A stretch of DNA of 64,000 nucleotides, taken from the NCBI GenBank assembly GCA_022844405.1, contig JALHLV010000001.1, forward strand, positions 1 through 64,000, given 5' to 3'. The stretch's first letter is position 1, and each line of letters begins with the position of its first letter. Made by a program: the position numbers and the translations under genes. This stretch comes from Sphingomonadales bacterium. GTDB lineage: Bacteria > Pseudomonadota > Alphaproteobacteria > SMXS01. The notes under the pieces are model-generated. The model saw only the letters and a list, made by a program, of their open reading frames with translations, made no database searches and was not told the origin of the DNA. Below are positions 1 through 64,000 of the stretch, in pieces.

Positions 1-42
1 TTGAGAGGCCGCGGCCATTGGCGGCGGCTTCGGTGCCGTTGA

Positions 43-119
<77 letters not shown>

Positions 120-123
120 AATC

Positions 124-158
124 AAGGCCTTAGCCCGAATACGGCTAAGGCCTTTTTT
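124..158 (+). terminator. rho-independent terminator after tRNA-fMet
   Basis: A perfect 12-bp stem, AAGGCCTTAGCC (124-135) with GGCTAAGGCCTT (143-154), has a 7-nt loop and runs into six T residues. It sits five bases after the tRNA CCA end. Confidence 0.93.
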
Positions 159-237
159 GCGTCCGGAGACAGTTCGGATGTTGTCGGGGCTCCCGAAACA
201 GTCGTATTTCGATAGAAAACGTCGTCATTTATTAGGG

Positions 238-921
238 CTATTTACTTAAACGATAGCCGAATTGAGCAATTTCCCACGCAAAAATCCGCGCCACCTTATC
301 GGCCGCTTCATGATCATAGTATGATGAAAAAGGCTCGTTAAGGGTGCGGCTCTGGCGGTTATAGGTGCCGAGACGCTCGACATCATAAGGAATTCCCAAC
401 CGGTCACATGCGGCGGAGAGATCGTCGTTCAGATGCTCATAGCGAATGTAGAAATCGGCGACTGCTTCGGGGCCGATAAAATAAGTAGGCCGATCATTTG
501 CCAGCAACTTTGCCGGAGATCGAATTATATACTGGTTGAATGAACTCCTCACTTGATCGAACGAGGATTCAGTCGATGCCCGTGTGACGCCACGTTTGCT
601 GATCACCCACCAAAAGCGCGACACCATTTTATCGAACGGGTTTCTCATGTTGCAGAATTTGAAGTACCTGTTGAATGTACGAAGGCCGATTCTTTCGAGC
701 AGAAAAATCGCCGGCATATGGTTGAAAAACATGTCATCAGAAGTTTTCCCATCACGCCGGCTGCCGATGATTCCTGATGAAGAAATTATTTGTTTCGTGC
801 TCTGCGCCGGGATGTGGTCCGGTTGTCCCGTGCAATATGGCTCGAAATAAATTTCGATACTCGTGCTGGCTGTTTTTTTGGTCTTGAAGTAGATGAATTT
901 CTTTTCATGGCTGAGCAGCAT
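238..921 (-). CDS. sulfotransferase family protein
   Basis: This 227-residue protein is the last gene of the leftward island operon. The N-terminus has a 5'-phosphosulfate loop, KKTASTSIEIYF (about residues 15-26). Near residue 95 the segment MRNPFDKMVSRFWW matches the 3'-phosphate-binding RNP-S loop. Together these support transfer of a sulfuryl group from PAPS to a carbohydrate or lipid acceptor, in the Sulfotransfer_2-like group of cytosolic or Golgi-type enzymes. The start ATG is at 921 and no better upstream start is visible. Its codons are visibly richer in A and T than those of every neighbour (TTA, AGT and AAA at the C-terminus), which suggests separate, recent acquisition. The acceptor is unknown. 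Confidence 0.85.
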   Translation of the reverse strand: MLLSHEKKFIYFKTKKTASTSIEIYFEPYCTGQPDHIPAQSTKQIISSSGIIGSRRDGKTSDDMFFNHMPAIFLLERIGLRTFNRYFKFCNMRNPFDKMVSRFWWVISKRGVTRASTESSFDQVRSSFNQYIIRSPAKLLANDRPTYFIGPEAVADFYIRYEHLNDDLSAACDRLGIPYDVERLGTYNRQSRTLNEPFSSYYDHEAADKVARIFAWEIAQFGYRLSK

Positions 922-959
922 GAGAGGCCCTTTCGTGGCCGGAGCTAGCGTGTCTGGTG

Positions 960-1667
960 TTAGTAGTCTTGTTTGTTTTCATGTGGGAAGGTGTGATCGG
1001 GGATGGGGGTGCCGAGGAATGCGCAAAGCCGTTCCCAGCCTTCGCCGTGCTCGAAATTGATATCGAGGAAGTCCGGTCGCCCGCCGAAATAGGCCCTGAT
1101 CGCCGCGTTGTGGGCGAGATAGCCCTCGATGAACCGGCTCTTGTCGACCGTGTCCGTGCCGATATGCTTGAGGTAGCGCTGCAGCTTGGCATGATCGTCC
1201 GGATGGCTGATCGTCAGCCAGTTTTCAACTGACCGCCACCATGCCTCGGGGGCGCGCCAGGTCAGGATAAATCGGCTGCCAGGGAAGGCAATGTCGAGAA
1301 TCTTGTACAGGTCGCCCACATTCCAAGGGCGATCATGAAACGAGCGGAAGTTCATGGCGACCTGAAGCGCGAGCCCGTAATTCCTGTGGTCGAACACTTC
1401 GTCGCAGATGGCTCGGTATGGATATTCCCCGAAGGGGCGTAAGGCCGAATCTTGGTCGCCCTCGCGGTCCGCGACCAGCGTCGTGAAGAAGGGACGGCGC
1501 AGATAGTCACGGTAGCTGTCGGCCTGGAAGCTGTCATGCAGGACCTGGGGGCGCGCGACCGGTCCGGTGCGGAGGATATCGAAACACTTTCCGAGAGTGG
1601 ATGTCCCGGTCTTGTTGAACCCTATCCCGAAGATCTTGCCGGATGATTTCGACGGAGTGGGGGTCAT
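960..1667 (-). CDS. sulfotransferase family protein
   Basis: This 235-residue protein begins KIFGIGFNKTGTSTLGKC, a clear PAPS-binding P-loop. Around residue 130 the segment FILTWRAPEAWWRSVENW is the second PAPS-contact region in the form seen in the branch of sulfotransferases with a GxxKTGT start. It overlaps the upstream glycosyltransferase by 4 nt (ATGA), so the two are translationally coupled. It is not closely similar to the sulfotransferase at 238-921, so the operon has two different sulfuryl-transfer enzymes and probably two acceptor positions. Substrate unknown. Confidence 0.85.
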   Translation of the reverse strand: MTPTPSKSSGKIFGIGFNKTGTSTLGKCFDILRTGPVARPQVLHDSFQADSYRDYLRRPFFTTLVADREGDQDSALRPFGEYPYRAICDEVFDHRNYGLALQVAMNFRSFHDRPWNVGDLYKILDIAFPGSRFILTWRAPEAWWRSVENWLTISHPDDHAKLQRYLKHIGTDTVDKSRFIEGYLAHNAAIRAYFGGRPDFLDINFEHGEGWERLCAFLGTPIPDHTFPHENKQDY

Positions 1668-3073
1668 CGGCGATTGATCCTGAATTCGGGGTAGAAGTCG
1701 TGAACGTGGCAGAGCTCGATGTCGATGCCGCCAATATTGGTAAAGTCGCCTTGGGTCGAGTTACTCTTTTCGATGAAGCGCGCGGTCCGCTCCGGATGGC
1801 GAGAACGGGCGGCGAGCTGGGCCAACCGTTCCGCTCGTTTGGGCAGGCCCTTGCGTTGAAGGTCGATGAACCATGCTGCGAGTTCGGCGATTGCCGCGTC
1901 GACCGCTTCGCGCCCGAGCGCCGGCGGCAGATCGACAGAGAGGGCGTCGATGAAGGCGGCTTGCGACGCGCTAAGGCGCGGCGAGCCGAAGCGCGGGTTC
2001 GGATCGGCGATCAGCGCGAGGAACGCCTCGGGATGTCCACTATAGGTTTCATAGCAATTCGAGGGCCGGAGTGCGCGGCAGGTTATCGCGACGCCCATGT
2101 CCCCAATGTCGACGCTGCCGAGGCTATGGTCGAAATGAGCGCTGAACGTGACGTCTTCCTTAAAATGGACACGGCAGAGCCCGCTGGGGTCGATGAGTTC
2201 CGCGGCTGCGGCATGCCTGCCGGATATGATAGGCACGCGGGCATAGCTCGCCTCGATCAATACGCGCCCCAGCGTCTCGAGGTTCGAGGTGCTCGGAAAG
2301 ATCATCGCGTCGAATTGAGCGAGCAGATCCCATATCTCGCTGTTGTCGCGCGCCGGCAGATAGTCGAAGTAGTCTCCATCCCCCAGAGCTTCGACGAGCC
2401 GGGCTCGCACGAGTGATGGCGCGCAGCTGGGGGAATGGATGTCGCCGCAGGCCACCAGCCGGTAGCGATGGGTACGCTTGTCGTCGCTGTTCAGTCGGAT
2501 CAGCAGGTCGATGATGTCGGGGAAGTTCTTATCCTCGGACAGGCGCCCGAGATAGCCGAGGACGAAGTCGCTCCCGGTCGGCTGTTCCAATGGACGTTCC
2601 GCCGGCCGCTCGGCGGGAAAGCAGACGCTCAATGGGTAGCAGAGCGTCGTCGGAAAATCGGCTAGGTGGGGGAACATCTTGTTGTATATGCCCCAGGTAT
2701 AGTTGCTGGCCACGAGGAGAGTATCGTATGGCCGCAGGTAGGGTTGGCACAGATGCTCCTGGTGAAGGTAGCTGCTCCAGATCGCGGTGCGAACATCGCG
2801 GATGATGCGGAAATCGAGGCCCAGCCGCTCGCGCAGCCAGAAATAGTAATGTGCGTGAGGCCCGATGTTGCTGATGACGCAGTCCACGCCGTCCAGCATC
2901 GCGCGGGCACTTTCCTCGTCGGCGAGGAGGCGGGGGAAATCGTGGAAGCTCACCGTCATGGCGGGGTTCGTTTGAAACCTGAGCAACTGCGCTATGTTTT
3001 CATGCGCGAGATTCACCCCGTCCTTTTGAGGTAGAAGGGGATCGGTCCGGTAGTCGTGAAGTGCTACCCGCAT
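1664..3073 (-). CDS. glycosyltransferase, GT-B fold (GT4-like)
   Basis: This protein has 469 residues from the ATG at 3073; a TTG at 3079 that overlaps the upstream stop is an alternative start. The C-terminal half has the GT4 landmarks: a strand FVLGYLGRLSEDKNFP that opens the nucleotide-sugar domain, and the acidic E-x7-E-type segment SNLETLGRVLIEASYARVP followed by IISGRHAAAAELI. It would transfer a sugar from a nucleotide-activated donor to a membrane or soluble acceptor in the cytoplasm. It lies between the phosphohydrolase and the sulfotransferases with overlaps on both sides, so glycosylation and sulfation of one product is the likely theme. Confidence 0.82.
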   Translation of the reverse strand: MRVALHDYRTDPLLPQKDGVNLAHENIAQLLRFQTNPAMTVSFHDFPRLLADEESARAMLDGVDCVISNIGPHAHYYFWLRERLGLDFRIIRDVRTAIWSSYLHQEHLCQPYLRPYDTLLVASNYTWGIYNKMFPHLADFPTTLCYPLSVCFPAERPAERPLEQPTGSDFVLGYLGRLSEDKNFPDIIDLLIRLNSDDKRTHRYRLVACGDIHSPSCAPSLVRARLVEALGDGDYFDYLPARDNSEIWDLLAQFDAMIFPSTSNLETLGRVLIEASYARVPIISGRHAAAAELIDPSGLCRVHFKEDVTFSAHFDHSLGSVDIGDMGVAITCRALRPSNCYETYSGHPEAFLALIADPNPRFGSPRLSASQAAFIDALSVDLPPALGREAVDAAIAELAAWFIDLQRKGLPKRAERLAQLAARSRHPERTARFIEKSNSTQGDFTNIGGIDIELCHVHDFYPEFRINRR

Positions 3074-3075
3074 GG

Positions 3076-4707
3076 TCAAGCGCGCTTGACCGCGGTCGCG
3101 CCTCCGCTTGAACGGCCCGGATCAAGTAGCGGTACTCCGCCGATTGGGATCGGGCTCTCGGCACCGACGAGGCGCAGGATGGTCGCCGGCAGATCCTCGA
3201 GGTGGCCCTCGGGCGCTACGCTGCCCGGTGCGATACCAGGTCCGCGCACCACCAAGAGGTTGTCAATCCGTGCCCCGTGTGACCGATGGCCACCCGACCG
3301 AAAATAGGGGACGGGGCCGACCCGGCCGAGATGAGCGCTGTCGAGCACGTCGATGGGCGGGCCGTCACGCCAGCAGACAATGAGGTCGGACGGGATATGG
3401 GGTGCGTCGAACGGGTTCTCGCGCGTGCGGACGACGCGCTCGATTGCCGTCCGCCCGCTACGCGGGTCGGTGAGCTTCTCGAGCATGGCGACGATTTCCG
3501 CGATCGTTGCGTCGAAGTCGTCGATGGCCACTTTGCCGTTGGCTTCGCGGCCCGCGATGTTGAGACGGATATAGCCGTCAGACACGCTCGGTAGGGCGAA
3601 GGCCCTCATTTCCGGCCATAGCGGCTTATACCAGCTGGCCGGGTTCCAGCTAAGTGCGTCTCCCTCGGCCTCGAGCGCCATCGGCGACGTCAGAAGCCGC
3701 TCGCCGTCAGCGGTCCGCAACGCCCAGATCTCGTGCTTCCAGTGCCCGCCATAGTCTGTCCGAACGGGAGGCACAGGCGCGCCGGCCTCGCCGCTCGAGA
3801 GCGCGCGGCTGCCGGGGGCGGCCCAGCGGTAGAGGAACTCGGGCAGCAGCGCCATGCTGGGTACGTCCATCAGGTTTGGGCCGGTATCGTCTATCGTGAA
3901 CAACATTACGTAGGTATCGGGCGATAACGCCTCGGCGATGCGCCCGATACCAGCGTCGATCGACCTGAACAGGTCGCGGAGGGGGTCATCGCCCGCCGGG
4001 AAGGGCGATGGAATTGGATAGGGTTGCGCGATGTGCCAGAAGAGGTGGTTGGCGGTGTGGCTCTCGACATAGAGGCCGAGGAACAGATCCCAGGGGCCGC
4101 GCGCGAGCAGGTCGAGACAGATGTCCGTCCTGCGCGCCACCGCAAGTTCGAGGAATTTGCGATAACGGGTGAGATCGTCGACTGAATACAGGCTCGGGTT
4201 GCGGAAGGACCGGTCGGCCTCGCCACTTCTTTGGTCGAGAATGCGCATCGCACTCTCCATCTTGGGGTCGGGGCCGTGCCGGGCCACCAGCTCGGCCATC
4301 AGTTCCTCGGGACGCGACATCGGCACCGACGCGTTGAGTTCGCTGCCCCATCCCGTCACCTGCAGCCCGTCGACCCGGTCGCTGAGCGGGGCGGGGAGGT
4401 CGAAGATGCATACGCGGTGTTCCTGGCCGAGCCCATAGAAGGGCGCCTCGCCCTCGCGCTGGATCGCCTGGTTGAAATAGACGTAGCGATCGGCCTGGAA
4501 GGTCGACCCGGTCGTCGGCGCATCGCAACCGGTCAGGAAGCTGTTCCAGCATCGCTCGTTGCGAAATCGCTTCTCGTGCGAATGGACCACGGTGACGCCC
4601 TGCTCGGCGATTGAGCGAACGTTGGGGAGAAGCCCCTCGCCAAGCCATTGATTGAAGAGCTGGCCGTTGGGACCGTCGATTCCGAGCGCGACGACTTTAT
4701 GCTTCAC
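3076..4707 (-). CDS. AlkP-superfamily phosphohydrolase / phosphodiesterase
   Basis: This 543-residue protein uses a GTG start at 4707 with AGGA just upstream. Landmarks of the type I phosphodiesterase / alkaline phosphatase superfamily are an N-terminal metal-binding strand (VVALGIDGPNG), a nucleophile region CWNSFLTG at about residues 50-57, a metal-binding segment LYVESHTANH, a second aspartate region (FTIDDTGPN), and a C-terminal GGHRSHGARIDNLLVV. There is no signal peptide, so it probably acts in the cytoplasm. The paralogue at 19776-21293 shares the same domain layout and the block IRLN-AGREA-G. The likely role is removing or moving phosphate, or cleaving a phosphodiester, on a glycan or lipid intermediate. 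Confidence 0.83.
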   Translation of the reverse strand: MKHKVVALGIDGPNGQLFNQWLGEGLLPNVRSIAEQGVTVVHSHEKRFRNERCWNSFLTGCDAPTTGSTFQADRYVYFNQAIQREGEAPFYGLGQEHRVCIFDLPAPLSDRVDGLQVTGWGSELNASVPMSRPEELMAELVARHGPDPKMESAMRILDQRSGEADRSFRNPSLYSVDDLTRYRKFLELAVARRTDICLDLLARGPWDLFLGLYVESHTANHLFWHIAQPYPIPSPFPAGDDPLRDLFRSIDAGIGRIAEALSPDTYVMLFTIDDTGPNLMDVPSMALLPEFLYRWAAPGSRALSSGEAGAPVPPVRTDYGGHWKHEIWALRTADGERLLTSPMALEAEGDALSWNPASWYKPLWPEMRAFALPSVSDGYIRLNIAGREANGKVAIDDFDATIAEIVAMLEKLTDPRSGRTAIERVVRTRENPFDAPHIPSDLIVCWRDGPPIDVLDSAHLGRVGPVPYFRSGGHRSHGARIDNLLVVRGPGIAPGSVAPEGHLEDLPATILRLVGAESPIPIGGVPLLDPGRSSGGATAVKRA

Positions 4708-4716
4708 GTTCCTGTC

Positions 4717-6717
4717 CTAGGTCTGCGGCTGCGGCGTGCCCGGCTTATGCAGTACGGTCTTGATGTCGTTCGAATGGCCCTGGACCATAGTCCCGGCGCT
4801 GCTTAACAACGTGTCGGCCCCGGTATCCCCGGACGCATCCATCCTGTGGAAGCGGATCGAGGTGAAGCTGGCGGCGGGCAGCCCAAACTTGACCACCGCC
4901 TCCGCCGTCATGATGACGAGCGCAGCGGTTACGCGGCGGTCGCCAAGAATGGCCTTCGCCGAAGCGTAGCCGTCGCGAAGAGGCCCGATGATCCCCGCGC
5001 CCTCGATCCAGCCGCTCTTGCCCAACGAGACCGCGTTGCAGCCCATGCGTTTCGCCAGCTCGACCGGTGCCTTGGGGGGCTTGACATCGGGCCCTAGCAG
5101 GAAGAGGTGGAGCGGGATGTGGCTTCCATCCTTCAGCAGAGCGGCCAGCATATTTCCGAAGAGTTCCGGCGTGTCACGGTGGCTGATCTGGGGCTGGGCG
5201 TTAACCTCGCAAATCGCACCTTTCACCTCGCGCCACGATCTGGTGATGTCGGGGGTGATCAGGTCGATCCCGGCGATGTCGAGACCCAGTACCTGGGCGG
5301 CATGGATGGCAAGACTGAGATTGTCTGGGTGTATATCCGCGGCAGGGACGACGCCGTGCGTGCCGCCCGCCGAGATGTTGCTTTTCCGGCGCAGTGGGAT
5401 GAACTTGCCGGCGGGGGGGACGCTCTCGGTATCGAGTCCAGCCTCGGCGATGAGTTCGCGGGCCTCGTCGTCGAGCGTGAGGCGCATGACGTTCGTGCGC
5501 TTGAGCGTGCGCTGGTAATGGGGGTGGAGCTGCTCGTCGGCTATCAGGGTGGCGACGGTGCGTCGGCCGTCGCCGGTGATCCCGCCAGGGCGGCGATACA
5601 TGATCTTGATCACCTCGCCCTGCATCACGGTGATGCGGTAATCCTCGCCGGGGATATGCTTCTCGACCAGGATGAGGCCTGAATGTTTCGCGGCCTCCTG
5701 GAAGCTCGTGCGGACGACCTTCTCGGTTGCCAGCGAGGCGAAGACCCCAAGACCCTGTTCCTTGTCGGCAGGCTTGATCACTACCGGATAGCCCAGCCGA
5801 GCGGCGGCGGCGACTGCTTCGTCCTCGTTCGCGACGGGGATGTGGTCGGGCGTCGGCAGGCCGAAATAGCGCAGGATATGGGCTGACTTGGCTTTGTTCC
5901 CGGCCAATCTGACGCCGAACCACGGCGTGTTGCTGGTGATGCTGCTGTCCAGCCAGACGCTGTTTCTGCCGCAGCCATAGCGGAAGATGGCGTCGGCGAT
6001 CCAGTTTAGCTCGATCCGCCGGTCATAGGCGGCTTCCATGAAATGGAAGGTGTTGGTGCCCGGCACAGCGTAATCCTGCAGCTTCCTGGTCAATTCCGCA
6101 TACTTCTCGCGCAATACCTCACGCGATGCGTTGCCGTCCGCAGGGCCGGCGAGAAACAGGTTGATCGCCTCGATCGTCCAGCGCAGCGCCATCATGGTGG
6201 CGGCGGAGTTGGCGAGGGGTAAAGCGATCATGCGCAGCTGGTTTCCGGCCTTGTCACTCCCATCCTCAATAGGGGCGACATGACATGGCCCGAATACCGG
6301 CACGTTGACGCTGCGCTGGATGGCCGCGTGCCATTCATGCATCCGCTTGAGGAGGGACGCGCCAGTGTCTCTGCCAAGCGCGTCCTCCCGGATCGCGAGG
6401 TCGGGGACAAACTCCGACATGGCGCGGTCGAGTGCGTTGAAGTCGATCTTCGCGGGAAGCGCGATCCTGATCAAGCCGACGATGACCGGTTGCCTCAAGC
6501 CGAAGGCCATGCCAGGCAGCGTCCGGAAGGTCTTGTCCAGATCGAGAACGGGCTCGAACTTCTGCAGGACCGCGCCGCCGTTCGACATCATCATATGCAT
6601 CGCTCCGCCAACATAACCCTCGCCGCCATGGCCGGGAATAAACCGCAAAATCATTGCGAACCCGGTTCGGTCGACGCCTATTAAGCGGTTTGAGGCGTCG
6701 GCGATCAAGCGGTTCAT
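4717..6717 (-). CDS. cyanophycin-synthetase-like ATP-grasp ligase
   Basis: This 666-residue protein is the first gene of the island operon, with SD GAGAGGG before ATG at 6717. Residues ~235-520 match the CphA ATP-grasp core: SNTPWFGVRLAGNKAKSA, LGYPVVIKPADKEQG, VEKHIPGEDYRITV, GDGRRTVATLI, then DSVPP-like, FIPLRRKSNISAGG, GLDIAGIDLI and a metal-binding ICEVNAQP. The N-terminal ~230 residues have no CphA motif I recognise. After the ATP-grasp unit, residues ~580-640 (GCNAVSLGKSGWIEG, ITAEAVVKFGLP-like) resemble the start of the CphA Mur-ligase half, but the GTNGKTTT P-loop is missing and the protein stops early. It should form an amide or peptide bond by acyl-phosphate chemistry; it is unlikely to make cyanophycin. 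Confidence 0.82.
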   Translation of the reverse strand: MNRLIADASNRLIGVDRTGFAMILRFIPGHGGEGYVGGAMHMMMSNGGAVLQKFEPVLDLDKTFRTLPGMAFGLRQPVIVGLIRIALPAKIDFNALDRAMSEFVPDLAIREDALGRDTGASLLKRMHEWHAAIQRSVNVPVFGPCHVAPIEDGSDKAGNQLRMIALPLANSAATMMALRWTIEAINLFLAGPADGNASREVLREKYAELTRKLQDYAVPGTNTFHFMEAAYDRRIELNWIADAIFRYGCGRNSVWLDSSITSNTPWFGVRLAGNKAKSAHILRYFGLPTPDHIPVANEDEAVAAAARLGYPVVIKPADKEQGLGVFASLATEKVVRTSFQEAAKHSGLILVEKHIPGEDYRITVMQGEVIKIMYRRPGGITGDGRRTVATLIADEQLHPHYQRTLKRTNVMRLTLDDEARELIAEAGLDTESVPPAGKFIPLRRKSNISAGGTHGVVPAADIHPDNLSLAIHAAQVLGLDIAGIDLITPDITRSWREVKGAICEVNAQPQISHRDTPELFGNMLAALLKDGSHIPLHLFLLGPDVKPPKAPVELAKRMGCNAVSLGKSGWIEGAGIIGPLRDGYASAKAILGDRRVTAALVIMTAEAVVKFGLPAASFTSIRFHRMDASGDTGADTLLSSAGTMVQGHSNDIKTVLHKPGTPQPQT

Positions 6718-6995
6718 GTACCCTCTCCCCGCTCGGGCGTTGCCGTCGTCTTACGGTACTGGCCGCTTGTACCGCTCGATGGACGCGAGGGTAGCGGCGG
6801 TTTCATAGGTGATGTTGGCGACCAGGTCGCCGCACTCCGATTGCATCAGCATCGGCCAAGCTGATTGGGCGCCGTTGGAGACTGACGGGCAATATGAGGG
6901 ACACCTGCGCCGATGGTGTTTGCCGTCGGCGGGACAATGGGCATCGTCGCTCCCAGACGAGCACCTAAAGCGCTCTGTACTCTCGGTGGGCGAAG
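6718..6995. other. island right-end spacer with possible gene remnant
   Basis: This stretch between the ligase start and the right-hand repeat has no convincing complete gene. On the minus strand, a reading frame ending at 6751 has a protein-like C-terminus (DLVANITYETAATLASI followed by ERYKRPVP), but the upstream part of the same frame looks random and there is no ribosome binding site. It may be the tail of a gene cut by island formation. The promoter of the ligase operon should lie in the first ~100 bp upstream of 6717; I see no clear hexamers. Confidence 0.35.
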
Positions 6996-7014
6996 GCCCC
7001 CGCAACCAAATCAA
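6996..7014 (+). repeat. attR-like direct repeat (tRNA-fMet 3' end)
   Basis: This is the second copy of GCCCCCGCAACCAAATCAA, identical to 107-125. Only the 3' end of the tRNA is present here; the bases upstream (GGTGGGCGAAG) do not match the T-arm. Like the left copy, it is followed directly by a terminator hairpin. Confidence 0.8.
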
Positions 7015-7043
7015 AAACCCGTCCACGCAAGTGGGCGGGTTTT
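7014..7043. terminator. bidirectional terminator
   Basis: The arms AAAACCCGTCCAC (7014-7026) and GTGGGCGGGTTTT (7031-7043) pair with one T-G wobble around a GCAA loop. Runs of A and T at both sides let it work in both directions. It would stop the leftward gene ending at 7057, and in the ancestral arrangement may have been the terminator of tRNA-fMet. Confidence 0.85.
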
Positions 7044-7056
7044 GTCATGTTCCGGA

Positions 7057-7485
7057 TCAGCCCTGCGCTCTGAGGCCCGCCGCGGCGATGCCGGCCAGGG
7101 CGCAGATCTCGTCGGCGTCGGAGGTGTCGCCGGTCACGCCGACGGCGCCGATCGGCAGGCGGTCGTCGCCGACGATGATGACGCCGCCGGCGGCGGCGAT
7201 CACGCCGTCCCGCGACACCCGATCCAGCGACGACACGAAACCGGGCCGGATCTGCGACAGCTCTTCGATCTTGCGCGACGAGATGCCCAGCGCCAGCGCG
7301 CCCGACGCCTTGCCGATGGCGATCTGCGGCCGCAGCGTCGATGTGTTGTCCTCGAGCTGGAAGGCGATCAGCTTGCCGCCGGCGTCGAGGACGGCGATGC
7401 CCAGCGGCCGCAGCTTCATCTCGTGGCCCTTGGCGAGCGCGGCCTCGATGATGGTGTTGGCCTGCGCGAGCGTGACGTTTGCCAT
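7057..7485 (-). CDS. GlcG/HbpS family protein
   Basis: This 142-residue protein starts at ATG 7485 (MANVTLAQ), which has a perfect AGGAGG seven bases upstream; the longer open frame to 7515 is not needed. The sequence is typical of the GlcG/HbpS (DUF336, PF03928) alpha-beta fold: helix IIEAALAKGHEM, strand LGIAVLDAGGKLIAF, and the glycine-rich C-terminal GGVIIVGDDRLPIGAVGVTG. Members bind haem or act beside glycolate, diol or aromatic oxidation genes, but the function is not fixed. It is monocistronic here. There is no signal peptide, so the extracellular haem-sensor role of HbpS is unlikely. Confidence 0.85.
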   Translation of the reverse strand: MANVTLAQANTIIEAALAKGHEMKLRPLGIAVLDAGGKLIAFQLEDNTSTLRPQIAIGKASGALALGISSRKIEELSQIRPGFVSSLDRVSRDGVIAAAGGVIIVGDDRLPIGAVGVTGDTSDADEICALAGIAAAGLRAQG

Positions 7486-7804
7486 CCGGTTCCTCCTGTT
7501 TCCCCGCCGGTACAATGCATCCGGCAGGGGCCAAAGGAAACCGGCCTGGCGTCATGCGCCGCTGATTCGTACCGCCGAGGCGGTCCCGGCCGACCCTTAT
7601 GCACAGCGCCGCCGCCGCCGGGCTTGCCTTGATTTAGCCTTGTTTTGGAAAAAAATCGGACATCATTCCAAAGGGTTGGCGATGGATGGCGGATGCCCCG
7701 CGAAACAGCAAGCCCCCTTGATTTAATAACCCTTGAGAATGCGCTGATTTTTCAGGCTAATACAGGGGGATAGGGCAGCTAGTGAACATTGGGCGAGTCG
7801 GAGA

Positions 7805-9148
7805 ATGACGGGCCAACGTGCGCCACGAGGGAGCCGTATTTTAGACTTAATTGGAGACCGCGGCGGCAACATCGCGATGATCGTGGGGTTCGCCCTTCCG
7901 GTTTTCCTGGCGGCGCTGTCGCTGGGCTTCGAGTTGGGCCAGTGGTACCTGACCCGGCAAGCCATGCAGAACGCGGCCGATTCCGCCGTAGTGGCGGCAG
8001 CGGGCAATGGCGGCGCCAACTACGATGTGGAAGCCAAGGCCGTCGCGGCCACCTATGGTTTCGTTCACGGTGCCGATGACGTCACGGTTTCGGCGAGCAA
8101 CACCGCCGCCTGCCCGGCCGGCGGCAGCACCTGCTACAGCGTCACGATCAGCAAGAACACGCCGCTCTATCTCAGCCGCATGGTCGGCTTCCAGGGGTCG
8201 ACCACCGTGAGCGGCCAGCGCATGCAGACGCTGACCAGCGCCGCGGTGGCGGACCAGGGTGAAACGGAGCGGAAGTACTGCGTCCTCGCGCTCGCGGGCC
8301 TGTCGGGTCACAGCAGCGAGGAAGGCATCCGCTGCAACGGCTGCCCGAAGGCGGACCTGTCCGGCTGCAACGTCTATTCCAACAACACCGCGACCTGCAA
8401 CGGCCATACGACCCAGGCCGACATCGGCGACGCCTACGGCACCAACAATGGCTGCGGCGAAGAGGCCAACTCCAACATGCCGCATGTCTACGACCCCTAT
8501 GCGGGCCTGGCCAGCAACATCCCTGCCGATCCCTGCGGCGGCACCTATCATCAAGCGCCGACCAAGAAAAAGGATCCGGCCCTGCCGTCGTCCAATCTGT
8601 GGACCGGCGCCAAGACCGTGAACGGCAACACCTCGATCTGCGGCGATCTGCAGCTCTCGGGTGACGTCAACGTCAGCAATACGAGCGGCCATGGCGGCGT
8701 GCTGATCATCTGGAACGGCAACCTGGACACCGACGGCCACACGCTGCAGACCACGAGCGGCTACCTGACCATCGTCTTCGCCGGCAGCAACGGCAGCTAT
8801 GGCCACGCGCCGATCGGCGGCGGCGAGCTGAATTTCAGCGCGCCGCGCACTGGCGTCTGGAGCGGCGTGGCGATCTATCAGGCGCCGACGCTGACGTCGG
8901 GCGTCGACATCTCGGAAGCCGGCAACGAACCGACCTGGAACATCACCGGCATGGTCTACCTGCCCCATGCCAGCGTGACCTTCAGCGGCGCGGTGAACAA
9001 GTCGGCGACGAACGGCCTGTCGTGTTTCGCCATGGTCGTCGACAACATCCGGATCAACGGGACGGGGCTGATCTTCAGCGCCTGCGACCAAGCCGGCGTC
9101 GATCTGCCGAGCGCCATCGTCGCCGACCGGGCGGAACTGGTCTACTGA
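7805..9148 (+). CDS. TadG-like pilus-associated protein
   Basis: The 447-residue protein opens with the Tad/TadE-like helix GDRGGNIAMIVGFALP and the continuation VFLAALSLGFELGQWY, LTRQAMQNAADSAVVAAAG, which is the signature of TadG-like and 'Flp pilus assembly TadE/G-like' proteins. One N-terminal membrane helix (about residues 20-42) should leave the remaining ~400 residues in the periplasm. That part is rich in Gly, Asn, Thr and paired Cys (CNGCPKADLSGC, CGEEANSN), looks beta-rich, and has no named domain I recognise. No tad, cpa or flp genes flank it, so it is an orphan. The 290-bp region upstream is AT-richer and probably holds its promoter. Confidence 0.8.
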   Translation: MTGQRAPRGSRILDLIGDRGGNIAMIVGFALPVFLAALSLGFELGQWYLTRQAMQNAADSAVVAAAGNGGANYDVEAKAVAATYGFVHGADDVTVSASNTAACPAGGSTCYSVTISKNTPLYLSRMVGFQGSTTVSGQRMQTLTSAAVADQGETERKYCVLALAGLSGHSSEEGIRCNGCPKADLSGCNVYSNNTATCNGHTTQADIGDAYGTNNGCGEEANSNMPHVYDPYAGLASNIPADPCGGTYHQAPTKKKDPALPSSNLWTGAKTVNGNTSICGDLQLSGDVNVSNTSGHGGVLIIWNGNLDTDGHTLQTTSGYLTIVFAGSNGSYGHAPIGGGELNFSAPRTGVWSGVAIYQAPTLTSGVDISEAGNEPTWNITGMVYLPHASVTFSGAVNKSATNGLSCFAMVVDNIRINGTGLIFSACDQAGVDLPSAIVADRAELVY

Positions 9149-9216
9149 CCGGACGCCATTGCGTCCATCCGGCGGCTCGGGCTATTGGTTTCTCGGGGTT
9201 GATCATCGGGAAGCCC

Positions 9217-9822
9217 ATGCCGCCGAGCACCATCGACTTCTATCTGGGCCTTGGAAGCCGGTACTCTTATCTGGCGGCTACCCGGATCGACCGCATCGAG
9301 GCCAGGCATGATTGCCGCTTCGTCTGGAAACCCATCGCCAGCGGTGCGCTGATGGCCCGGCGGGGCCACAATCCCTTTCATGACACGCAGCCAACCTCCG
9401 GCCAGTACAAGTGGTCCTACCGGGAACAGGACGCGCGCGACTGGGCCGCCCACTACGGCGTGCCGTTCCGCGAGCCGAAGGCATTCCGCAAGGATCCGGC
9501 GGTCATGGCGCTCGCCTGCCTGGCGGCCGACCGGCAGGGCGCGCTCGTTGCCTGCTGCCGGCTGATTCACCGCATGGTTTTCGTCGATGCCATGGTGATT
9601 GACGACGCCGCCATTGCGTCCATTCCCGGCGCGCTGGGCCTCGACGCGGGCCGGTTCAGGAAGGCGCTCGGCGATCCCGCAACCGCCGCCCAGCACGAAG
9701 CACTGCTCGACGAGGCACATAGGCGCGGCGCCTTCGGCGTGCCGACCTTCTTCCTCGGCGACAGGATGTTCTGGGGCAACGACCGGCTGGTACTGCTCGA
9801 GGCGGCGCTCGACGCGCGCTGA
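9217..9822 (+). CDS. DsbA-family oxidoreductase / 2-hydroxychromene-2-carboxylate isomerase-like
   Basis: This has 201 residues from ATG 9217 (MPPSTIDFYLGLGSRYSYLA). The start DFYLGLGSRYSYLA, the internal GALMARRGHNPF and the C-terminal RRGAFGVPTFFLGDRMFWGNDRL fit the kappa-GST/HCCA isomerase branch of the DsbA thioredoxin fold, where a Ser or Tyr replaces the CxxC cysteines and GSH is the cofactor. HCCA isomerase acts in naphthalene and polycyclic aromatic breakdown; many relatives have unknown substrates. It starts 68 nt after the TadG-like gene with no obvious link to it. Confidence 0.82.
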   Translation: MPPSTIDFYLGLGSRYSYLAATRIDRIEARHDCRFVWKPIASGALMARRGHNPFHDTQPTSGQYKWSYREQDARDWAAHYGVPFREPKAFRKDPAVMALACLAADRQGALVACCRLIHRMVFVDAMVIDDAAIASIPGALGLDAGRFRKALGDPATAAQHEALLDEAHRRGAFGVPTFFLGDRMFWGNDRLVLLEAALDAR

Positions 9823-9847
9823 TACGCCCAGGTTGCGCTGGCCGAGG

Positions 9848-10426
9848 CTATTCCGCCGCCTGACGCGCGGTGGCTGCGGTGCGCGCCGGGTCCTGTTGGA
9901 AGAACAGCGTCACCGTGCCGATCTCGATCCCCCAGCGTTTGACGCGCGCCCGGTTGATCAGCGCGCCGCGCGGCTGCAGCCACATCCAGTCGGCGAAGCG
10001 GACGCGCCACAGCGAATCGCCCACCTTGAGGTCCATGTCGTATTCCCAGAACAGCGCATTGCCGCTGATGACACCGTCGGCCGCGCCGATCACGTCCCCG
10101 GCCGTGCCGCGGTAGCGGTTGTCGCCGAGTTTTTCGATACGCCATATGCGCTGCTGGCGCTCGCCATCCGAGTAGACGAAGTCCTCGACCAGGGTGAGCG
10201 TGCGCGACGCCGGGTCCCAGGTCCCCTGGATATCGACCACGAACTGGCGGCGCAGATTGCCGAAACGATCCTCGAAGATGCCCCAGGCCCGCGAGCGGCC
10301 CTGGAAATAGTCCTCCAGGACCAGCTTGGGTTCGGCGGCAGCGAAATCCTGCGGTTTCATCGACGTGCATCCCGTCAAGGCAAGCGCGATGGCAATACAT
10401 CCGGCGAGATAATGGAGACTGGGCAA
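9848..10426 (-). CDS. DUF3833 family lipoprotein
   Basis: This is a 192-residue protein. The best start is TTG at 10426 with GGGAG upstream, giving a lipoprotein signal sequence that ends in ALALTGC (lipobox, Cys about residue 19). The mature part has the DUF3833 blocks PKLVLEDYFQGRSRAWGIF and LVEDFVYSDGERQQRIW, a beta-rich lipocalin-like fold. It is the last gene of a leftward trio with a chalcone isomerase-like protein and an MFS transporter. From general knowledge the same families sit together in proteobacterial envelope or lipid-modification operons that also carry cyclopropane-synthase-like genes; those are absent here. Its biochemical role is unknown. Confidence 0.85.
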   Translation of the reverse strand: MPSLHYLAGCIAIALALTGCTSMKPQDFAAAEPKLVLEDYFQGRSRAWGIFEDRFGNLRRQFVVDIQGTWDPASRTLTLVEDFVYSDGERQQRIWRIEKLGDNRYRGTAGDVIGAADGVISGNALFWEYDMDLKVGDSLWRVRFADWMWLQPRGALINRARVKRWGIEIGTVTLFFQQDPARTAATARQAAE

Positions 10427-10509
10427 GACGAACTCCCGGTTCGGTGACGGATGCGTCGGTGATTTCCGGACAGCCGTGTTGAGAGATACGCGGCGGATTC
10501 GGGGCCGGA

Positions 10510-11763
10510 TCAGTCCCCCGCCAGCGCCGCTCGCGACCGCCACAGCAGCGCTCCGGCCGCCAGCTTCAGCAGGCAGGGCAGCAGGCAGTAGGTGGCCGCC
10601 AGGCCGGCCAGGCCGCCGGCGCCCGCCGGTGCGCCGGGCACATAGCCCAACAGTCCGACGAGGGGGAGCGCGAGCCCGGCCGCCAGCGCCAGGGTCAGCT
10701 TGGCGCCGAAGTTCCAGAGGCCGAAATAGCTGCCGCCGCGGCTTTGCGCGTCGCCGGCGCGCTGGATGATGCCGGCGAGCAGCGCCGCCGGGATGACGAG
10801 GTCGGCGCCGAGAGCGATGCCGGACAGGGCGCAGACGACGGCGAAGCCGAGCAGCGCCGCCTCAGGTGGTTGGCCCGGAAGGAAGAAAGCCCATGCGAAG
10901 GTGACGATCGCGAGTGCCATGCTGGCCAGCCATGCGCGGGCCAAGCCGATCCGGCCGGCGAGCCAGACCCAGATCGGGATCGCTGCCGCGCCGGTCACCA
11001 TGTAGAGCGCAAGCAGAGGGCCGATCCAATCACCGGCGCCGAGCGCGTCGCGCACGAAGAACGGCATCAGCGTGGCCGGAATGGCGCTGGCGATGCCGTT
11101 CACCACGAACACCGACCAGAGCGGCGAGAAGCCGGGGCGGCGCAGCGGCAGCAGCCAGCTGGCCGGGGCGACACGACCGCTCGGCCGGGTGGCGGGACGC
11201 GGCGTGCCAAGCACCAGCCATGCGCTCGTCAGCAGCAGCAGCGCCGCCAGTAGCGCGCTGGTGGCGGCCATCCCGGCGAATTGGGGCACCAGGGCGCCGA
11301 GCAACATGCCGGCGAGGCCAAACCCCTCGCGCACACCGACGACGCGGGCGCGCGCGGCCGGCGCCGAGGCCAGTTCGACGCCCCACGCATGGTAGGCGAT
11401 GGAGCCCAGGCTGAAGCCGGCGAAGCTGAGCAGCAGCAGGCCCAGCAGCCAGGCCGAGGCGGCCAGCGGCTCGAGCGGCGGGGCGAGGAACAGCCCGGCG
11501 AAGCCACACGCCACCAGCGGCACCGATACGACGATCGCCGTTCCGTAGCCCTTCCCGGCGCGCATGTGATCGACCCAACGGCCGATCAGCGGGTCGGCGA
11601 AGGCGTCGGCAAGGCGGGACACCAGCAGCAGCACCCCGATCAACGCGAGCCCCAAGCCGTGGTGGCGCGCATAGAAGTCCGGCAGCGTCACATAGAGCGG
11701 CAGCGCCAGGAAGCCCAGCGGCAGGCCGAACGCGCCATAGGAGGCCAGCGCCAGCGGCGACAT
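10510..11763 (-). CDS. MFS transporter (GPH/MFS_2-like)
   Basis: This 417-residue inner-membrane protein has about 12 hydrophobic helices. The start chosen is ATG 11763 (MSPLALASYGAFGLPLG); a TTG at 11799 that overlaps the preceding stop is an alternative, and the longer frame to 12021 is a shadow of the upstream gene. The early segment LLLVSRLADAFADPLIG with the following DHMRAGKGYG matches the D-x-x-x-DP-x-x-G loop of glycoside-pentoside-hexuronide type symporters. The substrate is unknown. It lies between the chalcone isomerase-like and DUF3833 genes and probably serves the same envelope process. Confidence 0.83.
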   Translation of the reverse strand: MSPLALASYGAFGLPLGFLALPLYVTLPDFYARHHGLGLALIGVLLLVSRLADAFADPLIGRWVDHMRAGKGYGTAIVVSVPLVACGFAGLFLAPPLEPLAASAWLLGLLLLSFAGFSLGSIAYHAWGVELASAPAARARVVGVREGFGLAGMLLGALVPQFAGMAATSALLAALLLLTSAWLVLGTPRPATRPSGRVAPASWLLPLRRPGFSPLWSVFVVNGIASAIPATLMPFFVRDALGAGDWIGPLLALYMVTGAAAIPIWVWLAGRIGLARAWLASMALAIVTFAWAFFLPGQPPEAALLGFAVVCALSGIALGADLVIPAALLAGIIQRAGDAQSRGGSYFGLWNFGAKLTLALAAGLALPLVGLLGYVPGAPAGAGGLAGLAATYCLLPCLLKLAAGALLWRSRAALAGD

Positions 11764-11795
11764 GCCGGATATGGGCCGGGCCGGCGCCGCGGCCG

Positions 11796-12386
11796 TCAAG
11801 GGGAACGGGCCTCTCCGAGCAGGGCGGCGCGCATCTCGGGCGCACGGCTGTCGGGATGCAGCCAGATGGCGAAGAAGGCATAGGCGAACTCGGCGCCCTC
11901 GACCCGGCCGATGGGCGCACCGTTCTTCAGGAACAAGGTGTAGCCTTCCGGCCGGTAGATGCCGGTCAGGTGGTCGCCCTTGCGCACGTCGGGAAGCAGC
12001 CCCTCGAGCGTCGCTTGCCACCTGCGGCGCTGCGTGTCGTCGCTCAGGCTGAGGCGTTCCATTTCCTTGCGTGTGCGTTTGGCGATGGCCGAGCCCTTGA
12101 AGTCGCGGGCGTAACGCAGGTCGAGGGCATACGGACGGTCGGCGACGATGGCCTCGCCCAGGCCACCAGGTCCAACGAACAGGCGCGCGTCGTAGATGTG
12201 GAAGCCGAGCATTTTCAGCGAGCCGGCGCCGGACAGGCGTGCCTCGGGGATAGTTTCGCGCACCATGGCCTCGACCACCGCTTTATGTGCGAGCGAGGCA
12301 GCCGCGAGCGTCGGCACCGCGAGGCCCAGGGACAGAAAAACCAGTGTGGCCAGGGCGAGTTTACGGAGCGGCATGGTGTTTTCCAT
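11796..12386 (-). CDS. chalcone isomerase-like exported protein
   Basis: This 196-residue protein has an N-terminal signal peptide (LALATLVFLSLGLAVPTLAAA, cleavage near residue 30). The mature sequence has the bacterial chalcone isomerase-like pattern: LKMLGFHIYDARLFV, YALDLRYARDFKGSAIAKR, then WQATLEGLLPDVRKGDHLTGIY and the C-terminal FFAIWLHPDSRAPEMRAALLG. Bacterial members are periplasmic, probably fatty-acid-binding, and generally lack evidence of flavonoid chemistry. It is the first gene of the leftward trio. Confidence 0.86.
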   Translation of the reverse strand: MENTMPLRKLALATLVFLSLGLAVPTLAAASLAHKAVVEAMVRETIPEARLSGAGSLKMLGFHIYDARLFVGPGGLGEAIVADRPYALDLRYARDFKGSAIAKRTRKEMERLSLSDDTQRRRWQATLEGLLPDVRKGDHLTGIYRPEGYTLFLKNGAPIGRVEGAEFAYAFFAIWLHPDSRAPEMRAALLGEARSP

Positions 12387-12495
12387 GCTGCCTTTACGCA
12401 GCGAAGACGTGTTCGGATCTGCCGGAAAGCGGATGAGTACGCCGGAAAAGGCCAGTCCCTGAGTACCGTCTTGCGCGGCGCTGGACGCGCGCCGA

Positions 12496-13788
12496 TCAGC
12501 CCAGGGGCTCGTTGCGGGTCTCGCGCAGGCCGAGTGTGGCGAGCAGGCTCAACACGGCGGCGGCGGTCAGATAGGCGCCGACCAGATGCAGGCCGCCGCG
12601 GTCCGCCAGCATCTGCGCGATCATCGGCGCGAAGGACGCGCCCAGGATGCCGCCCAGATTGTAGGTGACCGAGGCGCCGGTATAGCGCACCGGGGTGGGA
12701 AACAGCTCGGACAGCACCGCGCCCATGGGGCCGAAGATCAGCCCCATGCAGAACAGCGCCATGCACAGGAACGCGGCGACCTCGACCGTCGAGCCGCTCG
12801 ACAGCATGGGCGCGAGCAGGAAGCCCATGGCGCCGGTCGCCACCAGACCGGCCAGCAGCACCGGCTTGCGGCCGATCTTGTCGCTCAGCCAGGCCGAGAT
12901 CGGGATGCCCGCCGCCATGAACAGGATCGCCAGGCACAGCAGGCCCAGGAAATCCTCGCGGCTGTAGCCCAGATTCTTGGTGCCGTAGCCCAGCGAGAAC
13001 ACGGTCGACAGGTAGAACACCGCGTAGCACGCGACCATGGCCAGCGTGCCCAGGACGGTGTCGCGCCAGTATCTCGACAGCAGCGTGCCCAGCGGGACGC
13101 GCTGCGTCTCGCCCTTTGCCATGGCGTCGCGGAACAGCGGCGTCTCGGTCAGCTTCAGCCGGACATAGAGGCCCACCGCCAGCAGCACCGCGCTCATCAG
13201 GAACGGAATGCGCCAGCCCCAGCTCCGGAACTGGTCGTCGTCGAGGCTCGCGGCCAGCACCAGGAACAGGCCGTTGGCGGCGACGAAGCCGACGGGCGCG
13301 CCGAGCTGCGGGAACATGCCGAACCACGCCCGCTTTCCCGGCGGCGCGTTCTCGACGGCGAGCAGGGCCGCGCCGCCCCATTCCCCGCCCAGGCCGATGC
13401 CCTGGCCGAAGCGCAGCACGCAGAGCAGGATGGGCGCGGCGAGCCCGATCGAGGCATGGGTCGGCAGCAGGCCGACCAGCGTGGTCGAGACACCCATGAT
13501 CATCAGCGAGGCCACCAGCGTCGACTTGCGCCCGATGCGGTCGCCGAAATGGCCGAACAGCGCCGAGCCCAGCGGCCGGGCGATGAAGGCGATGCTGAAG
13601 GTGGCGAAGGACAGCAGCTGCTGGGCGCTGGTCGATTCCTGGGGGAAGAACAGCGGCCCGAACACCAGCGCGGCGGCGGTGGCATAGACGTAGAAGTCAT
13701 AAAACTCGATCGCCGTGCCGATGAAGCTGGCGACGACGATCCTGCCGGTCGTGTTGGCCGGCGCGGCCTGGGCGGCTGCCGTGGACAT
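12496..13788 (-). CDS. MHS-family metabolite:proton symporter (MFS)
   Basis: This 430-residue, 12-helix transporter has the metabolite:H+ symporter signature near its N-terminus (SFIGTAIEFYDFYVYATAAA) and the conserved loop RPLGSALFGHFGDRIGRK between helices 2 and 3, followed by GEWGGAALLAVENAPPGKR. Relatives include ProP, KgtP and ShiA, which import osmolytes, dicarboxylates or shikimate. The substrate cannot be assigned from sequence alone. It starts at ATG 13788, just downstream of repeat copy A, and seems monocistronic. Confidence 0.88.
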   Translation of the reverse strand: MSTAAAQAAPANTTGRIVVASFIGTAIEFYDFYVYATAAALVFGPLFFPQESTSAQQLLSFATFSIAFIARPLGSALFGHFGDRIGRKSTLVASLMIMGVSTTLVGLLPTHASIGLAAPILLCVLRFGQGIGLGGEWGGAALLAVENAPPGKRAWFGMFPQLGAPVGFVAANGLFLVLAASLDDDQFRSWGWRIPFLMSAVLLAVGLYVRLKLTETPLFRDAMAKGETQRVPLGTLLSRYWRDTVLGTLAMVACYAVFYLSTVFSLGYGTKNLGYSREDFLGLLCLAILFMAAGIPISAWLSDKIGRKPVLLAGLVATGAMGFLLAPMLSSGSTVEVAAFLCMALFCMGLIFGPMGAVLSELFPTPVRYTGASVTYNLGGILGASFAPMIAQMLADRGGLHLVGAYLTAAAVLSLLATLGLRETRNEPLG

Positions 13789-13810
13789 ACTGGTCTTCCC
13801 CGCTGGAGCG

Positions 13811-13895
13811 GTTTCAGCTGGTGCTCGACCGCTGCAGCATCTTGTCGCCGCGGCTTTCGGACGCCAAGGCTATTCCACCTTGGCTGAAGGCGCTC
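13811..13895. repeat. dispersed intergenic repeat, copy A
   Basis: This ~85-bp segment aligns over its whole length, in the same orientation, with 19662-19745. The strongest shared block is TCGCCGCGGCTTTCGG followed by CGCCAAGG, and both copies end TTGGCTGAA-GCGCTC. Each copy is intergenic and contains imperfect palindromes around CAGCT. It resembles the small dispersed repeats common in alphaproteobacterial genomes. The two copies bracket the PqqD/HprK module. Confidence 0.7.
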
Positions 13896-13916
13896 TAAAC
13901 GCCCGGAACCATTGCA

Positions 13917-15092
13917 CTACCGCATGCGCCGCGCAATAGGCCCGGCCCATCGGCGCCGGACCGCGCCCGTGACGTACCGAACCGGCCGGTGCGCGCGCTG
14001 GATCGCGCCGAGGACGACGTTCGCCGGTCCATAGGTCCAGGAGAGGCAGGTGGCGGATGGCAGCACCAGATAGCGCAGGATTTCCCGCCAGGCGCCGACG
14101 TCGATGCCAGGGGCGCCGAGCGCGCGGCGGGCGGCGCCGAGGCCGGTGAAGGCGCCGTCGATCGCTGCCTCCCGGTCGAGCCGGCCGGCGCGGCCGGCTT
14201 CCACGTCGAGCTCGGCCAGCACGTCTCGCGGGACGTGCCCGCCAAGGGAGTCGGCGAGATACCGGCATAGCAGCGAAAACGGCAGCGCAAGCCGGCGCGT
14301 CGCGGTCTCGGCCAGGAATACCGGCCAGTCCACGGCGGGTAGCGCCAGAAAGGCATCGCACGCCCATCTCAGATTGGCCCGCTCGCGAGTCGAGGCCGCC
14401 CGCGACAGCGTCATTATCAGCCGATCGGTGGCGCAGGCGCAGGGTGTGGCTCTGCCGCCGAGATCGAGAGGCGCCGCGCGCCGCAGCACGCCGTCACCCT
14501 GAACCTGGTGATGGGGATGGAAGGCGATATCATGCAGCAGGTGGAGCGCCAGGCCATCGCTGTGGCGGAATGCCGTGCGCGCCAGGTCGAGCGGCGTAAA
14601 TCCGGCTCGCGCCAGCGCGGCCGATGCGCGGGCGCGGTCCTGATCGGATACCAGCAGCTCGATGGCGTGGCAGTGGCGCAGGGCCGGCGCCGCATAGACC
14701 GTATGGGCGGCCACGAGTCCGCCCAGCAGGTTGAACGGAATACGGTCCGCCTCCAGCGCGTCCAGCACCCTGGCCAGGATCGCGGCGATCAGGCCGGTGC
14801 GCAGTTCCTCGCGCAGCGCCGACGCCTTCAGATAGATGCCCAGGCCGTCCGGTCCGGGAAAGCCATGGGCGCGCGCCGCCGCGTCGACCAGCGGCAACAG
14901 GCCCTTCAGACCACGGGTTTCGGTCTCCAGCGTCACCTTGGGATCGCCGACGGCGCCGCGCCATGCATCCCACGCGGCGCGGGCAGGGTCCGCGTCCTGC
15001 AGGCAGGCGCGCAGCAGCAGGGTGTCGGCGCAGTCCGGCAGGATGGCGGCGGCGATCGCGGCGTTCAGGCCGCGGCGGGCGGGCGGGCTCAT
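13917..15092 (-). CDS. nucleotidyltransferase-family protein (NTP_transf_5-like), probably degenerate active site
   Basis: This 391-residue protein has the layout of the NTP_transf_5 group: helical N-terminus, a small Pol-beta-like nucleotidyltransferase core near residues 115-165 (FNLLGGLVAAHTVY, then LRHCHAIELLVSDQ), and a helical C-terminal half. In functional relatives the core strand reads DIDLLV, supplying two metal-binding aspartates; here it reads AIELLV, so the first is lost and the second is Glu. It may be regulatory or structural. It is the last gene of the module and its start overlaps the GT2 stop by 4 nt (15089-15092). Confidence 0.75.
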   Translation of the reverse strand: MSPPARRGLNAAIAAAILPDCADTLLLRACLQDADPARAAWDAWRGAVGDPKVTLETETRGLKGLLPLVDAAARAHGFPGPDGLGIYLKASALREELRTGLIAAILARVLDALEADRIPFNLLGGLVAAHTVYAAPALRHCHAIELLVSDQDRARASAALARAGFTPLDLARTAFRHSDGLALHLLHDIAFHPHHQVQGDGVLRRAAPLDLGGRATPCACATDRLIMTLSRAASTRERANLRWACDAFLALPAVDWPVFLAETATRRLALPFSLLCRYLADSLGGHVPRDVLAELDVEAGRAGRLDREAAIDGAFTGLGAARRALGAPGIDVGAWREILRYLVLPSATCLSWTYGPANVVLGAIQRAHRPVRYVTGAVRRRWAGPIARRMR

Positions 15093-15784
15093 GAGGATGG
15101 GCGGCGCAGGCGGGCCAGCCGGGAGCGAGCGACCCGAAGCCGCTCATCCGGCTCCTCGCCGGCCCGGTGCCGGCTCATGTTGTTGTCGTGGATACGGCGC
15201 CGGGCCAGCACGTCGGGAAGGATTTCGATGACGGCGCCGGCGTCACCGGCGCGCAGCAGCCACTCGGTCCAGTCCAGATGCCGGAGGGCTTCGTCCAGCA
15301 ATCCTACCCGGTCGAAGACGGTTCGCCGCATCAGGGTGACGGAAATGCCGCCGGTCTGTCCCGATCCATTGAAGGCGTCATCCAGGGCTGCCGCTTCGTG
15401 CTCCAGCCCGGAAACCCACCAGTGTTGCGCCTGCGACAGGCAGACCTGAAGCTCAGGCCGTGCCTCGAACCGGGCGATCTGCATTCCCAGTTTGTGCGGC
15501 AGCCACTCGTCGTCCGAGTCCAGGAAGGCGACAAATTCCCCGCGTGCCATCCGCAATCCGGCATTGCGGGCGGCCGCCGGTCCGGCATTCTCCTGACGCA
15601 GGGCGCGGACGCGCGTGCCCATGGCGCCGATCACGTCCGGCGTGCCGTCGGTGGAGCCGTCATCGACAATGATGATCTCGATGGGGCGCCAGGTCTGGGC
15701 CTCGATGCTGGCGACGGCGTCCACGAGAAAGGGCGCGCCGTTGAACACCGGCACCACGCAACTGACCAGCGGGTGTCCGGTCAT
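15089..15784 (-). CDS. family 2 glycosyltransferase
   Basis: This GT-A enzyme has 231 residues from ATG 15784 (MTGHPLVSCVVPVFNG); the long upstream extension is a shadow of the PqqD-like gene. Landmarks in order: VSCVVPVFNGAPFL, IIIVDDGSTDGTPDVI (nucleotide binding), NAGPAAARNAGLRMARGE, FVAFLDSDDEW (DxD metal site) and a C-terminal HLDWTEWLLRAGDAG (the ED/W acceptor motif equivalent). No membrane helix is visible, so it works on the cytoplasmic side. It starts 12 nt after the PqqD-like gene and overlaps the next gene. Confidence 0.9.
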   Translation of the reverse strand: MTGHPLVSCVVPVFNGAPFLVDAVASIEAQTWRPIEIIIVDDGSTDGTPDVIGAMGTRVRALRQENAGPAAARNAGLRMARGEFVAFLDSDDEWLPHKLGMQIARFEARPELQVCLSQAQHWWVSGLEHEAAALDDAFNGSGQTGGISVTLMRRTVFDRVGLLDEALRHLDWTEWLLRAGDAGAVIEILPDVLARRRIHDNNMSRHRAGEEPDERLRVARSRLARLRRPSS

Positions 15785-15795
15785 CGGCCCGGCCG

Positions 15796-16218
15796 TCAGC
15801 GGGGTGCCGCCGGGAGCGGAGGATCGAGCGCCAGCAGGTCGGCCATGTCGTCGTAACGGTTCAGCACGGGGGCGGTGTAGGTGGCGGGCGCGGCCAGACC
15901 GGCGCCGGCGGGTACGGTGGATGGCGCTTCGAGGGACGGAACGACCAGTTCCTGGGCTACCAGCTCGCCCAGCAGCCGGCCGATGTCGGCCCGCGCCATG
16001 TCGCGGTCGACGCCATACCGGCTGGCGATGCCATCGATGATCGCGTCGGCGTCGCTGCCCGCGGCGATGTCTTCCCACACCAGGCAGCCGATCCCGTCCA
16101 TGCTGTAATAGACGCCGGTGCCCAGGTGAATGATGACGGCTTCGCCATCCATCACCTTGGCCGTAACCTGCGGCTCGTTGAGCCGAAACCTGCCGTCCAT
16201 CAAGAGCGTCCCTCTCAT
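15796..16218 (-). CDS. PqqD-like peptide chaperone / RRE-domain protein
   Basis: This 140-residue protein (134 if it starts at the ATG at 16200; both have a plausible ribosome binding site) contains a PqqD-type winged-helix domain: FRLNEPQVTAKVMDGEAVI, then LGTGVYYSMDGIGCLVWE, and DAIIDGIASRYGVDRDMARADI. PqqD domains bind the leader of ribosomal peptides and present it to a modifying enzyme. A proline-rich linker leads to a conserved-looking tail, PVLNRYDDMADLLALDP, that I associate with PqqD-like proteins in HprK/nucleotidyltransferase clusters. No precursor peptide or radical SAM enzyme is nearby, so its partner here is unknown. Confidence 0.85.
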   Translation of the reverse strand: MRGTLLMDGRFRLNEPQVTAKVMDGEAVIIHLGTGVYYSMDGIGCLVWEDIAAGSDADAIIDGIASRYGVDRDMARADIGRLLGELVAQELVVPSLEAPSTVPAGAGLAAPATYTAPVLNRYDDMADLLALDPPLPAAPR

Positions 16219-16277
16219 GTCAACGCCTCAATATCATGGCCACGCCGGCAGGAAAACGCTCCATCGCGTCCGGCGGA

Positions 16278-17408
16278 TCATCCCCGCGCCGCGATGCGGC
16301 GATAGAGCCTGTCGAGCGCATCGACGACCGTGTCCATGCCGAACAATCGTTGGGCGCGGTCTCGGCCGCGCAGGCCCATTGCGGCAAGGGCCGCAGGATC
16401 GGACAGCATGGCGATCGCCGCCTCAGCCAGCGCGACCGCATCGTCGCCCGGCACCAGCCGTCCGGTCACGCCGTCCTCGACGGCCTCGCGCAGGCCGCCG
16501 ACGGCGGCCGCCAGCATGGGCTTCGACTGCAATGCCGCTTCCACCGCGACCAGGCCAAAGGGTTCCTGCCACCGGGACGGCATGATCACGAGCGTGGCGC
16601 GGGCCATCAGCGCCGGCATGTCGCCGGGCTGGACCCAACCGATGAAATCGATGGACTCCGCGACACCCAGGCTCCGGGCCTGCCGCTCCAGCGCCTCACG
16701 CTCCGGCCCGTCACCGGCCATGGTCATGCGCGCCGAGGGAAAATGCCGAAGGATGGCGGCGAAGGCCGCGACGGCAAGGTCCATGCCCTTTTCCGGCACC
16801 AGCCTGCCGGCGCAAAGCAGGTGGGGGGCGTCGTGCGGTGCGGTGGCCGGTGCCGGGTCGGCCCGCGGTGGCTCGACGCCGTAATGGATCAAGGAACTGC
16901 GGCCGGCAACGGCCGGAGCGACCGTCCGGGCGTCCTCCAGCACCGCCTGCGAATGGGCGACGACCCAGTCGGACCGGTCGAAGATGTCACCCAACAGGGT
17001 GCCGGCGCCGCCGCGCAGGCCGCTGACCGGTCCATGGAGCGTGGTCACCGTTCGCGCGGGCGCCGCCTGCGCCGTCCTCAGGTGGTAGAATGCCATGGGC
17101 CCGCTGAAATTCAGGTGCACGATGTCCGGCGCGATGTGCTGCTTGAGGGCCCGGACCTGCCGCAAATTCTCCATCAGCAGTCCGGGGTCGCCGCGCGACA
17201 TGGCCGCGCGCAGCGGCAGCCGTCGGAGAACGATGCCGTCCATGTCCTCGTGGTCCGGCAACGAGCCATCGGCGTCACCCGTCAACACATGGACGTCGTA
17301 ACCCCGCGCGGCCAGGCGAGGCAGCAAGGCATGGCTGAACGTCTCGATGCCGCCGATACTGGGCCACAGGACTTCGGCCCAGTAGAACAGCCTGGGGGGC
17401 GTCGTCAT
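16278..17408 (-). CDS. family 4 glycosyltransferase
   Basis: This GT-B enzyme has 376 residues from ATG 17408, overlapping the kinase stop by 4 nt. Landmarks are LWPSIGGIETFSHALLPRLAARGYDV at the N-terminal acceptor domain, HLLCAGRLVPEKGMDLAV at the donor domain, and the EPFGLVAVEAALQSKPM motif (E-x7-E). It should add a hexose or similar sugar to a lipid-linked or soluble acceptor in the cytoplasm. Its tight coupling to the HprK-like gene shows the module has a glycan component. Confidence 0.9.
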   Translation of the reverse strand: MTTPPRLFYWAEVLWPSIGGIETFSHALLPRLAARGYDVHVLTGDADGSLPDHEDMDGIVLRRLPLRAAMSRGDPGLLMENLRQVRALKQHIAPDIVHLNFSGPMAFYHLRTAQAAPARTVTTLHGPVSGLRGGAGTLLGDIFDRSDWVVAHSQAVLEDARTVAPAVAGRSSLIHYGVEPPRADPAPATAPHDAPHLLCAGRLVPEKGMDLAVAAFAAILRHFPSARMTMAGDGPEREALERQARSLGVAESIDFIGWVQPGDMPALMARATLVIMPSRWQEPFGLVAVEAALQSKPMLAAAVGGLREAVEDGVTGRLVPGDDAVALAEAAIAMLSDPAALAAMGLRGRDRAQRLFGMDTVVDALDRLYRRIAARG

Positions 17409-18469
17409 CGTTCCTCCGCTCCGTTGACCGGATCGAGCGTGTCGAACAGGGCGTTGACCGCGCCGGGAATGGCGTCGACGTCGCGGCCCAGTTCCAGCCA
17501 GTAGCACGGCACGCTGTCGATCAGGCCGGCAATCCGTTCCATAGCGTCATGGTCGACGATGGGCAGCGACATGATCGAGCTGGGCGCCATGGAGAGCAGG
17601 GCCTGGCCCTTGCGCGCCGGGCGGAAGATGGTATCGGGACGGTCGACGATCCTGGGCAGCACGACCGCGCCGATGGGCACGCGCGCGGCCATGCGGGTGG
17701 CATCGATCGGGGTCAGATAGACGACGGCTTTCTGCTCGAAGTCGTTGCGCGGCGGCAGCGAGCGGGCTTCCAGGTCGGGAAACCGCCGGATGTGGTCCAC
17801 ATCGACCAGGCACGAGCCATAGAGGCTGTGACCGACAAATCCGCTGTCCGTGCGCTCCAGGCCAATCGCGTCGTCGCCCAGATAGGACAGGCCGGCGCGG
17901 AAGCAGGAAATCGAGGAGGTGGTCTTGCCCGACCCGCCCACGCCGACGAACAGCATGCCTCTCATGATGCCGTCCGGCGCCTGACGCGCGATCAGGCCGG
18001 CATGGACGAACTGGATGCCATGGCCAGAGAGCCACAGGCAGAACATGCGGTGGAAAGGCCGCGCCCGTTCGTCGAGGGCGCGCCGGCCGAGGCCAACGGC
18101 CGAGCCGACGACCCTGTTGCGCTCGCGGTCATACCAGATGGCGCCCGAAGGCCTCTGTTCACCCAGATAACGGCGGTCGTCGGAGATGGTGAACTGGCCG
18201 AACGGCCTGACCTGCTCAACCGGCGCGCCCAGGATGGCGGCGACGCCGGTTTCCTCCTCGCTCCACAGGTCGACGGTCATCTCCGGTTCCCGATCGGTCC
18301 CGCCGCGGAGGTGGGAAAGCGGCAGGTCCACTTCCCCCGCGAGGGCGGGGCCGGCGACGCGGACGCGGACCGGCCGCCCGCCGACCAGATAGTGGACGGT
18401 CGTGCCGCGGCGCGAGAAGGCGACGTCGAATGAAGTCGACGCGGCGTCGAAAAGGGGAGCGATATCCAT
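17405..18469 (-). CDS. HPr-kinase-like (HprK-related) protein
   Basis: This protein has 354 residues from ATG 18469 (MDIAPLFDAASTSF). The C-terminal half is an HPr serine kinase/phosphorylase-like P-loop domain: LFVGVGGSGKTTSSISC (Walker A), FRAGLSYLGDDAIGLE (Walker B region) and the following strand pattern to PIGAVVLPRIV. The N-terminal ~150 residues match the HprK-related proteins that travel with PqqD-like and nucleotidyltransferase genes. There is no HPr or PTS gene nearby, so the classical role in sugar regulation is unlikely. In some RiPP clusters such kinases phosphorylate the peptide; here the substrate may be a peptide, a nucleotide-linked intermediate or a sugar. Confidence 0.85.
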   Translation of the reverse strand: MDIAPLFDAASTSFDVAFSRRGTTVHYLVGGRPVRVRVAGPALAGEVDLPLSHLRGGTDREPEMTVDLWSEEETGVAAILGAPVEQVRPFGQFTISDDRRYLGEQRPSGAIWYDRERNRVVGSAVGLGRRALDERARPFHRMFCLWLSGHGIQFVHAGLIARQAPDGIMRGMLFVGVGGSGKTTSSISCFRAGLSYLGDDAIGLERTDSGFVGHSLYGSCLVDVDHIRRFPDLEARSLPPRNDFEQKAVVYLTPIDATRMAARVPIGAVVLPRIVDRPDTIFRPARKGQALLSMAPSSIMSLPIVDHDAMERIAGLIDSVPCYWLELGRDVDAIPGAVNALFDTLDPVNGAEER

Positions 18470-18482
18470 CAGACCCGCCTCG

Positions 18483-19622
18483 TCACGTATTGATGTGGCG
18501 CTTGACCAGAACCCGGTCCAGCAGCCTGCCCTTGTGCCGCGCCGCGATGACCCGCGCATGCCTCAGCCTCGCGGCCGCCAGTTTCAGGGGGTTCCGGATG
18601 CCGCAGCCATAGATCAGATCAATGTGATGCTTCTTGAATGGCGAGGACAGGACGCGGATCAGCTGGGTGAAGGCCATGGTCCTGGGCGACTTCAGCAGCC
18701 GCAACGCATGGCGGTGCCGAAGCCGGGCCGCGCGGCCCGGCGGCTCGTCCAGCGGCCAGGGCAGCCCCAGCAATTGCTCGGCCTGATACAGCCGGGCCCT
18801 GAGGACGCCGGCCATGCCGGCTGCGCGCATCAGCCCGTCAACTTCGCGCCAGTCGATGTCCGGGCCGTGCCGGCGGCAAATCTGCGCCAGGTCCACCAGC
18901 TGCCGGGTCCTGATCAGGCCCAGTGTGTGGCCCTGATCCTGGACCTGCGAGTGGAAGATGTTGTGCCAGACCCTGTGGGCGGGCGACAGCACGCGCAGGC
19001 GCGGGTCGGAAGCCAGCGGCCTGCTGTTTTCCAGCGCGATGGCAGCCGACAGCAGCGACCGCTGCTGCCCGACCCGGTGGTGCAATTCCACGTCGGAGAC
19101 GTCGCCCCGCCGCCGCATGGCGGGGTAGGTGTAGACCCAGTCGTCGTTCGGTTCCTCGGTGACCTCGTAGCCTTGCGCCTGCATGGCGGCGGCAACCGGC
19201 TCGACCGCGTCGGCCGGCAGCAGGAAATCCAGGTCCCACATGAATCGCGCGCCGATCTCGTCCGGCGGGGCATCCATCAGGGTCGCGCCGCCTTTCAGGA
19301 TCGCCGGCGCCACGCCCAGCCGTTCGCAGATGTCCACCACGTTCCGCCCCTGGTCCCGAATGCGCTCGTTGCGGAGCACATTCATCATGTGGCGCCGTTG
19401 CAGGGCGCCGCGCACGGCGGCGGGAACGCGCTCGATCAGGCCCTTGCCCTTCAGGCTCAGCCATAGGGCCGGCGCCAGATTGCCGGCGTCGGCCGATGCG
19501 ACCAGCGCGGTCCAGGCCTGCTCGTCTTCCGGCGCCGGAAGTGCCCGGCCGAGCATGTCGCGGGTCGCCGGCCCGTCGTCGATCGACAGGCAACGGCAAA
19601 GCAGCAGATGGGGACTCATCAC
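18483..19622 (-). CDS. nucleotidyltransferase-family protein (NTP_transf_5)
   Basis: This 379-residue protein has a clear NTP_transf_5 core near residues 105-155: the G-motif LKGGATLMDAPPDEIGARF and then MWDLDFLLPADAVEP, where the D-x-D pair of a Pol-beta-fold nucleotidyltransferase is intact. A helical C-terminal region with HRVWHNIFHSQVQDQG, probably a HEPN-like or substrate-binding part, follows. It starts the compact block between the two repeats and ends 13 nt before the HprK-like gene. Biochemical targets of this family are unknown; transfer of a nucleotidyl or aminoacyl-adenylate group in glycan or peptide tailoring is possible. It pairs with the degenerate relative at 13917-15092. Confidence 0.82.
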   Translation of the reverse strand: MMSPHLLLCRCLSIDDGPATRDMLGRALPAPEDEQAWTALVASADAGNLAPALWLSLKGKGLIERVPAAVRGALQRRHMMNVLRNERIRDQGRNVVDICERLGVAPAILKGGATLMDAPPDEIGARFMWDLDFLLPADAVEPVAAAMQAQGYEVTEEPNDDWVYTYPAMRRRGDVSDVELHHRVGQQRSLLSAAIALENSRPLASDPRLRVLSPAHRVWHNIFHSQVQDQGHTLGLIRTRQLVDLAQICRRHGPDIDWREVDGLMRAAGMAGVLRARLYQAEQLLGLPWPLDEPPGRAARLRHRHALRLLKSPRTMAFTQLIRVLSSPFKKHHIDLIYGCGIRNPLKLAAARLRHARVIAARHKGRLLDRVLVKRHINT

Positions 19623-19661
19623 GTCGTCCGGCCCGTCGATTCTGGCATTTACACTACGGCG

Positions 19662-19745
19662 TTTTCAGCTAGCGCTGAACCACTCTAGCATTTCTCGCCG
19701 CGGCTTTCGGGCGCCAAGGCGATTCCGCGTTGGCTGAAAGCGCTC
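19662..19745. repeat. dispersed intergenic repeat, copy B
   Basis: This is the partner of copy A at 13811-13895 in direct orientation, lying between the AlkP gene and the first nucleotidyltransferase gene. Substitutions are scattered and there are no large gaps. It probably separates two transcription units, so the AlkP gene may be expressed apart from the rest. Confidence 0.7.
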
Positions 19746-19775
19746 GAAGGTGCCGATAATGGCCGGTACAGGGCG

Positions 19776-21293
19776 TCATCCGATCGGTCCGCCAGGCGCC
19801 GTGCCCGGCAGCGGCGTGCCCTCGCAGCCCGGCAAAGCGACGCCGAGCAGGGCCCCGACCGTCGCGGCCAGATCTTCCACCGGGCGGGGCGGGGCCGTGA
19901 GGCCGGCTTCCAGACCGCCACCCGCGGCGACCAGCAATCCACCGGGCACATGCGCCCCGGTCCGCGGCGTTCCCGCGGGGCTTCGGATGAGGCCGATCTT
20001 GCGGGACGCGGCCGAGGTGGCGCGTCGGGACAGGTTCCAGAACACCAGCAGGTCGGGCAGGTGCGACAGCAGCGGGCCGGCATAGAGCCGGCCGATGGGC
20101 ACCACATCGTCGATCAACCGCTCGCCGGTTTCCGGGTCCACGATATCGAGCAGATCGCGCGAAAGCCGGGCACAGAAGGCGTCGGCCTCGGCGCCGGGCT
20201 CGATCAGACCGCTGGCCTCGCGGCCCGCGAGATTGAGCCGGATGCCGCTGACATGTTCGCTCGGCTCGATGGAGAAGGCGGGTTGTCCGGCCCGGTGGCT
20301 GGTCCCGGCAGCGCCCGCGATCCGCCGCAACGCCCGGCGACCGCGGCCGCCGGCGAGATCGATCAGCCGGGCCGCGAGCGGCTTGAGCAGGCGGCGGACC
20401 GACGCGACCTGCGGCCGGTGAGACGGACAAAGCCGGTCGAGTATTTCCGGCAACAGCCTGGCGAGCCCACGACTGGGTCCCATGCCCAGCGCCGAGAAGA
20501 CGATCACGGTGGTATCGGGTCCAGCGCGGGCGATGAGGTCGCCCATGGCGCTGTCGATGGCCTGGTGCGCGCGCAGCAGGGGATCGCCGGTCAGCGCCGC
20601 CAGATCCGGAGGGTGGTCCGGATGCGAGCGGTCGTGCAGATGCCAGCCATGGTGTCCGGCGCAATGGGCTTCCTTGAACACCGCGAAGAACAGGTCCCAG
20701 GGCTCCCGGTCGATCAGCGACAGGCAGAGGTCGCGCTTCATGCCGGTGCTGGTTTCCAGCCGTTCCAGCATGCCGTCGTAGCCCGCCGCGTCGAGCGACG
20801 GCTGGGAGAAGCCGCACAGGCTTTCCGGCGCCGGGCCGAACCGGTCGATGGTTTCGCGGGCGAAGTGTTCGGGGAACGCCACGGGCGCGGCGTGATCGCG
20901 GCCATGCACCAGCCAATCGCCGAGGTACACGCCGTTGAGCGTGGCGGGCAGCGGGCTCTTGGGCACGTCGATCACCGCCACGCGCTTGCCGGCGCGGCCC
21001 AGCGTGGCCCAGATCGGCTCGTGGCACAGATCACCGTCGGCAAAGCTGGGCAGGCTGTAGCTGCCGGGCCGTAACCGCCGATAGTAGAACCGGCCATGGG
21101 TTGCCGGTGAAACGCCGGTGTAGACGGTGGCCCAGGTGCCATCGTCGCCGCATCCCGGCGGTCCTTCGAGGCGGCACGTCATGCCCCGCGCGCGCAGCGC
21201 CCGAAGCGTCGGCAACGATCCGTCCTCGCTCCAGCGCAGCAGCAGGTCGGGATTGCCTGCGTCCACGCCCAGCAGCATCACGTGTCCCGGCAC
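19776..21293 (-). CDS. AlkP-superfamily phosphohydrolase / phosphodiesterase
   Basis: This protein has 505 residues from GTG 21293, which has GAGGGGG close upstream. Superfamily landmarks are VMLLGVDAGNPDLL (metal), DGTWATVYTGVSPATHG (nucleophile Thr region), FKEAHCAGHHGWHLHD (metal His/Asp), TVIVFSALGMGPS and a C-terminal PRTGAHVPGGLLVAAG. It has no signal peptide. The protein at 3076-4707 is a paralogue (shared PWDLF, DSAMGDLIA-like and IRLNLAGREASG blocks), though the final metal site here (GAHVPGG) differs from SHGARID there. It probably hydrolyses or transfers a phosphate on a sugar or lipid intermediate of the module. Confidence 0.83.
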   Translation of the reverse strand: MPGHVMLLGVDAGNPDLLLRWSEDGSLPTLRALRARGMTCRLEGPPGCGDDGTWATVYTGVSPATHGRFYYRRLRPGSYSLPSFADGDLCHEPIWATLGRAGKRVAVIDVPKSPLPATLNGVYLGDWLVHGRDHAAPVAFPEHFARETIDRFGPAPESLCGFSQPSLDAAGYDGMLERLETSTGMKRDLCLSLIDREPWDLFFAVFKEAHCAGHHGWHLHDRSHPDHPPDLAALTGDPLLRAHQAIDSAMGDLIARAGPDTTVIVFSALGMGPSRGLARLLPEILDRLCPSHRPQVASVRRLLKPLAARLIDLAGGRGRRALRRIAGAAGTSHRAGQPAFSIEPSEHVSGIRLNLAGREASGLIEPGAEADAFCARLSRDLLDIVDPETGERLIDDVVPIGRLYAGPLLSHLPDLLVFWNLSRRATSAASRKIGLIRSPAGTPRTGAHVPGGLLVAAGGGLEAGLTAPPRPVEDLAATVGALLGVALPGCEGTPLPGTAPGGPIG

Positions 21294-21470
21294 CTTACCC
21301 CCTCGCGGCGCGATCCATCATGCCGTCCATCGATCGCGTACATAGCCGTCGCCGGCAAAGCTTCGCAGCCTTGCCCCGATCATAGCACGGCGGTTTCGGT
21401 CTGTGCGCAATGCCGATCAAGCGCGGTACCCAGGCCGCGCGTAGGCTCGTGTTCGCAACGTGAGGTTCCC

Positions 21471-22301
21471 ATGGATTCCATCGGCAAAGCGCTCTGGTTC
21501 ATCGAAAGCCACTTGGCGGAGGACATTGCTCTTGCCGACGTCGCGGCGGTGGCTGGCTTGTCCCGGTTCCACCTGGTCCGGGCATTCGGCGACGCCACCG
21601 GCCATTCGGTGATGCGCTACGTGCGCGGCCGGCGGCTGACCGGTGCCGCGCGGGCGCTGGCGGACGGCGCGCCCGACATCCTCGCCGTGGCGCTCGATGC
21701 CGGCTACGGATCCCACGAGGCGTTCACCCGCGCGTTCCGCGACCAGTTCGGGCTGACGCCCGAGGCTGTCCGCACGCAGCGCCACACTGACAACCTCAAG
21801 CTGGTGGAGCCCATCACCATGACCACGCAACCACTGGCGGACCTCGATCCGCCCCGCTTCATCGACGGCAGGCCCATGCTGATGGTGGGTCTGCTGGAAC
21901 GGTTCGACTATGAGAGGCGCCCGGGAATCCCGGCGCTGTGGCAGCGCTTCGTGCCCTGGCTGGGACATCTGCCGGGCGAGGTTGGCGGCGTCACCTGGGG
22001 CCTGATGCGTAACGCCGACGACGCCGCCTTCGACTACATGGCCTGCGTCGAGGTGCGCGACTTCAGCGGGCTGGCAGCCGGACTGACGAGGATAAGGGTG
22101 GAGGCCCAACGTTACGCCGTCTTCGCCCATCACGGCCACGTATCGACCCTGGTCACTACCTTCGCGGCGATCTGGCGGCAGTGGCTGCCCGAGTCGGGGC
22201 TGGTACCGGCCGAAGCGCCCCAGTTCGAACGCTACGGACCCGCCTTCGATCAGATGACCGGCATGGGCGACATCGAGGTCTGGATACCGATCGAGAGGTG
22301 A
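21471..22301 (+). CDS. AraC-type regulator with GyrI-like effector domain
   Basis: This protein has 276 residues from ATG 21471 with TGAGG upstream. Residues 1-105 are an N-terminal AraC DNA-binding domain with two HTH units (DIALADVAAVAGLSRFHLVRAF and ILAVALDAGYGSHEAFTRAFRDQFG). Residues ~125-276 are a GyrI-like/SoxS-Rob-type ligand domain (FERYGPAFDQMTG, IEVWIPIER at the end). This architecture is common in regulators of multidrug or small-molecule stress (Rob, BmrR-like ligand pockets). The target genes are not evident; it converges on the exported protein to its right. Confidence 0.9.
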   Translation: MDSIGKALWFIESHLAEDIALADVAAVAGLSRFHLVRAFGDATGHSVMRYVRGRRLTGAARALADGAPDILAVALDAGYGSHEAFTRAFRDQFGLTPEAVRTQRHTDNLKLVEPITMTTQPLADLDPPRFIDGRPMLMVGLLERFDYERRPGIPALWQRFVPWLGHLPGEVGGVTWGLMRNADDAAFDYMACVEVRDFSGLAAGLTRIRVEAQRYAVFAHHGHVSTLVTTFAAIWRQWLPESGLVPAEAPQFERYGPAFDQMTGMGDIEVWIPIER

Positions 22302-22302
22302 A

Positions 22303-22330
22303 AACGTCCCGGACTTGAGTCCGGGGCGTT
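22303..22330. terminator. bidirectional terminator hairpin
   Basis: The 12-bp arms AACGTCCCGGAC and GTCCGGGGCGTT surround TTGA, with one T-G wobble. It begins directly after the AraC-type stop and faces the convergent gene ending at 22353. Confidence 0.8.
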
Positions 22331-22352
22331 TCCGATGATCCGCGGTCCGGCG

Positions 22353-23177
22353 CTACTTGCGGGCGTAGCTCTCGATGAACACCTGGTAGTCGCCGACCGG
22401 GCGGCACACCAGTTGCAGCGCGGTGACGTTGCGGTCGCCGCCGGGCAGGTCGATGCGCCGGAACTCACCCCGCCGCAGCATGCCGCCGATATCGAGTTCG
22501 CGGGTGTTGCCGTTGCGGAAGGTGACGAAGACGCGCCGGCACTGGGCGTCGCCGTTGAGCGCGCGCAGCGCGATCTGGTCCACCCTGCGGCCGGCCCAGC
22601 CGGTCGTCGTGGTCTCGCGGTCCCTGCGGCCCTCGAAGCTCTCGACGCCGAGCCTCACCCAGCCGTCGAATTGGCCCGGCGGCGGATAGGGACCCGGACG
22701 CGGCGGATAGGGAACCGGCACCCCGGCGCCGGGAGGCAGCGGACCCGGGTTGCCGGGCGTGAACATCCACGCCCATGCCGGATCGCGGCGCCAGATGTTG
22801 GCATAGCCACCCAGGTCGACGCCCACATTGATGCGGGCCAGCCGCTGGCCGTCGGAACGGCAACGGAAGTCGAGGCGGCGGATCTCGCGCTGGCGGCCGG
22901 GCATGTCGATGATCACGCTAGCGCCCTGGCGAATGCCGCCGTCGAAGATTTCGCGGGTGTTGCCGTTGCGGAAGGTGGCGGTCACCGACCGGCAGCGCAC
23001 GTCGTTGCCCCAGGCGGTGAACCGCAGCCGCTCCACCGGGCCGCCGAAATTGCCGTATTGCCGTTCATGGTCGCCGCCGCGGTCGAAGTCGACCGAGCCG
23101 ACATTGTACCAGGCCGCGTGGGCCGGTGCGGCAAGCGCCACGAAAGCCACCGCCGCCAATGCACCCAATCTGATCAA
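22353..23177 (-). CDS. exported protein with two tandem DUF2541-like repeats
   Basis: This 274-residue protein uses TTG 23177, supported by GGAGG six bases upstream. A signal peptide (LGALAAVAFVALAAPAHA) is followed by two copies of one beta-rich unit, about residues 45-110 and 185-250. Each has VxxLxxxAxxxDxxCRxVxxTFRNGNTRE, a shared FRNGNTRE core and IDMPG or IDLPG 20 residues later. A Pro/Gly/Tyr-rich linker (about residues 145-170) joins them. The unit resembles the DUF2541 beta-sandwich. One Cys pair per unit suggests disulfides in the periplasm. Function unknown; monocistronic. Confidence 0.75.
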   Translation of the reverse strand: MIRLGALAAVAFVALAAPAHAAWYNVGSVDFDRGGDHERQYGNFGGPVERLRFTAWGNDVRCRSVTATFRNGNTREIFDGGIRQGASVIIDMPGRQREIRRLDFRCRSDGQRLARINVGVDLGGYANIWRRDPAWAWMFTPGNPGPLPPGAGVPVPYPPRPGPYPPPGQFDGWVRLGVESFEGRRDRETTTTGWAGRRVDQIALRALNGDAQCRRVFVTFRNGNTRELDIGGMLRRGEFRRIDLPGGDRNVTALQLVCRPVGDYQVFIESYARK

Positions 23178-23308
23178 ACGTGCCTCCGGACAGATGTTGA
23201 TATACTCGTTTACCTCTGAAAACCTGTAACGACGATGAACACGCCGCAGTTCCGGTTGGCAGCGGCGGACGGGCGGTTCAATCTGCCACAGGGCAGCGGG
23301 AGAGTAGC

Positions 23309-24289
23309 ATGCAGACGAGGCATTTGGGCACCCTTTGGCCGGTCAGCAGCCTGACGCTGGGCGGCGGCGGCATCGGCAATGTATGGGGCGCGACGACGCG
23401 CGAGGAGGCCGTCGCCACGGTGAAGGCGGCGGTCGACGCCGGCATCACGCTGCTCGACCTGGCGCCCGGCTATGGCCGCGGCGAGGCCGAGATGGTGGTC
23501 GGCGAGGCGTTCGGCGGCCGGCTTCCCGAAGGCGTGCGGACCACGACGAAGTATCAGCTTGGCTCGCCTGACGCCGCCGAGGTGTACCGCAAGACCGAGG
23601 AGTCGCTGCGCCGCAGCCTGTTGCACATGAAGCGCGAGCAGGTGGACCTGTTCTTCCTGCACTCCAACATTTGTCCCGACAGCTTCACCTATCCGCGCTT
23701 CGCCGAACGCCAGGACAAGTTCGCCACCCGCTGGAGCCTCTATCTCGACGCGGTGATCCCGGCCATGGAGAAGCTGAAGGCGTCCGGCCTGATCGGCGCC
23801 TGGGGCATCACCGGCACCGGCGTGCCCCTGGTGATCCGGCAGGCGCTGATGCATTCGACCAAGCCTGCCGCCGTGCAGGCCGTCGCCAACCTGATGGACG
23901 CCGTCGGCAACATGAAGCAATACGACGAGCTGGGCGAGCCGCGCGCCATCATCAACGCCGCCAGGTCGGCAGGTGTCGGCGTCATGGGCATCCGCGCCGT
24001 GGCCGCCGGCTCGCTGTGCGCCGAGATCGACCGCGAATTGCCGGATGAGGAAGCGACAGCGGTCGACCACCGTGCCGCCGCGCCGTTCCGCGCCCTGTGC
24101 GTGAAATGGGGCGAGGATCCGGCCATCGTCGCCCACCGCTATGCCCTGTCCATGAAGGGCGTCGACACGGTGGTGCTGGGCGTCAAGAACCGCGCCGAAC
24201 TGGCCCAGTGCGTCGAAGCCGCCGATCGCGGCGCGCTGTCGGCCGAGGAGATGGCGGCGATCGACGCGCTGAGGCTGCGGAGAGCCTGA
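23309..24289 (+). CDS. aldo/keto reductase
   Basis: This 326-residue TIM-barrel protein has the family pattern: start LGTLWPVSSLTLGGGGIG, then DAGITLLDLAPGYGRGEAEM (Asp and Tyr of the catalytic tetrad), TTTKYQLG (Lys), VDLFFLHSN (His), and the C-terminal MKGVDTVVLGVKNRAELAQC of NAD(P)H binding. It would reduce a carbonyl compound with NADPH. No neighbours suggest the substrate; the gene stands alone between an exported protein and a repeat element. Confidence 0.9.
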   Translation: MQTRHLGTLWPVSSLTLGGGGIGNVWGATTREEAVATVKAAVDAGITLLDLAPGYGRGEAEMVVGEAFGGRLPEGVRTTTKYQLGSPDAAEVYRKTEESLRRSLLHMKREQVDLFFLHSNICPDSFTYPRFAERQDKFATRWSLYLDAVIPAMEKLKASGLIGAWGITGTGVPLVIRQALMHSTKPAAVQAVANLMDAVGNMKQYDELGEPRAIINAARSAGVGVMGIRAVAAGSLCAEIDRELPDEEATAVDHRAAAPFRALCVKWGEDPAIVAHRYALSMKGVDTVVLGVKNRAELAQCVEAADRGALSAEEMAAIDALRLRRA

Positions 24290-24292
24290 CGC

Positions 24293-24433
24293 CATTCCCT
24301 CTCCCCTTGGGAGAGGGTCAGGGTGAGGGGCGTTCTCTCAAGTCGCTCCGGCTTGTTCCTGTATTGAACAACGCCCCTCACCCTCCCGCGCTTTGCGCGG
24401 GTCCCTCCCTCTCCCAAGGGGAGAGGGGCATTC
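24293..24433. repeat. dispersed inverted-repeat element (CCCTCTCCC family)
   Basis: Long inverted arms, 24293-24334 and 24370-24433, share the core CCCTCTCCCCTTGGGAGAGGG and the outer end of GCCCCTCACCCTC type. The right arm carries an extra small hairpin, CCCGCGCTTTGCGCGGG. The same family recurs at 38763-38870 and 51151-51258. It lies in the gap between two genes on the same strand, where the stem could also act as a terminator. Confidence 0.8.
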
Positions 24434-24495
24434 TAGCGACAAATTTTTTACGCGGACCCTTATCGCGCGAGCGCACGATCCTCTAAAGTGGCGCG

Positions 24496-26319
24496 ATGAA
24501 TCTTCCCGCCACGCATCTCGACCCCAAACACCAGGTCCTGAAGGACGTTTTCGGCTTCGACGCCTTCCGGCCGGGGCAGGAGGCGGCGGTCGACGCGCTC
24601 CTGGCTGGCCGGCACGTGCTGACCGTGATGCCGACCGGATCGGGCAAGTCGCTGTGCTTTCAGGTGCCGGCGCTGGTGCTGGGCGGCCTGACCATCGTGG
24701 TCTCGCCGCTGGTGGCGCTGATGCAGGATCAGGTGGCGGCGCTGCGGCTGGCGGGTGTCGCGGCCGAGAGCATCAACTCGTCGCGCCACCGGGACGACAA
24801 CGTCATGGCCTGGAAGCGCGCGGCGTCGGGCCAGACCCGGCTGCTCTATATGGCGCCCGAGCGGCTGATGACCGAGCGCATGCTGGCGGCGCTGCAGAAG
24901 CTGCCGGTGAGCCTGATCGCGGTCGACGAGGCCCACTGCATCTCGCAATGGGGACCGGCGTTCCGGCCCGAATACGAGATGCTGTCGCGGCTGCGCGGCG
25001 TGTTCCCGGGCGTGCCGGTCGTTGCGCTTACCGCGACCGCCGACGAGGTTACCCGCGCCGACATCGCCCAGCGGCTGTTCGGCGGCGACGTCGAGACGCT
25101 GGTGCTCGGCTTCGACCGGCCCAACATCCGGCTCACCGTCGAGCCCAAGCACGACTGGAAGCGTCAGCTTCTGGCGTTCGTGAAGGGGCACGCCGGCAAG
25201 AGCGGCATCGTCTATTGCCTGTCGCGCAAGAAAACCGAGGAGACGGCGCGGTTCCTGACCGAAAACGGCGTCCGCGCCCGCGCCTATCACGCCGGCATGG
25301 ACAAGGACGGGCGCGAGAGCAACCAGAACGCGTTCATGACCGAGCCCGGCCTGGTGATGACGGCGACCATCGCCTTCGGCATGGGTATCGACAAGTCGGA
25401 CGTGCGCTACGTGTTCCACGCCGACCTGCCGGGAAGCCTCGAGGCCTACTACCAGGAAATCGGCCGTGCCGGCCGCGATGGCGAAGCCGCCGAGGCGCAC
25501 ATGCTGTTCGGCCTGGGCGACATCCGCATGCGCCGGATGTTCATCGATCAGGAGGAGGCCGGCGACGAGCGCAAGCGCCGCGAGCACCAGCGGCTCGACG
25601 CGCTGCTCGGCTATTGCGAGGCGCCTTCCTGCCGCCGCCAGATCCTGCTGGCCTATTTCGGCGAGGCGTCGGAGCCCTGCGGCAATTGCGACGTCTGTCT
25701 GTCGCCGGTGGCGCTGGAGGACCGGACCGGCGACGCGCGCAAGGCGCTGGCGGCGGTGTACCGCACCGGCGAGCGTTACGGCGTGGCGCACATCATCGAC
25801 GTGCTGCGCGGGTCGCAGACCGAGAAGGTGATGATGGCCGACCATCACCGCCTGCCGGTGTTCGGCACGGGCGAGGCCGTCAAGAAGGAGGCGTGGCGCT
25901 CGCTGATCCGTCAGCTCGTCGCCGGCGGCCATTTGAAGATCGATATCGGCGGCTATGGCGGCATGAAGCTGACGCCGAAGGGCCGGGCGCTGCTGACCGG
26001 CGAGGGGAGCTTCCGGTTCCGGCCCGAGATGCTGAAGCCGGTGTCGCGCAAGGCGGTGCGCGAGAGCGCCCAGGCCGCCGAGATGACCGGCGAGGATCAC
26101 TCGTTGCTCGCCGCCCTGAAGGAGCTGCGCCTGCGCCTCGCCAAGGAGCGGCAGGTGCCGGCCTATGTGATCTTCTCGGACCGGACCCTGGCCGACATGG
26201 CGCAGCGCCGGCCCCGCAACGTCGACGCGTTCTCCGAGGTCAACGGTGTCGGCGCCGCCAAGCTGCGCGAATTCGCCGAGGTGTTCCTGATGGCAATCCG
26301 CGAACACGGTGGGGGCTGA
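24496..26319 (+). CDS. recQ: ATP-dependent DNA helicase RecQ
   Basis: The full-length 607-residue RecQ has motif 0 (FRPGQEAAVDALLAG), Walker A MPTGSGKS, DEAH box VDEAHCISQWGP with the RecQ-specific aromatic loop, motif III VALTATA, motif V/VI region AFGMGIDKSDVRYVFH and YYQEIGRAGRDG. A zinc-binding RecQ-Ct part with C-x-x-x-x-C-RR and CGNCDVC, a winged helix, and a C-terminal HRDC domain (residues ~530-600) follow. It unwinds DNA 3' to 5' during recombinational repair and replication-fork restart. ATG 24496; monocistronic and convergent with the luxR remnant. Confidence 0.97.
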   Translation: MNLPATHLDPKHQVLKDVFGFDAFRPGQEAAVDALLAGRHVLTVMPTGSGKSLCFQVPALVLGGLTIVVSPLVALMQDQVAALRLAGVAAESINSSRHRDDNVMAWKRAASGQTRLLYMAPERLMTERMLAALQKLPVSLIAVDEAHCISQWGPAFRPEYEMLSRLRGVFPGVPVVALTATADEVTRADIAQRLFGGDVETLVLGFDRPNIRLTVEPKHDWKRQLLAFVKGHAGKSGIVYCLSRKKTEETARFLTENGVRARAYHAGMDKDGRESNQNAFMTEPGLVMTATIAFGMGIDKSDVRYVFHADLPGSLEAYYQEIGRAGRDGEAAEAHMLFGLGDIRMRRMFIDQEEAGDERKRREHQRLDALLGYCEAPSCRRQILLAYFGEASEPCGNCDVCLSPVALEDRTGDARKALAAVYRTGERYGVAHIIDVLRGSQTEKVMMADHHRLPVFGTGEAVKKEAWRSLIRQLVAGGHLKIDIGGYGGMKLTPKGRALLTGEGSFRFRPEMLKPVSRKAVRESAQAAEMTGEDHSLLAALKELRLRLAKERQVPAYVIFSDRTLADMAQRRPRNVDAFSEVNGVGAAKLREFAEVFLMAIREHGGG

Positions 26320-26385
26320 TACGCGGAACGACGGCGGGGCGAGACTGGTCATGCATCCGGCACCTCCCAACCTCGAAGAACCGCG

Positions 26386-26985
26386 CTACCAAAGGTCCGC
26401 GTATCTCTCCCGCCTGACGGCGTCGCGCAGGAGATAGAATGAGTCGCGCTGGCGCTCGGTCAGCCACCTGATGCGGCTTTCCAGCCGGGACGCCTTGCGG
26501 AAGCAAACGGTCATCGGAGGCCCGAGAATCGGCATCACCTCGAGCGCCAGCGCCGGCTCGCCCTGATGGGCGGGACCGGCGAAGGCCATCTGCAGGCGCC
26601 CGCCTTCCGAATCCTGGAAACTGCCGACCACGCCGTGATCGAGACCATATTGCGCGGCTTCCCGCATGAAGTGTTCTTGTGACATGTCCCTGCCGCCAAG
26701 CAGGCGCCACTCGGTCACGCCCTCGTGGGTCAGTCCGAACAGCCGAACCGGATCGATATCGTAGAAGCCCTGCTCAACGTACCGGGACATCCAGGCCTCG
26801 GGATAGTTGCATTGGACCACGCCGGCAAAGTTCCGGTCACCATACTCTTCGCCGCCGGGCCAATACTGATAGCCAAAATAATCGTATCCCAGCGCGATGC
26901 CCGTATTGGTGATCACGTAGTGTACGTCCGAGTATGTCTCTGCCCCCATGAGGGCGGCCAGCGACCGCTCCACGATCTGACGCAC
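26386..26985 (-). pseudogene. LuxR-type autoinducer-binding protein lacking the HTH domain
   Basis: This has 199 residues from GTG 26985 with a perfect AGGAGG. Residues ~15-165 are the autoinducer-binding domain of LuxR regulators: GYDYFGYQYWPGGEEYG (ligand-contacting Tyr, Trp), WMSRYVEQGFYDIDPV (the conserved Y-x-x-x-x-FYDIDPV) and FQDSEGG. After WLTERQRDSFYLLRDA, which is the first helix of the usual GerE DNA-binding domain, the protein ends within ten residues, about 45 short of normal. No HTH appears in other frames before the recQ end. It could be a dominant-negative ligand binder, but beside a broken luxI it is more likely a decaying gene. Confidence 0.8.
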
Positions 26986-27111
26986 CGCGCCCCTCCTTGC
27001 CGATCGACATGAGGATACCGCAGGCCGGCAAGCCCTTTCAACACCCTGTCCGCACCACCCTGGAAAACGGTGGATGCAGGAAGAATGTCCGCCACGCGCG
27101 AACGCCGTCGT

Positions 27112-27811
27112 TCAGCGCTGCCATCGCTGTCCCCGGCGAGGAACGGCCGGCCGGCCCGCCGCGGATCCTTCCTGACAGGTGAGCACGGCCGGACAGGTGA
27201 GCACGGCCGGACAGGTGAGCACGGAATGGCGGATGGACGTTTCCACCCGGACACGTTCCAGGGTGGCGGGCGTGATCAGATGTTTCAATGCGATGATTTC
27301 GCTTCCGTCCCGGAAGCGGGCCGGTGGACCCAGCAGATCGACGACCAGGCCTCGTTTCAGCCAACGGGAGAACTCGGCGGCGTTGATCTGAGCCGTCAGG
27401 GCGCCGATTCCGGACCTCAGGGCGAACTCGTATCCGGAGACGAAGATGTGATCGAGAACCTTGGACCTTACCTGGGGCGGCTCATCGGGTTTGACGTGCC
27501 CCCTGGACCACTCCCAGACATCGCTGGCGTCGGGCGGGCCTGCCGTGCACAGGGTGGGGAAAACGTCGCGCAGGTTCGGTGGTCGGCACCATCCGGGAAG
27601 CGCCGAGCACCGCGCTGCCGTCCATCACGAGCAGATACACCGTATCCGGTCCGTCGAACTGGTCCATTTCGCGGCCGAGCCGGTGGTCGACGCCGGGAAT
27701 GTCCCATTTGAGTTTCCGGATGAACACGTCGTAGCGCTGGCGAAACATATCGTCGAGCTGTGCCGCGTAGGCGGTGTTGGATCGGGAGCGAACAACATGC
27801 ACGTCGAACAT
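27112..27811 (-). pseudogene. luxI-type acyl-homoserine-lactone synthase, frameshifted
   Basis: The start ATG 27811 has AGGAGG six bases upstream. The first ~78 codons encode a good LuxI N-terminus: MFRQRYDVFIRKLKWDIP, then EMDQFDGPDTVYLLVMDG and LGASRMVPTTE. At about 27576 the frame is lost; moving one base restores NLRDVFPTLCTAGPP, DVWEWSRGHVKP and further LuxI-like sequence (ISGIGALTAQ-like, RWLKRGLVVDLLGPP, ALKHLITPATLERV). The restored frame runs into an 18-bp tandem repeat and stops at 27112, longer than a usual LuxI end. The enzyme would have made an AHL from SAM and acyl-ACP or acyl-CoA; as read here it cannot. Confidence 0.85.
27173..27226. repeat. 18-bp tandem repeat, about three copies
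   Basis: The unit GACAGGTGAGCACGGCCG, or a rotation of it, occurs three times in a row inside the 3' part of the luxI pseudogene. In the restored luxI frame it would encode a VLTCPA-like hexapeptide repeat. Exact copies imply a recent slippage expansion, fitting relaxed selection. Confidence 0.75.
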
Positions 27812-28160
27812 CACTAGCCTCCTGCAAATGGCGAAAGCCGGGCTGGAGACGGGGCGGAGCGTGGTCGAAGACCCTGAATCGGGCGGCCGTCACGGCGGGT
27901 GTTCCGAACATCCCGGCCGCACCGGCACCGCAGGGAACAACTCCGGGAAATTTGTTCTCTGTATGTTCTATCGGACGGGCAAGTACGCGCCCGACGCCAG
28001 CGAAGGGTCACATTGACAAGGTATTGGAGGTACTTAGGACCGCTGCGGGGCGGAAAAGCCGCACCGGCGCTCGTCACGCGACTCCACGAAGGCCCCAGCC
28101 CGTTTGGGAGTCCGCCGATTTTGTGGAATGATCGGGTTCATTCTCCGGCCAACGGACAGC
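27812..28160. other. intergenic region between luxI remnant and membrane protein
   Basis: No gene is supported in this divergent 350-bp gap. It must hold the former luxI promoter and the promoter of the rightward gene at 28161. A TTGACA at 28014-28019 lacks a matching -10. I looked for an inverted lux box upstream of luxI and did not see one. Confidence 0.4.
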
Positions 28161-28832
28161 ATGGACCACCGGCTCTTGCGCAACTGGAACTGGGCTTTGA
28201 CCTTCACCGCCGCGTCGGCGGCGCTGGCGCTCGCGGTCATGGTCTTCGCCGGCCAGCAGCTGTTCCTCGACCCGGTGCCGGTGTTCATCGGCGACACGCC
28301 GATGCTGGCGAACGAATACATCCAGGCGGTCGGGGCGCTCTACATCAGTTCGACCGACACGGGCGTGAACCTGGCGCTGGCGATTCTGGTGGGCGCGGCC
28401 TTCACCATCGTCAAATACGGCATCGGTCCGCGCTTCAAGCGGGTGTTGTTCCTGCTGTTCGTGTCGCTGACCGCGGCCATGTTTACCATCTTCGCGGCGC
28501 AGAAGGCGAAAATGGGCCTGTTGATCCAGATGCAGTACGCCCGCGTCGACCTGGAACGGCTGGAAGCCATTCTCTCCTCCCTCTATCTGGGGTTATTCTT
28601 GGAGGCGGCGTTCGCCTTGATGGCGATCGCCATGATCTGGTGGGATGCGCACCATGCCGATGATGGCCAAGCCCCTGCTGCAGTGGCTGACGGCAGCCCT
28701 GCTGACGGCGGGGCTGGCGACGTTGACGCCGCTGCGGGCGGAGGAGCAGACGACGCCGAAGCTAGAGCTGTATCCGTCGGAGCAGCTGATCGAGCCGTCG
28801 CCACCGGCCCCGGCGGACAGCCGCCAGGCTGA
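28161..28832 (+). CDS. four-helix membrane protein of unknown function
   Basis: This protein has 223 residues from ATG 28161 (MDHRLLRNWNWALTF). Four hydrophobic helices are visible at about residues 10-33, 65-87, 92-112 and 130-155, the last ending in MIWWDAHH. The final ~60 residues are an Ala/Gly/Asp-rich tail that reads across the first 188 nt of the next gene in another frame. The tail may be real or an accident of no stop codon. I do not recognise the family. It is followed by two paralogous exported proteins, so the three may form one unit. Confidence 0.6.
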   Translation: MDHRLLRNWNWALTFTAASAALALAVMVFAGQQLFLDPVPVFIGDTPMLANEYIQAVGALYISSTDTGVNLALAILVGAAFTIVKYGIGPRFKRVLFLLFVSLTAAMFTIFAAQKAKMGLLIQMQYARVDLERLEAILSSLYLGLFLEAAFALMAIAMIWWDAHHADDGQAPAAVADGSPADGGAGDVDAAAGGGADDAEARAVSVGAADRAVATGPGGQPPG

Positions 28833-29406
28833 GACCCAACCCCTCGGCATCCTGATATTCGAGAATGGCGACGATCGGCTCGTCATCACCGAGGACGGCA
28901 AGGAGCGCGCTCAGCACGGCAGCATCCTGCAAGTGCCCGCCGGCGGCGAGGTCACCATGAATGTGCACGTTTCCCGAATCATGGGGTCGGGCGACTACGT
29001 GGTCACAGTCAAGCCGAAGGACGAAACTCTTGCCAACGTGACCGTTACCAGGGGCAAAAGCGTCGAGGTCAATCAGGATTTCCGGCGGGGCGGCAACTTC
29101 GTCGCGCAGGTGCCACGGCTGCCCAGGCGTGTCGCCAACATGTCGGGCGGCGGGTTCGCGCCGCTGGGCTACGGCCGCGCCGGCCGCTGGCGGTTGCGGT
29201 CGGTGCCGTCGGGCGCGCAGGTCAAGGTGGTCGACCAGGTCGTCGCCACCGACGTGGACGTCGCCCGGCTCGAGCCCGACTACGTGCGCGCCGTGACGTT
29301 CACCATGCCCGGCTTCCGACCCTGCACCTTCGCCGACGCGCGCATCAGCGAGGAGACCAGCGCGGGCAAGGCCTGGACGGTGGTAACCTGCGTGATGCGG
29401 AAATAG
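28645..29406 (+). CDS. exported protein of unknown function, first tandem paralogue
   Basis: This 253-residue protein starts at ATG 28645; ATGs at 28654, 28660 and 28663 are also possible. A signal peptide (LLQWLTAALLTAGLATLTPLRA) precedes a mature protein that is mostly beta. The C-terminal ~90 residues (GYGRAGRWRLRSVPSGAQV, TDVDVARLEPDYVRAVTF, PCTFADARISEETSAGK) are strongly conserved in the next gene. SVPSGAQV resembles a PEGA-like turn. Its 5' end overlaps the membrane-protein gene. Function unknown, periplasmic. Confidence 0.75.
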   Translation: MRTMPMMAKPLLQWLTAALLTAGLATLTPLRAEEQTTPKLELYPSEQLIEPSPPAPADSRQAETQPLGILIFENGDDRLVITEDGKERAQHGSILQVPAGGEVTMNVHVSRIMGSGDYVVTVKPKDETLANVTVTRGKSVEVNQDFRRGGNFVAQVPRLPRRVANMSGGGFAPLGYGRAGRWRLRSVPSGAQVKVVDQVVATDVDVARLEPDYVRAVTFTMPGFRPCTFADARISEETSAGKAWTVVTCVMRK

Positions 29407-29410
29407 CGCC

Positions 29411-30145
29411 ATGGCGAGGCTCATGCCCATCCTGCTGTTTGCCCTCGCGCTGCCCGCGGCGGCGCTCGCCGGCGAGGGCCTCTCAGGGCTGCGGTCCGCG
29501 CCGGATATCGCGGTTAGCACGGCACCGCCGCCGGCCGAGGTCCAGGCCTCCCAAGGGCCGGTCGCGGTGGTGGTGTTTCACGGCGGCGACCTCGACATGG
29601 ACGTCGAGGAGGGTGGCGTTCATACCAAGGTCAAAGGTGTGCTGCGTATCCCGCTAGACGGGCACCAGCACACGCTGACCGTGACCTACGCCGCCGCCGA
29701 CGGCTTGCCGGATACCAATATGGTGGTGTCCGGGCTGGGCGCGGATGGCGCCTATTTCGTTCGGGTCGAGGGCAACGGCAGCACCCTTGCCGAGGACAAG
29801 GGCGAGGGCGGCAACCTGTTCGCCGAGGTCGAGGACACGACGGTCCAGCGAACGAGCTGGTCGGGAAACTTCTTCGGTGGCCGGTCGAACGTGCTGGGCT
29901 ACGGCAACGCGGCGCGCTGGCGCCTGCGCTCGGTGCCGGCCGGCGCGCAGGTCTCGATCCTGGACAGGCTGGTCTCGACCGACGTGGACGTCGCCCGGCT
30001 TGAGAGCAAGTACATCCGCACGCTGACGTTCAGCAAGCAAGGCTACCAGCCCTGCGGCTTCGCCGACGCCCGCATCACCGAGGAGGAAACCGCCGGCCTG
30101 CCCTGGACCGTCGTGACCTGCGTGCTGAAACGGACCGGCCCGTGA
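29411..30145 (+). CDS. exported protein of unknown function, second tandem paralogue
   Basis: This protein has 244 residues with signal peptide MPILLFALALPAAALAGEG. It is a paralogue of the preceding product: GYGNAARWRLRSVPAGAQV, STDVDVARLESKYIRTLTF and PCGFADARITEEETAGLPW are shared, while the N-terminal halves have diverged but keep VVVFHGGDLDM versus LGILIFENGDDRL. Both end TVVTCV plus a basic tail. It starts 4 nt after the first copy ends, so they are co-translated. Two Cys near the C-terminus (PCGF, VTCV) may form a disulfide. Confidence 0.75.
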   Translation: MARLMPILLFALALPAAALAGEGLSGLRSAPDIAVSTAPPPAEVQASQGPVAVVVFHGGDLDMDVEEGGVHTKVKGVLRIPLDGHQHTLTVTYAAADGLPDTNMVVSGLGADGAYFVRVEGNGSTLAEDKGEGGNLFAEVEDTTVQRTSWSGNFFGGRSNVLGYGNAARWRLRSVPAGAQVSILDRLVSTDVDVARLESKYIRTLTFSKQGYQPCGFADARITEEETAGLPWTVVTCVLKRTGP

Positions 30146-30193
30146 TCGAGGTCATGCCCGTGACGACCGGCAAGGGCGCGCTCTGCCGCGTCG

Positions 30194-30322
30194 CACCCGG
30201 ATCCGCACTACGCGGCCACGCGATGTTTTTACGAGGCCGTCGGCTTCGTCCCGCTGGAGGTGTTTCCCACGCTGTGGGGTTCGGATAACCCCTGCCTGCT
30301 GATGGTCAGGCCGCTCCAGTGA
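30194..30322 (+). pseudogene. GNAT acetyltransferase C-terminal fragment
   Basis: The frame reads HPDPHYAATRCFYEAVGF, then VPLEVFPTLWGSDNPC and LLMVRPLQ before TGA at 30320-30322. This is the typical last third of a GNAT N-acetyltransferase (the A-TR-FYE-VGF helix, then LW---NPCL-M). The acetyl-CoA-binding part that should precede it is missing; upstream sequence in any frame is not GNAT-like. The fragment is a relic. Confidence 0.75.
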
Positions 30323-30450
30323 TCAGGGATAAATCTCGATCGCGAGATTGTGGCACTGGGTGAACTGGCCGGGTTCTGCGCCCACGCCGCGCCATTGACG
30401 GCGAGCAACAGGATCGGGCCGGCGGCGAATTGCGCCAGCACGACGCCAGC

Positions 30451-30714
30451 TCAGGCCTTCCGGCCCGCGACGATGGCCCAGAGGACGCAGAGGATGATCG
30501 CGCCGGCCAGCGCGCCGAAGAAGCCCGCCGTCTCGCCGGCCGCGTACCAGCCCATGTAGCGGCCCGCATAGGTCGCCAGGAAGGCGCCGGCGACGCCCAG
30601 TACGGTCGTCAGGATGAAGCCCTTGGGCTCGTTGCTGCCCGGCGTGATGAACTTGGCGATCACGCCGACGATGAAGCCGATGACGATGGTCCAGAGAATT
30701 TCCATGACACCCAT
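30451..30714 (-). CDS. GlsB/YeaQ/YmgE-family membrane protein
   Basis: This 87-residue protein starts at ATG 30714, which has GGGGGAG at a suitable distance; ATG 30723 lies too close to it. Three helices and the glycine-rich pattern of transglycosylase-associated / YeaQ proteins are clear: WTIVIGFIVGVIAKFITPG, GFILTTVLGVAGAFLATYAG and GALAGAIILCVLWAIVAGR. Family members are small inner-membrane stress-response proteins without known chemistry. Monocistronic. Confidence 0.88.
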   Translation of the reverse strand: MGVMEILWTIVIGFIVGVIAKFITPGSNEPKGFILTTVLGVAGAFLATYAGRYMGWYAAGETAGFFGALAGAIILCVLWAIVAGRKA

Positions 30715-30860
30715 GGCACCCATCTCCCCCGTATAGGCGCGGTGTGCGCCGTGATCCGGTCAAGGTACCAGAGTGTTCCGACGGGCGCTACCGGCGGCGC
30801 GAACGCCGTCGCGGGTCAAAACTCATATCCGAACCGACCGGCATGCTGGTTTCCCGTCGG

Positions 30861-31274
30861 TCAACCGGAATGCAGAACCTTGAACATGCGGCTCTTGAAC
30901 AGCCAGCGGCCGTTCTGCTTCACATACTGATCGTCATAGCGTCCGGTCACGCGGTAGGTGGCGCCGGTCGAGTCGGTCACCAGTTCGGAGGTATAGGTGC
31001 GGCCTGTGGCGGTGTCGCCGGCCACCGTCACGGCGCCCGGCGTCTGGATGTTGCACTGGAACGGATAGTTCTTCATGGCCTCGATCCAGGTCGAGACGAT
31101 GAGCGCCTTGCCCTTCATCAGCTCCCAGCCCGGGAAGTCGGGCATGGCCCAGGTGGCGTCCTCGGTCCACAGCGCGGACCATTCTTCCGGGCTGTTGCGG
31201 GTCACGGCGTCGCCATAGGTGGCGACAAGTTCGCGGATCGCCAGCCGGTCTTCTACCGGTCCGTCGAATGACAT
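30861..31274 (-). CDS. SnoaL-like (NTF2-fold) protein
   Basis: This 137-residue protein fits the SnoaL-like fold: helix VEDRLAIRELVATYGDAVTR, WSALWTEDATWAMP, then strands TYTSELVTDSTGATYRVTGRYDDQYVKQNGRWLF. It lies 26 nt downstream of a Rieske oxygenase alpha-subunit gene on the same strand. Because the beta subunits of ring-hydroxylating oxygenases share this fold, it may act as a small partner subunit, or as a separate isomerase or hydratase on the oxygenase product. Confidence 0.83.
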   Translation of the reverse strand: MSFDGPVEDRLAIRELVATYGDAVTRNSPEEWSALWTEDATWAMPDFPGWELMKGKALIVSTWIEAMKNYPFQCNIQTPGAVTVAGDTATGRTYTSELVTDSTGATYRVTGRYDDQYVKQNGRWLFKSRMFKVLHSG

Positions 31275-31300
31275 GATGTTCTCCCCGGAGCGGACCGCCT

Positions 31301-32629
31301 CTAACGGCGGCCTGCGATGTAGTCGTTCAGCACCTCGTGGAAGCGCCGCACCCGGCTTTCCTGGCCGCTGAGGAACGCGTCGGTATAGCCGCGCGAGTGG
31401 AAACCGTTCTGCTGGCCCACCGCCACGCCCAGATCCTGGATCAGGAACGAGCCCAGCATGTCGGGGATCGGACGGCCGCTGCCGTATGGGACGAACTCAT
31501 AGTCGGCCTCGCGCAGCGGGCGCATGCCGAGGATGGTCGCGACCTCGTCGGTGCCCTCGATCTTCGGCACCAGCGCCCAGTAGTCGAAGGTGCACTTCTC
31601 CGGATCGGTCGGGTGCGGCTCGGTGCGGAAGAAGTGCACGCCGTCGGCCGTGCCGGTCATGGTCACGTTGGGGAACAGGGTGTGGTGAAAATAGTCGGTC
31701 AGCTCGTCGTCCGACCATTTCGCGTAGTGGTGATAGCCCTTTTGCGGCCCCAGCTTGCGGCGCTGCTCCTGCAGCGCCAGGCGGCCGTCGCGGGAGCGGC
31801 CGGCGAAGTCGGCCGGATCCAGGTCCCACTGCGCCAGCATGGCGTCCCAAGGCTGCTCGACCTCGTTGGGATGGGGCGCGCGCATGGACGGCTGGCCCTG
31901 CTCGATCATCCGGTTGTGGCCGTTGGGGTACATTTCGAAGACGGTGTTCTTGTAGTCTTCGTCCGTGGTCGTCGCGAGCTCGGGATGGACCGTCGGCAGG
32001 TGGTAGGACTCGTTGAAATTGTCCGACGAGAACTTCCAGTTGGCGTCCACGTCGAAAGTGCGCCACACCACGCGGACCATGTTCTCCAGGTCGCGGTTGC
32101 GGAACAGAAACGGGATCGGGTCGAGGAAGTCGAGCAGCGGGCGCGGGTTCGGGTCCATGTTGTACCAGATGAAGCCGCCCCAGGTGTCGACCGCCACTTC
32201 CGACAGGTGCAGCTTGCCGCAGGGGTCGCCGCCCGCGAAATCGTCGGGGTCCTGGACCTGCTCGAGCGTGCCGTCGATGCCCCAGCGCCAGCCGTGATAC
32301 GAGCAGACCAGCTCGCCGCCGCCCAGCGTGTTCCAGGCCAGGCGGTTGCCGCGGTGCTTGCAGGAATTGTAGAACGCCCGGAGCGAGCCGTCGGCCTGGC
32401 GGAACACCACGACCGACTCGCGCTTGAAGTCGTGGACGACGTAGTCGCCGGTCTCGGGGATGTCGCTCAGGCGGCCGGCGACGTGCCAGACCCTGGTCCA
32501 CATATGGTCCCATTCCTGCCTGGCGAACTCGGGCGAATAATAGCGGTCGCCGGTGATCCGGTCGCCGCGCAGCCGGTCATTGATCGGCAATGTGCCGGTG
32601 TTGATGCCGGCGATTTCGTCTTTCCCCAT
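31301..32629 (-). CDS. Rieske ring-hydroxylating oxygenase, alpha subunit (1)
   Basis: This 442-residue protein has the Rieske motif CKHRGNRLAW then LVCSYHGWRW (residues ~85-110, C-x-H and C-x2-H). The mononuclear iron site follows at DNFNESYHLPTVHPE (~residue 210). The catalytic domain continues to FHEVLNDYIAG. It would insert oxygen into, or demethylate, an aromatic or cyclic substrate using electrons from a reductase and ferredoxin not encoded here. A palindromic site precedes it at 32728-32745. It is followed by the SnoaL-like gene. Confidence 0.9.
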   Translation of the reverse strand: MGKDEIAGINTGTLPINDRLRGDRITGDRYYSPEFARQEWDHMWTRVWHVAGRLSDIPETGDYVVHDFKRESVVVFRQADGSLRAFYNSCKHRGNRLAWNTLGGGELVCSYHGWRWGIDGTLEQVQDPDDFAGGDPCGKLHLSEVAVDTWGGFIWYNMDPNPRPLLDFLDPIPFLFRNRDLENMVRVVWRTFDVDANWKFSSDNFNESYHLPTVHPELATTTDEDYKNTVFEMYPNGHNRMIEQGQPSMRAPHPNEVEQPWDAMLAQWDLDPADFAGRSRDGRLALQEQRRKLGPQKGYHHYAKWSDDELTDYFHHTLFPNVTMTGTADGVHFFRTEPHPTDPEKCTFDYWALVPKIEGTDEVATILGMRPLREADYEFVPYGSGRPIPDMLGSFLIQDLGVAVGQQNGFHSRGYTDAFLSGQESRVRRFHEVLNDYIAGRR

Positions 32630-32727
32630 TTTCCGCTCCTGATGCCCATTCTGACGTTGGACAAACGACCAAAAACCTTCGGCGATACGCGGCCGATTGT
32701 CAATCGGCAGGCATACATATCAGCCGT

Positions 32728-32745
32728 TATAAACCGGTAATCGGC
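32728..32745. promoter_or_regulatory. candidate operator upstream of Rieske gene 1
   Basis: The sequence TATAAACCGGTAATCGGC aligns with the palindromes at 36202-36219 and 37452-37469 at about two thirds of positions. It lies ~100 bp upstream of the oxygenase start. This is the weakest of the three related sites. Confidence 0.4.
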
Positions 32746-32770
32746 GAAACGCAAAGCCGACTCCAAACGA

Positions 32771-32795
32771 AGACAGCGCCCGCGAGGGGCGCTGT
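32771..32795 (-). terminator. terminator after the Nif11-like gene
   Basis: A perfect 10-bp inverted repeat, GACAGCGCCC and GGGCGCTGTC with a 5-nt loop, lies 28 nt past the stop of the leftward mini-gene. On the minus strand it is followed by TTCGTTT. Confidence 0.75.
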
Positions 32796-32822
32796 CCGGC
32801 GGATCGCGGTGACGCGCTCCGG

Positions 32823-32996
32823 TTACTTCTTCAGGCCGTCGATGACCGCGCAGACGAAGTCGTAGGCGGTGCACGAGGCGCCGGCCTCGGTGCTGACCTG
32901 CTCGAAGTTTTCCGGGCCGACCGACTTGGCTTTCTGCGCCAGCGACGGGTCTTCCTTCATGAAGCGGATGAACCGCTCTGCGTTCTCGACTGACAT
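32823..32996 (-). CDS. Nif11-like mini-protein
   Basis: This 57-residue protein begins at ATG 32996. The start MSVENAERFIRFMKEDPSLA and the middle ENFEQVSTEAGASCTAYDFV match the Nif11 domain: N-terminal helix, a D-x-x-L step, then the GF/A-hydrophobic helix. Nif11 domains occur as leaders of ribosomally made natural products and as stand-alone nitrogen-fixation-associated proteins. Here there is no double-Gly cleavage site or core peptide after the domain, and no lanthionine synthetase or peptidase nearby. Two Cys (positions 42 and 49) are unusual. It is flanked by its own terminator, so it is a separate transcript. Confidence 0.75.
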   Translation of the reverse strand: MSVENAERFIRFMKEDPSLAQKAKSVGPENFEQVSTEAGASCTAYDFVCAVIDGLKK

Positions 32997-33108
32997 GTCT
33001 CGTTTCCCTGTTTCGTTTCGAATCCGGCTGCCCTACCAGCAGGCGTAAATGTTTTAAGACATTTGCGTGGGCGGGCCAAGAGGCCAGTGCGTCTCAGGGC
33101 AGTGCGTT

Positions 33109-33525
33109 TCAGAGGAACTCGGGATTCTTTCCGGCGGTGGGCAGGTCCGGCTCCATCAGATGCCAGGGCGGCGCCGAGTCGGTCCAGATGTGGCCCATGC
33201 GCCTGAAGCCGCCGGGGTCGTCCAGAGTGCCGACCTTGACGGCGATGAAGTCGGGAGTCTTGTCGTTCCCGGCGAACAGCGGCGTGCCGCAATGCGGGCA
33301 GAACGACCGCCAGACGACCGCGCCGGAGTCGGCCGGCGACCGGTAAATTGTCTCCGCGCCCGACAGCAGCCGGAACGCCGCGCGAGGATAGGCGACAATA
33401 TTGGCCTCGGCGCCGCCGCTCAGATACTGGCAGTCGCGGCAGTGGCAGGCGACGGACGCCAGCGGCTCGCCGTCGATGCGGAAACGGACGCGGCGGCAGA
33501 GGCAGCCGCCCTCAACGGTTGTCAT
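33109..33525 (-). CDS. GFA-family (CENP-V/Gfa domain) zinc protein
   Basis: This 138-residue protein has the GFA zinc-binding cysteines: GGCLCRRVRF, ACHCRDCQYLSGG and SFCPHCGTPLFAG. GFA proteins are related to glutathione-dependent formaldehyde-activating enzyme, but most members are uncharacterised. Its start overlaps the end of the MarR-type gene by 14 nt, so the two are coupled and it may be the regulator's partner or target. Confidence 0.88.
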   Translation of the reverse strand: MTTVEGGCLCRRVRFRIDGEPLASVACHCRDCQYLSGGAEANIVAYPRAAFRLLSGAETIYRSPADSGAVVWRSFCPHCGTPLFAGNDKTPDFIAVKVGTLDDPGGFRRMGHIWTDSAPPWHLMEPDLPTAGKNPEFL

Positions 33526-33994
33526 GAGACCCTCCTTTGTTCGAATAGGCGGCGATCATGGCCGCCATCACGCGGCGGCAGGCCTCGACGTCGGCGGCGG
33601 ACAGGCACGCGGCCACCGGGATGGCGCGGGCTTCCTCGACGGCACGAAGCGCGGCAAAGGCTTGCCGCCCAGTGTCGGTGAGACGGATCAGGGACGAGCG
33701 GGCATGGGCCTCGTTGGCCACGGCCTCGCCTAAGCCTGCGTCGATCAGTTCGTTCACCATGCGCTGCACCACCTGGCGCTTTAGCATCAGCATGCGGGCA
33801 AGCTGCGGCACCGTGCTCGGTCCGGCGCCAGTCAGGCATTCCATCAGGCCGCGCATGGGGATGGTGACGCCGGTGCCGGAGAGGTTGTCCTCGACGGCGT
33901 TGTACAGCGTCTTGAACAGCGGGCGGACGAGGCGGATGACGCCGTAGAGCGCCTCGGCATCGGCGGGACGGTCATGGTCGGCAGATGTCATCAT
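33512..33994 (-). CDS. MarR-family transcriptional regulator
   Basis: This 160-residue protein has a MarR winged helix: STVPQLARMLMLKRQVVQRMVNELIDAG (HTH) and ARSSLIRLTDTGRQAFA (wing), flanked by dimerisation helices. A palindrome covers its own start region (33997-34015), so it probably autoregulates together with the coupled GFA gene. The inducing ligand is unknown. Confidence 0.88.
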   Translation of the reverse strand: MMTSADHDRPADAEALYGVIRLVRPLFKTLYNAVEDNLSGTGVTIPMRGLMECLTGAGPSTVPQLARMLMLKRQVVQRMVNELIDAGLGEAVANEAHARSSLIRLTDTGRQAFAALRAVEEARAIPVAACLSAADVEACRRVMAAMIAAYSNKGGSHDNR

Positions 33995-33996
33995 GA

Positions 33997-34015
33997 CACC
34001 TATAGTGCCATAGTG
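33997..34015. promoter_or_regulatory. candidate MarR operator
   Basis: The sequence CACCTATAGTGCCATAGTG has half-sites CTAT and ATAG centred on a 6-bp spacer with CA and TG outside. It lies 3 nt upstream of the MarR-type start, a usual autoregulation position. A second TGACA/TGTCA pair flanks it. Confidence 0.55.
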
Positions 34016-34057
34016 ACATCAAGGGTGTCAATGGTTCGTCACCCGTCTTCCGAAGCC

Positions 34058-34086
34058 TTGAGGTAATGCACTGATTGCACTACCAT
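34058..34086 (+). promoter_or_regulatory. promoter of DUF4160/DUF2442 pair, probably leaderless
   Basis: TTGAGG (34058-34063) and TACCAT (34081-34086) are separated by 17 bp. The predicted transcription start falls on or beside the ATG at 34092, so the first gene would be translated from a leaderless mRNA. TGCACT occurs twice in the spacer region as a possible operator. Confidence 0.5.
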
Positions 34087-34091
34087 GCGTC

Positions 34092-34319
34092 ATGGTGACC
34101 GTGTATCGAGCCGCGCACGGGAAGATCGCCGTGTATGGCCGCGAGCATGGCGTGCCGCATTTTCCTATCGAGGGGCCGACGTTTCGATGTTCCGTAGCCA
34201 TCGCGGGGCTGGAGGTGATCGTAGGCACCGTGCCGGCATTGGTCCTGGACGAAGCGCTGATGTGGGAGGGCGCCAATCGGGACTTGCTGATGCAGACCTG
34301 GAAGGAGTTGAACGGATGA
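34092..34319 (+). CDS. DUF4160 family protein
   Basis: This 75-residue protein has the DUF4160 layout: MVTVYRAAHGKIAVYGREHGVPHF (family: I-x-x-Y..DH-PPHF), a strand pair, and the helix LDEALMWEGANRDLLMQTWKEL. DUF4160 genes are usually followed by a DUF2442 gene, as here with a 4-nt ATGA overlap, and the pair is often discussed as toxin-antitoxin-like. No experimental role is known to me. Confidence 0.85.
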   Translation: MVTVYRAAHGKIAVYGREHGVPHFPIEGPTFRCSVAIAGLEVIVGTVPALVLDEALMWEGANRDLLMQTWKELNG

Positions 34320-34762
34320 TCACCGCAGACAGGATGCGCACCATCACGAGCGCCGAGGCTGTTGGTCCGGCCTCGCTGCGGATCGGCTGGTCGAACGGCG
34401 TTCGGGCAAGCCTTGATCTTGGTGCCGTGGTCGCCGACCGGGCATTCGCCGCCCTGCGCGAGCCGAAGGAGTTCGCCGCCGTGCAGATTGGCGACTGGGG
34501 CCACAGCCTGATCTGGCCATCGAGCGCTGAACTCGGTGCCCACATGCTGTGGCTCGAGACACTGTCGGCGACCGGCCATGGCGATGCGCGGGCGTTCCTG
34601 GAGTGGCGTCTGCGGCATGGGCTGTCGCTCGCCAAGGCCGCCGAGGCGATCGGTATCTCCCGGCGCATGGTCGCCTACTACTCGAACGGCGAGCGGCCCG
34701 TTCCCAAGCCGATCCTGCTGGCGTGCCGGGGCTGGGAAGCGGAGATGATGCCCGCCGCCTGA
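34316..34762 (+). CDS. DUF2442 protein fused to a helix-turn-helix domain
   Basis: This protein has 148 residues from ATG 34316. Residues 1-75 are a DUF2442 domain (SAEAVGPASLRIGWSNGVRASLDLG, LREPKEFAAVQIGDWGHSLIWP). Residues ~95-148 add a Cro/C1-like HTH: AFLEWRLRHGLSLAKAAEAIG then ISRRMVAYYSNGERPVPK. The fusion would let it bind DNA, likely its own promoter at 34058-34086. Coupled to the DUF4160 gene, it looks like the regulator or antitoxin side of the pair. Confidence 0.83.
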   Translation: MITADRMRTITSAEAVGPASLRIGWSNGVRASLDLGAVVADRAFAALREPKEFAAVQIGDWGHSLIWPSSAELGAHMLWLETLSATGHGDARAFLEWRLRHGLSLAKAAEAIGISRRMVAYYSNGERPVPKPILLACRGWEAEMMPAA

Positions 34763-34766
34763 TCGC

Positions 34767-36146
34767 CTACCGGCTGAGGTACTTGTCCATGGTCTCGTGA
34801 ACGCGGCGGATGCGCGATTCCTGGTAGCGGGCGAGGGTTTCGGCGCCCTTTTCGCTGGCCTGCATGCCTTCGTGCTGCCACGCCAGTATCTGGGTGTCCT
34901 GATCGAGCACGTCGCCCATGAATTCGCTGACGCCGGGGACTTCCTTGTAGGAGTTGGCCTCGGTGATGCGGTAGACCTGCGCCGGATCGGGCTCCTCGCC
35001 GGGCTTGCACGGGCGGAACGAGATGACGTCCAGGATACAGCGGTTGACGTCGGTGCCCAGCGGCCTCGCCTGCTGGAGCTGCGGCAGGCCGGGGCCGCCA
35101 TAGATGAACAGGTTCGGGAAGATGTTGTATTTCAGCGAGTCGATGACCTCGGCATCGGACAGGTGCGACAGGTCCAGGTCGTAGGTGTCCTTGAACGTCT
35201 TGCGCATCTCGCGCGCCATGACGATGCGCGCCGTCTCGCCTTCAGCGACCTTCACCCGCTTCTCGGCGGGCACGATCTCCGGGTCGCCCAGCAGCGAGCG
35301 GTCGAGCAGGTCCTGCTCGGTCAGGCCCAGCTTGGACGTGGGGCTGGACACGGCCAGCGCGCACAGGTCGCGGCTGACATGGTCGCCGAAGATGTCGTGC
35401 TGCATGTTCCAGTCGCCAACCACATGGGTCATCTCCGGATGCACAAGCGGCGTGTGATAGGCCTCCATGAAGGCCTCCTGCGCCGTCTTCCAGTTGCAGC
35501 TCAGCTCCTTCTGGATGTGCAGGTAGGGATACCAGTTGGTGAAGTCCCACTTGGCGAAATGCTCGGGCACCACTTCCAGGTACTCGAGCAGCGGCACGGC
35601 ATCGAGGTCCATGTTGATGAAGACGAAGCCGTTCCAGCTCTCGACCAGCGCCTCGGGCAGCCGGTTCTTCTCATAGTCGAGATGCGGGAACTCCCACGAA
35701 CACGGCACCTCGTTCAGCGTGCCGTCCAGGTTCCAGGTCCAGCCGTGATACGGGCACTGGATGCTGGCGGAATAGCCCGACGAGGCGGACGGCTTCAGCT
35801 TGGTGCCGCGGTGCAGGCAGGAATTGTGATACGCCTTCAGGCCGCCGTCGTCCTGACGCACGACGACGATGGAATAGCGGCCGATGTCGTAGACGTAGTA
35901 GTCGCCCGGCTCGCGCACATGCTCGTCGCGGCAGGCGAATTGCCACACCTTGCGCCAGATCTTCTGCATCTCCAGCTCGAAGAACTCGGGCGAGGTGTAG
36001 CGGTAAAACGGAATGTCGTCGGTGCTCTGGGGCGGGTTGGAGCGGCGCAGCAGCACCTCGGCGGGCGGCGTGCTGTCGCCGCGGATGATGTCCTCGTATG
36101 ACTTGCCGGGAGTCTTGCTCTCGATCTTGCCAACTTCCACGTTCAT
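34767..36146 (-). CDS. Rieske ring-hydroxylating oxygenase, alpha subunit (2)
   Basis: This 459-residue protein has the Rieske motif CLHRGTKLKPSASSGY then IQCPYHGWTWN and an iron site around FMEAYHTPLVHPEMTH. The N-terminal segment FYRYTSPEFFELEMQKIWRKVWQFA is typical of the family. It differs enough from the oxygenases at 31301 and 37519 to have another substrate. A palindromic site lies 56 bp upstream (36202-36219). No beta subunit or electron-transfer gene is adjacent. Confidence 0.9.
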   Translation of the reverse strand: MNVEVGKIESKTPGKSYEDIIRGDSTPPAEVLLRRSNPPQSTDDIPFYRYTSPEFFELEMQKIWRKVWQFACRDEHVREPGDYYVYDIGRYSIVVVRQDDGGLKAYHNSCLHRGTKLKPSASSGYSASIQCPYHGWTWNLDGTLNEVPCSWEFPHLDYEKNRLPEALVESWNGFVFINMDLDAVPLLEYLEVVPEHFAKWDFTNWYPYLHIQKELSCNWKTAQEAFMEAYHTPLVHPEMTHVVGDWNMQHDIFGDHVSRDLCALAVSSPTSKLGLTEQDLLDRSLLGDPEIVPAEKRVKVAEGETARIVMAREMRKTFKDTYDLDLSHLSDAEVIDSLKYNIFPNLFIYGGPGLPQLQQARPLGTDVNRCILDVISFRPCKPGEEPDPAQVYRITEANSYKEVPGVSEFMGDVLDQDTQILAWQHEGMQASEKGAETLARYQESRIRRVHETMDKYLSR

Positions 36147-36201
36147 TCGCCGTCTCCCCGGACTGCCGAGCGTCGCCTGGTCACAAGCAGACGTGTCAGT
36201 T

Positions 36202-36219
36202 TATACCTGAATATAGTTC
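36202..36219. promoter_or_regulatory. candidate operator upstream of Rieske gene 2
   Basis: TATACCTGAATATAGTTC shares TATACCnnrrTATAGTTC with the site at 37452-37469 upstream of the acyl-CoA dehydrogenase gene. It is an imperfect palindrome around the central TG. Confidence 0.55.
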
Positions 36220-36243
36220 CCGAGTCACCGACCTCCGAGCCGG

Positions 36244-37446
36244 CTACAGGTGCAGCACGGCCTTGGAGATGATTTCGCGCTGGATTTCCTTGGCGCCGCC
36301 ATAGATCGACGCGGCGCGCTTGTTGAGGTACTTGCCGGTCACCGCCGCGCCATAGGCCGGACCCGGATAGTGGTCGTCGTTGACCATGCCCGACGGGCTG
36401 GGCGGCGGCAGCGGCGAGGCGTAGTAGTCCATGGCCTCGACCGCCAGCTCGCTGATCCGCTGGTTGATCTCGACGCCGGTGGCCGACAGCACCGAGCCTT
36501 CCGGGCCGGGACGCTGGCCGGCGGCGACCGACGACATGATGCGCCGCTCGGTCATCTCAAGGCCCATGACGCCGATCTCCAGCTTGGCCAGCTCGGTCGA
36601 GAAATACGGGTCCTTGATCAGCGGCGTCTGGCCGCTGAGCTGGGCGGCGCACATGCCGCGCAGCTTCTGGATGGCGGCCTTGTATTCGCCCGACGCGCCG
36701 CCGGCGCGCTCGAATTCCAGCAGGAACTTGCCATAGTCCCAGCCCTGGCCTTCGGCGCCGACCCGCTGGCTCACGGGAATGCGGACGTCGTCGAAGAACA
36801 CCTGGTTGACCTCGTGATCCAGGCCCAGCGTGATGATCGGGTCAACCTTGATGCCCGGCGAGCGCATGTCGACGAGGACGAAGGTGATGCCCTCCTGCTT
36901 CTTGCCGCTATTGCCGGTGCGCACCAGGCAGAAGATCCAGTCAGCGACGTGTGCGTTGGTGGTCCAGATCTTCGAGCCGTTGAGCACGTAGTCGTCGCCG
37001 TCGCGCACCGCGCGCATCTTCAGGCTGGCCAGGTCCGATCCGGCGCCCGGCTCCGAATAGCCCTGGCACCAGTAATGCTCGCCCGACAGGATCCTGGGAA
37101 GGAAGTAGTCTTTCTGCTCCTGGGTGCCGTAGGTGAAGATCACCGGACCCACATAGCGCAGGCTCATCGGAATCAGCCGCGGCGCGCCGGCCAGCGAGCA
37201 TTCCTGCAGGAAGATGTATTGCTGGGTCGGGGTCCAGCCGGTGCCGCCATATTCCTTCGGCCAGAAATAGCCGATCCAGCCCTGGCGGTGCAGCCGGCGG
37301 TGCCACTCCATCACGATGTCCTTCTCCACCCAGACGGTAGTGGTTTTCGCGGTCGCGTCGCGGATGTCCTGGGTGAGCTGCTCGTCGAGGAACGCGCGCA
37401 CCTCGGACTGGAAGGCTTTGAGATCGGTGTCGAATTCCAGGTCCAT
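36244..37446 (-). CDS. acyl-CoA dehydrogenase
   Basis: This 400-residue flavoprotein has the FAD and substrate motif CQGYSEPGAGSDLASLKM, the middle strand IWTTNAHVADWIFCLVRT, and a C-terminal KRAASIYGGAKEIQREIISKAVL typical of the family. It would oxidise an acyl-CoA at C2-C3, passing electrons to ETF. Its start ATG 37446 lies directly beside a palindrome that overlaps the ribosome binding site. It sits between two Rieske genes on the same strand, so it probably serves breakdown of the oxygenase product or a cyclic acid such as a steroid or terpenoid side chain. Confidence 0.92.
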   Translation of the reverse strand: MDLEFDTDLKAFQSEVRAFLDEQLTQDIRDATAKTTTVWVEKDIVMEWHRRLHRQGWIGYFWPKEYGGTGWTPTQQYIFLQECSLAGAPRLIPMSLRYVGPVIFTYGTQEQKDYFLPRILSGEHYWCQGYSEPGAGSDLASLKMRAVRDGDDYVLNGSKIWTTNAHVADWIFCLVRTGNSGKKQEGITFVLVDMRSPGIKVDPIITLGLDHEVNQVFFDDVRIPVSQRVGAEGQGWDYGKFLLEFERAGGASGEYKAAIQKLRGMCAAQLSGQTPLIKDPYFSTELAKLEIGVMGLEMTERRIMSSVAAGQRPGPEGSVLSATGVEINQRISELAVEAMDYYASPLPPPSPSGMVNDDHYPGPAYGAAVTGKYLNKRAASIYGGAKEIQREIISKAVLHL

Positions 37447-37451
37447 GAGAG

Positions 37452-37469
37452 TATACCCCGGTATAGTTC
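37452..37469. promoter_or_regulatory. candidate operator overlapping the acyl-CoA dehydrogenase RBS
   Basis: TATACCCCGGTATAGTTC contains the inverted repeat TATACC/GGTATA with a 2-bp centre, six bases before the start codon. Binding here would block both transcription elongation and ribosome access. Confidence 0.55.
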
Positions 37470-37518
37470 AGGCCGCGGGACGGTACCGCCAGGAGGGGTG
37501 GCGGCGCAAGCGGGACAG

Positions 37519-38694
37519 CTAGAGTTCAGGCGGCCGTTCGTTCGGATTGTCGCTGACGTAGTAGTCCACCCAGCGGTGGAAATACTGGTTGCCGCGTTCG
37601 TTCCGGCCGAACACCACGTTGTCGAACGGCAGCGCGTTCAGGCTCCTCTGGATACGCTCGCCCAGCACGTAGTCCTCGCCATAGGTGACGTCGTAGAGGA
37701 ACTGGGCAGTCGCCAGCAGCGCCGCCTCCTCCTCGGCATCCTTCGGCGGGCGCGGGTGCACGTAGTAGAGGATGGTGCGGTTCCTGTCGGGCGTCGGCCC
37801 CGGGATGATCTGGGCGATCTGGCCGAGGCCGAGGCCCAGATACATGGAGATGTTGGGGAACAGGGTGCGCACGAAGGTGAAGCCCTGCTCCTCGAATTTG
37901 TGCAGGTCGTCCCGACCGGCGCCATCCATGACGCCGATGTTGGTGGTGCCGTAGGCGACCCGCATATGCGGCCCGAAGGCGTGGAACTCCATCAGATTGT
38001 TCAGGGTTACCTTCAGGATGGTTTCCTTGTGCAGCGTGGAGAAATGATAGCCCTCGAGATAGCCGTCGAAGGCGATCTTCCAGTTGGCGCCGGTCATCTC
38101 CTTGGACGCGAGGAAATGCCAGTCCTCGAAGCGGTGCGGCGCGACGTCGTCGATCATGCCGCCCAGCCAGTCGTCCAGGTCCAGCTCCATGCCCGGTCTC
38201 AGGATGGCGAAGATCATGCCGGCGCGCTCGTCGCAGGCCAACTCGGTCAGGCCGAACTCGTCCTTGTCGATCGGGCCGAACTTGTGCGCCTCGGACACGG
38301 CGAACAGCGAGCCGTCGTTGCGGAACGTCCAGCCGTGATAGGGGCACACGAAGCGGCTGGCGTTGCCCAGCCCGTCGGCCGCGATCGGCGCGCCACGGTG
38401 GCGGCAGGCATTGATGAAGGCGCGCGGCCTGCCGTCCTTGCCGCGGGCGATCAGCAGCGGGATGCCGACCATCTCGAACGCCTTGTAGTCTCCGGGCCTG
38501 GGCATCTCGCAAGTCAGCGCCACCATCACCGGCAGGCGCTTGAAGATGGTCTCCACCTCGCGCTCCCAGCGCTGCGGGTCGCTGTAGGCGCTGACCGGCA
38601 CCTCCATGATGTCGTCGGCCTGGTCGGTGGTGTCGTTCCGGTGATGCGCGACGATGCGTTCGGCGATCGCGTTGTACTCTTGCGCGCGGTCCAT
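37519..38694 (-). CDS. Rieske ring-hydroxylating oxygenase, alpha subunit (3)
   Basis: This protein has 391 residues from ATG 38694 (MDRAQEYNAIAERI) with GGGGAATAGG upstream. Rieske motif: CRHRGAPIAADGLGNAS then FVCPYHGWTF. Iron site: FDGYLEGYHFSTLHKE. The C-terminal part is shorter than in oxygenases 1 and 2. Upstream, GCTACC and GGTAGC (38729-38748) form an inverted repeat that may be an operator of a different type from the TATACC sites. Confidence 0.9.
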   Translation of the reverse strand: MDRAQEYNAIAERIVAHHRNDTTDQADDIMEVPVSAYSDPQRWEREVETIFKRLPVMVALTCEMPRPGDYKAFEMVGIPLLIARGKDGRPRAFINACRHRGAPIAADGLGNASRFVCPYHGWTFRNDGSLFAVSEAHKFGPIDKDEFGLTELACDERAGMIFAILRPGMELDLDDWLGGMIDDVAPHRFEDWHFLASKEMTGANWKIAFDGYLEGYHFSTLHKETILKVTLNNLMEFHAFGPHMRVAYGTTNIGVMDGAGRDDLHKFEEQGFTFVRTLFPNISMYLGLGLGQIAQIIPGPTPDRNRTILYYVHPRPPKDAEEEAALLATAQFLYDVTYGEDYVLGERIQRSLNALPFDNVVFGRNERGNQYFHRWVDYYVSDNPNERPPEL

Positions 38695-38728
38695 CCTATT
38701 CCCCGTATGGCATGCGGCCAGTGCACAT

Positions 38729-38748
38729 GCTACCGGATCGATGGTAGC
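38729..38748. promoter_or_regulatory. candidate operator upstream of Rieske gene 3
   Basis: GCTACC and GGTAGC form perfect 6-bp arms separated by 8 bp, 35 bp upstream of the start codon. Confidence 0.4.
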
Positions 38749-38762
38749 GCCGCTATCGCGGC

Positions 38763-38870
38763 GACCCCTCATCCGGCGCTTCGCGCCACCTTCTCCCGCA
38801 AGGGGAGAAGGGTTCGATCCGGCACCGGCAGAGGCCCCTCTCCCCCTGCGGGAGAGGGTTAGGGTTAGGG
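38763..38870. repeat. dispersed inverted-repeat element (CCCTCTCCC family)
   Basis: The arms CCTTCTCCCGCAAGGGGAGAAGG and CCCTCTCCCCCTGCGGGAGAGGG are each near-palindromic, and the ends CCCCTCATCC and GGGTTAGGGG pair loosely. It is a close relative of the element at 51151-51258, including the CGGCGCTTCGCGCC internal hairpin and a GTTCGAT-CGGCACC centre. Confidence 0.8.
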
Positions 38871-38884
38871 GGATCTCTCCGCGC

Positions 38885-40699
38885 CTACGCCGCCAGCTTG
38901 ATCCCCTTGGCGAGCGTCACCGGGATCGGCACCGGGATTTCCAGCAGCTGCTGGGCCTTGCCCTTGGCCAGCTGGTCAAGGCGCAGGGTCGCCATGCCGC
39001 CGCCGCCCAGCGCCTCGTGCAGCAGGAAATTGACCGCGTGCAGGCCGGGTACGTCGAAGCGCTCGACGCGCGGATTGGCGGCGCCGCGGAACTCGTGGGC
39101 GAACCATTCCTTCACCACGTCCGCGGTCAAGGCGGCGCGGATATAGGGCAGGAGCTCCGGCTTGCGGGCGATGACGGCCACGTTGAACTTGTCGCCCTTG
39201 TCGCCCGAGCGGCCCCAGGCGATGTCGACCAGCCGGACGCGGACGGCGTCCTTGCCCAGCGGCGGCGCGTCCTCGACGGCGGGGCGCTCGATGGCGGCGG
39301 GGTCGAAGCCGCCGGCGGTGGTGAGGGCGACCGGCTCGGTCTTGCCGGCGATATCGATGGACGCCCGCACCCGGTCCTTGGGCAGGGCGAACGAGAACAA
39401 CCGCACCACCTTGTTCACGTCGGGCCGGCCGCCGTGCCAGCCGGTGTTGCCGACCATCATGGCGGTCATCGGCGCGGTGATCTCGCGGCCGAACAGGGCG
39501 CAGGCGTGCTTGTCGGTGTGCTCGACCGATATCTTGGAGATCACCTCGCGGGTATCGCGCGTCCGCGCATGGGCGCCGTAGCTGCTTTCCGCGCCCAGCG
39601 ACTCGATGTTGACGGCGCGGAACGGACCCATGTTGCGCTCGCGCAGCATCTCTTCCATGCGCTCGATCAGCGCGGCCGCCTGCCGCTCGGCCTTGACGGC
39701 GGCGTTCATGCCGACGACCGGCAGGATGCCGACCGACCGGTAGCCATCCTCGAAGGTGGTGCAGACCTTGAAGGTGCCGGTGGGCGGATAGCCCTTGGCG
39801 CCGGACACGCGCACCCGGTCCTTGCCGACTTCCTCAACCTTCACCTGCGTCCAGTCGCACGCCACGTCGGGCAGCAGGTAGGCCTGCGGGTCACCGACTT
39901 CGTAGAGCGTCTGCTCGGAGATGGTGCCGACGGTGACGAGGCCGCCGGTGCCCGGTGCCTTGGTCACGATACAGCTACCGTCCGCGAAACACTCGGCGAT
40001 GGGATAGCCGATATGGGCCCAGTCCTCGACCTGCTCCCAGTCGGTGAACGTGCCGCCGGTCGACTGCGCGCCGCATTCCAGCAGGTGGCCGGTGAGACTC
40101 CCGGCCGACATCATGTCGTAGTCGGTGTCGGCCCAGCCGAACTCGTACATCAGCGGACCGAGCACCAAGGCCGAGTCGACGACGCGGCCGGTGATCACCA
40201 CATCGGCACCGCGGGCGAGCGCCTCGGCGATGGGCCTGCCGCCCAGATAGGCGTTGGCGCTGGCGATGCGCGACGGGGCGGGGAACGCCTCGCCCGAATA
40301 CATCTCGGCGACGTCCGAGGCGGCGAGGTCGGCGACCTGGTCGAGGATGTTGTCACCCTCGACCACGGCGATCTTCAGCGACACGCCCGCCTCGGCGGCG
40401 ATTTCTTCCATGCGGGCGCGGCAGGCGCGTGGATTGACGCCGCCCGCGTTGGTGACGACCTTGATGCCGCGGCGCGCGATCTCGCGGATATTGTCCTTCC
40501 ACACCCACTCGGTGAAATCGTGGGCATAGCCGCCCTCGGGATTCCGGGAATAGGCCTTGGCGAGCACCGACATGGTCAGCTCGGCCAGATAGTCGAGCAC
40601 GAGATAGTCCACGTCGCCGCCCTTGATCAACTGGGGCGCGGCCGTCGAGCTGTCGCCCAGGAAGCCGCCGGCCGATCCGATCCTAACCGTCTTGCTCAT
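38885..40699 (-). CDS. AtuA-family (DUF1446) acyclic terpene utilisation-like protein
   Basis: This protein has 604 residues from ATG 40699 (MSKTVRIGSAGGFLGDSS) with GGGAG at the right distance. Residues 1-~450 are the DUF1446/AtuA domain: YLVLDYLAELTMSVLAKA, TNAGGVNPRAC, GADVVITGRVVDSALVLGP, GHLLECGAQSTGG. A C-terminal ~110-residue AtuA-like alpha/beta domain (VRLVDIAWGRSGDKGDKFNVAVIARKPE) is fused. AtuA is needed for citronellol/geraniol growth in Pseudomonas but its reaction is not settled. Fits the region's catabolic theme. Confidence 0.9.
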   Translation of the reverse strand: MSKTVRIGSAGGFLGDSSTAAPQLIKGGDVDYLVLDYLAELTMSVLAKAYSRNPEGGYAHDFTEWVWKDNIREIARRGIKVVTNAGGVNPRACRARMEEIAAEAGVSLKIAVVEGDNILDQVADLAASDVAEMYSGEAFPAPSRIASANAYLGGRPIAEALARGADVVITGRVVDSALVLGPLMYEFGWADTDYDMMSAGSLTGHLLECGAQSTGGTFTDWEQVEDWAHIGYPIAECFADGSCIVTKAPGTGGLVTVGTISEQTLYEVGDPQAYLLPDVACDWTQVKVEEVGKDRVRVSGAKGYPPTGTFKVCTTFEDGYRSVGILPVVGMNAAVKAERQAAALIERMEEMLRERNMGPFRAVNIESLGAESSYGAHARTRDTREVISKISVEHTDKHACALFGREITAPMTAMMVGNTGWHGGRPDVNKVVRLFSFALPKDRVRASIDIAGKTEPVALTTAGGFDPAAIERPAVEDAPPLGKDAVRVRLVDIAWGRSGDKGDKFNVAVIARKPELLPYIRAALTADVVKEWFAHEFRGAANPRVERFDVPGLHAVNFLLHEALGGGGMATLRLDQLAKGKAQQLLEIPVPIPVTLAKGIKLAA

Positions 40700-40811
40700 C
40701 GTCATCTCCCGCTCGCCAACCGCGCCGCTTATGATAACCTGCGCCCGCGCTGGTTCTATGACCGTTCCGTTTACCGTATAACCGCCGTAGGGAAAACTGG
40801 GGAAGTAAACA
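40700..40811. promoter_or_regulatory. divergent promoter region, AtuA and ThuA genes
   Basis: These 112 bp separate two divergent starts. The sequence GTTTACCGTATAACC (about 40773-40787) is AT-rich and partly palindromic; it resembles, but with different spacing, the TATACC operators. One shared regulator for both directions is possible. Confidence 0.4.
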
Positions 40812-41630
40812 ATGACGCTGAATGTTCTTCTGGTCACCAAGGGCCACCCGTTCGACTACAACGGCTTCTACGCCATCTTCGACGATAACAAGGACCTCAA
40901 CACGACGGTGGTCGAGCAGCCGGCGGCGCAGATCATCCTGCGGCCCGAATACGTCAAGGATTACGACGCGGTGGTGTTCTACGACATGTGGGGCACCGAG
41001 CACGACGGCGCCCGCGCGTTCAAGCAGCCGCCCGCCCATTACATCGACACCATCCTCAAGCTGCTCGACAGCGGCAAGGGCCTGGTGCTGCTGAACCACG
41101 CGCTGGTGCAGTGGCCGGGCTGGTCGACCTGGCGCGACATCTCCGGCACGTCCTTCATGCTGGAGGAAGGCGAGCTCTACGGCGAGAAGGTTCCCGGGTC
41201 AGGCTATCGCGGCGGCGGCGGCGAGCCGCACCGCAACGGCACCCATTTCCTGTCGGTGGTCGATCCGTCGCACCCGGCGACCAGGAACCTGGGTAATGGC
41301 TTCACGGTGACCGACGAGATCTACATCAAGACGCCGGGCTTCGAGAAGAATCCCGACATCGTCCCGCTGCTGCGCAGCGACTATGATTTCTCGCCCGCCA
41401 ACTTCAACCCGCCGCCGCTGGCGCCCAAGGAGCAGCAGCAGAACTGGAACCATCCGCACGGCTCCAACCTCATCGCCTGGGCCAAGCGCAGCGGCAACAG
41501 CCCGGTGGTGGCAAGCGAGGCCGGCGACGGCCCGGCTGCCTATTCCAACCCGGCGTTCCGCCAGTTCCTCGCCGATGCCATCAAGTGGGTGGCGTCGGAC
41601 GAGGCGAAGGCGTGGGCGCGGAAGAAGTAG
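40812..41630 (+). CDS. ThuA-like protein
   Basis: This 272-residue protein has the ThuA (trehalose utilisation, glutamine-amidotransferase-like) fold: LNVLLVTKGHPFDYNGFYAIF, YDAVVFYDMWG, GKGLVLLNHALVQWPGW and the C-terminal NPAFRQFLADAIKWVA. SD GGGGAAG precedes ATG 40812. ThuA proteins occur in sugar and polyol catabolism and do not keep the amidotransferase catalytic triad. The role here is unclear. Confidence 0.88.
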   Translation: MTLNVLLVTKGHPFDYNGFYAIFDDNKDLNTTVVEQPAAQIILRPEYVKDYDAVVFYDMWGTEHDGARAFKQPPAHYIDTILKLLDSGKGLVLLNHALVQWPGWSTWRDISGTSFMLEEGELYGEKVPGSGYRGGGGEPHRNGTHFLSVVDPSHPATRNLGNGFTVTDEIYIKTPGFEKNPDIVPLLRSDYDFSPANFNPPPLAPKEQQQNWNHPHGSNLIAWAKRSGNSPVVASEAGDGPAAYSNPAFRQFLADAIKWVASDEAKAWARKK

Positions 41631-41639
41631 GGTGGTGAG

Positions 41640-42407
41640 GTGAGCGGCGTCCGCGCGGCGGCCCGCCGGCTGATTCCCGCGGCGTTGCTGAACTGGTATC
41701 GCCACCGGCGAACCGAGCTCGAGGAGACGCGAAATGCCGCGCGGAGCCACGGCGAGGTCTTCGACGACATCTACCGCAACTACCGCTGGGGCGGGCGAGG
41801 GCGCGCGGCCTTCTTCTCGGGCCACGGGTCCAACGACGAAGCCGCCGACCCCTATGTGCGCTGCGTCCGCGATTTCATCGGCGCCCACGGCATCGACTCG
41901 GTCTGCGATCTGGGGTGCGGCGACTTTCGGGTGGGGGCGGAGATCGCGTCCGCCGTCGGCCGTTATATCGGCATCGACGTGGTGCCGGGCCTTGTCGACT
42001 GGCTGAACGCCAACCATGCGCAGCCCGGCAAGGTCATGTTTCGCTGCGCCGACATGGCCGCCGATCCGTTGCCGGCCGCCAACCTCTATCTTATCCGCCA
42101 GGTACTGCAGCATCTCAGCAACGATGCCATCGCCCGCGTCGTGGCCAATCTGCCGCCCGCCGGTTGGCTCATCGTCACGGAGCATCAGCCCGACGACGCC
42201 CGCCTGATATCGCCAAACCGGGACAAGCGATCAGGGTCTACTATCCGCCTTCAGAAGGGCTCGGGCGTCTATCTTGAACGCCCGCCCTTCAGCCTTCGCG
42301 GCTTTGACGGGATGATTTTGGAGGTTGTCGGCGAGAACCATGCCGGCAAGCCCGAAGGCTTCATCCGTTCGTTTCTGTTCCGTCTCGGCGGGCCTGACGG
42401 CTTCTAG
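41640..42407 (+). CDS. SAM-dependent class I methyltransferase
   Basis: This 255-residue protein has a GTG start at 41640 preceded by GGTGGTGAG. The SAM-binding motif I is SVCDLGCGDFRVGAEIA, followed by GIDVVPGLVDWLN (motif II acidic) and NLYLIRQVLQHLSNDAIARV (motif IV region). The N-terminal ~80 residues, with FDDIYRNYRWGG, resemble glycan- or small-molecule-linked methyltransferases. It starts 9 nt after the ThuA-like gene, so they may be co-transcribed. Substrate unknown. Confidence 0.86.
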   Translation: MSGVRAAARRLIPAALLNWYRHRRTELEETRNAARSHGEVFDDIYRNYRWGGRGRAAFFSGHGSNDEAADPYVRCVRDFIGAHGIDSVCDLGCGDFRVGAEIASAVGRYIGIDVVPGLVDWLNANHAQPGKVMFRCADMAADPLPAANLYLIRQVLQHLSNDAIARVVANLPPAGWLIVTEHQPDDARLISPNRDKRSGSTIRLQKGSGVYLERPPFSLRGFDGMILEVVGENHAGKPEGFIRSFLFRLGGPDGF

Positions 42408-42580
42408 CTGTTGTCCTCGACCGGCGCGTCGGGACCGTTCTTCTTGATGGAGGCGATGGCGTTCTGGGCGGCCGCCTTGGACGAGTAGCCCTCGGTGGTG
42501 AACATGGTCTCGGCGTTGAACTTGAACTTCACGCGGTACTCGCCCGCCTTGTCCTTCCAGATTTCGAACTTGTGTGCCAT
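42404..42580 (-). CDS. DUF1508 (YegP-like) protein
   Basis: This 58-residue protein contains one YegP/DUF1508 unit: FEIWKDKAGEYRVKFKFNAE, then TEGYSSKAAAQNAIASIKKN. The family folds as a small beta-alpha unit of unknown role and is widespread. It overlaps the convergent methyltransferase stop by 4 nt. Confidence 0.88.
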   Translation of the reverse strand: MAHKFEIWKDKAGEYRVKFKFNAETMFTTEGYSSKAAAQNAIASIKKNGPDAPVEDNS

Positions 42581-42631
42581 CGAAAGTGCTCCATGGGTTG
42601 CCGAGGGAGCGTCACTCTAACACCCGAACTG

Positions 42632-43063
42632 TTACAGCCCGTTCAACAGATCGAGAGTGCGTGAGTCGGGCTTGCCACCATGGAAGGCATCGAGCGCCGC
42701 GTCGAACAGGGCTGCGTCGGGTTCGTCCGCCGCTTCGCGGAACAGGGTGAGGCACGACCGGAACTTCATGTCGTCGGGCGAGCCGAGAATGTCGATCGCC
42801 GGCCGGCCCGCCTGCCGCAGCATCAGCCGCACGCCCTCGCGCAGGCGCGGACCCAGCACCGGGTCGGCCAGGTAGCGGCGGGCATGGTCGAGGTCACTTA
42901 TCGCGTAAAGCTGCGCCCGGTGACTGAAGCCCAGCCCGGCGAGCTGCGGGAACACGAACCACATCCAGTGGGTGCGCTTGTGTCCTGCGGACAGCTCGGC
43001 CTTCACCCGCGGCCAGACGAAATTCTGCGCCTCGATGAAATGGGCAAGGTCGGAGGCGGTCAT
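42632..43063 (-). CDS. DUF1810 family protein
   Basis: This 143-residue protein has the DUF1810 pattern: LAHFIEAQNFVWPRVKAELSAG, KRTHWMWFVFPQLAGLGFS, ARRYLADPVLGPRLREG, DDMKFRSCLTLF. The conserved H-W-M-W-F-P segment may be a catalytic or binding surface. Function unknown; monocistronic. Confidence 0.9.
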   Translation of the reverse strand: MTASDLAHFIEAQNFVWPRVKAELSAGHKRTHWMWFVFPQLAGLGFSHRAQLYAISDLDHARRYLADPVLGPRLREGVRLMLRQAGRPAIDILGSPDDMKFRSCLTLFREAADEPDAALFDAALDAFHGGKPDSRTLDLLNGL

Positions 43064-43123
43064 GGATTCAATTTAGGCCGTCACGATTGCGAACGAAGCG
43101 CCTCGATGCAGGTAAAATCATAT

Positions 43124-43197
43124 CCGTGTCCCTGAGCTTGTCGAAGGGCCTCGCATCGGCATTCGTGCAAGGCCCTTCGACAAGCTCAGGGACACGG
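43124..43197. repeat. perfect inverted repeat element, 27-bp arms
   Basis: The arms at 43124-43150 and 43171-43197 are perfectly complementary, with CCTGAGCTTGTCGAAGGG as the core, around a 20-bp loop. This core is a common dispersed repeat in alphaproteobacteria. It lies past leuA and can form a very stable hairpin. Confidence 0.88.
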
Positions 43198-43256
43198 TGA
43201 AATTACAGCGTTGCACCACGTCTGAATCGCGCGCTTCTGCTGCAACGATGGGGAAA

Positions 43257-45053
<1,797 letters not shown>

Positions 45054-45201
45054 TCAGGCCCGCGAACCGCCCATAAGTCGCAGCGCGCGCCGAACCGCCG
45101 CGCTGTTCAAGGGTCCGTGTCTGTCGATTTGATCCGTCACTGTCGTCATCCAATCGCGTGTTCGTCTCATGGCCCAAAGGCCCGGCCGGCCTCGTCCCGC
45201 T

Positions 45202-45255
45202 CTAGAGGGACAGGCTGGTAAGTCGAAGCGTCAGCGATTTGTACGTGCGGATCAT
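45202..45255 (-). CDS. leuL: leuA leader peptide
   Basis: A 17-residue frame, MIRTYKSLTLRLTSLSL, has five leucines and lies upstream of leuA on the same strand. Its promoter places the transcription start at or next to the A of its ATG, so it is probably translated without a leader, as trpL is in Sinorhizobium. Ribosome stalling at the Leu codons would sense leucyl-tRNA shortage. I did not resolve the alternative hairpins or a U-tract in the region 44940-45201. Confidence 0.65.
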   Translation of the reverse strand: MIRTYKSLTLRLTSLSL

Positions 45256-45260
45256 GGCGA

Positions 45261-45290
45261 CATAACTACGGATGGCCACGGAATTGTCAA
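45261..45290 (-). promoter_or_regulatory. leuL-leuA promoter
   Basis: On the minus strand TTGACA is followed after 16 bp by TAGTTA, a near-consensus sigma-70 promoter. The predicted start point is about seven bases on, matching the leader ATG at 45255. The promoter lies next to the rightward zincin gene. Confidence 0.7.
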
Positions 45291-45406
45291 GCGACGACGA
45301 GGAAGGCGGATCCGTCGGTGGCCCTGCGCTAACGGATGCGCCGGCACAACGAATGCGGCATGATATCAGGGCGCTGAACCGAAAAGGCTCCCATGAGAAC
45401 GATGCC

Positions 45407-45865
45407 ATGACGTCCGAGGAAATGGCCCAGCACGTCGCCGCCATCTGCCGGGACGAAGGCATCAGGGTGCTGCCCCATTCGCGCGGCGGGCGCGCGTCCA
45501 AGTCTCACAAGGTCATCGCCATCCGCCCGGTGAAGAGCGCCATCACCTACGCCGTGGCGCTGCACGAGCTGGGCCACGTGCTGGGTCCGTGGCAGTCGCA
45601 GCCGAGGCTCTATGCCGAGGCTGGCGCGTGGAAATGGGCGAAGGAAGTGGCCCTGATCTGGACGCCTGCCATGGCAGACAAGATGTCCCGCTCGCTGCAC
45701 TCCTACGTGTTGTGGGCCGAGCGCCGCGCCCCCCGGATCAAGCTGCCCGAGGACGACCACGAGTTCTGGATGCTGCGCGGCGATGCGCCGGAGCCGAGGA
45801 CGCGGAAGGTCCCGGCGAAGCAGCGCCGGAGGATGAGGGTGCTGCGGATGATTTTCGGAAGATAA
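45407..45865 (+). CDS. small zincin-like metalloprotease
   Basis: This protein has 152 residues from ATG 45407 (MTSEEMAQHVAAI); the open frame extends back to 45272 but that part is not protein-like. It has the zinc motif in AVALHELGHVLG and a likely third ligand in YAEAGAWKWAKE, an arrangement of gluzincins. A highly basic C-terminus (KVPAKQRRRMRVLRMIFGR) follows. There is no signal peptide, so it is cytoplasmic or membrane-associated. Target unknown. Confidence 0.72.
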   Translation: MTSEEMAQHVAAICRDEGIRVLPHSRGGRASKSHKVIAIRPVKSAITYAVALHELGHVLGPWQSQPRLYAEAGAWKWAKEVALIWTPAMADKMSRSLHSYVLWAERRAPRIKLPEDDHEFWMLRGDAPEPRTRKVPAKQRRRMRVLRMIFGR

Positions 45866-45975
45866 AACTCGATCATCATCTTCGCATGCGGGCTAGAAGC
45901 TAGTCATTTTTGCCACCCGCTCAATCGGGGGAGGTGACAACCTTCTAACGCCAAATCAGAAATTGGACCTAGAGG

Positions 45976-47487
45976 TTATGGATTGCTGGTAGGACTAGAG
46001 GCGATTTCTGGTCGCGGTTGGTTGGCTAGGCGTGCATAGGTATCCTTTATTCCTTGGCGGATAAGTTGGCGCGCATACGCGCTGTCGAAGCGAAGGGTAC
46101 CATCGAAGAAACCTCCGATCTTTGTTAATGGGTAGAACGTCTTTAGCGGTGGAACGCGAATCTGCTCGATCATTTCGACGTAACGATGTCCGAAACGGTC
46201 AAAATCCAGACGCATCCTCTCCTCCATTTCCTCCTGTTCTTCAGGTAATATGATGCACTCCGCTAAGGGCGAAATGTAGTTCTCTAGTTCTGCAATAATC
46301 CAACGTTTCGGCGTAATATCCATTTTATTCAAAGCGTCCTCGTCGTTCTGAAAGGGTTCAAGCGTAATCAAGAATAACTCGTCTAGGCCATGTAAAATCA
46401 GGGGGTGCCACGGAAGATTGTCAACCACACCACCGTCGACGTGCTGAAAACCGAAAAAGTCCACTGGGGCGACTAGGCCAAAGGGCAATGCAGCTGATGA
46501 CATCAACTTGTCAACGGCATCCTGCGGCTCAAGTTCTGATAGATCGTCGTATCGCGGCTGCCAGATTCGATGCCGGACAGGGCGGACCGCGCGTCGTTCA
46601 AAATCTTTCGAAATTATGCTCATCGGTTCATCAGCGTATCTTGGGTCTCCGAATATTGGCTCCCACTCGATCTGCCCTCTAAAATCGATACGGTCACGCA
46701 AAATTGCAGAGGTCGCGTATGTTGGGCAAGAGAACGGTTTTGATCTGATAATTGCGCTGACTGTGTCGCGTAGGGGGGCCGATGAAAAGACAAATTGATT
46801 AGATGAAAACGGTGATATTCGCCCCAAGGAATGACGATAAATCAAGCCTAAGAAATGAACTATCGGCGATAGAATCACTATAGATCCAATTAACGCTGGG
46901 ATAAACATTTCAAACGGCGCAGATAAAGTTAGGGCGATTGCGGGGCCGCCGATAATTAACATGTTTTTACTGTCATATTTTTGTAGAAATCCCCTATATA
47001 GACCATATGGGAGAGCAATTAAAAATATTGCAAAGGGAAACAATCCAGTTTTTAACGAGCTATTAGAGTTTCCAAGATACAGGAATATAGAACATGATAT
47101 GATGGTCATTGTGAGCGCCAACACAAGTGCGACTGGTTTCTCCGCCGAGTGTGTCTCTCGATTTAATGTGGCCCGGAAGAGCTGTATGATTAAGTGAAGT
47201 ATCGACCATAACTGTATGAAAGATCTTGAAAATCGACCCGCGAGGCGAACTGGGTAAGTCGTATCAAAACTTAGATTTTTCCAGACTTTGAATCCCAAGC
47301 TGAGCGAATTTGTTGACCAAAGTGCCGCGTTTAGAGCCCCCACAGAAGTACCTGTGATGACTTCAAAGTTATAGCCTAACCGTTTCATTGCAACGAGACA
47401 GCCAAAGGCGTATGCCCCCTTAGCCCCACCCCCGGCTAAGACCAGTCCGCGTCGTTTTACCTTACTATCTGATTCTGTCTGATCCAT
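45976..47487 (-). CDS. patatin-like phospholipase with membrane insert
   Basis: This protein has 503 residues from ATG 47487. Patatin motifs: LVLAGGGAKGAYAFGCL (oxyanion loop), VITGTSVGALNAAL (GxSxG nucleophile) and FQHVDGGVVDNLPW (catalytic Asp, DGG). Between nucleophile and Asp lies a ~150-residue insert with about four hydrophobic helices (LVLALTMTIISCSIFLYLG, LFPFAIFLIALPYGLY, FIPALIGSIVILSPIVHF). This would hold the lipase on the inner membrane. Codon usage is strikingly AT-rich compared with every neighbour, so it was acquired. It may be a membrane-damaging effector or a lipid-remodelling enzyme. Confidence 0.85.
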   Translation of the reverse strand: MDQTESDSKVKRRGLVLAGGGAKGAYAFGCLVAMKRLGYNFEVITGTSVGALNAALWSTNSLSLGFKVWKNLSFDTTYPVRLAGRFSRSFIQLWSILHLIIQLFRATLNRETHSAEKPVALVLALTMTIISCSIFLYLGNSNSSLKTGLFPFAIFLIALPYGLYRGFLQKYDSKNMLIIGGPAIALTLSAPFEMFIPALIGSIVILSPIVHFLGLIYRHSLGRISPFSSNQFVFSSAPLRDTVSAIIRSKPFSCPTYATSAILRDRIDFRGQIEWEPIFGDPRYADEPMSIISKDFERRAVRPVRHRIWQPRYDDLSELEPQDAVDKLMSSAALPFGLVAPVDFFGFQHVDGGVVDNLPWHPLILHGLDELFLITLEPFQNDEDALNKMDITPKRWIIAELENYISPLAECIILPEEQEEMEERMRLDFDRFGHRYVEMIEQIRVPPLKTFYPLTKIGGFFDGTLRFDSAYARQLIRQGIKDTYARLANQPRPEIASSPTSNP

Positions 47488-47606
47488 TGTGCGGCTCAAA
47501 AAGCTAAGGCAATACTAGATTATGTCGCAGGTCAATTGTTCTAACGACTTTCCCATCATCGAGTTCAGTGGACATCCTACGGTTACTGAGCGGGCTAGGC
47601 TGCCGG

Positions 47607-48473
47607 TCAAGATTTCCGCGCGCCCGGGAATGAAGACGGAGTTTGTAGGTCACCCAGCCCCAATGCCTTGATCAGCCCATTGTCCACCACGCCCGGCGGC
47701 AGGCCGTGGTCCTGGCGGAACCGGGTGATCGCGGCCCGCGTGTTGGGGCCGATGTCGCCGTCGGCGGCGCCGACTTCGGCGTAGCCCAGGTCGCGCAGCT
47801 TCCTCTGGATGTCGATGACGTCCAGCACGCCGGGTTGCTCGCTCGGCGGCACGCCGCCGCCCATAACCCGGCGGACCTTGTTCAGCCAGGCTTCGCGGTC
47901 TTCCTGGCCGTTCAGCCCGCCATTGATGCGGCGGGTGACGTTGCCGAAATTGCCGGTGTCGCAGATGTCGTTGAGGCCCTTCCACTTCCAGAAGCCGCAG
48001 GCCACCGTCAGCGCGTGCTCGGGCGCGAACGCCAAGTCGGGGGAGCCCTCGAGGTCGAGGCCGGTGCGCTGGCCTACCTGCTGGTAGCCGTCGCGGCCGG
48101 TGATCTGGATGTAGCCGCGACCGCGGTAGTTCCAGCCGTCGCCCGAGGCGCTGCCCCGGTTGCCCATGCGCTCGCCATAGACGGTGTTGGCCAGCAGCTC
48201 GGGATTGCCGGCGCAGCGGCTGGCGGACGCCAGTGTCGGGAACCGGCCCGGCCACACCTCGCGCAGCCGCTGGGCGCGGTAGTTGAGATTCTCCTGCATG
48301 ATGGTGAGGCCGCCGGACTCGTGGCCGATCTGCGCCAGGAAGTAGTGCAGCCGCGTCGGCGTGTCGCTGATGCCGAAACGGCCCAGCACATCTTCGGATT
48401 GCGCGGCGAACGCGGCCAGGTGCCCGGCCGGTCCGCGCGGGTAGAGCGCACGGATGGTGTCGATAGACAGCAT
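47607..48473 (-). CDS. GH19 endolysin with peptidoglycan-binding domain
   Basis: This protein has 288 residues from ATG 48473, which has GGAGGGG at the right spacing. The GH19-type muramidase/chitinase fold covers residues ~1-190: HYFLAQIGHESGGL (catalytic Glu), ANTVYGERMGNRG, GWNYRGRGYIQITGRDGYQ. Residues ~210-275 are a PG_binding_1 domain (VIDIQRKLRDLGYAEVG, DGDIGPNTRAAITRFRQDHGL). No signal peptide is present, as in phage endolysins that rely on a holin. There are no other phage genes here, so it may be a domesticated phage lysin or a lone cargo gene. Confidence 0.88.
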   Translation of the reverse strand: MLSIDTIRALYPRGPAGHLAAFAAQSEDVLGRFGISDTPTRLHYFLAQIGHESGGLTIMQENLNYRAQRLREVWPGRFPTLASASRCAGNPELLANTVYGERMGNRGSASGDGWNYRGRGYIQITGRDGYQQVGQRTGLDLEGSPDLAFAPEHALTVACGFWKWKGLNDICDTGNFGNVTRRINGGLNGQEDREAWLNKVRRVMGGGVPPSEQPGVLDVIDIQRKLRDLGYAEVGAADGDIGPNTRAAITRFRQDHGLPPGVVDNGLIKALGLGDLQTPSSFPGARKS

Positions 48474-48550
48474 GATCCCCTCCAAGTCCCCAGGCGCCCA
48501 TTCAATGGGATCATTTTACCTGAAGCCGGGGCGCGAGTCCCCGGCGGGAA

Positions 48551-50431
48551 TCAGGCGCTGAGGGCGGCGTCGAGCTGTTCCTGGGCTTCCATCCAGAGGG
48601 ATTCCTCGCGCTCCAGCTCGGCCTTGATCTCGTTCACCAACCGGCTGAGGCGCTCGATCCGCGGCTTGTCGCCGGCGGCATAGATCTTCGGGTCGGCAAG
48701 GTTCAGCTCGGCCTTGGCCAGATCGGCCTCAAGCCTGGCGATGCGCGCCTCGTGGTCGCGGACCTTGTTGCGCAACGGCGTGGCGTTCTGCCGCTGGCCC
48801 TTCGACGAACCGGCCACCGCGACCGGCCTGTCGTCGCCCTTGCGATTCGCGCCAGGCTCCTTCTTGGTGCCGCGCTGCGAGAGCAAGAGACGCTTGTAGT
48901 CCTCCATGTCACCGTCGAACGGCGCCACCTTGCCGCCCTGCACCAGCCAGAGCTGGTCGGCGACGGTTTCGACCAGATGCGGGTCGTGGCTGATCAGGAT
49001 CACCGCGCCCGGATAGTCGTTGAGCGCGTGGACCAGCACCTCGCGGCTCTCGATGTCCAGATGGTTGGTCGGCTCGTCGAGGATCATGATGTGCGGCGCG
49101 TCGAGCGCGGCCAATGCCATCAGCAGCCGCGCCTTCTGGCCGCCGGACAGCTTCTCGACCGGGTTGAGCACGATGTCGGCACCGATGCCGGCCGCGCCGA
49201 GCCGGCCGCGAAGCTGGCTCTGGCCTTCCTGCGGCAGCTTGCGCATCAGGTGCTGCAGCGAGTTCTCGCCCTCGACCAGCTCGTCGAGTTGGTGCTGGGC
49301 GAAGAAGCCGATGCGCAGCTTGGACGACTTGGTCAGCTTGCCGGCCATCAGCGGCAGCCGGCCGGCCAGCAGCTTGGCGAAGGTGGACTTGCCCTCGCCA
49401 TTGGCACCGAGCAGCGCGATACGGTCGTCCTGGTCGAGGCGCAAATTCAGGTTCTTCAACACCGGCACGCCGTCATAGCCGACCACCGCGTTCTCGAACG
49501 TTACCAGCGGCGGCGCCAGTTCCTCGGGCGCCGGGAAGTGGAACGGCGCGACCGCGTTCTCGGACACCGCGAGGATCGGCTTCATGCGCTCCAGCATCTT
49601 CACCCGCGACTGGGCCTGGCGCGCCTTGGACGCCTTGGCCTTGAAGCGGTCGACGAAGCTCTGGATGTGGGCGCGCTGGGCATCCTGCTTGCGCTTCATG
49701 GACAGCTGCTGTTCCAGCTTCATCCGGCGCTCGGTGTCGAACTGGTCGTAGGTGCCGGTGTAGTAGGTCAGCTTCTGGCCGGTCAGGTGCAGGATGCCGT
49801 CCACCGACCGGTTCAGCAGCTCGCGGTCATGGGAGATGATCAGCGCGGTGTGCGGGTACTTGGCGATGAAGCTTTCCAGCCAGACCGTGCCTTCCAGATC
49901 GAGATAGTTGGTCGGCTCGTCGAGCAGCAGCAGGTCGGGCTGGGAAAACAGCACCGCGCCCAGCGCGACGCGCATGCGCCAGCCGCCGGAGAATTCGTGG
50001 CACGGCCGCTGCTGCGCCTGCGCATCGAAGCCCAGGCCCGACAGGATCTGGCCGGCGCGCGCCTCGGCCGAATAGGCGTCGATGTCGGCCAGGCGGATCT
50101 GGATCTCCGCGATGCGGTGCGGATCGGTCGCGGTTTCGGCTTCGGCAAGCAGCGCATGGCGCTCCACGTCGGCCATCATCACGGTATCGAGCAGGCTGTG
50201 CTCGGTCGCGGGCGCTTCCTGGGCGACGCCGCCGATGCGGAAGTTGCGCGGCACCTCGATCTCGCCGTCGTCCAGCGACAGCTCGCCGCGGATCAGCCGG
50301 AACAGGGTGGTCTTGCCCGTGCCGTTGCGGCCGACCATGCCGACCTTGTGCCCCGTCGGGATCACCGCCGAGGCATTGTCGAACAGGCGGTGGCCCACCA
50401 TGGTGAAACTTATGTTGCGGATCGCCAGCAT
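48551..50431 (-). CDS. ABC-F family ATPase (Uup/YheS-like)
   Basis: This 626-residue soluble protein has two ABC domains: VGRNGTGKTTLF with FSGGWRMRVALG and LLLLDEPTNYLD, then LLGANGEGKSTFAK with LSGGQKARLLMA and MILDEPTNHLD. A linker rich in Lys, Arg and Gln (about residues 235-290, KRKQDAQRAHIQSFVDRFK) joins them. The C-terminus is a coiled coil. ABC-F proteins act on ribosomes, in translation rescue or antibiotic protection; they do not transport. Housekeeping, monocistronic. Confidence 0.94.
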   Translation of the reverse strand: MLAIRNISFTMVGHRLFDNASAVIPTGHKVGMVGRNGTGKTTLFRLIRGELSLDDGEIEVPRNFRIGGVAQEAPATEHSLLDTVMMADVERHALLAEAETATDPHRIAEIQIRLADIDAYSAEARAGQILSGLGFDAQAQQRPCHEFSGGWRMRVALGAVLFSQPDLLLLDEPTNYLDLEGTVWLESFIAKYPHTALIISHDRELLNRSVDGILHLTGQKLTYYTGTYDQFDTERRMKLEQQLSMKRKQDAQRAHIQSFVDRFKAKASKARQAQSRVKMLERMKPILAVSENAVAPFHFPAPEELAPPLVTFENAVVGYDGVPVLKNLNLRLDQDDRIALLGANGEGKSTFAKLLAGRLPLMAGKLTKSSKLRIGFFAQHQLDELVEGENSLQHLMRKLPQEGQSQLRGRLGAAGIGADIVLNPVEKLSGGQKARLLMALAALDAPHIMILDEPTNHLDIESREVLVHALNDYPGAVILISHDPHLVETVADQLWLVQGGKVAPFDGDMEDYKRLLLSQRGTKKEPGANRKGDDRPVAVAGSSKGQRQNATPLRNKVRDHEARIARLEADLAKAELNLADPKIYAAGDKPRIERLSRLVNEIKAELEREESLWMEAQEQLDAALSA

Positions 50432-50593
50432 GGCGCGAACAAGTGGCCTCTCGGGCGGCCGATGTCAACGCCCGGAACTCGGCAAGTCCCATGCACGCGG
50501 CGCTTGGCGGGCGCCGGCGCTGGCCAAGGCGCGAGTTGCCAGCAGGCCGTCCGATCCCCTAAGCTTCGCTCCCAATCTGGAAAGGGGATCGAC

Positions 50594-51139
50594 ATGAGCA
50601 TCTACGATATTCCGGTTCGCAAGATCGACGGCAAGGACGCCTCGCTGAAGGATTACAAGGGCGACGTGCTGCTGGTCGTCAACGTGGCGTCCAAGTGCGG
50701 CCTGACGCCGCAATACGAGGCGCTGGAGAAGACCTACCAGTCCTACCGCGACAAGGGCTTCAAGGTGCTGGGCTTCCCGGCCAACAATTTCGCCGGGCAG
50801 GAGCCGGGCTCCGACGCCGAGATCCAGGATTTCTGCTCGACCAAGTTTGACGTGGATTTCCCCTTGTTCTCGAAGATCAGCGTCCAGGGCGACGACCGTC
50901 ATCCGCTCTACAAGGAGCTGATCGCCGAGCATCCGGGGCGCACCAACAAGCCGGACAGCCAGCTGAAGAAGATCCTCGACGAGCGCGGCCTGGCGTCGAA
51001 GAACGAAACCGACATCATGTGGAACTTCGAGAAGTTCCTGGTCAGCCGCGACGGCAAGGTGGTCGGCCGCTTCGCCCCGGACATCGCGCCCGACGACCCG
51101 ACGATCACCGGGGCGATCGAGAAGGAACTGTCGGCCTAG
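50594..51139 (+). CDS. glutathione peroxidase (Cys type)
   Basis: This protein has 181 residues from ATG 50594 with GGGGATCGAC before it. The motif VVNVASKCGLTPQY has the peroxidatic Cys in place of selenocysteine; LGFPANNFAGQEPG supplies Gln, and TDIMWNFEKFLV the catalytic Trp and Asn. It reduces peroxides with glutathione or thioredoxin in the cytoplasm. Monocistronic. Confidence 0.94.
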   Translation: MSIYDIPVRKIDGKDASLKDYKGDVLLVVNVASKCGLTPQYEALEKTYQSYRDKGFKVLGFPANNFAGQEPGSDAEIQDFCSTKFDVDFPLFSKISVQGDDRHPLYKELIAEHPGRTNKPDSQLKKILDERGLASKNETDIMWNFEKFLVSRDGKVVGRFAPDIAPDDPTITGAIEKELSA

Positions 51140-51150
51140 GGCCGACAGCA

Positions 51151-51258
51151 CCCCTCATCCGGCGCTACGCGCCACCTTCTCCCACAAGGGGAGAAGGGTT
51201 CGATGCGGCACCCTCCGAGTCCCCTCTCCCCTTGTGGGAGAGGGCTAGGGTGAGGGGG
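51151..51258. repeat. dispersed inverted-repeat element (CCCTCTCCC family)
   Basis: Its arms CCTTCTCCCACAAGGGGAGAAGG and CCCCTCTCCCCTTGTGGGAG mirror the copy at 38763-38870. It lies directly after the peroxidase stop and before the epoxide hydrolase, whose start is 38 bp further on. Confidence 0.8.
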
Positions 51259-51295
51259 GCCGTGCCGCGCGTTCATCCTCGCCGCAGGGAAGCCC

Positions 51296-52477
51296 ATGGA
51301 TATCGAACCCTTCACCGTCGCGATCCCCGACGAGGCGATCGACGATGTGAAGCGGCGCCTCAAGGCGACGCGCTTTCCCGATGACTTCGCCAATGACGAC
51401 TGGAAATACGGCACGCCGACGGCGTATCTGAAGTCGCTGGTCGAGTACTGGATCGAGGAATACGACTGGCGCGCCGCCGAGCGGGAGATGAATGCGTTTG
51501 CGCACTTCCGGACCGAGATCGACGGCGTTCCGGTCCACTTCATCCACCACAGGAGCCGGAAGAAGAACGCCGTCCCGATCATCGTCAGCCATGGCTGGCC
51601 GTGGTGCTTCTGGGACATGCGGCACGTCATCCGGCCGCTGGCCGAGGGCAAGCCGGCGTTCGACGTGATCGTGCCGTCGCTCCCGGGATTCGGCTTCTCG
51701 ACGCCGCTCAGGGTGCCCGGCATCAACTGGTGGCGCACCGCCGACCTGTGGCACAAGCTGATGACCGAAGGGCTCGGCTATCCGAAATACGCCGCGAGCG
51801 GCGGCGACTGGGGCGCGCTGGTGACCAGCCAACTCGGTCACAAATACGCCGCCAGCCTGCACGGCATCCACCTGATGCACGCCATCCCGCTCACCCTGTT
51901 CAACCACGAGCGGCCGTGGGACATCACCGGCGGCGCGCTGGTGCCGCCGTCGGTCACCGGTGAGCTGCGCGAGGCGGTCCATGCCCGCCAGCGGCGCATC
52001 GCCAGCCATGTGGCCGTCCAGGTGCTCGATCCCATGACCTTGGCGAACGGCCTCAACGATTCGCCCGCCGGGCTGCTGTCGTGGCTGGTCGAGCGGCGGC
52101 GCGCCTGGGGCGACACAAATGGTGACGTGGAATCGCGGTTCCCGAAAGAGCACCTGATCACCACCACCATGCTCTACTGGCTGACCGGCAGCTTCCATAC
52201 CTCGGCGCGCTACTACGCCGAGGCGGCGCACAATCCGTGGAAGCCGTCCCACGACCGGATGCCGGCCGTCGAGGCGCCGGTCGCGGTCACGTTCCTGGGC
52301 GGCGAAAAGGATCCGGCGGTGTCGGACCCGGTCGCGGCCTTTAGGGGCAGCGAGCGGGCGAAGGTCTACAACCTCCGCCAGGTGACGGCGCATCCGACCG
52401 GCGGCCATTTCGGTCACTATGAGGAGCCGGAGGCGGTGGTCGCGGCCATCCGCGCCATGTTCGCTTCGTCGCGCTAG
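51296..52477 (+). CDS. epoxide hydrolase (EHN-type alpha/beta hydrolase)
   Basis: This 393-residue protein has an N-terminal EHN domain ([45 protein letters not shown]), then the oxyanion motif ISHGWP-like ([13 protein letters not shown]) and the nucleophile elbow [16 protein letters not shown]. The C-terminal [14 protein letters not shown] supplies the catalytic His. It hydrolyses epoxides to diols, relevant to terpenoid or fatty-acid breakdown. The gene ends 61 nt before mtgA. Confidence 0.92.
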
Positions 52478-52538
52478 TGGCGTCAGGCGGTTGCCCTTAT
52501 GCTGGCGGGAAAACGCCCGGCGGCAGGAGGAACGAGCT

Positions 52539-53243
52539 ATAGCGAAGAAGGCCAAGCGCGGCGTGGTCGGGCGGAGTCTGCGCCTGCTGGGGATGCTGGT
52601 GGCGGTCCTGCTGCTGGCGCCGGCGGTCATCCTTCTCGCCTACCGCTTCGTGCCGCCGCCCGTCACGCCGCTCATGCTGATCCGGCTGACCGAGGGCTAC
52701 GGCATCGACAAGGACTGGACGTCGATCGGCCGCATTTCGCCCAACCTGCAGCGCGCGGTCATGGCGTCGGAGGATGCCAAGTTCTGTATCCACAACGGCT
52801 TCGACTGGGAGGCGCTGGAGGAGAATGTCGGCAAGCTGCAGCGGGGCAAGCGCTCGCGCGGCGGCAGCACCATCTCCATGCAGACGGCGAAGAACCTGTT
52901 CCTGTGGCCGCACCGGTCGTTCGTTCGCAAGGGGATCGAAGCCTACCTGACGCTCTGGGTGGAGTTCCTGCTGCCGAAGGAGCGTATCCTGGAGTTGTAT
53001 TTGAACATCGCCGAATGGGGCAAGGGCATCTACGGCGCCGAGGCGGCGGCCCGGCACCATTTCGGCGTGTCGGCCTCGAAGCTCAGCCCGCGTCAGGCCG
53101 CGCTGCTTGCCGTCACGCTGCCCTTGCCGCTGGAGTACAATCCAGGCAGGCCCGGACCATACCTCTCGAAGCGCGCCGGGGTGATCCAGGGCCGCATGTA
53201 TTCGGTGCCGTATACCGCCAAAGGCGTCTGCAAGGAACAATGA
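52539..53243 (+). CDS. mtgA: monofunctional peptidoglycan transglycosylase
   Basis: This GT51 enzyme has ~234 residues: one N-terminal membrane helix ([19 protein letters not shown]), then [17 protein letters not shown] (catalytic Glu), [41 protein letters not shown] and [21 protein letters not shown]. It polymerises lipid II. The start is odd: a perfect AGGAGG (52525-52530) points to ATA at 52539, followed by GCG AAG AAG. The first canonical start in frame is GTG 52563, without SD. The chosen start follows the SD. Confidence 0.88.
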
Positions 53244-53247
53244 AGCC

Positions 53248-54762
53248 ATGACCCTGCTCAAACCGGACAGCATCTATCTCGGCACCGGGGCGGCGCCCCA
53301 GTATCTCAGCCTCAAGCGCGGCAACCGGCACGGCCTGATCGCCGGGGCGACCGGCACGGGCAAGACCGTGTCGCTGCAGATCCTGGCCGAGGGCTTCTCC
53401 CGCGCCGGCGTGCCGGTGTTCATGGCCGACGCCAAGGGCGACCTGTCGGGCATCTGCCAGGCCGGCGCGCCGAAGGATTTCCTGCTCAAGCGGGCGGCGC
53501 AGATCGGCCTCGACGACTACGGGTTCGAGGCGTTCCCGGTGGTGTTCTGGGACCTGTTCGGCCAGCAGGGCCATCCGGTGCGCACGACCGTGTCCGAGAT
53601 GGGTCCGCTGCTGCTCAGCCAGATGCTGGCGCTCAATGACGTGCAGGAAGGCGTGCTCAACATCGCCTTCCGGGTGGCCGACGAGCAGGGCCTGCTGCTG
53701 CTCGACCTGAAGGATTTGCGCGCCATGCTGAGCCATATCGCCGAGAACGCGGCGCAGCTCACCAACGAATACGGCAATGTCTCGAAGGCCTCCGTCGGCT
53801 CCATCCAGCGTGCGCTGCTGACCCTGGAGAACGAGGGCGCCGAAGGCTTCTTCGGCGAGCCGGCGCTGGAGCTGCGCGATTTCCTCGCGCACGGGCCGGA
53901 CGGGCGCGGCACCATCAACATCCTGGCGGCCGACAAGCTGATCCAGTCGCCGAAAACCTACGCCACCTTCCTGCTGTGGCTGCTGTCCGAGCTGTTCGAG
54001 GACCTGCCCGAGGTGGGCGACCCGGACAAGCCGACGCTGGTGTTCTTCTTCGATGAGGCGCACCTGCTGTTCAAGGACACGCCCAAGGCGCTGATCGACA
54101 AGGTGACCCAGGTGGTGCGGCTGGTGCGCTCGAAGGGTGTCGGCGTGTATTTCATCACCCAGAGTCCCGACGACATCCCGGACGATGTGCTGGGCCAGCT
54201 CGGCAACCGCATCCAGCATGCGCTGCGCGCCTTCACGCCGCGCGACCAGGCGGCGGTGCGCACCGCGGCGCAGACGTTCCGGCAGAATCCGGCGTTCGAT
54301 ACCAGCCAGGTGATCACCGAGCTGGCGGTGGGCGAGGCGCTGGTCTCGACCCTCGACGACAAGGGCGTGCCGACCATGGTCGACCGGGCGCTGATCCGGC
54401 CGCCGCAGTCGCGGCTGGGGCCGGTCAGCCCGCAGGAGCGCCAGCAGGTGATGAGCGCCAGCGCCATGTCGGGCCGCTACGACACCATGCGCGACCGGGA
54501 ATCCGCCTATGAGCGCCTGACCCAGCGGGTCGAGCCGCGCCAGCAACAGCAGCAGCAACGGCAGGGGCCATGGGGTGGCGGACGCGACCACGAGCCGCCG
54601 GCTCGTGATTACGACCCACCGCCGCGTCCGGCGCCGCGCGCGCCATCGACCCGGCAGCGCCAGGGCGTCGGCGAAACCTTCGCCAAGTCGATCGCGTCGT
54701 CGGTGGGCAGGGAGATCGGCCGGGCGCTGCTGCGCGGCCTGATGGGATCGTTGAAACGGTAG
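53248..54762 (+). CDS. HerA/YjgR-like ATPase (DUF853)
   Basis: This 504-residue P-loop protein has Walker [17 protein letters not shown], a Walker [15 protein letters not shown], and [39 protein letters not shown] (arginine finger region) as in the YjgR branch of HerA helicases. The C-terminal ~90 residues are Gln- and Pro-rich linker, then a short conserved [14 protein letters not shown]. Function of this branch is unresolved. It begins 4 nt after mtgA. Confidence 0.9.
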
Positions 54763-54763
54763 A

Positions 54764-55210
54764 TTACCGCCGCGGGCGGTTGAGGAAGATCAGCGAGGCG
54801 ACCGCGCCGATCAGCAGCGCGCCGCCGAGCGCGGTCAGCGGCCGCGCCGACACCCAGTCCTCGGCGGCCTCGACGCCCTTCAGTGCGTCGTCGGCCAGGT
54901 CCAGCAGCTCGTTGCCGGGTTGGCGGGGCAGCGGCCGGGTCACCAGGTTGTAGAGCGCGAATGCGAAGCCGCCGCCGATGGGCAGCAGGCCCGCGCCGAC
55001 GGCAAAGGCCGCCCAGCCCGCTCCCCAGACAGGCGTCAGCGCCATGTAGACCGCCGCGAGCAGGAAGCCCGCGGCGGTGGTGAAGATCGCGAAGCAGGCG
55101 CCGCCGAGGAAAATCCCGGCGGGTATCCTGCTCCACGGTATCGATGCGGTTGGCCTGGCCGCTGCCGAGACCGTCAGCAACAGGCCGACGGCCTTGGTCA
55201 GCAGGCCCAT
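54764..55210 (-). CDS. phage-holin-like / YqjE-like membrane protein
   Basis: This 148-residue protein has two central hydrophobic helices (IFTTAAGFLLAAVYMALTPV, AAFAVGAGLLPIGGGFAFALY) and a C-terminal one (LTALGGALLIGAVASLIFL). It follows a YqjD/DUF883-type gene with a 1-nt TGATG overlap, the usual yqjD-yqjE arrangement. In that setting the pair anchors ribosomes or ribosome-associated factors at the inner membrane in stationary phase in E. coli; equivalence here is inference. Confidence 0.75.
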   Translation of the reverse strand: MGLLTKAVGLLLTVSAAARPTASIPWSRIPAGIFLGGACFAIFTTAAGFLLAAVYMALTPVWGAGWAAFAVGAGLLPIGGGFAFALYNLVTRPLPRQPGNELLDLADDALKGVEAAEDWVSARPLTALGGALLIGAVASLIFLNRPRR

Positions 55211-55542
55211 CAGCGGCGGCCGCCGGCCAGCAGCAGCGCCAGGATGGCGCCGACGCTGAACGCGACGCCAAGGCTGGTCAGCGGCTGCTTCTGCACGTTC
55301 AGCCTGACCGAGTCGACGGCCTGCTGGCTGCGGTCGCTCAGGATCACGCCCAGATCCTCCAGCCGCTCGCGGAGTGCTTCAAGTTCTGCTTTTGCTTCGT
55401 TCATACCCGTCCTCGTTCCTTCGCGCAGGACCTGCTGAGTCGAAGCGACCAGAGCGTCCCAATCCTTCTGCAACTTGCGCAGATCCTTCTTCAGGTTTTC
55501 CACCTTCACGGTGTCTACATCGTCAGCCGGTGCATCCGCCAT
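55210..55542 (-). CDS. DUF883 (YqjD/ElaB-like) protein
   Basis: This protein has 110 residues from ATG 55542 with AAAGGA upstream. A coiled-coil (VENLKKDLRKLQKDWDALVAS, ELEALRERLEDLGVIL) precedes a C-terminal helix (LGVAFSVGAILALLLAGGRR) with the typical GxxR tail. YqjD and ElaB are tail-anchored ribosome-binding proteins under RpoS control in E. coli. It is first in the leftward pair. Confidence 0.86.
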   Translation of the reverse strand: MADAPADDVDTVKVENLKKDLRKLQKDWDALVASTQQVLREGTRTGMNEAKAELEALRERLEDLGVILSDRSQQAVDSVRLNVQKQPLTSLGVAFSVGAILALLLAGGRR

Positions 55543-55810
55543 CGCGATTTCCTTTCCGTTGTCCATTACGCCGGTCGCAGGTCGGCCATTCTACCGGCCA
55601 CCAGAAACACCAATGCCCAGTATAGCATGTTTCCCATCTCCTCCGATGGCGACGGGCCGGTTCCCTGGAACCGCGGCCCAATCCAGCCATCAACGCCGGT
55701 GACCGGGAACGGTTCCTACTTAGGCGGCGGGTAAGACATTACCAGCGCGCGCCTATCCGGCTCAACTTGGTTCTCCCACTCCAATCGCGCCACGCACTGA
55801 TATGGGATTT

Positions 55811-55844
55811 AATCGATTGAATTAATCATTCGATTGAATATAGT
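55811..55844 (+). promoter_or_regulatory. promoter and operator of the CecR-like export operon
   Basis: A 25-bp imperfect palindrome, AATCGATTGA...CATTCGATT (55811-55835), overlaps a promoter with TTGAAT (55817-55822), a 16-bp spacer and TATAGT (55839-55844). A TetR-family dimer could block RNA polymerase here, giving autorepression of the operon starting at 55881. The rest of the gap 55567-55810 holds nothing I can name. Confidence 0.65.
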
Positions 55845-55880
55845 CTGGCTCACAATCCGGACGAGTCGCGGGAGCGGGTC

Positions 55881-56543
55881 ATGCAGGTGGCGATGGAAAA
55901 GGCGGACGCGAGGCAGCGGCTGGTCGAGGCGGCGCTGAAAATGTTCGGCGAGCATGGCTTCAAGGGCGCCTCGACCCGCGCCATCGCCGGCGAGGCGGGC
56001 GCCAACATCGCCGCCATTCCCTATTATTTCGGTGGCAAGGACGGCCTTTACCTGGCGGTCGCCGGCCACATCGCCGACCAGATCACCGGACGCATGGGGC
56101 CGGCCCTGCAGATGGCCCGGCAGCTCGCCGACGACCCGGCGACCACGCCGGAGCAGCGCCGCAATACCATGCTGGCGCTGGGCGACGGCTTCGTCTCCAT
56201 GCTGGTGGGCACCGAAGAGGCGGCGCTGTGGGCGCGCTTCATGGTGCGCGAGCAGTTCGACCCGACCGAGGCGTTCGATGTGCTCTACAGCCGGGTCATG
56301 GGTCCGTCCTATGTGGTGATCGCCAAGCTGCTCGGCCCGTTGCTCGGGCTGGAGCCCGACTCGGATATCCTGAAGCTGCGCATCTTCGCGGTGGTCGGCC
56401 AGGCGCTGGTGTTTCGCGTGGCGCGCGCCGCGATCCTGCGGCGGCTGGAGTGGGACGCCTATACGCCCGAGCGGCTGGACCAGATCCGCGCCGCGCTACG
56501 CGCCAACATCATTGCCATCATGGACGCCGGGAGGCCCGCATGA
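55881..56543 (+). CDS. CecR-like TetR-family repressor
   Basis: This 220-residue protein has an N-terminal TetR HTH (ARQRLVEAALKMFGEHGFKGAS, TRAIAGEAGANIAAIPYYFGGKDGLY) and a C-terminal domain resembling CecR/YbiH (DUF1956: WARFMVREQFDPTEAFDVLY). In E. coli CecR represses ybhG-ybhFSR, an HlyD/ABC export operon, and the same arrangement follows here with a 4-nt ATGA overlap. It likely responds to a toxic small molecule. Confidence 0.88.
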   Translation: MQVAMEKADARQRLVEAALKMFGEHGFKGASTRAIAGEAGANIAAIPYYFGGKDGLYLAVAGHIADQITGRMGPALQMARQLADDPATTPEQRRNTMLALGDGFVSMLVGTEEAALWARFMVREQFDPTEAFDVLYSRVMGPSYVVIAKLLGPLLGLEPDSDILKLRIFAVVGQALVFRVARAAILRRLEWDAYTPERLDQIRAALRANIIAIMDAGRPA

Positions 56544-57493
56544 GGGCGCTCGCTGCCCTCGGCCTTGTGGCCTGCCTGCTCGCCGCCTGCGGCGACGGCG
56601 GATCGTCGTCCTGGCAGGGCTATGTGGAAGGTGATCCGCTGCTGGTCGGCCCCAAGGCCTCCGGCCAGCTCAGCAAGCTGGCGGTCGATTCGGGCGCGCG
56701 GGTTGAGCAGGGCGCGCTGCTGTTCATTCTCGACGCCGACACGGTGCTGGCCCGCCGCGACCAGGCCGCGGCGCGCCAGCAGCAGGCGCAGGCCCAGCTC
56801 GACGACCTGCTGAAGGGCAAGCGTCCCGAGGAGATCGCCGTGGTCGACGCCCAGATCCGCGAGGCCGAGGCGAGGCTCGCCGTCGCCCAGCGCGACTACG
56901 AGCGGCTCGAGAAGCTGGTTGCCACCAAGGTCGCGTCGGTGAAGGCGTTCGACGCCGCCAGGGGTGACCGTGACATAGCCGCCGCCGAGCTGGAGCGTCT
57001 GAAGCGCGAGCGCCGCAGCCAGTTGCTGCCGGGCCGCGCGGACGCCGTCGAGGCGGCGCGGCGCAACGTGGCCGCCGCCCAGGCCCAGCTCGCCGAGGCC
57101 GAGACGGCGCTGCGCGAGCGCTCGGTTTACGCGCCCAGGGCAGGCGCGGTGCAGGACGTGTTCTTCCGCGAGGGCGAGGTGGTGACCGAAGGCCGGCCGG
57201 TGGTGTCGATTCTGCCGCCCGCCAACCGGAAGGTGCTGTTCTACGTGCCCGAGGCCGACCTGGCGCGGGTCAAGCAAGGCGCGGTCGTCGGCGTCGGCTG
57301 CGACAACTGCCCGTCCGGCATGACCGCGAGAGTGACCTTCGTGTCAAGCGAGGCCGAGTTCACCCCGCCGGTGATCTTCTCGGTCCAGACACGGGAGAAG
57401 CTGGTCTACAAGGTCGAGGCGGTGCCGGAAAAGAATGCGGCTTCGCTGAAGCCCGGCCAGCCGGTTGATGTGGTGCTGGGCGATGAACGGTGA
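56540..57493 (+). CDS. HlyD-family periplasmic adaptor lipoprotein
   Basis: This protein has 317 residues from ATG 56540. The N-terminus LGLVACLLAACGDGG has a lipobox-like AAC, so it may be lipidated. HlyD features: lipoyl half (YVEGDPLLVGPKASGQLSKL, GARVEQGALLF), a long coiled-coil hairpin (residues ~75-190 with YERLEKLVATKVAS) and the second lipoyl half ERSVYAPRAGAVQDVFFREGEVV. It links the ABC exporter to the outer membrane. Confidence 0.9.
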   Translation: MRALAALGLVACLLAACGDGGSSSWQGYVEGDPLLVGPKASGQLSKLAVDSGARVEQGALLFILDADTVLARRDQAAARQQQAQAQLDDLLKGKRPEEIAVVDAQIREAEARLAVAQRDYERLEKLVATKVASVKAFDAARGDRDIAAAELERLKRERRSQLLPGRADAVEAARRNVAAAQAQLAEAETALRERSVYAPRAGAVQDVFFREGEVVTEGRPVVSILPPANRKVLFYVPEADLARVKQGAVVGVGCDNCPSGMTARVTFVSSEAEFTPPVIFSVQTREKLVYKVEAVPEKNAASLKPGQPVDVVLGDER

Positions 57494-58412
57494 GGTGAAC
57501 GCCATCGAGGCGGCCGGCCTGACCAAGCGATTCGGCGAGAAGACGGTCGTCGACAACGTCTCGCTGGAGGTGAAGCAGGGCGAGATCGTCGGCTTCCTCG
57601 GGCCCAACGGCTCGGGCAAGACCACGACCATCCGCATGCTCACCGGCCTGCTGACGCCCGACAGCGGCACCGGCAGCTGCCTCGGCTTCGACATCGTCCG
57701 CGAGGCCGACCAGATCAAGCGCAATATCGGCTACATGACCCAGCGCTTCAGCTTCTACGAGGACCTGTCGATCCGCGAGAACCTGGAGTTCGTCGCCCGC
57801 CTCTACAACCTCAAGCCGATGAAGGACTATGTGGACCGGACGCTCGAGCGGCTCGGCCTGCTCAGCCGCCAGAAGCAGCTCGCCGGCCAGCTTTCCGGCG
57901 GCTGGAAGCAGCGGCTGGCGCTGGCGGCCTGCATCATGCACGAACCCCGGCTGCTGATGCTCGACGAGCCTACCGCCGGCGTCGACCCGCAGGCGCGGCG
58001 CGAGTTCTGGGACCAGATACATCAGCTCGCGGACGAAGGCCTGACCGTGCTGGTCAGCACCCATTACATGGACGAGGCCGAACGCTGCCACCGCATCGTC
58101 TACATCTCCTACGGCAAGGTGGTGGCGCGCGGCACGGTCGAGGAGGTGATTGCCTCGTCCGGCCTCACCACCTGGGTGATCCGCGGCGTCGCCAACGGCG
58201 CGCTGGCCGACGAGCTGCGCCGCCAGCCCGGCGTCGAGCAGGTGGCCCAGTTCGGCACAACGTTGCATGTGGTCGGCTCCGACGCCGTGGCGCTGCGCGC
58301 CGCCGTCGACCGCTACGCCAGCCGTCCGGGCCTCGAGATCGCACCCGGCGAAACCAGCCTGGAGGACGTGTTCATCCGACTGATGAGCCAGCATGGCGAG
58401 GCGCGCTCATGA
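57483..58412 (+). CDS. ABC exporter ATP-binding protein (YbhF-like, single domain)
   Basis: This protein has 309 residues from ATG 57483, overlapping the adaptor gene by 11 nt; GTG 57495 is an alternative. Motifs: FLGPNGSGKTTTIRML (Walker A), LSGGWKQRLALA (signature), RLLMLDEPTAGVDPQARRE (Walker B) and STHYMDEAE (switch His). E. coli YbhF has two such domains; this has one. It should pair as a homodimer with the permease that follows. Confidence 0.93.
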   Translation: MNGEVNAIEAAGLTKRFGEKTVVDNVSLEVKQGEIVGFLGPNGSGKTTTIRMLTGLLTPDSGTGSCLGFDIVREADQIKRNIGYMTQRFSFYEDLSIRENLEFVARLYNLKPMKDYVDRTLERLGLLSRQKQLAGQLSGGWKQRLALAACIMHEPRLLMLDEPTAGVDPQARREFWDQIHQLADEGLTVLVSTHYMDEAERCHRIVYISYGKVVARGTVEEVIASSGLTTWVIRGVANGALADELRRQPGVEQVAQFGTTLHVVGSDAVALRAAVDRYASRPGLEIAPGETSLEDVFIRLMSQHGEARS

Positions 58413-59545
58413 GCAAGATGAGTGGGGGCAGCCGCATCAAGGCCATCCTGATCAAGGAGTTCATCCAGCTCCGCCGCGACCGGCTGACCTTCGGCATGAT
58501 GGTCGGCATCCCGATCATGCAGCTCATCCTGTTCGGCTTCGCCATCAACACCGACCCCAAGCAGCTTCCCACCGCGATCATCGCGCCAAATCCCAGCGCC
58601 TATACCCGCGATATCCTGGCGGGCATGCGCAACTCAGACTATTTCCGCTTCGAGAAGGACACCGTTAGCGAGGCCGAGGCGGAAGAGGGGCTGAAGCGCG
58701 GCGAGTTGTCGTTCGTGGTGACGTTTCCCGCCGATTTCGGCCGCGACCTGGTGCGCGGCCAGCGGCCGCAGGTGCTGATCGAGGCCGACGCCACCGATCC
58801 GTCGGCCGCCAGCAACGCCGTCGGCGCCTTCAACCGGATCGTCGACGATGCCCTGCGCGACGACCTGGTCGGTCCGATGGCCCAGGAGAAACGCGGCCAG
58901 CCAGCCGTCGACGTGGTCGTCCACCGGCTCTACAACCCGGAAGGCATCACCCGCTACAACATCGTGCCCGGCCTGCTGGGCGTGATCCTCACCATGACGA
59001 TGACGCTGATGACGGCGATCTCGCTGACCCGCGAGGCCGAGCGCGGTACCATGGAGAACCTGCTGGCCATGCCGGTGAAGCCGGTCGAGGTGATGATCGG
59101 CAAGATCGCGCCTTATATCGGCATCGGCTTCGTGCAGGTGACCATCATCCTGCTGGCGGCGCATTTCGTGTTCGGCGTGCCGATGATGGGCTCGTTCGCG
59201 GCGCTGTTCGTGGGGCTCGCCGCGTTCATCGCCACCAATCTGGCGCTGGGCTACACATTCTCGACCATCGCCCGCAGCCAGATGCAGGCCATGCAGATGA
59301 CGTTCTTCTTCTTCCTGCCGTCGATCCTGCTGTCGGGCTTCATGTTCCCGTTCCTCGGCATGCCCGAATGGGCGCGCTGGCTCGGCTCGGTGCTGCCGCT
59401 GACCCATTTCCTGCGCATCGTCCGCGGCACCCTGCTCAAGGGCAGCGACATGTGGGACATATTGCCGAACCTGTGGCCGATCCTGCTGATCTTCACCATC
59501 GTCTCGACCATCGCCCTGCTGCGCTACCGCAAGACGCTGGACTAG
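58409..59545 (+). CDS. ABC-2 type permease (YbhS/YbhR-like)
   Basis: This 378-residue membrane protein has an N-terminal helix (RLTFGMMVGIPIMQLILFGFAINTD), a large periplasmic loop (residues ~50-180), and five C-terminal helices (GLLGVILTMTMTLMTAIS, YIGIGFVQVTIILLAAHFV, FFFFLPSILLSGFMFPF, LLIFTIVSTIALLRYR). The start overlaps the ATPase stop (ATGA). It is the only permease gene, so it must form a homodimer. Confidence 0.9.
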   Translation: MSKMSGGSRIKAILIKEFIQLRRDRLTFGMMVGIPIMQLILFGFAINTDPKQLPTAIIAPNPSAYTRDILAGMRNSDYFRFEKDTVSEAEAEEGLKRGELSFVVTFPADFGRDLVRGQRPQVLIEADATDPSAASNAVGAFNRIVDDALRDDLVGPMAQEKRGQPAVDVVVHRLYNPEGITRYNIVPGLLGVILTMTMTLMTAISLTREAERGTMENLLAMPVKPVEVMIGKIAPYIGIGFVQVTIILLAAHFVFGVPMMGSFAALFVGLAAFIATNLALGYTFSTIARSQMQAMQMTFFFFLPSILLSGFMFPFLGMPEWARWLGSVLPLTHFLRIVRGTLLKGSDMWDILPNLWPILLIFTIVSTIALLRYRKTLD

Positions 59546-59573
59546 CAGCGTTTTTCTTTCCATCAATGGGTGC

Positions 59574-60527
59574 ATGGACAATCTGGCGCATACGCTGGCC
59601 GGCGCAGCCCTCGGCGAGGCCGGCCTGAAGCAGAAAACCGGGCTCGGCATGGCCACGCTGATGATCGCGGCCAACCTGCCCGACCTCGACGTCATCGGTT
59701 TGTTCTTCGGCGAGAACCTGGCGTGGCGGCGCGGCTGGACCCACGGGCCCATCGCGCTGGTGCTGCTGCCCCTGCTGCTGGCGCCGCTCATGGTTGCGTT
59801 CGACCGCTGGCAGGCACGGCGCGGCAAGCGGCCGGTGGACCGGCTGCCGGTGCGCCTCGGGTGGGTGCTGGCGCTCGCCTATATCGGCATTCTGTCGCAT
59901 CCGCTGCTCGACTTCCTCAACACCTACGGCATCCGCTGCCTGATGCCGTTCTCCGACCGCTGGTTCTACGGCGACGCGCTGTTCATCATCGACCTGCTGG
60001 TCTGGACGTCGCTGGGCCTGGGAATCTGGCTGTCGCGGCGCCGGGCGAAGCGGGGCGGGGCAGGGACCTGGAAGCCCGCCGCCGTGGCGCTGGCCTTCGT
60101 CGCCGTCTATTCGAGTGCCATGGGCGCGGCCAGCGCCGCCGCCGAACGCTATGTGGCGCGGGAGGTGGCGGCGCGCGGCATGGGCGATCCGAAAAGCGTC
60201 CTCGCCAGCCCCGTGCCGCTCGATCCGTTCCGCCGCGCCATCGTGTTCAGCACCGGCCCGGCCTACGGCTTCGGCGAGCTGCGCTGGCGGCCCGGCCCCC
60301 TGCTGACGCTGGAGCCGGACCTGGTGCCGACCAACATGGACGATCCCGCCATCGCCCGGGCGCAGGCGCAGGACAAGAAGGTGGCCGACTTCCTCTACTG
60401 GTCGCGGCTGCCCTTCGCCGAAATCGATCGGCGGCCGGGTCTTGCCGAAGTCGCCATCGGCGATGCCCGTTACAACCGCTGGCCGGCGGATGGCCGGTTC
60501 ACGGTACGGGCGACGGTACCCGATTGA
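59574..60527 (+). CDS. YdjM/DUF457-like membrane-bound metal-dependent hydrolase
   Basis: This 317-residue membrane protein carries the YdjM family motifs: MDNLAHTLAGAALGEAGL, NLPDLDVI with WTHGPIALVLLPLLL, and SHPLLDFLNTYGIRCLMPFSDRWFYGD. His and Asp residues at the membrane face should bind metal. The C-terminal ~130 residues are soluble. The E. coli relative is SOS-induced; no LexA box is visible here. Its stop overlaps the convergent gene by 29 nt. Confidence 0.85.
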   Translation: MDNLAHTLAGAALGEAGLKQKTGLGMATLMIAANLPDLDVIGLFFGENLAWRRGWTHGPIALVLLPLLLAPLMVAFDRWQARRGKRPVDRLPVRLGWVLALAYIGILSHPLLDFLNTYGIRCLMPFSDRWFYGDALFIIDLLVWTSLGLGIWLSRRRAKRGGAGTWKPAAVALAFVAVYSSAMGAASAAAERYVAREVAARGMGDPKSVLASPVPLDPFRRAIVFSTGPAYGFGELRWRPGPLLTLEPDLVPTNMDDPAIARAQAQDKKVADFLYWSRLPFAEIDRRPGLAEVAIGDARYNRWPADGRFTVRATVPD

Positions 60528-60855
60528 GCCGCATGGCGACGGCCGTCGCCGCGAGGCCCGCGGCCAGCATCGCCGACAGCACGCCCGCATAGAAGCCGGC
60601 GCTTTCCTTGGGTGGCCCGTACATCAGGTGATCCAGCGTCGGCACCAGCAGCGACAGCGTCAGGCCGCAGAACGCGCCCCAGGCCGTCGCCAGGCCGATC
60701 CTGCTTCGTGCCGTCGCCGCCCACAACATACCCGCCGCCACCAGCAGTTCGTCGAACGCCAGCGGCAGGAACCGCTCCTGTCCCCACCAGCGGGCGACCT
60801 CGCTGCCGGCGACCAGGATGGCGACGGCGGCGGTGAAGAGGCGAAGGAACGTCAT
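60499..60855 (-). CDS. four-helix membrane protein of unknown function
   Basis: This 118-residue protein has hydrophobic helices at about residues 1-20, 33-49, 52-75 and 87-108 and a short basic and Pro-rich end. ATG 60855 has AGGAGAT upstream. I do not recognise the family. It is divergent from the GST gene and converges on the YdjM-like gene. Confidence 0.7.
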   Translation of the reverse strand: MTFLRLFTAAVAILVAGSEVARWWGQERFLPLAFDELLVAAGMLWAATARSRIGLATAWGAFCGLTLSLLVPTLDHLMYGPPKESAGFYAGVLSAMLAAGLAATAVAMRLNRVPSPVP

Positions 60856-60926
60856 GCCGATCTCCTTTGTTGTGTCGGTGAGCCGCCGCCACGATACTTC
60901 CTTCGGGGGCTGAAACGGAGGATGGG

Positions 60927-61550
60927 ATGAAACTCTACGAATTCGGGCCGACCCGCTCGATCCGCGCGCGCTGGGCGCTGCAGGAGCTGAATATCCCGTT
61001 CGAGGCGGTCACGGTCAACATGATGAAGGGCGAGCATAAGCAGCCCGCGTTCCTGGCGATCAATCCGGCCGGCAAGCTTCCCGCACTGGTCGATGGCGAC
61101 CTGGTGCTGACCGAGTCCATGGCCATCATCATCTACCTGGCGGAGAAATATCCCGAGAAGGGCTTCATCCCCGCCGACCTGCGGGAGCGCGCCGAGTTCT
61201 ACAAGTGGATCATGTTCACGGCCACCGAGCTGGAGCAGCCGCTGTGGCGGATCGCCCGGAACACCAACCTCTATCCCGAAGAGAAGCGCCAGCCCACCGA
61301 TGTCGAGATGGCGGCCGAGGACTTCGCGCCCATGGCGACGGTGCTCGACGGGCATCTGCATGGCCGCGAATACGTGGTCGGCGACCATGCCACCGTCGCC
61401 GACTTCGCGCTGGCCTACACCCTCGACTGGGCGAACGAGGCGACGCTGCTCGGCGACTTTCCCCGGCTGCAGACCTACATGATGCGGATGTATGCGCGAC
61501 CGGCGGCGCCGATGCGCATCGCCACGGCCTTCGCGCGGGCGATGCGGTAA
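60927..61550 (+). CDS. glutathione S-transferase
   Basis: This 207-residue protein has an N-terminal thioredoxin-like domain (MKLYEFGPTRSIRARWALQEL, then INPAGKLPALVDGDLVLTESMAIIIYLAEKYP with the GSH-binding Glu-Ser) and an all-helical C-terminal domain (VVGDHATVADFALAYTLDWA, N-capping box). GGAGG precedes ATG 60927. It conjugates glutathione to electrophiles; substrate unknown. Confidence 0.92.
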   Translation: MKLYEFGPTRSIRARWALQELNIPFEAVTVNMMKGEHKQPAFLAINPAGKLPALVDGDLVLTESMAIIIYLAEKYPEKGFIPADLRERAEFYKWIMFTATELEQPLWRIARNTNLYPEEKRQPTDVEMAAEDFAPMATVLDGHLHGREYVVGDHATVADFALAYTLDWANEATLLGDFPRLQTYMMRMYARPAAPMRIATAFARAMR

Positions 61551-61583
61551 GGGCCCGCTTCCGTCGTCGCCGCCGCTTCCAGT

Positions 61584-61840
61584 GTCACCCCGGGCTTGTT
61601 CCCATAGTTGTCAACTTGGTCGCCACACCCCTCTAAAATTGTCATCCCCGCCTCTTGCGCGGGGACCCATCCCTATGTCGGCTACGGCCTTGCCGCCCTG
61701 CATCACCGTATGTACCGAACCAAACGACATACAGGCCTGCATCGACATGGGTCCCCGCGCGCGCTTCGCTTGGCGGGGATGACAACCAAGGGGAAGTCCG
61801 TGCCCTAAGTTGACGCCTATGGGAACAAGTCCGGGGTGAC
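61584..61840. repeat. nested inverted-repeat (MITE-like) element
   Basis: The outer arms GTCACCCCGGGCTTGTTCCC (61584-61603) and GGGAACAAGTCCGGGGTGAC (61821-61840) pair with one exception and extend by ATA/TAT. Inside them, 61639-61652 and 61772-61785 form a second pair (TTGTCATCCCCGCC with GGCGGGGATGACAA), extended by GGGGACCCAT. It has no ORF and lies between convergent genes. Confidence 0.8.
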
Positions 61841-61864
61841 AACGAGAGGAAGGACGACCCGCAA

Positions 61865-61896
61865 GAAAAAACCCCGCTCTTCCGAGCGGGGCTTTC
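61865..61896 (-). terminator. terminator of the Fo ATP synthase operon
   Basis: The perfect stem CCCCGCTC / GAGCGGGG with a 4-nt loop is followed on the minus strand by six T residues. It lies 24 nt past the atpF stop. Confidence 0.93.
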
Positions 61897-61919
61897 CTAT
61901 TCCGATATAGCTTATCTGT

Positions 61920-62468
61920 TCAGTGCAGGTGCTTGGGCAGTTCGCGGATGGCGTCTTCCACCAGGGCGTTGGCCTTGCCGGCGTCGATGCTGGCGGCGAT
62001 CACCTTGCGGGCGGCTTCCGTGGCCACCTCGACGGCGACCGTGCGGACTTCCTTGACCGCGGCGGCTTCGGCCTGGGCGATCTTCTCCACGGCGAGCTGC
62101 TCGCGGCGGGCGATGCTGGCTTCCAGCGCCTTCTGGGCGTCGGCTGCGAGGCGCTTCGCCTCGGCTTCGGCGTGGGCGACGATCTCCTGCGCTTCGGCCT
62201 GGGCCTCGCGCTCCTTGCGCTGGTAGCGGGCGAGCAGGGCTTCGGCTTCCTCGCGCAGCCGGCGGGCTTCGTCGATTTGCGCCGCGATGGCCGCCGAGCG
62301 CCTGTCCAGCGCCGCCGCGATCATCTTCGGAACCTTCAGGTAGACCAGCAACGCGAGGAACAGCAGCATCGCGATGGCGACCCAGAACGTCGGCGACTGG
62401 TAGAACGCCTCGGCATGCGCGGCGGCTTCGTGGCCGACCTCGGTCATGGTGCCGTCTCCGTGCTCCAT
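61920..62468 (-). CDS. atpF: ATP synthase Fo subunit b
   Basis: This 182-residue protein has one N-terminal membrane helix (TFWVAIAMLLFLALLVYLKVP) and a long Ala/Glu/Arg-rich coiled coil (DRRSAAIAAQIDEARRLREE...). It forms the peripheral stalk with b'. Its start lies 1 nt after the b' stop, with GGGGAGTGAAGTAAC upstream. It is last in the Fo operon. Confidence 0.93.
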   Translation of the reverse strand: MEHGDGTMTEVGHEAAAHAEAFYQSPTFWVAIAMLLFLALLVYLKVPKMIAAALDRRSAAIAAQIDEARRLREEAEALLARYQRKEREAQAEAQEIVAHAEAEAKRLAADAQKALEASIARREQLAVEKIAQAEAAAVKEVRTVAVEVATEAARKVIAASIDAGKANALVEDAIRELPKHLH

Positions 62469-62469
62469 G

Positions 62470-63057
62470 TTACTTCACTCCCCGGCGCGACAGTTCCTCG
62501 GCCACCGCCTGGTCGACACCGGCGCCGTCGGGCTGGGCGCCCAGCAGGCGGGCGACCACGGCGGCCGCCGTATCGGTGGCGATCTCCCGCACCTGGCCCA
62601 GGGCCTGGTCGCGGGCGGCGCGGATGCTGGCTTCAGCCTCGGCGGCCTGGGCCGACAGGCGGGCTTCCGCTTCCGCCTGGCGGGCGTCGGCTTGCGCCTG
62701 GATGGTGGCGCGGGTCCGGGCGGCGATTTCGGTCGCCTTGGCGCGGGCCTGCGCCAGTGCCTGCTCGTAGCCCTTGAGCGCCGCGTCGGCGTCGCGGTTC
62801 AGCTGGTCGGCCCGGTTCAGGTCGCCGGCGATCTTCTCTTCGCGGGTCCGCAGGATGTCGCCCACCCGCGGCAGGGCGAGCCTGGACATCAGCAGGTAAA
62901 GCAGCGCGAAGGTGACTGCCAGCCAGAACAACTGCGGCGGGAACCGCGTCAGGTCGAGCTGGGGCAGGCCGGTTTTCTCCGCCGCGTGCGCGGCCTGTCC
63001 GGCCGCGACGGCGAAGCATCCGGTCAGGACCAGAGCCGCTGTTGAGAACTGGCGCAT
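62470..63057 (-). CDS. atpG: ATP synthase Fo subunit b'
   Basis: This 195-residue protein has an N-terminal signal-like segment (TAALVLTGCFAVAAGQAAHAA), then the b-type helix LDLTRFPPQLFWLAVTFALLYLLMS with the PQL-FWL motif of b' subunits, followed by the stalk coiled coil. Separate b and b' genes occur in photosynthetic bacteria and alphaproteobacteria. The signal-like start is longer than in most b' subunits. Confidence 0.9.
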   Translation of the reverse strand: MRQFSTAALVLTGCFAVAAGQAAHAAEKTGLPQLDLTRFPPQLFWLAVTFALLYLLMSRLALPRVGDILRTREEKIAGDLNRADQLNRDADAALKGYEQALAQARAKATEIAARTRATIQAQADARQAEAEARLSAQAAEAEASIRAARDQALGQVREIATDTAAAVVARLLGAQPDGAGVDQAVAEELSRRGVK

Positions 63058-63082
63058 GCGGGGCGTCCCCGATCCGGTTCGG

Positions 63083-63307
63083 TTAGCCGAACAGGATCAT
63101 CATGGAGACGAGCAGGCCGAACAGGCCGGTTGCCTCGCAGAGCGCGAAGCCCAGGAACATGTTGGTGGTCTGGGTCGAGGCGGCGGCCGGGTTGCGCAGC
63201 GCGCCCTGCAGATAGCTGCCGAACACGATACCCACGCCGATACCGGCGCCGATGAGGGCGGTGGCGGCGATACCGGCACCAATGAGCTTTGCGGCTTCAG
63301 CTTCCAT
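63083..63307 (-). CDS. atpE: ATP synthase Fo subunit c
   Basis: This 74-residue, two-helix proteolipid (MEAEAAKLIGAGIAATALIGAG, LGFALCEATGLFGLLVSMMILF) has the proton-carrying Glu in ALCEATG and the loop SYLQGALRNPAAA with the conserved RNP. The absence of the sodium-site Gln and Ser-Glu pattern supports proton coupling. Confidence 0.96.
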   Translation of the reverse strand: MEAEAAKLIGAGIAATALIGAGIGVGIVFGSYLQGALRNPAAASTQTTNMFLGFALCEATGLFGLLVSMMILFG

Positions 63308-63344
63308 GGATCAATTCCTTAGCGGTGTGTTGTTGTTTTCTTGT

Positions 63345-64000
63345 CTAGTGCAGATGGATGGCATCGTTGAGGTAGATGCAGGTCAGGATCGAGAAGATGT
63401 ACGCCTGGAGGACGGCGACCAGCACTTCGAGGCCGGTCAGCGCGACCATGAACGCCAACGGGAAGATGCCGAGCGGGACCAGGATGGCGCCCAGCGATAT
63501 CACGAAGCCAGCGAACACTTTCAGCATCACGTGGCCGGCCATCATGTTGGCGAACAGTCGGACCGACAGGCTGATCGGGCGCATCAGATACGAGATGATC
63601 TCGATCGGCACCAGCAGGAACAGCACGGGAAGCGGCACGCCCGACGGCGCGAACAGCTTGAGGTAACCAAGGCCATGCTTGGCGAAGCCGATGACGGTGA
63701 CGCCGAGGAACACCACGGCAGCCAGCGCGAAGGTGACGGCGATGTGGCTCGTCACCGTGAAGGTGTAGGGAACCATGCCGGACAGGTTGGCGATCAGCAC
63801 GAACATGAACAGGCTGAAGATGAACGGGAAATACTTCTTCCCGCCGGAGCCGACCGTGTCGCGGATCATGCCGGCGATGGCTTCGTAGCTCATCTCGACC
63901 ATGGACTGCCAGCGGCCGGGAACGAGGGCCCTCTTGCTGGTGCCGAGCAGCATGAACAGGGTGATCACCGCGACGGTGGTGACCATGAACATCGAGGAAT
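63345..64000 (-). CDS. atpB: ATP synthase Fo subunit a (5' end outside window)
   Basis: The visible 218 residues include TM helices and the essential Arg in SLSVRLFANMMAGHVMLK, with the preceding YLMRPI and the final LQAYIFSILTCIYLNDAIHLH. It forms the proton half-channels against the c ring. The frame is open to the window edge (S-S before MFMVTTV), so ~30-40 N-terminal residues are missing. Confidence 0.95.
   Translation of the reverse strand, partial: SSMFMVTTVAVITLFMLLGTSKRALVPGRWQSMVEMSYEAIAGMIRDTVGSGGKKYFPFIFSLFMFVLIANLSGMVPYTFTVTSHIAVTFALAAVVFLGVTVIGFAKHGLGYLKLFAPSGVPLPVLFLLVPIEIISYLMRPISLSVRLFANMMAGHVMLKVFAGFVISLGAILVPLGIFPLAFMVALTGLEVLVAVLQAYIFSILTCIYLNDAIHLH

Follow-up and report, generated by a model that had tools for sequence, protein, structure and literature searches.

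A PqqD-family protein with a leader-like C-terminal tail in an operon for an HprK-like kinase, nucleotidyltransferases and glycosyltransferases

The operon and its genes

The window analysed here (a 64,000-nucleotide stretch of DNA from a Sphingomonadales bacterium) contains six minus-strand genes forming one tight operon: a PqqD/RRE protein, an HprK-like kinase, two NTP_transf_5 proteins (NT1 and NT2) and two glycosyltransferases (Table 1). The intergenic gaps from NT1 to NT2 range from -4 to 59 nt, and the next gene upstream is 153 nt away. The tight module described in a sequence-only reading of this DNA is real, and that reading was also right about the enzymes missing from it: no asparagine synthase, radical SAM enzyme or peptidase was found among the 10 window proteins scanned (10510-21293). 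No SpI-like leader peptidase was detected among these 10 proteins or among 30 neighbour proteins of relatives, no Asn-synthase-like macrolactam cyclase lies beside the RRE in the window or in the scanned neighbours, and there is no MsbA-like exporter in the window module. A defence or phage module was considered and rejected, with no PADLOC match for 7 proteins and no PHROGs match for 3 proteins.

Table 1. Coordinates of the module genes, of the parts of the PqqD protein and of the neighbouring gene. The Pfam queries for GT2 and GT4 started 5 and 1 codons, respectively, upstream of the read starts
Feature	Position	Strand	Remarks
NT1, NTP_transf_5	13917-15092	-	PF14907, 83.6 bits; DxD degenerate (RHCHAIELLV)
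GT2 glycosyltransferase	15089-15784	-	PF00535, 114.7 bits
PqqD/RRE protein, 140 aa, C-terminal leader-like tail	15796-16218	-	PF05402, 53.8 bits (cut-off 23.4)
Tail, residues 114-140	15799-15879	-	YxxPxL leader motif, then DDMADLLALDP, then PLPAAPR
Variable linker, residues 93-113	15880-15942	-	mean relative entropy 0.91 bits, 27 rows
RRE domain, residues 15-92	15943-16176	-	leader-groove positions mapped from PbaB1 contacts
GT4 glycosyltransferase	16278-17408	-	PF00534, 126.8 bits
HprK-like kinase	17405-18469	-	H-K-D-D residues as in lasso/LPP kinases
NT2, NTP_transf_5	18483-19622	-	PF14907, 123.1 bits; DxD intact (DLDF, residue 130)
Type I phosphodiesterase/AlkP-like protein	19776-21293	-	PF01663

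The HprK-like kinase of the window has no Pfam match, a sub-cut-off NCBIfam match to HprK_rel_A (26.2 bits, cut-off 200) and no credible match in the PDB by phmmer. Its residues H...GxGGSGKT...DD, read as VHAG...GVGGSGKT...GDD, include all the catalytic H, K, D and D residues of LPP kinases, a pattern that fits 24 of 25 module kinases (in one of these, Pro replaces His, and in one, ED replaces DD). In an hhalign comparison, a kinase profile built from 13 relatives matched the presumed kinase from a paeninodin lasso cluster (probability 95.3%). NT1, with its degenerate DxD, is possibly inactive. GT4 is missing from two genomes with the module (G001 and G007). The AlkP-like gene, which adjoins the module at L020 and L022 and is inverted at L023, is probably a genus-specific addition.

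The C-terminal tail of the PqqD protein

The window PqqD, the only one in its genome, is longer than a discrete RRE, the extra length consisting of the variable linker and a conserved leader-like tail, YTAPVLNRYDDMADLLALDPPLPAAPR, with which the protein ends. An RRE fold with a leader cleft is indicated by a PF05402 match above the cut-off, by a Foldseek fold match and by the groove residues. The groove positions, taken from PbaB1 contacts (PMC13381572) and transferred via the PbaB1 sequence, are hydrophobic and kept in kind (Y38, M40, I43, V47, I64, Y68, V70, L82, L86 and L91). The tail starts with [Y/W/F]xxPx[L/V], the RRE-binding motif of lasso and LPP leader peptides; discrete lasso RREs bind [Y/W]xxPx[L/V/I/F/A] (PMC13381572; PMC12710340), and the sequence of one annotated paeninodin precursor is MKKEWKKPELEVLDVNK.

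Tail alignments comprised 27 of 28 loci, the Crinalium tail (row 23) being left out. Across the 20 loci outside the window's clade, mean pairwise identity is higher for the tail (47%) than for the RRE (30%), and is 12% for the linker. Within the window's genus, the tail is near-invariant: codon differences at Y122-R140, summed over the 6 pairs of 4 genomes, comprise 59 synonymous and 4 non-synonymous changes. The motif [FYWL]xxPx[LIVMF] was found in 22 of the 27 aligned tails; the other five, including all three rhizobial tails, lack it as scored. All 27 share the D of LDP. No Ser, Thr or Tyr is conserved across the 27 tails; the Ser acceptor that follows the leader in LPPs is absent from the window tail, which has no Ser and T115 as its only Ser/Thr. 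The Thr of RYTDMQ, frequent in canonical tails, was considered as the kinase substrate and rejected as a general one, because the window's clade and others have D there.

AlphaFold2 modelled the window PqqD with a mean pLDDT of 88 (93 for residues 111-120 and 66 for the preceding linker), and the best PDB matches of the model are TbiB1-leader complexes (Foldseek top match 5v1v_A, E 3.9e-06). A strand is predicted at N120-Y122, immediately after L119, where crystal leaders form a strand; in PbaA, the added strand consists of the three residues after L-10 (PMC13381572). In the model for locus L084, LNRY (122-125) is the strand, and residues 115-116 form a bridge opposite one at 64-65, the predicted counterpart of the place where PbaA K-18 contacts PbaB1 D68/E70 (PMC13381572). 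These models were built on 22 and 27 sequences, and the pairing of the strand with the RRE is putative. The RRE and the YxxP-type motif lie on one chain in the window protein, and their binding is predicted. The most conserved stretch of the tail is predicted to be helical (residues 125-129 in the window protein, 128-134 in L084), and conservation extends past this helix into IHEVDExGWP, or PLPAAPR in the window's genus.

Distribution of the tail and the search for a separate precursor

Each of the 28 distinct loci examined, which come from at least seven phyla, has the tail fused to a PqqD, as do 14 of the 14 loci confirmed from genome contigs; carriers include the culturable Crinalium epipsammum PCC 9333 and Rudanella paleaurantiibacter (L080). 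MAG titles are unreliable in this set: L073 (titled Kuenenia) is a G003 contig and L078 (titled Rhizobium) a G001 contig. Of the companion genes, GT2 alone recurs at every locus (28/28, with one to five copies); an HprK-like kinase is present at 25 and NTP_transf_5 at 23, some of the three loci without HprK and the five without NT being located at contig ends. Genomes G007 and G016 have kept the tail, and no module-type HprK was found in them. ABC matches were obtained within 10 kb of 7 of the 28 loci (three are 370-aa proteins, not fused exporters), and the one transporter scanned, that of L084, resembles MsbA and glucan exporters. Among the 30 neighbour proteins scanned in relatives, none matched Asn synthase or PF13471; two matched radical SAM (L082:6034-7110, with a SPASM domain, and L077:4727-5692, weakly).

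In 385 genomes of the class, a profile of the window-type tail found 12 places. Ten are PqqD proteins; the other two are marginal matches in unrelated frames that look like chance (G085, presumably a TrpF-like frame, and G205). A second tail profile gave six places in 398 genomes of the phylum, all of them PqqD. A plasmid search for a stand-alone tail returned only the Crinalium PqqD, the tail profile had no match among PDB chains, and no second copy of the tail was found elsewhere in the window genome.

Given the gaps of the operon, a separate precursor ORF cannot fit inside it. An all-against-all comparison of the 1357 small ORFs of 25-125 aa that surround the modules revealed no peptide recurring across genera; the few cross-genus pairs were weak, with E values from 0.01 to 3e-04, and none of them was seen again at other modules. 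Two unannotated ORFs (L082:9258-9656 and L083:14331-14657) look spurious. A discrete precursor with the pattern YxxPxVLxHQxIxFETxxS was likewise found neither in intergenic space, where there is no room, nor among cross-genus recurrent small ORFs. The sequence-only reading was correct that no separate precursor is visible, and overlooked the leader-like tail on the PqqD itself; the conserved small peptides that it suggested seeking near other modules did not emerge. Of the five genus/family genomes that carry the module, four (G001, G003, G005 and G007) lack the lasso peptidase PF13471 altogether; the window genome (G000) has a lasso-like locus with a PF13471 protein on another contig.

A possible leader in cis, its alternatives and known systems

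The most likely reading of the module, at about even odds, is a RiPP-type tailoring system in which the leader is part of the RRE protein itself, in cis, the "missing" precursor being fused to it. Residues 114-122 (YTAPVLNRY) would occupy the leader groove of the RRE, and the conserved DMxxLLxLDP segment would stick out of the groove toward the enzymes; NT2 and the glycosyltransferases would then assemble a glycan on the PqqD-tail protein, to which the kinase would add a phosphate, and the product may remain protein-bound, as no peptidase was found. Binding of the tail in the groove is predicted with good probability. That the tail serves as an acceptor, beyond a docking arm alone, falls just short of an even chance, and the broadest form of the proposal, a natural RRE-precursor fusion in many phyla, with leader and acceptor forming the C-terminus of the RRE and a phosphoglycan built without leader cleavage, is put forward more tentatively still. 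Several observations count against a fused precursor: the lack of a conserved Ser, Thr or Tyr, when LppK accepts Ser only and refuses Thr and Tyr (PMC13381572), the retention of the tail without HprK in G007 and G016, and the five tails without the motif. The earlier idea that PqqD acts as a carrier narrows to the tail as a candidate acceptor or docking site.

The tail might instead be a permanent pseudo-leader lying in the groove, its DMxxLLxLDP helix recruiting GT2, NT and HprK to a scaffold, with another molecule (a peptide, lipid or sugar) as the acceptor. The lack of a conserved hydroxyl acceptor and the predicted helicity of the best-conserved stretch favour such a docking arm, as does the C-terminal part of the LPP leader, which is off the RRE and has been proposed to contact the modifying enzymes (PMC13381572). 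It nevertheless seems rather unlikely, as neither the operon nor its flanks yielded another acceptor and conservation passes beyond the helix. Some RiPP systems have unlinked precursors, and the sequence-only reading had suggested a peptide encoded elsewhere. The lasso-like locus on another contig fits this suggestion, but the tail would vie for the groove, most genus/family genomes with the module lack a PF13471 protein and the tail has no second copy in the genome, making an unlinked precursor improbable. A polysaccharide-type glycosylation locus that modifies no peptide, its RRE having turned into a regulator or an assembly factor, would account for the universal GT2, in up to five copies, and for the transporter of L084. 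It seems marginally less probable again, because HprK proteins with H-K-D-D residues and PF14907 proteins are peptide-tailoring partners in lasso and LPP systems, and both the leader motif and the groove have been kept. A lasso cluster severed from its core genes, suggested by a kinase and NTP transferase typical of paeninodin-like clusters, is scarcely credible and can be ruled out as a remnant: the module, far from always sitting beside a lasso core, is conserved in the same form in at least seven phyla, its scanned neighbours include neither Asn synthase nor PF13471, and most of the genus/family genomes with the module lack PF13471.

An RRE carrying its leader in cis would alter the interpretation of orphan RREs, RREs being defined as binding the leaders of others, and would offer a one-protein assay of PF14907 and lasso-type kinase function. 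The window protein shares domain, fold and groove with discrete PF05402 RREs, but its linker and tail place it, at 140 aa, in the class of PF05402 proteins longer than 110 aa without other annotation, which make up 21% of the family (PMC12710340), and part of which could be screened for such tails. No paper describing an RRE and its leader on one chain was found, in a search that excluded bioRxiv and most subscription journals.

The SynChlorMet cassette includes ScmC/ScmD, radical SAM proteins and precursors. Its HprK-like and PqqD-like pair resembles that of the module, with sub-cut-off NCBIfam matches in relatives, whereas the window has neither radical SAM proteins nor precursors. The paeninodin and pseudomycoidin systems (PadeK, PsmK, PsmN) share an H-K-D-D kinase and a nucleotidyltransferase-like protein with the module, the RRE of which has its nearest fold matches in lasso B1 proteins, with a WxxPxL leader motif in both; unlike them, the module lacks an Asn-synthase cyclase, a recognised B2 peptidase and a separate precursor gene. 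Peptides are the substrates of the kinases LppK, PadeK and PsmK, and the phosphate is extended with a hexose by PsmN (PMC13381572; PMC9266682). The gene set is less novel than first thought, as LPP systems (lppAKBSDN), with an RRE, HprK, NTP transferase and MsbA-like protein and no cyclase, were published in 2026 (PMC13381572). These systems and the module have in common the RRE, the HprK-like kinase, the NTP transferase (two PF14907 copies in the window, on the assumption that LppN belongs to this family), the absence of a cyclase, the YxxP leader motif, a setting among glycosyltransferase genes and, at some loci, an MsbA-like transporter. The module differs in having no recognised SpI peptidase, discrete precursor or conserved Ser acceptor, and in carrying its leader motif on the C-terminus of the RRE, together with one to five GT2 genes, outside Bacillota; it is read here as a phospho-glyco tailoring system related to LPPs.

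The operon and its occurrence in the genus

The six genes that the sequence-only reading had grouped as a module, encoding two NTP_transf_5 (PF14907) proteins (NT1 and NT2), an HprK-like kinase, two glycosyltransferases (GT2 and GT4) and a PqqD protein with a leader-binding domain (RRE), are borne out as a single tight operon on the minus strand, in the order NT2, HprK-like, GT4, PqqD, GT2, NT1. GT4/HprK and GT2/NT1 overlap by 4 nt and the remaining neighbours are 11 to 59 nt apart, the start codons of GT2 and GT4 being read by eye; this spacing leaves no space for a separate precursor gene, and the sequence-only reading had likewise seen none. A phosphodiesterase-like gene, 153 nt upstream of NT2, is part of the block in the genus too. 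PqqD is the sole match to PF05402 in the 3.78-Mb genome of the window.

The same gene order is found in genomes G003 and G005; the module of G001 is devoid of GT4, and that of G007 of GT4 and HprK. Searching with the entire PqqD sequence gave no copy in three further genomes of the genus, G002 (100% complete), G004 (78%) and G006 (84%), and the module is, thus, accessory in the genus. Two copies of a 57-nt intergenic repeat (88% identical) lie on either side of the NT1–NT2 block; this repeat is dispersed, with 21 matches in the genome of the window, 19 in G001, 11 in G003, two in G005 and none in G007.

Features with coordinates (positions within the window or the named locus)
Feature	Location	Positions	Strand	Remark
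NT1	window	13917-15092	minus	catalytic DxD degenerate, first Asp gone (AIE), beside intact NT2
57-nt repeat	window	13842-13898		first copy
57-nt repeat	window	19692-19748		second copy
Repeated ORF	L098	13425-14371		rhizobial module
Repeated ORF	L096	10896-11210		rhizobial module
Repeated ORF	L097	5533-6312		rhizobial module
Radical SAM	L082	6034-7110
Radical SAM	L077	4727-5692
Lasso-like locus L115	G000:C22	18000-34000		same genome as the window
Asn_synthase	L115	3039-4856	minus
FecR	L115	5129-6079	plus
ECF sigma	L115	6848-7348	plus
Transglut_core3 (PF13471)	L115	7418-8164	plus

A conserved C-terminal tail on PqqD

In PqqD, the domain itself extends to about residue 92; behind it come a variable linker (93-113) and a 27-residue tail, YTAPVLNRYDDMADLLALDPPLPAAPR, nearly constant within the genus. 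Over the Y122-R140 codons of four genomes, 59 synonymous and 4 non-synonymous differences (summed over six pairs) show that the protein sequence is under selection. Mean pairwise identity among 20 sequences from outside the window's clade reaches 47% for the tail, 30% for the RRE and 12% for the linker. Within the tail, the Asp of LDP alone is fully invariant. Homologous tails, mostly of a longer form (type FVPPKLNRYTDMQDLLLLDPIHEVDEAGWP), stand at the C-terminus of PqqD proteins from other phyla: in Chloroflexota, a Syntrophaceae MAG, Actinomycetota, Ignavibacteria and Gemmatimonadota (some MAG titles are unreliable), in Rudanella paleaurantiibacter, an isolate, and on a plasmid of Crinalium epipsammum PCC 9333, a cyanobacterium. 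The public titles of two MAG loci, L073 and L078 (Kuenenia; Rhizobium sp.), conflict with the placement of their contigs in the window's alphaproteobacterial genus. A short variant ending in DPPLP or DPPMP occurs in this genus, the related G007 and two Gemmatimonadota.

The tail is fused to PqqD in all 28 distinct loci surveyed (the window and 27 others, contigs encountered twice being counted once). Companions within 10 kb, counted with HMMs made from these loci and with representatives verified in Pfam, are GT2 (28/28), the HprK-like kinase (25/28), NTP_transf_5-like proteins (23/28) and an ABC protein (7/28). When the tail alone was used as the query, 385 genomes of the class gave 12 places, of which 10 were PqqD and the other two marginal and chance-like; 398 genomes of the phylum gave 6, all of them PqqD. 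All 14 confirmed loci in a pattern-limited search of genome contigs, in which 47 stretches fitted the pattern, were also PqqD. A family of proteins of about 350-530 aa (cluster C8: L068, L069, L081) adjoins three tailed PqqD genes, with no Pfam match in the two members scanned, and close to the rhizobial modules lie repeated small ORFs whose short products look secreted (MKKIILTAAALLAISGSAFAGSD...NLFGNN).

Likeness of the tail to leader peptides

Discrete lasso RREs bind the motif [Y/W]xxPx[L/V/I/F/A], according to passages of PMC13381572, and W/Y/LxxP/L/I is given for several RRE groups in part of PMC12710340. The pattern [FYWL]xxPx[LIVMF] stands at the start of the tail in 22 of 27 aligned rows, and also in the Crinalium tail outside this alignment (FEKPMLEKFTDMEDLL), which was compared with an annotated paeninodin precursor from a Priestia plasmid (MKKEWKKPELEVLDVNK). 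In the crystal structure of the lasso RRE PbaB1 with its leader PbaA, as described in a section of PMC13381572, W-15, P-12 and L-10 occupy pockets, and the sheet of the RRE is continued by the three residues that follow. AlphaFold2 models residues 111-120 of the window PqqD at a mean pLDDT of 93 (66 for the preceding linker block) and places a three-residue strand, N120-R121-Y122, immediately behind L119; in the PqqD of locus L084 the strand is formed by LNRY (122-125), and a bridge of two residues (115-116) has its counterpart at 64-65, the place where PbaA K-18 contacts PbaB1 D68/E70. The partner of the tail strand is inferred. The pocket positions of the window PqqD are hydrophobic or aromatic, and the best PDB matches of both models are complexes of the lasso RRE TbiB1 with its leader.

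Enzymes, mechanism and known systems

The window kinase carries VHAG...GVGGSGKT...GDD. Of the 25 kinases in the modules, 24 fit a pattern written for these residues; His is replaced by Pro in one of them, and DD by ED in one. The family profile of the kinase aligns (182 columns, 95.3% probability) with a protein annotated as 'aldolase' between the paeninodin precursor and its PqqD chaperone, probably a PadeK-type kinase given its gene position and residues. According to parts of PMC9266682, PadeK phosphorylates a C-terminal Ser, and PsmN puts a hexose on the phosphate added by PsmK. LppK, the kinase of linear polyphosphorylated peptides (LPP), phosphorylates a single Ser and refuses Thr or Tyr there (excerpts of PMC13381572). 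The DxD of NT2 is intact; at this site NT1 has AID in G001, G003 and G005, and it may be inactive, given the loss of the first Asp. At the Crinalium locus, too, one of the two NTs has a degenerate and the other an intact DxD.

The best reading is that the RRE would keep its own leader bound in cis and present the segment after it to GT2, NT2 and HprK, which would decorate the peptide while it is protein-bound. Its main difficulty is the acceptor: the sole candidates in the window tail are tyrosines, one threonine, carboxylates and arginines, and the aligned tails contain no hydroxyl residue conserved across the family. For this reason, a rival reading stays close, in which the tail is a docking arm that fills the RRE groove and recruits the enzymes, the acceptor being another molecule. 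A cut-off lasso cluster is ruled out, and the module does not always sit beside a lasso core, an outcome that would have told against the sequence-only reading: the carriers G001, G003, G005 and G007 have no PF13471 anywhere, and 30 neighbour proteins of relatives include neither Asn synthase nor PF13471. Two of these 30, encoded near two of the modules, are radical SAM proteins (one with SPASM), perhaps a further tailoring step. A separate lasso-like locus lies on contig C22 of the window's genome.

RRE–enzyme fusions are mentioned in the parts consulted of PMC7470986 (RRE-Finder) and PMC12710340, which contain no RRE–leader fusion, and a full-text literature search found no report of an RRE fused to a leader. 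Among published systems, LPP (2026) comes closest. The module is not an LPP system: it was examined for the LPP peptidase, for a discrete precursor and for a Ser acceptor, and none of the three was found. The cis-leader scheme would work like the LPP or paeninodin systems, with a single chain carrying both precursor and RRE.
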